Positions 1 through 13,921 of a stretch of 13,921 nucleotides of DNA are shown here, piece after piece. The notes below the pieces were generated by a model that had not been told where the DNA came from, ran no database searches, and saw nothing but the letters and a program-made list of their open reading frames with translations. Numbering within the stretch: position 1 is the first letter of the stretch; every line of letters starts with the position of its first letter. Where the stretch lies: assembly GCA_034717985.1 (NCBI GenBank), contig JAYEMH010000023.1, forward strand, positions 1-13,921. Reading direction: 5' to 3'. The translations under genes and the position numbers were made by a program. Origin of the DNA: JAYEMH01 sp034717985 [NCBI: Candidatus Ratteibacteria bacterium] (GTDB taxonomy: Bacteria; CAZDME01; JAYEMH01).

Positions 1-165
1 AATAGTCATGTCTTGATTTATGGTCTCCGGAATGCTCTCCCTTTCTTGCCATGTCAGCCTCAACAAGCTGCTCAACTACCTTTGTGGCAAGATCACCAAC
101 AACGGTATTATCCTTCTTTGCAAAAGATTCTTTTGTGACTCTTAGCTTTTCCCTGGCAATATTTA

Positions 166-427
166 GGGCTTACTGAAAAATGCAGAAAAATGAAAAACGT
201 CGACGGAATAAACATGCAAACAGGCACAAAAAACATAGCTAAAACTGCACGGAATTTACGGGAAACCGCCCAAAAACCTTGCACTTTTGATTACTTATAA
301 ATTTTTCAGTAAACCCCGATTACACAGATATTAGAAAGATTACACCGATTTTCTCCTCTTAATTTAATCTGCGTAATCTATTTTTTAATCTTTGAAATCA
401 GGGGCTGCTGGTTTTTTCAGCAGACCC
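166..427. mobile_element. 262-bp non-autonomous insertion (MITE-like or decayed IS) with TIRs and a 6-bp target duplication
   Basis: Read on the minus strand, the element begins GGGTCTGCTGAAAAAA (427-412) and ends ATTTTTCAGTAAGCCC (181-166). These ends are imperfect inverted repeats, matching at 12 of the first 15 positions. The flanking hexamer TAAATA occurs on both sides (433-428 and 165-160), as expected for a target-site duplication. A third end-like copy, ATTTTTCAGTAAACCC, lies inside at 301-316 and matches the 166-181 end at 15 of 16 positions. The element may therefore be a deletion derivative or a nested insertion. It holds no credible gene. It also carries a hairpin at its 427 end (423-418 pairing with 410-405) and GATTAC-type repeats at 318-378. 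I cannot name the parent IS family; TIRs starting GGG and containing CTGAAAAA occur in several DDE families. Confidence 0.72.
318..378. repeat. GATTAC-type dispersed repeat: two direct copies and one inverted copy
   Basis: GATTACACAGAT (318-329) and GATTACACCGATT (338-350) are direct near-copies 20 bp apart. AATCTGCGTAATC (366-378) is the inverted counterpart, differing from the first copy at one position. The block can fold back on itself. It sits inside the 262-bp insertion, between the internal TIR copy and the outer end. No coding potential is seen. Confidence 0.5.
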
Positions 428-504
428 TATTTATGTGTTTTTCAAAATTCCCCATTTTTTCACCTTTCTTTATGATATGGAAAACTGCCTTAAAATGCCC
501 TTTT

Positions 505-521
505 TTCCTTACAATAAGGAA
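505..521. promoter_or_regulatory. Candidate operator palindrome at the transcription start of the disrupted gene
   Basis: TTCCTTA and TAAGGAA form a perfect 7-bp inverted repeat around a 3-bp centre. It lies immediately downstream of the -10 hexamer at 528-523 and spans the predicted start of transcription near 516. This is a usual place for a repressor site. No U-tract follows on the minus strand, which argues against a terminator. The binding protein is unknown. Confidence 0.4.
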
Positions 522-522
522 G

Positions 523-551
523 AGTATATATAAAGCTTTCGTTCATGTCAA
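523..551 (-). promoter_or_regulatory. Strong sigma70-type promoter for the disrupted gene
   Basis: On the minus strand, TTGACA (551-546) and TATACT (528-523) are separated by exactly 17 bp. This is a perfect -35 and a near-perfect -10. The predicted start near 516 gives a leader of about 60 nt to the ATG at 455. The promoter lies just downstream of the GT2 stop, so the small gene has its own promoter. Confidence 0.75.
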
Positions 552-575
552 GGCATTTCCAGGAGCGGTGTTGTA

Positions 576-1325
576 TTATTTTTTACTCCTCTTCTCCCAA
601 TACTTGGCATAACTAAAAAACTGATAAAGAGAATCGGCCGAAGCAATAATTATCCCCATAAAGCCGTCTCTATATCCTTTTTTGAAAAGAAAGCGGCGGA
701 GAAACCGGTCAATCATCTTGCGGCAAAGAGTGAAAAAAGTAATTTTCCTTTTCTCCCGGAACCACTTCTCCGCCTCCTTGGTTGTTTGGGCATTTAGGCT
801 GGCAAAAAAATGCTCCAGGCTGCGATAACCGTAATGTATAATATCGCTATTTAGGAGGCGTGATTTTCCTTCCATGAATATCCGGGGATGAACTTCAGAT
901 TCTTCGTAGCGAAATTCGCCTCTTTTAAAAAGACGCAGCTTTCCGGCCGGATACCAACCGCCGTATTTTATCCAGCGTTTTCCGATATAGGTGCGAATCG
1001 GAATGGCGTAGCCGGTATATTCCTCTTCCTTTTCCAACACCGTTCTTATTTCTTCCGCCAGCGCCGGACTAACCCTTTCATCGGCATCCAGGCTTAAAAT
1101 CCAACCGCCTGCCGCCTGTTGATAAGCCCAGTTACGATGCCGTCCTTCATTTTCCATCCGGCGGATAAAAACCTTATCGGTAAATTGGCGGGTAATTTCT
1201 ACCGTTCTATCCACACTCTGGTCATCGACAACAATGAGTTCATCTGCCCATCGGGCGCTCTTCAGACACTCGGCGATATTTGCCTCTTCGTTTCTGGTAA
1301 TCACTACTACGGAAATCTTATTCAT
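576..1325 (-). CDS. Family 2 glycosyltransferase, WaaE/KdtX-like LPS core sugar transferase
   Basis: A 249-residue GT-A fold glycosyltransferase expected to transfer a sugar from a nucleotide-sugar onto the LPS core on the cytoplasmic side of the inner membrane. It opens with the usual GT2 strand followed by TRNEEANI (10-17). VVDDQSVDRT (32-41) is the nucleotide-binding region, and the DAD metal motif is at 80-82 within SLDADERV. Length and C-terminal architecture match the WaaE/KdtX group of core beta-glucosyltransferase-like proteins, with a basic, aromatic tail (FLRRFLFKK, then YQFFSYAKYWE). The tail probably lies on the membrane surface. The ATG at 1325 overlaps the upstream GT9 stop by 8 nt, indicating translational coupling as the last gene of the operon. 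Donor and acceptor cannot be read from sequence. Confidence 0.88.
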   Translation of the reverse strand: MNKISVVVITRNEEANIAECLKSARWADELIVVDDQSVDRTVEITRQFTDKVFIRRMENEGRHRNWAYQQAAGGWILSLDADERVSPALAEEIRTVLEKEEEYTGYAIPIRTYIGKRWIKYGGWYPAGKLRLFKRGEFRYEESEVHPRIFMEGKSRLLNSDIIHYGYRSLEHFFASLNAQTTKEAEKWFREKRKITFFTLCRKMIDRFLRRFLFKKGYRDGFMGIIIASADSLYQFFSYAKYWEKRSKK

Positions 1326-2367
1326 TTTTTCTCTCCATTATTTTTTTTGCCGCCTGAAAAACTTCCTCGGCACTAACTGCTTTAAGACATTGAAAATCCT
1401 TGCGGCAGTTATGCGCTAAGCATTCTTGACAGCCAGCATCTTTGTGCAGAATAATATGCTCTTCCCCCCAGGGACGCCAGCGCCGGGGAGAAAGACCCGG
1501 TTGTTTCCTTCCAAAAATTACAAGGCAGGGCGTTTTCATCGCCGAGGCAATATGGACCGGCCCTGTGTCGTTAGAGATAAAAAGACGTGAGTGTTTCAAA
1601 ATTGAAGCCAGGTGCCCCATCACCAGTCCTTTAGCGGTAATAACCTTACCTCCGAGTAATTTTTTTAAGCTTTCAAGCAATGAGCTTTCCTTATTACTGC
1701 CGATTATAACAAAATTTACCGGGCCGGATTCTCTTAGTCTCTTCCCTGCTTCAGCAAATCTCTCCACTTCCCACCTTTTAGAAGGACAGCTGGCTCCGGG
1801 CTGCATCGCCACCAGGGGAACATCCTTATTTAATTCATTATTTCTTAAAAACCTCGTTCCAAAATCCTCTTCCTCCCGGCTCAGGCACATTTCCACCTCT
1901 TTATTAGCGGCGGGAATTTCCCGGGCGGCAATTACATCAAGATTATATTCTATTTCGTGTTTTTCTCCTTTGAATTTTTCCTCGGGCAGTTTTTTACTGA
2001 GCAAAAATCCGCATTTTTTATTATACCCGATCCGCTCCGGGATGCCGGCTAAGAAAGTGAGGATATTTACCCGATTGGTCGGGTGGAAGATAAAAGCTAA
2101 ATCAAATTTTTCCCGGGCAAGAGCCCTAATAAATTTAAAACTCCCCCGGAGACTTTTATCTTTCCCCTTTTTATCATAGATAATTACTTCGTTCAGATGA
2201 GGATTATTTTTTACCACCCCGGAGGTGTAGGGCTGGACCATCATCGCCAGGAAGCTTTCAGGAAAACTATGGCGAACGGCCCGAATGACCGGCGTCGTCA
2301 AAACCACATCCCCAATGCGGTCAGTTCGCACCAATAGAATCTTTTTGGGATTTTCTTTGTTCTTCAT
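1318..2367 (-). CDS. GT9 heptosyltransferase-like LPS core glycosyltransferase (third of three in tandem)
   Basis: A 349-residue GT-B protein of glycosyltransferase family 9 (ADP-heptose:LPS heptosyltransferase family, WaaF/WaaC-like). The N-terminal motif KKILLVRTDRIGDVVLTTP (9-26) includes the family Asp (D20). SNDTGPVHIA (265-274) forms the donor-binding loop. Four cysteines at 313, 316, 321 and 327 form the C-x2-C-x4-C-x5-C pattern often seen near the C-terminus of these enzymes. The expected role is adding heptose or a related sugar to the inner core on the cytoplasmic face of the inner membrane. AAGGA precedes the ATG at a suitable distance. The start overlaps the upstream GT9 by 47 nt. 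It is diverged from the two neighbouring GT9 copies, so a different linkage or acceptor is likely. The GPTDP segment after the donor loop is replaced by GRKQP (286-290). Confidence 0.9.
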   Translation of the reverse strand: MKNKENPKKILLVRTDRIGDVVLTTPVIRAVRHSFPESFLAMMVQPYTSGVVKNNPHLNEVIIYDKKGKDKSLRGSFKFIRALAREKFDLAFIFHPTNRVNILTFLAGIPERIGYNKKCGFLLSKKLPEEKFKGEKHEIEYNLDVIAAREIPAANKEVEMCLSREEEDFGTRFLRNNELNKDVPLVAMQPGASCPSKRWEVERFAEAGKRLRESGPVNFVIIGSNKESSLLESLKKLLGGKVITAKGLVMGHLASILKHSRLFISNDTGPVHIASAMKTPCLVIFGRKQPGLSPRRWRPWGEEHIILHKDAGCQECLAHNCRKDFQCLKAVSAEEVFQAAKKIMERKNE

Positions 2368-3316
2368 TTAATATTTCCTTAAAGGCTGAAAAAACCTCAT
2401 CCACGGAAAGCAGTTTCATGCACTGGTGTTTCCCGCCGGGACATTGAGCTAATTCACAGGGAGAACAGGATAAATCTTTTCTTACCACCCGGTTAAGCGG
2501 ACTTAAGGGGCCGTATTTTAAGGGATCGGTCGGCCCAAAAATAGCCAGGGTCGGCACGCCAATTGCACTGGCTAAATGAAGGGGCCCGCTATCATTGGTG
2601 ATAAAAACTTTTGCCCTCTCTAAAAGAGCCGCTAATTCATGAAAGCTCAATTTCCCTCCCAGGTTGAAACTGCCTTCAATTTCCCCGGAGATTTTACGGC
2701 ATTTTTTCCTATCCTCCCGGCCGCCTACGATAACAAGGGGAAAGGAGAATATTTCCTTAATCCGGTGAGCCAATAATATAAATCTTTCATCCCCCCAGCA
2801 TTTGAGATGACTGGCGGCGGTCGGATTGATGACTACCAATCCACCCTCTATTTTCCCGCCGAGTATTCTCTTAATACTCTCTCTGGCGGCCTCCGAAACA
2901 TAAAAAGGAAATCGGATTTTGTCTGTTTTAAAACCAAATCTTTCTAAACTGCGCAGATGTTTTTTTACCCGGTGTTCAGCCGGCCCTGCTTTTTTGAAAA
3001 AAAGAGGACTGCGATTTTTTGCCCCCAGGAATAACGGAAACAAACTATGGCGCAGGTCAACAATCAGATCGTAATGCCTCTTTCTCAGGTGCTTTATAAA
3101 TAGCCATTTCTCCTTCAAAGTCTTACTTTTATCATAAATAATGACTTCGGAGAATTCCGGATTATCTTTAACCGCTCCGTAAGCCCGCCTCCCGACCAGA
3201 ATGGAGATATTCCCCCCGGGAAATTCCTCCCGCAGGACTGCCACAACCGGAAGGGTCAAAATAACGTCGCCAATATTACTTAAACTGATAACAAGAATAT
3301 TATGTATGTCTCGCAT
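2321..3316 (-). CDS. GT9 heptosyltransferase-like LPS core glycosyltransferase (second of three)
   Basis: A GT9-family enzyme of 331 residues from the ATG at 3316. The frame is open to a TTG at 3340, adding eight residues. I prefer the ATG because MRDIHNILVISLSNIGD then matches the start-to-motif distance of the other three GT9 copies, although its Shine-Dalgarno is weak. Recognisable parts are SLSNIGDVILTLP (11-23), the donor loop NDSGPLH (241-247), IFGPTDP (259-265), and cysteines at 284, 287, 292 and 299 within CSPC...CPGGKHQCM. This is close to the classic WaaF-type C-terminal cysteine motif. The expected role is heptose or heptose-like transfer to the inner core on the cytoplasmic side of the membrane. 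It overlaps the next GT9 by 47 nt, so the pair is probably co-translated. Confidence 0.9.
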   Translation of the reverse strand: MRDIHNILVISLSNIGDVILTLPVVAVLREEFPGGNISILVGRRAYGAVKDNPEFSEVIIYDKSKTLKEKWLFIKHLRKRHYDLIVDLRHSLFPLFLGAKNRSPLFFKKAGPAEHRVKKHLRSLERFGFKTDKIRFPFYVSEAARESIKRILGGKIEGGLVVINPTAASHLKCWGDERFILLAHRIKEIFSFPLVIVGGREDRKKCRKISGEIEGSFNLGGKLSFHELAALLERAKVFITNDSGPLHLASAIGVPTLAIFGPTDPLKYGPLSPLNRVVRKDLSCSPCELAQCPGGKHQCMKLLSVDEVFSAFKEILNEEQRKSQKDSIGAN

Positions 3317-3376
3317 TTTCTCAACTTTTTCAAACGGCAAAATTCTTAAATGTCTAATGACGAATGAATCACTACT

Positions 3377-4399
3377 TCAACTCTTCATCATCTTCCCTGC
3401 CGCCTCAATCACTTCTTCCACCGTAATCTTTTCCATACAAATATTTCTCTTCCAGCGGCACCTTTGCGGACAAGGACTGCAATCCAAAGCTTTGTAAATA
3501 ATCCGGGTAGTCTTGCTTCGCGGGGCCCATCGGCGCGGATCCTGGGGGCCAAACATAATCAAAGAGGAAAGACCAACAGCCGAAGCAAGGTGCATCGCCC
3601 CGGTATCGGTGCCGATAAAAAGCCTTGCCTCTTTATATAAACAAGCCAATTCCCTTACGGTAAATTCTCCCGCCGCCACAATTGGTTTTTCTCTCATTAA
3701 ACCGACGATTTCTTCTATTTCTTTTTTTTCGGCAGAGGCCCCGGTAAAGATAATTTCTAAGGGAAAATTCTCTATCAGGTAATCCGAAAGCCGGGCATAA
3801 TTCTCTCCAGACCATTTCCTCCCCCACCAGCCGCCCGCCGGATGAATGACAATAAAATTTGAAATATCCCTTTCCTTTAACCAGCTTTTCACTTTTTCTT
3901 TCTCATCAGCTTCAAACCATGCCTCTAAATCCGGATTTCCGGTCTTTACACCCATGGGTTTAATTACTTCTAAAAGATTTTCTGTCTCGTGCCGAAAAGG
4001 GTCGGCGAAATAAACATTATTCAGAAAGGAATGCCAGCCTTTGGTATTATAGCCTAATCGAATCTTTGCCCCAGCCAGCCAGGAAAGCAGGGCATAACGG
4101 CGGGAATGGTGAAGAATAATTACGGCATCAAACTGTTCTTTTCTCCAGCTTTTCAAAAGTCTTAAGCTTTCGGATAAATTTAGCCTCTTTGGTTTCTTAT
4201 CAAAAACAATTATCTTGTTAAAATATGGATTGCCTTTTAAAATTTCAAGCTGCCCCGGCTGATTCCGTAAGGTTAAACATAACTTAGCCTTTGGAAAATT
4301 TTCTTTAAGCGTCCGAAAAACCGGAACGGCTACCAGCAAATCTCCAATGCCGGGAAAACCTAAAACAATCAAAATGTTTTTTATCTCTATATGTTTCAT
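3377..4399 (-). CDS. GT9 heptosyltransferase-like LPS core glycosyltransferase (first of three)
   Basis: A 340-residue GT9 protein. NILIVLGFPGIGDLLVAVP (8-26) is the N-terminal acceptor-side motif. TDTGAMH (264-270) is the donor loop, with Ala replacing the usual Pro. MFGPQDP (282-288) follows, and cysteines at 307, 310, 314 and 321 complete the C-terminal cysteine cluster, with one residue fewer in the middle spacer than the paralogues. It is the first sugar-transferase gene downstream of the restriction-modification cassette. I see no convincing Shine-Dalgarno or promoter before its ATG, so it may depend on transcription through the cassette. The sugar transferred is unknown; heptose or a related hexose is the family expectation. 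Confidence 0.9.
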   Translation of the reverse strand: MKHIEIKNILIVLGFPGIGDLLVAVPVFRTLKENFPKAKLCLTLRNQPGQLEILKGNPYFNKIIVFDKKPKRLNLSESLRLLKSWRKEQFDAVIILHHSRRYALLSWLAGAKIRLGYNTKGWHSFLNNVYFADPFRHETENLLEVIKPMGVKTGNPDLEAWFEADEKEKVKSWLKERDISNFIVIHPAGGWWGRKWSGENYARLSDYLIENFPLEIIFTGASAEKKEIEEIVGLMREKPIVAAGEFTVRELACLYKEARLFIGTDTGAMHLASAVGLSSLIMFGPQDPRRWAPRSKTTRIIYKALDCSPCPQRCRWKRNICMEKITVEEVIEAAGKMMKS

Positions 4400-4427
4400 T
4401 TAATAAAAAATAGGGCGCTATTACAAA

Positions 4428-4445
4428 CTATGAGCCAAGAGCTAT
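4428..4445. repeat. Short copy of the CTATGAG heptad repeat
   Basis: CTATGAG and CCAAGAG, followed by CTATTCT, lie between the endonuclease stop and the GT9 start. The same units (CTATGAG, CCATCAG, CTATGAG) occur at 8485-8505 and, inverted, at 8424-8465. The rest of 4400-4464 holds nothing else I can identify. Confidence 0.5.
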
Positions 4446-4464
4446 TCTGGTCCATTGCATTAAT

Positions 4465-5202
4465 CTAAAGCAACTGCTCCCACATTTTCCTTGAAGAAGG
4501 AAGGTCTATTTTCATAAATTGCGAGAAGCCGGTTACATTGTAATATTTCCCGAATTGCTTTCTTTTTAATTCATCCCAAACTACTAAATTTACATTGTGT
4601 TTCTTCATCTCGTCAATTTTAGACGGAGAAATGTTCGTATCCGCAGTCATTATATAAATTCTACCCGCATTGGTTGAAACCAACTCTCCAACAACTTGCT
4701 TCCATCTCTCACGCAATGTCCGCTTAATGGAAATAACTACGCAAGCAGTTCTATTCTTCCTAAACGCTTTTTCGCTTGGAATAACATAGTCAACCTTTCC
4801 GTTAAGCATAGTCTGGGTATTAAAAGGATATTTAAGAGACTCAAAAAGATATCGGACATGATTTTCAAAACTACCGCCGGCTCTACTCATTCGCGATTGA
4901 GAAATGCTCCTAAAAAAACCTCTAATATTTTGATAATTATGTTTGAAAGAACTGGCAAGAGAGGAAGTTTTCTTTAGAAGCTTTAATCTTTCCGCCTCTC
5001 TAATAATTTTTTCCGAACACTCCTTTTCTTTTTGTTCATAAAGTTTGAATTCTGTTTCTAATAGTGCTTTTAGACAATTGTTGAAATCAGACTCTATTTG
5101 CGAAGATTTAAAACCGCATTTTTGCTGTGCCGTCTTGGCTAATTTGTCGCCTGACGGCATAAGTTTAACCCTTATTTTTTTCTGAAACTCAAAAAAACTC
5201 AA
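4465..5202 (-). CDS. Type II restriction endonuclease, EcoRII C-terminal / PspGI-like PD-(D/E)xK fold
   Basis: A 245-residue predicted DNA endonuclease partnered with the upstream methyltransferase. SRMSRAGGSFE (103-113) matches the family's S-R-x-G-x-S-x-E helix. Asp138 in KVDYV is the metal ligand. SIK (158-160) followed 13 residues later by Glu173 fits the S-x-K-x12-E signature of the EcoRII/SsoII/PspGI/NgoMIV group. RERWKQV (164-170) aligns with the R/K-(D/E)-R-W-x-Q-V block that contacts CC/GG base pairs in relatives. The residues before about 100 look helical and coiled-coil-like, and there is no EcoRII-type effector domain. The recognition site is inferred to be CC-N/W-GG-like but is not readable here. 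The start is TTG at 5202, supported by AAGGAGGT (5216-5209) six bases upstream. A possible -10 (TATACT, 5235-5230) lacks a good -35. Confidence 0.82.
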   Translation of the reverse strand: MSFFEFQKKIRVKLMPSGDKLAKTAQQKCGFKSSQIESDFNNCLKALLETEFKLYEQKEKECSEKIIREAERLKLLKKTSSLASSFKHNYQNIRGFFRSISQSRMSRAGGSFENHVRYLFESLKYPFNTQTMLNGKVDYVIPSEKAFRKNRTACVVISIKRTLRERWKQVVGELVSTNAGRIYIMTADTNISPSKIDEMKKHNVNLVVWDELKRKQFGKYYNVTGFSQFMKIDLPSSRKMWEQLL

Positions 5203-5224
5203 TTTTCTACCTCCTTTTCATCGC

Positions 5225-5234
5225 ATACCAGTAT
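5225..5234. promoter_or_regulatory. Candidate operator and -10 upstream of the endonuclease
   Basis: ATACCAGTAT is a perfect 10-bp palindrome overlapping the possible minus-strand -10 hexamer TATACT (5235-5230). It lies just upstream of the endonuclease Shine-Dalgarno. Its half-site differs from the GTTA...TAAC palindrome at the lexA-methyltransferase promoter. A matching -35 is not evident, so the promoter itself is uncertain. Confidence 0.3.
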
Positions 5235-5252
5235 AATCAAATTAATCAATTT

Positions 5253-5412
5253 ACCCCGTTAGAAAAAGCCACCAATTTTAATCCTAAAGGATAGACCTTC
5301 CTATTCCTCTTTATGGAAGGGTGTAATCGGAGGTCATCATCATTTGAAGCTAACGGTGGTTTAAAGCCACCGTCAACGCAGGACGTTAGAGAACTTTGTT
5401 CTCTAACGGGGT
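5253..5412. repeat. 160-bp palindromic element between the R-M genes (MITE/REP-like or structured RNA)
   Basis: ACCCCGTTAGA (5253-5263) and its exact inverse complement TCTAACGGGGT (5402-5412) bound the segment. Inside are an 11-bp perfect hairpin (CGTTAGAGAAC 5384-5394 with GTTCTCTAACG 5398-5408, loop TTT) and a 7-bp hairpin (ACGGTGG 5353-5359 with CCACCGT 5367-5373). A CCTTCC/GGAAGG fold-back and a short ATCCT/AGGAT hairpin lie near 5281-5320. GGTGGCTTT occurs twice on the minus strand (5371-5363 and 5273-5265). The right end touches the stop codon of the methyltransferase gene. No T-run follows the hairpins on the minus strand, so it is not an ordinary terminator. A mobile palindromic repeat is the best fit; an RNA structure attenuating transcription or translation between the genes is an alternative. 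Confidence 0.5.
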
Positions 5413-7278
5413 TTACATCTTTTGTAATATAACTATACTTTCTTTTTGGATAGTTTCGGCAAGTTCTCCGGCTTTATTGGTAGGAGAATTTCGCAGTGGC
5501 ATGCGTTTATTGGGTATATTCCTTACTATGATATCCACAGTGTGAAACCCTAAGTTCTCTCCCAATTCAGAGACAATAAAATCAGTAGGCAATTTTACTT
5601 TTTTCACCGTTCTATTTCCAATAACAACACAAAAATATTTGTATCTTTTTAATATTCTATAGGCCTGAGCCGTTGCTTTATTCAAATCTAAATAAAAAGC
5701 AAGTACCTCTTTTGCCCTTGTAGAATCTTGTTCGGCAATTAAACTCAAAATTTTGGCTAAAGACCTTGAATTTAAATTATTTTCAATCTTTGAATTTACT
5801 ACCCCCCCCATAAGCTGACGGTCAATCTGCAAATCATCATCGCTTATCATATCAAGCCATTGAAGAGAAAGCCTGGAAAACTGCCCATAAGCAACTGTTG
5901 TTCTGCTGTCGCCATAAGGAGGTGAAGTGATTATGCAGTCAATAGATTCATTATTTATATCATATCTTTCAGTTGAGTCGGCCTGAAGAATCTTAACCCA
6001 AGTTGAATTATCAAGGTCATTATAAAATCCCTTCATTCCTTTGATATTCTTCTCCACACACCTGTTAAATATAGAGATCACATTAGGATTATAGTCGTTT
6101 AATTTCTCTTTCGGCATTCTAAATAACTTGAATTCGCCATTTCTTGTGTTGGAAGCAAATTTAACCGTTTCACTGAAGGTAACAAGAAAAAAATCTTTTA
6201 TGTCTTTATTTTTAATTTTATCAATACATTTTTTTATCTTGGTTAATTCATAAATCACATTTTCTTTGAACCAGAAATTAATGTTAAAAAATTGAGGGAA
6301 TTCTCCCTTTTTTGGTTTATAATCAAGAATGTCAGAAAGTAAAGAAAGATATGTTTTTTGTAATGCTTCCGGTTTTAAAGGGGTAGTTTTAACTTTTGCC
6401 AGAAATACACCAAGCGGGTTTAATTCGATACCATAAGCATTTCTACCCAAGAGTCTGCTTTCCACCAAAGCTGTTCCACTCCCGCAAAAAATATCGCAAA
6501 TCGTATCACCTATTTGACTACAATTTAATATAATTCTTCTAGCTACTTGCGGTATAAACATTGCCGGATAATTATGAAGTCCATGTGTATATGACTTTGT
6601 ATTTTCTCCTCTAAAGTCCCAAGAACAATCAATTCTCCTTTTTTTGCTTTTATAACTTTTCTCTATTTCCCCTTTACCATTATTCAGGTTTCTAATAATG
6701 CTGATAACTTTTCCTCTTATCACCAATTCTTTTGTTGCTATTGGCGGCACATAAGGGTTTGCCGATTTCAACATAAATAAATCATCATTAATATAAAATT
6801 TTTTGAGCGTTGCTTCATTATTGTTTATTACTGCTACGATAGTATCACCTTGCTCGGCCGTGGGCTGCTCGCGAATAATTACAAAATCGCCGTCAAAAAT
6901 GCCTTCATTAATCATACTCTCACCTTTTACTTTTAGCACATAGTGTCTGCCGGACCTTGAAATCAAGGATCTTGATACGGTTACCGGCTCTGCATTCTCT
7001 ACAATTTCAATCGGCCTGCCAGCCGCAATAATCCCTAAAAGAGGCAGGGTTATTCGTTCTGTCACGTCTTCTTTGCCATAGACATTTATTGAGCGCGGCT
7101 GGTTTTCTTCAGCAGTAAGATAATTCTTAGCTTTCAAAGCGGCAATATGCTGATGAACCGTAGAGACAGAGGAAAGTTTAAAATGGCGGGCAATTTCTTC
7201 TAAGGACGGCGAAAAATCATTATCTGTTATGAATTTATGTATATAATCTAATATCTCTTTTTGTCTTTTAGTCAACAT
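5413..7278 (-). CDS. LexA repressor fused to a DNA (N4/N6) methyltransferase
   Basis: A 621-residue fusion. Residues 1-200 are a whole LexA: the winged helix-turn-helix (1-65), the self-cleavage bond Ala86-Gly87 in LGIIAAGRP, Ser121 in KGESM and Lys159 in EATLKKF. Residues 215-621 are an amino-methyltransferase: a motif X-like stretch around 229-250, the S-adenosylmethionine loop FCGSG (264-268) after Asp262, IELNP (284-288), and the catalytic TSPPY (451-455). The TSPPY form is common in N4-cytosine enzymes, which suits the EcoRII-like nuclease next door. About 160 residues between IELNP and TSPPY may hold the target-recognition domain. LexA is known to bind operators and cleave itself with activated RecA; here that would separate the HTH from dimerisation domain plus methyltransferase. 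HTH-methyltransferase autorepressors (M.EcoRII, M.SsoII) are known; a complete S24/LexA version is unusual. Translation starts at the ATG with no Shine-Dalgarno. Confidence 0.88.
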   Translation of the reverse strand: MLTKRQKEILDYIHKFITDNDFSPSLEEIARHFKLSSVSTVHQHIAALKAKNYLTAEENQPRSINVYGKEDVTERITLPLLGIIAAGRPIEIVENAEPVTVSRSLISRSGRHYVLKVKGESMINEGIFDGDFVIIREQPTAEQGDTIVAVINNNEATLKKFYINDDLFMLKSANPYVPPIATKELVIRGKVISIIRNLNNGKGEIEKSYKSKKRRIDCSWDFRGENTKSYTHGLHNYPAMFIPQVARRIILNCSQIGDTICDIFCGSGTALVESRLLGRNAYGIELNPLGVFLAKVKTTPLKPEALQKTYLSLLSDILDYKPKKGEFPQFFNINFWFKENVIYELTKIKKCIDKIKNKDIKDFFLVTFSETVKFASNTRNGEFKLFRMPKEKLNDYNPNVISIFNRCVEKNIKGMKGFYNDLDNSTWVKILQADSTERYDINNESIDCIITSPPYGDSRTTVAYGQFSRLSLQWLDMISDDDLQIDRQLMGGVVNSKIENNLNSRSLAKILSLIAEQDSTRAKEVLAFYLDLNKATAQAYRILKRYKYFCVVIGNRTVKKVKLPTDFIVSELGENLGFHTVDIIVRNIPNKRMPLRNSPTNKAGELAETIQKESIVILQKM

Positions 7279-7281
7279 ACC

Positions 7282-7308
7282 GTTACTATAACCGAAAATA
7301 AACCGAAA
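7282..7308. promoter_or_regulatory. Candidate autorepressor sites: 11-bp palindrome plus a direct repeat
   Basis: On the minus strand GTTATAGTAAC (7292-7282) is a palindrome with 4-bp arms covering the -10 hexamer. TTTCGGTT occurs twice (7308-7301 and 7297-7290) with an 11-bp period, about one helical turn, filling the promoter spacer. Either could be bound by the LexA HTH. Neither matches the E. coli CTGT-N8-ACAG or Bacillus GAAC-N4-GTTC box, but LexA sites differ between phyla. Confidence 0.45.
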
Positions 7309-7313
7309 GTCAA
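7285..7313 (-). promoter_or_regulatory. Promoter of the lexA-methyltransferase gene, predicted to give a leaderless mRNA
   Basis: TTGACT (7313-7308) and TATAGT (7290-7285) are separated by exactly 17 bp on the minus strand. Six bases follow the -10 before the ATG at 7278, so the expected +1 is the start codon itself. No Shine-Dalgarno lies in the preceding 20 bases, which agrees with leaderless translation. The -35 overlaps the TGA stop of the upstream GT4 gene. Confidence 0.7.
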
Positions 7314-8410
7314 GATTTTTCTTGATTTCCTTGATTTTTCAGCAATTCTTCATAAAGCGTTTCCATTTCCCGGGCCATTCGCTTAACATCGAATTTTTCT
7401 TCTACTTTCCGGCGGGCCGCATCCCCCAGATCTTTTCTTAAGTTCTTATCCCGAATCAACCTCTGAATAGCCCCGGCTAAATCTTTAGCCTCTCCGGGAG
7501 AAACCAGAAGACCGTCTCTTCCATCATCAATTACCGAAGGAATTCCCCCCACCCGGCTGGCCACTACCGCCTTACCGCTGGCCATCGCCTCCAAAAGGGA
7601 AATTCCCAGTCCTTCCTGAAGCGAAGGTTGCACAAATATATCGATAAGTTTTAAGGCCCTGACACTGTCTAAATAATCTATCCGGATAATTCTTTTATCA
7701 TTCGAAAAGGGTAAAATAGATTTATCATCTTTTTTGCCGCTGCCGACAAGGATAAATTTTACAGCCGGTTCGTTCAACGAAGATATCGCTTCCAAAAAAA
7801 AGCGGTGGCCTTTTTCCGGCGAAATTCTCCCGATCATTCCAACCGTAAGAACATTATCCAGGCTAAACTTCCGGCGTAAAATTTTATCTTCTTCATTTAC
7901 CCCGGGAGAAAATTTTTCTAAATCTACGCCGGTAAATACCACCTTCACTTTTTTCTCCTGTAATTTAAAATCATTTACCAAATGCTCTTTAACCGCCGGA
8001 CTGATAGCCACCGTTTTCTCTCCCCATGCCGGAAAAATTTTCCTTCCCCACCGCACTTTATAATACCCATGAGCCGTGACGAGGTGATGAACTCCGGTTT
8101 TCCGGGAAAGCTGCCAGCCGACACAGTGGGTTACCCGGGTGTGGGTGTGAATAATTTGAATTTTTTCCTGAGCGATAATTTTTTTAAGCCGGGCGGCGCT
8201 CCGCCAGAGTTTAGGACTCAACTCTGATTTGGTGTTTATCGGAAGGGGAATATGTTTTATGCCCGCTTTTTCAAATTCAGAAACCAGACTGCCGCCGCTG
8301 GAGGCAGCCAAAACCAGATGGCCTCTCTCCAATAAAGCCCGGGATAAATTGTACAGATAGCTGGTAATCCCGCCGCGATTCAAGTGAGTGGTAAACTGCA
8401 GTATCTTCAT
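7310..8410 (-). CDS. Family 4 glycosyltransferase (GT-B), LPS core or outer-core sugar transferase
   Basis: A 366-residue retaining GT4 enzyme. The N-terminal domain opens MKILQFTTHLNRGG with the glycine-rich acceptor loop, and HTHTR (88-92) and TAHGYY (112-117) are typical GT4 segments. The donor domain starts near VGMIGRISPEKG (190-201), and the EX7E catalytic pair is Glu266 and Glu274 in EGLGISLLEAMASG. The C-terminal helix ends in a short repeated NQG/NQE tail. It would act at the cytoplasmic face of the inner membrane on the growing core. It is separated from the preceding GT9 by 88 nt filled with heptad repeats. Its stop codon lies within the -35 of the lexA-methyltransferase promoter, so it is the last gene before the R-M cassette. 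It resembles the other GT4 gene at 9485-10591, suggesting an old duplication. Confidence 0.9.
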   Translation of the reverse strand: MKILQFTTHLNRGGITSYLYNLSRALLERGHLVLAASSGGSLVSEFEKAGIKHIPLPINTKSELSPKLWRSAARLKKIIAQEKIQIIHTHTRVTHCVGWQLSRKTGVHHLVTAHGYYKVRWGRKIFPAWGEKTVAISPAVKEHLVNDFKLQEKKVKVVFTGVDLEKFSPGVNEEDKILRRKFSLDNVLTVGMIGRISPEKGHRFFLEAISSLNEPAVKFILVGSGKKDDKSILPFSNDKRIIRIDYLDSVRALKLIDIFVQPSLQEGLGISLLEAMASGKAVVASRVGGIPSVIDDGRDGLLVSPGEAKDLAGAIQRLIRDKNLRKDLGDAARRKVEEKFDVKRMAREMETLYEELLKNQGNQEKS

Positions 8411-8423
8411 TTACTCTTATTAG

Positions 8424-8505
8424 TTCATAGCTCTTTGCTCTTTGCTCTTTGCTCTTAGCTCATAGTCGTACTTCTATCTTTTTACTATGAGCCATCAGCT
8501 ATGAG
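8424..8505. repeat. Heptad tandem repeats with inverted partner copies
   Basis: Six consecutive 7-mers occupy 8424-8465: TTCATAG, CTCTTTG three times, CTCTTAG and CTCATAG. After a 19-bp spacer, CTATGAG, CCATCAG and CTATGAG (8485-8505) are the same unit in the opposite orientation. CTCATAG and CTATGAG can pair to form a stem. A related copy lies at 4428-4445. The repeat supplies the final codons and stop of the neighbouring GT9 gene. Confidence 0.65.
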
Positions 8506-9503
8506 CTTAAGTTATACCTCGTTGGGTTATTCGTTTTCATAATCTGCTTGATTTTATCCAGCACCTCTTCCACCCGAATAAGCTTCATACACTGATGAGC
8601 AGAACACCTCCGCCGGTAACAGGGCTGACAGGAGAGATTCTTTTTAATGATATATAAATTAGATGAAGGAATAGTGTGCCGCATGGGATCAGTCGGGCCA
8701 AAAAGAGCTAACGTCGGCACACCTAAAGCCTGGGCTAAATGCATCGGGCCTGTATCGTGGGTAATAAACAAAGAACTTCCTTTTATAACCCCCGCCAGTT
8801 GAATTAGTTTTGTCTGCCCCGACATATCTTGCCCTTTTTCCCTCATTGCTTTTTTGATTCGTTCAATCTTATTTTTTTCTCTTTTTTCTCCGAGGAAAAC
8901 TGCTGAATATTTGAGTTTGTTTATTATACTATCAGCCATGCGGGCAAAACAAAGTTCGCTCCAGCATTTACTCTGCCAGCCTTCTCCGGATCCCGGAAGG
9001 ATAGAAATATAAGGTTTAGGAAACGGCAAAGAAACAATGGAGGGTATTTTACATTCTAATTCAAAATTATCTAAATTAATTCCAATCTTTGACAAAAGGC
9101 GGGCCTGATGCTCTACTGGATTTTCTATTTTTTTTGGCTGGGCAGCGGCGACATTCAATAATAATCTTCCGCCTTTTCTCCCGTAACCGACTCTGCGCTT
9201 CACCCCGACCAAAAAAGATAAGAGGTGACTGCGCCAGGTATTCTGGAAATCAATACTCAGGTCAAACTTTTCTTTTTTTAGTTCAGGGATCAAGTCCCTC
9301 CAGTTTGATTTTTTAAAATCTATAAAATTGTCAATATAGGAAAGAGAATTTAAAAGTTCCTGATATTCTTTTTTTATCAAAAGGTGAATTTTTGCCTGGG
9401 GAAAATGCGCCCGGATAGCCCGGAAAGACGGTACTGCCAGGATTATATCCCCCATGGCGCTCCATTTGAATATAAGGATTTTCCTTATTTCTCCCTTAAG
9501 CAC
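8499..9503 (-). CDS. GT9 heptosyltransferase-like LPS core glycosyltransferase
   Basis: A 334-residue GT9 enzyme starting at GTG (9503). KILIFKWSAMGDIILAVP (8-25) is the N-terminal family motif. LPGSGEGWQSKCW (169-181) and THDTGPMH (248-255) form the donor pocket, FGPTDP (268-273) follows, and cysteines at 292, 295, 300 and 305 make the C-terminal cluster. The expected activity is adding heptose or a similar sugar to Kdo-lipid A at the inner membrane. The start overlaps the upstream GT4 gene by 19 nt. The last residues, LSS, and the stop are encoded by a CTATGAG heptad repeat, so the original C-terminus may have been altered by the repeat. It is separated from the other three GT9 genes by a GT4 gene and the R-M cassette. 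Confidence 0.9.
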   Translation of the reverse strand: MLKGEIRKILIFKWSAMGDIILAVPSFRAIRAHFPQAKIHLLIKKEYQELLNSLSYIDNFIDFKKSNWRDLIPELKKEKFDLSIDFQNTWRSHLLSFLVGVKRRVGYGRKGGRLLLNVAAAQPKKIENPVEHQARLLSKIGINLDNFELECKIPSIVSLPFPKPYISILPGSGEGWQSKCWSELCFARMADSIINKLKYSAVFLGEKREKNKIERIKKAMREKGQDMSGQTKLIQLAGVIKGSSLFITHDTGPMHLAQALGVPTLALFGPTDPMRHTIPSSNLYIIKKNLSCQPCYRRRCSAHQCMKLIRVEEVLDKIKQIMKTNNPTRYNLSS

Positions 9504-10591
9504 TCTCGATAAACCTTAATTGTTTCCCGGTACATCTTATCCAGATTAAACTCGTTTAAAACCTTCTGCCGGCCTCTTTGAGCCAAATTATATGATTCTT
9601 CCTTATGCTCAAGCATCCAGCTTATGGCTTGAGCTAAACTTAAAGCATCTCCCGGGGGAACCAATTTTCCGGTAATATTATCCTCTATGATATCTTTTAC
9701 CCCTCCGAGGTCAGTGGCTATCACCGGTTTTCCCAAAAATAAGGCTTCAACCACTACCCGGCCAAAAGATTCCGGCTCGACCGAAGGAAAAACCAGTAAA
9801 TCCAGGGCAGAAATAATCTGCGGAATATCATCCCGTCTCCCGGTGAAAATTACCTCCCCTTCAAGATTTTCCTTTCTCACTTTTTCCTTAAGTCTTTTTA
9901 AGAAATCTTCTTTAGCGGCCTTTCCCACAATCAAAGCCCGAAAAGAATAATCTTCTCTTTTTAGATATGCCAGGGCTTCCAGAAAAAAAAGAGTTCCCTT
10001 GCGCGGTGTCAAACGGCCGATCATACCAATAAGATTTTCCGCCTGGCCGGCTAATTGCCTTCGCAATCGCCCGGAATTTTCTAAACCGGGGATTGATTTG
10101 AATTTCTCCAGGTCAATCCCCCGGTGGACTAAACGCAATTTCTCTTCGGTCAGGCGGAAATTTCTTTTCATATATTCCTTCAAAGGAATGCTGACCACAA
10201 TTACCCGCTTTCCGAAAGCCATCACCCGGCTGGCCGGATGCCTGCGGTAAAATCCATGGGCGGTGGTAACAAAAGGAACCTTTTCTTGTTTTGAAGCCAG
10301 ATAGCCAATCCAGGCTGGAACACGGGAGCGGGCATGAACCAAATCAATTTGTTCATCCCTTATAATTTTTCTCACCGGAGCAATGAGGGAAAGAATAGAA
10401 AAAACGGATTTGCGATGAACAGGGAGGGAATAATGTTTAATATCCGTCTCTTTTAACTCCTCAAGGAGCGCCCCGCCGTTAGATATGACAATAGCGCCAT
10501 GACCGTCCTTGACTAAAGTCATGGCTAAATCAATTGTCCCTCTCTCTACTCCGCCCAACTCCAAATTAGGAACCATCTGCAATATCTTCAT
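9485..10591 (-). CDS. Family 4 glycosyltransferase (GT-B), LPS core sugar transferase
   Basis: A 368-residue GT4 enzyme. MKILQMVPNLELGGVERG (1-18) carries the glycine loop, HARSR (86-90) and TAHGFY (110-115) lie in the N-terminal domain, and IGMIGRLTPRKG (188-199) opens the donor domain. The catalytic EX7E pair is Glu274 and Glu282 in ESFGRVVVEALFLG. A basic, helical stretch around 134-150 probably lies against the membrane. Its ATG overlaps the TGA of the LpxL-ELM1 gene in an ATGA, indicating coupled translation, and its 3' end overlaps the GT9 gene by 19 nt. As the first sugar transferase after the lipid A genes, it may add an early core sugar onto Kdo; this is inferred from gene order only. 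Confidence 0.9.
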   Translation of the reverse strand: MKILQMVPNLELGGVERGTIDLAMTLVKDGHGAIVISNGGALLEELKETDIKHYSLPVHRKSVFSILSLIAPVRKIIRDEQIDLVHARSRVPAWIGYLASKQEKVPFVTTAHGFYRRHPASRVMAFGKRVIVVSIPLKEYMKRNFRLTEEKLRLVHRGIDLEKFKSIPGLENSGRLRRQLAGQAENLIGMIGRLTPRKGTLFFLEALAYLKREDYSFRALIVGKAAKEDFLKRLKEKVRKENLEGEVIFTGRRDDIPQIISALDLLVFPSVEPESFGRVVVEALFLGKPVIATDLGGVKDIIEDNITGKLVPPGDALSLAQAISWMLEHKEESYNLAQRGRQKVLNEFNLDKMYRETIKVYRECLREK

Positions 10592-12540
10592 AAAGCCACC
10601 AGCAAGTCTTTGACTCTTTCAATTGCCTTTTCTGTATCGTTGAGCGCTTTAGGAGTAAATCTCTCGGTAATAATCTGGCTGACTACCTGACCAAGATTAT
10701 CGGCTTCAGCCAAGCGCAGGTAACCCTTTTGGGCTAATTTCTGAATTGTCTCTAAATGCCGGGGTGTTTTCTTTCGGGATTTTCTGTCAATTTGCAAAAC
10801 AACAACTTTCTTGCCTGAACCGGCCGCTTCGGCAATCATAGAAATGCTATCTTCAGTTACAATAACTACCTCGCTTAACCCCAGAATTCCTCCGGTCGGG
10901 TTAAAACTTTCTTCCCGGGGAGAAATGAATAATTGTAAGTTTGAGAAATCTTTTAGATTACTTTTAAGCTGTTGTTCAATGTGAATCGGGGTGCGGCGAG
11001 AAGTAGTAAGCAGAAGCATAAATCCATGAGCCTGACAGATTTTCTTTATTTCTTCAATCATTTTCCTTAAGGTATTCTCTGATATGAAAAAGTGAGGGTT
11101 TTCTCCCCCGAGAAGCAGGCCCAAAAATTTATCTCCTTTTAGAGAAAATTTACTTTCAAGGATTTGGGAAAGCCGCTTGAAATCTTCACCTCTCAAGGGC
11201 TGGGGAGAAGCAAGGGTGTTTAAAACATTTTTTACTATTGGAAGATGGTCGTGCTGAGGAGCAATAACCAGGTCAAAAAGCTTCACATCCAGTATTCCCG
11301 GTCTCATACAGACAATTGTCTTAGCCCCGGTTTGTTTTCCGAATAAAAGATTACAGACGGCTAAGGAGCTGCCGGCGGAAATAATCACCTGGGGAAAAAA
11401 TGAATTTAATTTTCCGAAAGAATCCCGGCGCAAAGCTTTTTTCAGCAAATATTTAATTAAGTTTAACCGTTTCAGCGCCGGCGCTAATAAAGGCATAAAA
11501 ATCTTCCAGAATTTATTTCGAAAATCTATTTTCACCTCTAATACTTCTGCCGCCGGAAAGCCCCGGACAATACCTCTGGACTGACTCAGGTGTCCGGCTT
11601 TTCCGTCGCTGAGAATCATTATCCTGATTTTCCTGGCGGCAAAATCTCTCTCCTTGACAGGCTGGGTTTTCCACCTCCGGTGAAGCCATAGCCATTGTTC
11701 CGGATGAAGCCAAATATAAGATTCCAGTATCCGGCTAAACTCCTGAAGGCCTCCTTTTACTATCTCCTGAGCACTGCTGCCGCCTGCCTGCCTGGATTCT
11801 AAACGGAGAGGCGGACTGATATAGATTTTATGCTTGAAGCCGGAACGAACGATAAAACAGGGAATGACCGGGGCACCCGTTCTTAAGGCAAGCAGAATTG
11901 GACCGGGATGGGTTGAAGCCGGACGGCGAAAGAAATTTATAAATATTCCGCGCCGGCCGGCATCCTGATCTCCTAAAACACCCACGAATTCATTTCTGCG
12001 AATAGCGCCCATTAAATCGCGAATAGCCATTCCTTTAGCATAAACCTTGATTCCAGAACCGGCTCGATATTGATTAAGAAGAGCGTTTAGCCGGCTTTGT
12101 CTCTGCTCACGGGCAAGCACCCTTAAAGGATAACCTTTAAGACCTGCCCAGACGGCAGAGAGTTCCCAGTTGCCAAAATGCGCCGTAAGTAAAATCCCTC
12201 CCCGACCCTGAGCACAGGCATCATCCAAATGTTTTCTCCCTTCAACGGTAATAAACCGGTCAATCAATTCAACATTTAACCTGGGAAAAAGCAAAACTTC
12301 AAAGAAAGTCTGGCATAAATTCATATAAGAGCACCGGGCAATTTTTTTAAGCTCCAGCATATTTTTTGCCGAACCGAAGGCCGCCTTGAGATTGCGAAGG
12401 CTGATATTGCGGTGTTTCCGGTCAAGGTAATAAATGACGCTGCCGATTATCCCGCCCAAATAAATTACCGCTTTTTGCGGAAGGTTCCTAAGCAGACAGC
12501 CCAAAAATTTAACCGTTAAATATTCAAGATAGCCAAGCAT
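10588..12540 (-). CDS. Bifunctional fusion: LpxL/HtrB-type lipid A acyltransferase with a C-terminal ELM1 (DUF1022) domain
   Basis: A 650-residue two-domain protein. Residues 1-295 are a lysophospholipid-acyltransferase-type lipid A secondary acyltransferase. It has a hydrophobic N-terminal anchor (about 5-40), the catalytic HX4E motif HFGNWE (121-126), GVLGDQDAG (187-195) and FFRRPASTHPG (203-213). Such enzymes transfer an acyl chain to Kdo-lipid A at the inner membrane. Residues 303-650 resemble the ELM1/DUF1022 family: RIMILSDGKAGHLSQSRGI (305-323) near its start, LLLGGENPHF in the middle and VTEDSISMIAEAAGSGKKV near the C-terminus. The domain is thought to adopt a GT-B-like fold; its bacterial role is unknown to me. 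The fusion is in frame with no composition break that I noticed. It overlaps lpxK by 17 nt and the next GT4 by 4 nt. The acyl donor cannot be predicted. Confidence 0.85.
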   Translation of the reverse strand: MLGYLEYLTVKFLGCLLRNLPQKAVIYLGGIIGSVIYYLDRKHRNISLRNLKAAFGSAKNMLELKKIARCSYMNLCQTFFEVLLFPRLNVELIDRFITVEGRKHLDDACAQGRGGILLTAHFGNWELSAVWAGLKGYPLRVLAREQRQSRLNALLNQYRAGSGIKVYAKGMAIRDLMGAIRRNEFVGVLGDQDAGRRGIFINFFRRPASTHPGPILLALRTGAPVIPCFIVRSGFKHKIYISPPLRLESRQAGGSSAQEIVKGGLQEFSRILESYIWLHPEQWLWLHRRWKTQPVKERDFAARKIRIMILSDGKAGHLSQSRGIVRGFPAAEVLEVKIDFRNKFWKIFMPLLAPALKRLNLIKYLLKKALRRDSFGKLNSFFPQVIISAGSSLAVCNLLFGKQTGAKTIVCMRPGILDVKLFDLVIAPQHDHLPIVKNVLNTLASPQPLRGEDFKRLSQILESKFSLKGDKFLGLLLGGENPHFFISENTLRKMIEEIKKICQAHGFMLLLTTSRRTPIHIEQQLKSNLKDFSNLQLFISPREESFNPTGGILGLSEVVIVTEDSISMIAEAAGSGKKVVVLQIDRKSRKKTPRHLETIQKLAQKGYLRLAEADNLGQVVSQIITERFTPKALNDTEKAIERVKDLLVAL

Positions 12541-13591
12541 CTAAAACTTCCTCACCGTGTACTACCTTCAATTTGACTTTGAGGATTAATATGGGAAATT
12601 TTACCAAAACCTTTGGTAATTTCACCTCATCTTTTTCGGTGGTGACAATAAATTCAGCTTTTTTGAGTCTGGCTGAATTTATTACCGCACTTAAATCTCC
12701 TGGACGGTAATAATAATGATCCGGATAAACCGCCTCGCCGACTAAATCTCCTCCAAGCTGGAGGAGCGAATACCGAAAGGATGAGGGAGAGTTAATCCCG
12801 GCCAGCATAAAAATCGCTTTTTCCCGGATGAATTCTTTCGCCTTTGTCTCTCCCCCTGGCCAGAGGTGAAATTCAACCGGCTCAAAGACAGTTTCTACTA
12901 TCGGGGCATGGGCATTAAATCTTCTTATTTCCTTTTTTAAACCGGTAATTTGATTTTTATCTTCATTAACCTTAGAAAGAAAAATTATTTGAGCCCGTTT
13001 TAATTGACCAAGCGGTTCTCTCAAGCTTCCGGCCGGAATTAACCAGCGGTTACCAAAAGGATTGGTGCTGTCAATCACCACTAAATCTATGTTCCTTTTT
13101 AACGAACGGTGCTGAAATCCATCGTCAAGAATTATAGTCCCTGGCTGAAACCTGTTAATTGCCCATTTCCCGCTGTTAAAACGATTACTCCCGACAACCA
13201 CCGGTCTTCCGGGTAGTTTTTTAGCCAATAGATAAGGTTCATCCCCGGCCTCCCTGGCCCCGGCTAAAATCCTGCTTTCATCTGAAACCAGAGTAATTTT
13301 TTCGTTTTGCCCCCGGCGGCCATAACCCCGGCTTAGAACAACCGCTTTTTTTGAGCTCAGTCTCCGGACGACAAACTCCACCAGCGGTGTCTTGCCTGTT
13401 CCGCCCCAGGTGAGATTACCGATGCTGATAACCTGACAGGGCAGCGATTGGCTTTTTTTAATTCCTGATTTGTAAAGAAATCCCCGAAAAACAAGGTAGA
13501 GATAATAAACAAATGACAAAGGCCAGAAGAATAGAATAGACACTTTATTTTTAACTAACCGTTGATATGTAGTATAGACCGATTTCTTCAA
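12524..13591 (-). CDS. lpxK: Tetraacyldisaccharide 4'-kinase LpxK
   Basis: A 355-residue LpxK, which phosphorylates the 4' position of the lipid A disaccharide using ATP at the inner membrane. A hydrophobic N-terminal segment (17-36) anchors it. The P-loop is GNLTWGGTGKTP (58-69). LSRGYGRRG (86-94), AGDEPYLLA (115-123) and ILDDGFQHR (154-162) are characteristic of LpxK, and PAGSLREP (186-193) follows. Length is normal for the family. The start is a TTG at 13591 with GAGGG five bases upstream. It begins 11 nt after the waaA stop and overlaps the acyltransferase gene by 17 nt, consistent with a lipid A operon. No catalytic segment appears missing. Confidence 0.93.
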   Translation of the reverse strand: MKKSVYTTYQRLVKNKVSILFFWPLSFVYYLYLVFRGFLYKSGIKKSQSLPCQVISIGNLTWGGTGKTPLVEFVVRRLSSKKAVVLSRGYGRRGQNEKITLVSDESRILAGAREAGDEPYLLAKKLPGRPVVVGSNRFNSGKWAINRFQPGTIILDDGFQHRSLKRNIDLVVIDSTNPFGNRWLIPAGSLREPLGQLKRAQIIFLSKVNEDKNQITGLKKEIRRFNAHAPIVETVFEPVEFHLWPGGETKAKEFIREKAIFMLAGINSPSSFRYSLLQLGGDLVGEAVYPDHYYYRPGDLSAVINSARLKKAEFIVTTEKDEVKLPKVLVKFPILILKVKLKVVHGEEVLDAWLS

Positions 13592-13602
13592 TTAATCCCT
13601 CT

Positions 13603-13921
13603 TTACCGCGGTAAGCACCGCTTGATTAATTCAAAATTTTTGAAACTGGCCCCGCGGTGGCGAGCAACAATAAGATCCGCCTTATCTTCTATATCTCCCC
13701 TCAGCTTTTCATCCTTTAAGAACGAAAGCATTTTCTGATAAAACTCATCTTCACTTTGAATTCGAAAACCAATCCCTGAATTTAAAAGAAGCTCGGAATT
13801 TTCTTTAAATTTATTTATATAGGGGCCTAAAACGACCGGTTTGCCAAAGTTAATCGGCTCGAGAATATTCTGTCCCCCTTTAGGGATTAAGCTGCCTCCG
13901 ACAAAAACAACCGTCGCCAGG
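13603..13921 (-). CDS. waaA: Kdo transferase WaaA/KdtA, C-terminal 105 residues (5' end beyond the window)
   Basis: The open frame running off the right edge translates to LATVVFVGGSLIPKGGQNIL and continues EPINFGKPVVLGP. This is the signature donor-domain segment of GT30 Kdo transferases, usually GGSL-x-P-x-GGHN-x-LEP; here Gln replaces the usual His. The C-terminal part, including VARHRGASFKNFELI, leads to a TAA at 13605-13603. WaaA transfers Kdo from CMP-Kdo to lipid IVA at the cytoplasmic face of the inner membrane. It is immediately followed by lpxK, a common pairing. Only about a quarter of the protein is present, so the number of Kdo residues added cannot be judged. Confidence 0.9.
   Translation of the reverse strand, partial: LATVVFVGGSLIPKGGQNILEPINFGKPVVLGPYINKFKENSELLLNSGIGFRIQSEDEFYQKMLSFLKDEKLRGDIEDKADLIVARHRGASFKNFELIKRCLPR

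What the first reader, a model, noticed from the sequence alone, without database searches (positions are those of the whole stretch)
5413..7278. LexA fused to a DNA methyltransferase: an R-M system whose methylase carries a self-cleaving SOS repressor
Seen: one uninterrupted 621-codon frame holds a full LexA (HTH, Ala86-Gly87, Ser121, Lys159) followed by a full amino-methyltransferase (FCGSG 264-268, TSPPY 451-455), with an EcoRII-like nuclease gene downstream. Known: M.EcoRII and M.SsoII use short N-terminal HTHs to repress their own genes, and LexA cleaves itself when RecA is activated on damaged DNA. Inferred: operator binding would keep methylase, and perhaps nuclease, low. DNA damage or phage infection would detach the HTH and derepress the system while leaving an active dimeric methyltransferase. 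I do not know of a characterised R-M system with an intact LexA regulator fused to its methylase.
Basis: partly seen in the sequence, partly recalled or inferred. Interest (0 to 1): 0.87.

Follow-up and report, generated by a model that had tools for sequence, protein, structure and literature searches.

The report
LexA-headed methyltransferases of restriction systems
A bacterial DNA-marking enzyme carries a complete, self-cutting SOS repressor as its head and has a matching repeat in its own promoter, so the cell probably makes more of the protective enzyme whenever its own restriction enzyme breaks its DNA; the same design recurs on several other classes of marking enzyme.

Summary
It is no assembly accident: 45 of the 80 best genome loci hold the same fusion, mostly in Patescibacteria and Omnitrophota. 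The cleavage site and catalytic dyad are invariant in 47 of 47. LexA is also fused to D12, C5, MT-A70 and other N6_N4 methyltransferases. Fused LexA domains group apart from ordinary ones. New here: a period-11 direct-repeat operator in the promoter (window 7291-7308, filling the -35/-10 spacer), present at most fused genes; its half-site agrees with LexA residue 43 in 57 of 57 classed loci. So the head is probably a dedicated autorepressor. I infer that restriction breaks activate RecA, LexA cuts itself, and methyltransferase synthesis rises: an anti-suicide loop. Binding and RecA-dependent cleavage are untested. I found no published description, but the key Patescibacteria SOS paper was not readable.

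The parts
5413..7278 (-). LexA-methyltransferase fusion gene, 621 aa
   Evidence: homologues over the whole length
7069..7278 (-). LexA winged-helix DNA-binding domain, about residues 1-70; residue 43 (Gln) agrees with the operator half-site across relatives
6685..7056 (-). S24 self-cleavage and dimerisation domain, about residues 75-198: Ala86-Gly87, Ser121, Lys159
   Evidence: low dN relative to dS
6634..6684 (-). flexible linker, about residues 199-215
   Evidence: pLDDT under 50 at residues 198-210; highest dN of the four parts
5416..6633 (-). amino-methyltransferase domain, residues 216-621, family whose plasmid members stand beside MvaI/BcnI nucleases, probably N4-cytosine
7291..7308 (-). 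operator TTTCGGTTTATTTTCGGT, direct repeat of period 11
7285..7313 (-). promoter-like site TTGACT-17-TATAGT, spacer filled by the operator; the -10 ends 6 bases before the start codon, so the mRNA may be leaderless
   Evidence: such sites are not more frequent than in shuffles of this region: 6 against 8.0; conserved geometry
4465..5202 (-). EcoRII-C type restriction nuclease, 245 aa, TTG start, keeps the TLRERW stretch of Ecl18kI
   Evidence: 82% identical counterpart in L219
5203..5412 (-). 210-nt spacer with a hairpin and inverted-repeat element; the sister operon has 25 nt there

Best explanation
It is the modification enzyme of a type II restriction-modification system whose head is a dedicated LexA autorepressor. 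The intact dimer sits on the direct-repeat operator inside its own promoter and keeps methyltransferase synthesis low (operator, promoter geometry and residue-43/half-site match shown; binding inferred). If methylation falls behind, the partner nuclease cuts the chromosome; RecA filaments form on the breaks; the LexA part cleaves itself at Ala86-Gly87 and releases the DNA-binding head (intact residues shown; cleavage inferred). The remaining S24-methyltransferase fragment should stay active while the promoter opens, so more methyltransferase is made until the sites are protected and whole repressor accumulates again. In the window the nuclease lies downstream on the same strand, so it may be induced with the methyltransferase; in most relatives it is encoded convergently and not from this operator.
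For: Fusion in 45 of the 80 genome loci kept, in 0 of 29 viral and 0 of 8 plasmid loci. A86, G87, S121 and K159 invariant in 47 of 47 same-class fusions and 21 of 21 other long LexA proteins. Operator score 17 or more in 34 of 43 fused promoters against a shuffled mean of 1.15. 6-mer direct repeats at spacing 11 in 49 of 65 fused promoters, at most 5 at any other spacing from 6 to 21. Of 55 promoters with a site of 16 or more, 43 sites overlap the -35/-10 region and 9 lie within 20 nt after the -10. Residue 43 is Gln or Glu in 17 of 17 GG operators and in 0 of 40 TA or GA operators. An exact operator pattern occurs 20 times in 45 genomes, 16 times at the fused gene. RecA in 42 of 45 host genomes. 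S24 part under purifying selection. SOS induction by unbalanced R-M and autorepression by methyltransferase HTHs are published (PMC3874152, passages and section 17 read).
Against: No DNA binding, cleavage or induction has been measured. Nine of 43 promoters miss the score of 17, and 4 of 30 ordinary lexA promoters reach it. Residue 43 was picked as the best of the domain's columns, other columns also vary with the operator, and classes use the second half-site only; the independent-pair test has just 4 supported pairs (p 0.125), and the finer GA-versus-TA contrast is not supported. RecA was not found in 3 of 45 genomes, which are MAGs. In the window the upstream glycosyltransferase gene is on the same strand and ends 31 bases before the start codon, so read-through could bypass the operator. 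If the released fragment is degraded or inactive, cleavage would not help protection.
Confidence: 0.7

Rival explanations
1. Plain autorepressor: the LexA head only measures methyltransferase concentration, as the N-terminal HTH of M.EcoRII or M.SsoII does, and self-cleavage plays no part.
For: The operator lies in the promoter, and HTH-based autorepression by modification enzymes is published (PMC3874152). A short HTH would suffice for this.
Against: The S24 domain with cleavage site and dyad is kept in 68 of 68 long LexA proteins, though their partners differ, and its dN is low.
Confidence: 0.17
2. Global SOS repressor that happens to be fused: the protein controls the host's repair genes.
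For: It passes the LexA equivalog cut-off. Period-11 repeats also occur in 8 of 30 ordinary lexA promoters. G001 and G002 show only one LexA match. The looser pattern TTCGG-N6-TTCGG exceeds its reversed control in some genomes: G002 13 to 9, G038 8 to 3, G025 7 to 3, G007 5 to 1, G039 12 to 1; I did not look at the genes beside those sites.
Against: The exact operator pattern hits 18 of 45 genomes; 16 of 20 hits are at the fused gene and the 4 others equal the 4 hits of the reversed control. Over the 45 genomes the looser pattern totals 124 against 116 for its control, by my sum. By my count 24 of the 45 genomes also hold a LexA-sized match (190-260 aa, over the cut-off).
Confidence: 0.06
3. 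Defence induction: phage-caused damage derepresses methyltransferase and nuclease together to strengthen restriction.
For: In the window and in L219 the nuclease is downstream on the same strand, 25 nt away in L219, with no promoter-like site on the minus strand in the window spacer.
Against: In 41 of 42 relatives with the MvaI/BcnI-like cluster the nuclease is convergent and no operator of score 18 or more lies before it. Raising methyltransferase would help an entering phage to become methylated (inference).
Confidence: 0.07

Closest known systems
M.EcoRII, M.SsoII and M.Ecl18kI type autoregulated modification enzymes
   Same: The modification enzyme represses its own gene through an operator at the promoter (PMC3874152 section 17; PMC3695355 abstract).
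   Different: Those named are C5-methyltransferases with a short N-terminal regulatory part, and Ecl18kI adds divergent genes with promoter competition. Here the head is a whole self-cleaving LexA, found on several methyltransferase classes.
LexA, SOS repressor
   Same: HTH, Ala-Gly site, Ser-Lys dyad, operator-like repeat at its own promoter; best solved relative T. maritima LexA.
   Different: Fused to a DNA methyltransferase, with an exact operator found almost only at its own gene, in a group apart from ordinary LexAs.
Alphaproteobacterial LexA operator GTTC-N7-GTTC
   Same: Direct repeat of period 11 with a TTC core (PMC8565304 and PMC3323433, passages read).
   Different: Here TTC is followed by variable GG, TA or GA and the spacer is mostly A+T.
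C-protein controlled R-M systems
   Same: A small HTH gene stands beside the nuclease in 16 of 46 loci examined (two of the 16 checked by Pfam).
   Different: There a separate C protein times the system; here the methyltransferase has its own LexA head. I saw no such gene beside the window's nuclease (frames of 80 aa or more).
MvaI/BcnI and PspGI/Ecl18kI/EcoRII systems
   Same: Methyltransferase relatives stand beside MvaI/BcnI nucleases; the window nuclease is of the EcoRII-C family.
   Different: The window pairs this methyltransferase with an EcoRII-C nuclease and a LexA head.

Membership tests
LexA repressor (TIGR00498) | LexA HTH plus S24 domain above the curated cut-off | tested here: met
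   178 bits against 110.95, residues 2-198
LexA repressor (TIGR00498) | Ala-Gly cleavage site, catalytic Ser and Lys | tested here: met
   A86, G87, S121, K159; invariant in 68 of 68 long LexA proteins
LexA repressor (TIGR00498) | operator in its own promoter | tested here: met
   direct repeat 7291-7308, by sequence only; binding not measured
LexA repressor (TIGR00498) | RecA-dependent self-cleavage | not testable with these tools
   needs a bench assay
LexA repressor (TIGR00498) | control of a repair regulon | tested here: inconclusive
   in relatives' genomes 16 of 20 exact-pattern hits are at the fused gene, but 27 of 45 genomes have no exact hit, a looser pattern exceeds its control in some genomes, and the window's own genome is not held
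Autorepressing modification enzyme (M.EcoRII/M.SsoII type) | N-terminal DNA-binding part on the methyltransferase | tested here: met
Autorepressing modification enzyme (M.EcoRII/M.SsoII type) | operator overlapping the promoter of the methyltransferase gene | tested here: met
   by sequence only
Autorepressing modification enzyme (M.EcoRII/M.SsoII type) | C5-cytosine methyltransferase with a short HTH | tested here: not met
   N6_N4_Mtase and a whole LexA; C5 partners were seen only in two relatives
Type II R-M system | complete methyltransferase | tested here: met
   PDLC03322 positions 17-442 of 446; motifs aligned
Type II R-M system | partner nuclease with family motifs | tested here: met
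   EcoRII-C and aligned TLRERW stretch; activity not tested
Type II R-M system | matching DNA specificity of the two enzymes | not testable with these tools
   a CCNGG-type site is inferred from relatives only (specificities recalled)
MvaI/BcnI-partner methyltransferase family, N4-cytosine | sequence kinship with family members | tested here: met
   up to 49% identity to plasmid members, several beside such nucleases
MvaI/BcnI-partner methyltransferase family, N4-cytosine | product is N4-methylcytosine | not testable with these tools
   only weak annotated kin, 24-25% identity

The most novel reading that the evidence does not exclude
A dedicated LexA lineage works as an interchangeable control head for DNA methyltransferases: it has moved among at least four Pfam methyltransferase families (five kinds if the window's class is counted apart from other N6_N4 enzymes) that stand beside at least nine families of type II restriction enzyme, and gives these systems a feedback in which the cell's own restriction breaks, read through RecA, raise its own protection. 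Some operators may even act in trans on unfused methyltransferases.
Probability: 0.55. Interest if true: 0.9.

Novelty: new variant of a known kind. Interest (0 to 1): 0.8.

Why it matters
How restriction-modification systems avoid killing their hosts is usually answered by timing (C proteins) or by concentration sensing (short HTHs). This design would sense the damage itself: restriction breaks would release the brake on the enzyme that prevents them. It couples immunity to the SOS response in one polypeptide, is spread over poorly cultured phyla, and offers a residue-to-operator match that can be tested at the bench. It would also explain why some Patescibacteria genomes carry several LexA genes.

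Tried and rejected
Assembly chimera or frameshift: rejected, the fusion is in 45 of the 80 genome loci kept, L009 at 80% among them, and in G434 at 81%. Phage or plasmid origin: no fused copy in 29 viral loci or 8 plasmid loci; the first viral scan with the window sequence alone found nothing. Global SOS regulator: see rivals. A specificity rule inside the TA/GA group: not supported. A fusion in the phylum of the L081 genome (Parageobacillus): none of the matches listed for 299 genomes spans both halves (the list is cut, but a full-length match would rank first). Foldseek added nothing beyond LexA and generic methyltransferase folds. Whether the 2017 paper on the Patescibacteria SOS network (Environ Microbiol 19:3465, known to me only from reference lists) mentions these fusions could not be read. 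Paper searches; I saw listings with starts of abstracts, and for only part of the papers found was listed. Rows dropped: two of 59 promoters (half-sites AG and GC) were left out of the two-class test; one of 21 other long LexA proteins (L174) was not scanned; fused loci cut near the start codon were left out of promoter counts; of 19 neighbourhoods listed, downstream genes of 11 were scanned.

Full report
What is there. The frame at 5413-7278 is on the minus strand and codes for 621 residues. Residues 2-198 pass the LexA equivalog model (178 bits, cut-off 111), with both LexA Pfam domains. Residues 212-620 match a type II methyltransferase model almost end to end (455 bits). AlphaFold2 on an alignment of 53 sequences gives a confident HTH, S24 domain and methyltransferase (mean pLDDT 84, pTM 0.65) joined by a linker of low confidence at 198-210; Foldseek ranks LexA structures first. 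Downstream on the same strand is an EcoRII-C nuclease that keeps the TLRERW stretch of Ecl18kI. The window's genome is not held; two of the surrounding genes were scanned and are a glycosyltransferase and a heptosyltransferase-family gene, and the nearest relatives of the fusion are Omnitrophota.

The fusion is real and widespread. As the 80 were ranked by likeness to the fusion, 45 of 80 is not a frequency. By their titles 32 of the 45 belong to Patescibacteria lineages and 4 to Omnitrophota; one each is called WOR-3, Bdellovibrio and Deltaproteobacteria, and 6 are unspecified (my reading of the names). None of 29 viral loci and none of 8 plasmid loci is fused. In samples of whole genomes the full-length fusion was found in 4 of 237 genomes of the L009 phylum (three of the four were already known), and no listed match in 299 genomes of the Parageobacillus phylum spans both halves (list cut).

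LexA heads on other methyltransferases. Besides the first fusion the LexA model finds 11 matches in frames of 383-530 aa in 9 of the 45 genomes, and 11 in frames of 522-633 aa in a sample of 379 genomes of the L026 phylum (the list is cut, so this is a lower bound). I fetched these; one (L196) is of the window's class. Of the 21 others, 20 were scanned and all 20 carry a DNA methyltransferase: 13 N6_N4, 4 D12, 2 C5 and 1 MT-A70. Two further cases from the L009 phylum are N6_N4. Their downstream neighbours are mostly type II nucleases: 9 of 11 tested match a restriction enzyme family (PADLOC 8 of 10; Pfam 7 of 10, namely HindIII, MamI, MunI, TaqI, Bsp6I, EcoRV and BsaWI; nine of the proteins were in both calls). 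With MvaI/BcnI (4 of 4 tested) and EcoRII-C that is nine named families.

One lineage, many partners. In a tree of 98 LexA domains the 30 unfused LexAs lie on one side of a branch (support 76). A group of 67 has SH-aLRT 97: all are fusions except one cut by its contig end, and one (L174) has an unscanned partner. One D12 fusion (L192) is unresolved. Inside the group C5 and D12 partners sit among the window's class and MT-A70 among N6_N4, so heads have changed partners. This was a quick tree without the mixture model, some unfused rows have long branches, and 20 of the 30 unfused rows were taken from the best-scoring LexAs.

Cleavage chemistry. A86, G87, S121 and K159 are identical in 47 of 47 proteins of the window's class and in 21 of 21 others. 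Between the window and its two close relatives the S24 part has dN/dS of about 0.05-0.07, like the methyltransferase (about 0.04-0.07); synonymous sites are near saturation, so this is rough. RecA was found in 42 of 45 host genomes.

Operator. Upstream of the fused genes stands a direct repeat of period 11, TTTCxxTTTATTTTCxxT. A score of 17 or more occurs in 34 of 43 promoters, against 1.15 on average in shuffles; at 16 or more, 36 of 43 fused promoters and 3 of 32 unfused methyltransferase loci have a site. In a second count 34 of 44 promoters of the window's class, 15 of 21 other fusions and 4 of 30 ordinary lexA genes reach 17. Without assuming a motif, 49 of 65 fused promoters hold a 6-mer direct repeat at spacing 11 and at most 5 at any other spacing from 6 to 21; in 30 ordinary lexA promoters 8 do, so the spacing is probably shared with ordinary LexAs of these groups. 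Of 55 promoters with a site of 16 or more, 43 sites overlap the best -35/-10 pair, 9 lie within 20 nt after the -10, 2 lie elsewhere and 1 has no promoter-like pair (loose criteria). In the window the operator fills the spacer of TTGACT-17-TATAGT, and the start codon follows 6 bases after the -10. An exact form of the operator, taken from the fused promoters, occurs 20 times in 18 of 45 genomes, 16 times at the fused gene; the other 4 hits equal the number of hits of the reversed control. One of the 4 lies upstream of an unfused methyltransferase-like gene. A looser TTCGG-N6-TTCGG pattern totals 124 hits against 116 for its control over these genomes by my sum, with excesses in a few (sites not inspected).

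Residue 43 and half-sites. Residue 43 lies in the recognition helix (by my recall it corresponds to Glu45 of E. coli LexA). It was the column with the strongest link to the half-site; other columns vary with it too. In 57 promoters whose second half-site is GG, TA or GA, residue 43 is Gln or Glu in 17 of 17 GG cases and in 0 of 40 others. On a tree of the S24 part only, 4 supported independent pairs all agree, too few for significance (p 0.125); the finer TA/GA contrast is not supported.

The nuclease. In the usual layout the nuclease stands tail-to-tail with the fused gene: an MvaI/BcnI-like cluster is present in 42 of 46 loci examined and convergent in 41 of them, with a small HTH gene beside it in 16. 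No operator of score 18 or more lies on that side, a threshold that 27 of 43 fused promoters reach, so weaker sites are not excluded. The window differs: EcoRII-C nuclease, same strand. A second genome of the L009 phylum (L219/L231) repeats this, with the nuclease 82% identical and 25 nt downstream. So the unit is probably an operon there; in the window a 210-nt spacer with hairpins separates the two genes, and no promoter-like site was seen on the minus strand in that spacer.

Mechanism. Shown: domain make-up, intact cleavage residues, operator in the promoter, half-site agreement, exact operator mostly at the fused gene, nuclease neighbours. Inferred: binding, RecA-driven cleavage, derepression, continued activity of the released methyltransferase. 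Published support for the logic: restriction imbalance induces SOS, and modification enzymes can repress their own genes (PMC3874152, passages and section 17 read). I therefore favour a self-damage feedback that raises protection.

Known or new. In ten paper searches no listed title or start of abstract describes LexA fused to a methyltransferase; LexA with methyltransferase and Patescibacteria gave 0 papers. A 2017 paper on the Patescibacteria SOS network is not held, so prior mention cannot be excluded. As a kind it is a variant of autorepressing modification enzymes, with a self-cleaving SOS head as the new element.

Noticed in passing
window 5203-5412: Spacer with a perfect hairpin and outer inverted repeat CCCCGTTAGA...TCTAACGGGG, folding better than shuffles (z -2.9) and absent between the genes of the sister operon; a similar hairpin stands upstream of the fused gene in L219. 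The exact hairpin was in none of 218 loci. Looks like a small repeat element.
   Followed up: partly
L232 2106-4855 and L233 279-2983: An unfused LexA followed by a separate methyltransferase-like gene and a third gene that may be a nuclease, perhaps a two-gene counterpart of the fusion (families not scanned).
   Followed up: no
L156 530-1516: An exact operator stands about 120 nt before an unfused methyltransferase-like gene (not scanned) in a genome with three LexA-methyltransferase fusions: possible control in trans.
   Followed up: no
L231 1-1326 and 3889-5754: Two different LexA-methyltransferase fusions on one 6.3-kb contig.
   Followed up: partly
L005 2179-4365: A Lactococcus plasmid relative of the methyltransferase has about 290 extra N-terminal residues holding a second DPPY-like motif, possibly two methyltransferases in one chain.
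   Followed up: no
L011 9860-11355: A BsaWI-like nuclease gene lies between the fused gene and its MvaI/BcnI-like nuclease; a BsaWI-like nuclease is also the neighbour in L196.
   Followed up: no
window 1318-4399 and 7310-13591: The system sits inside a co-directional run of genes that look like sugar- and lipid A-transferases (most names are my reading of the sequence, two were scanned), so read-through into it is possible.
   Followed up: no
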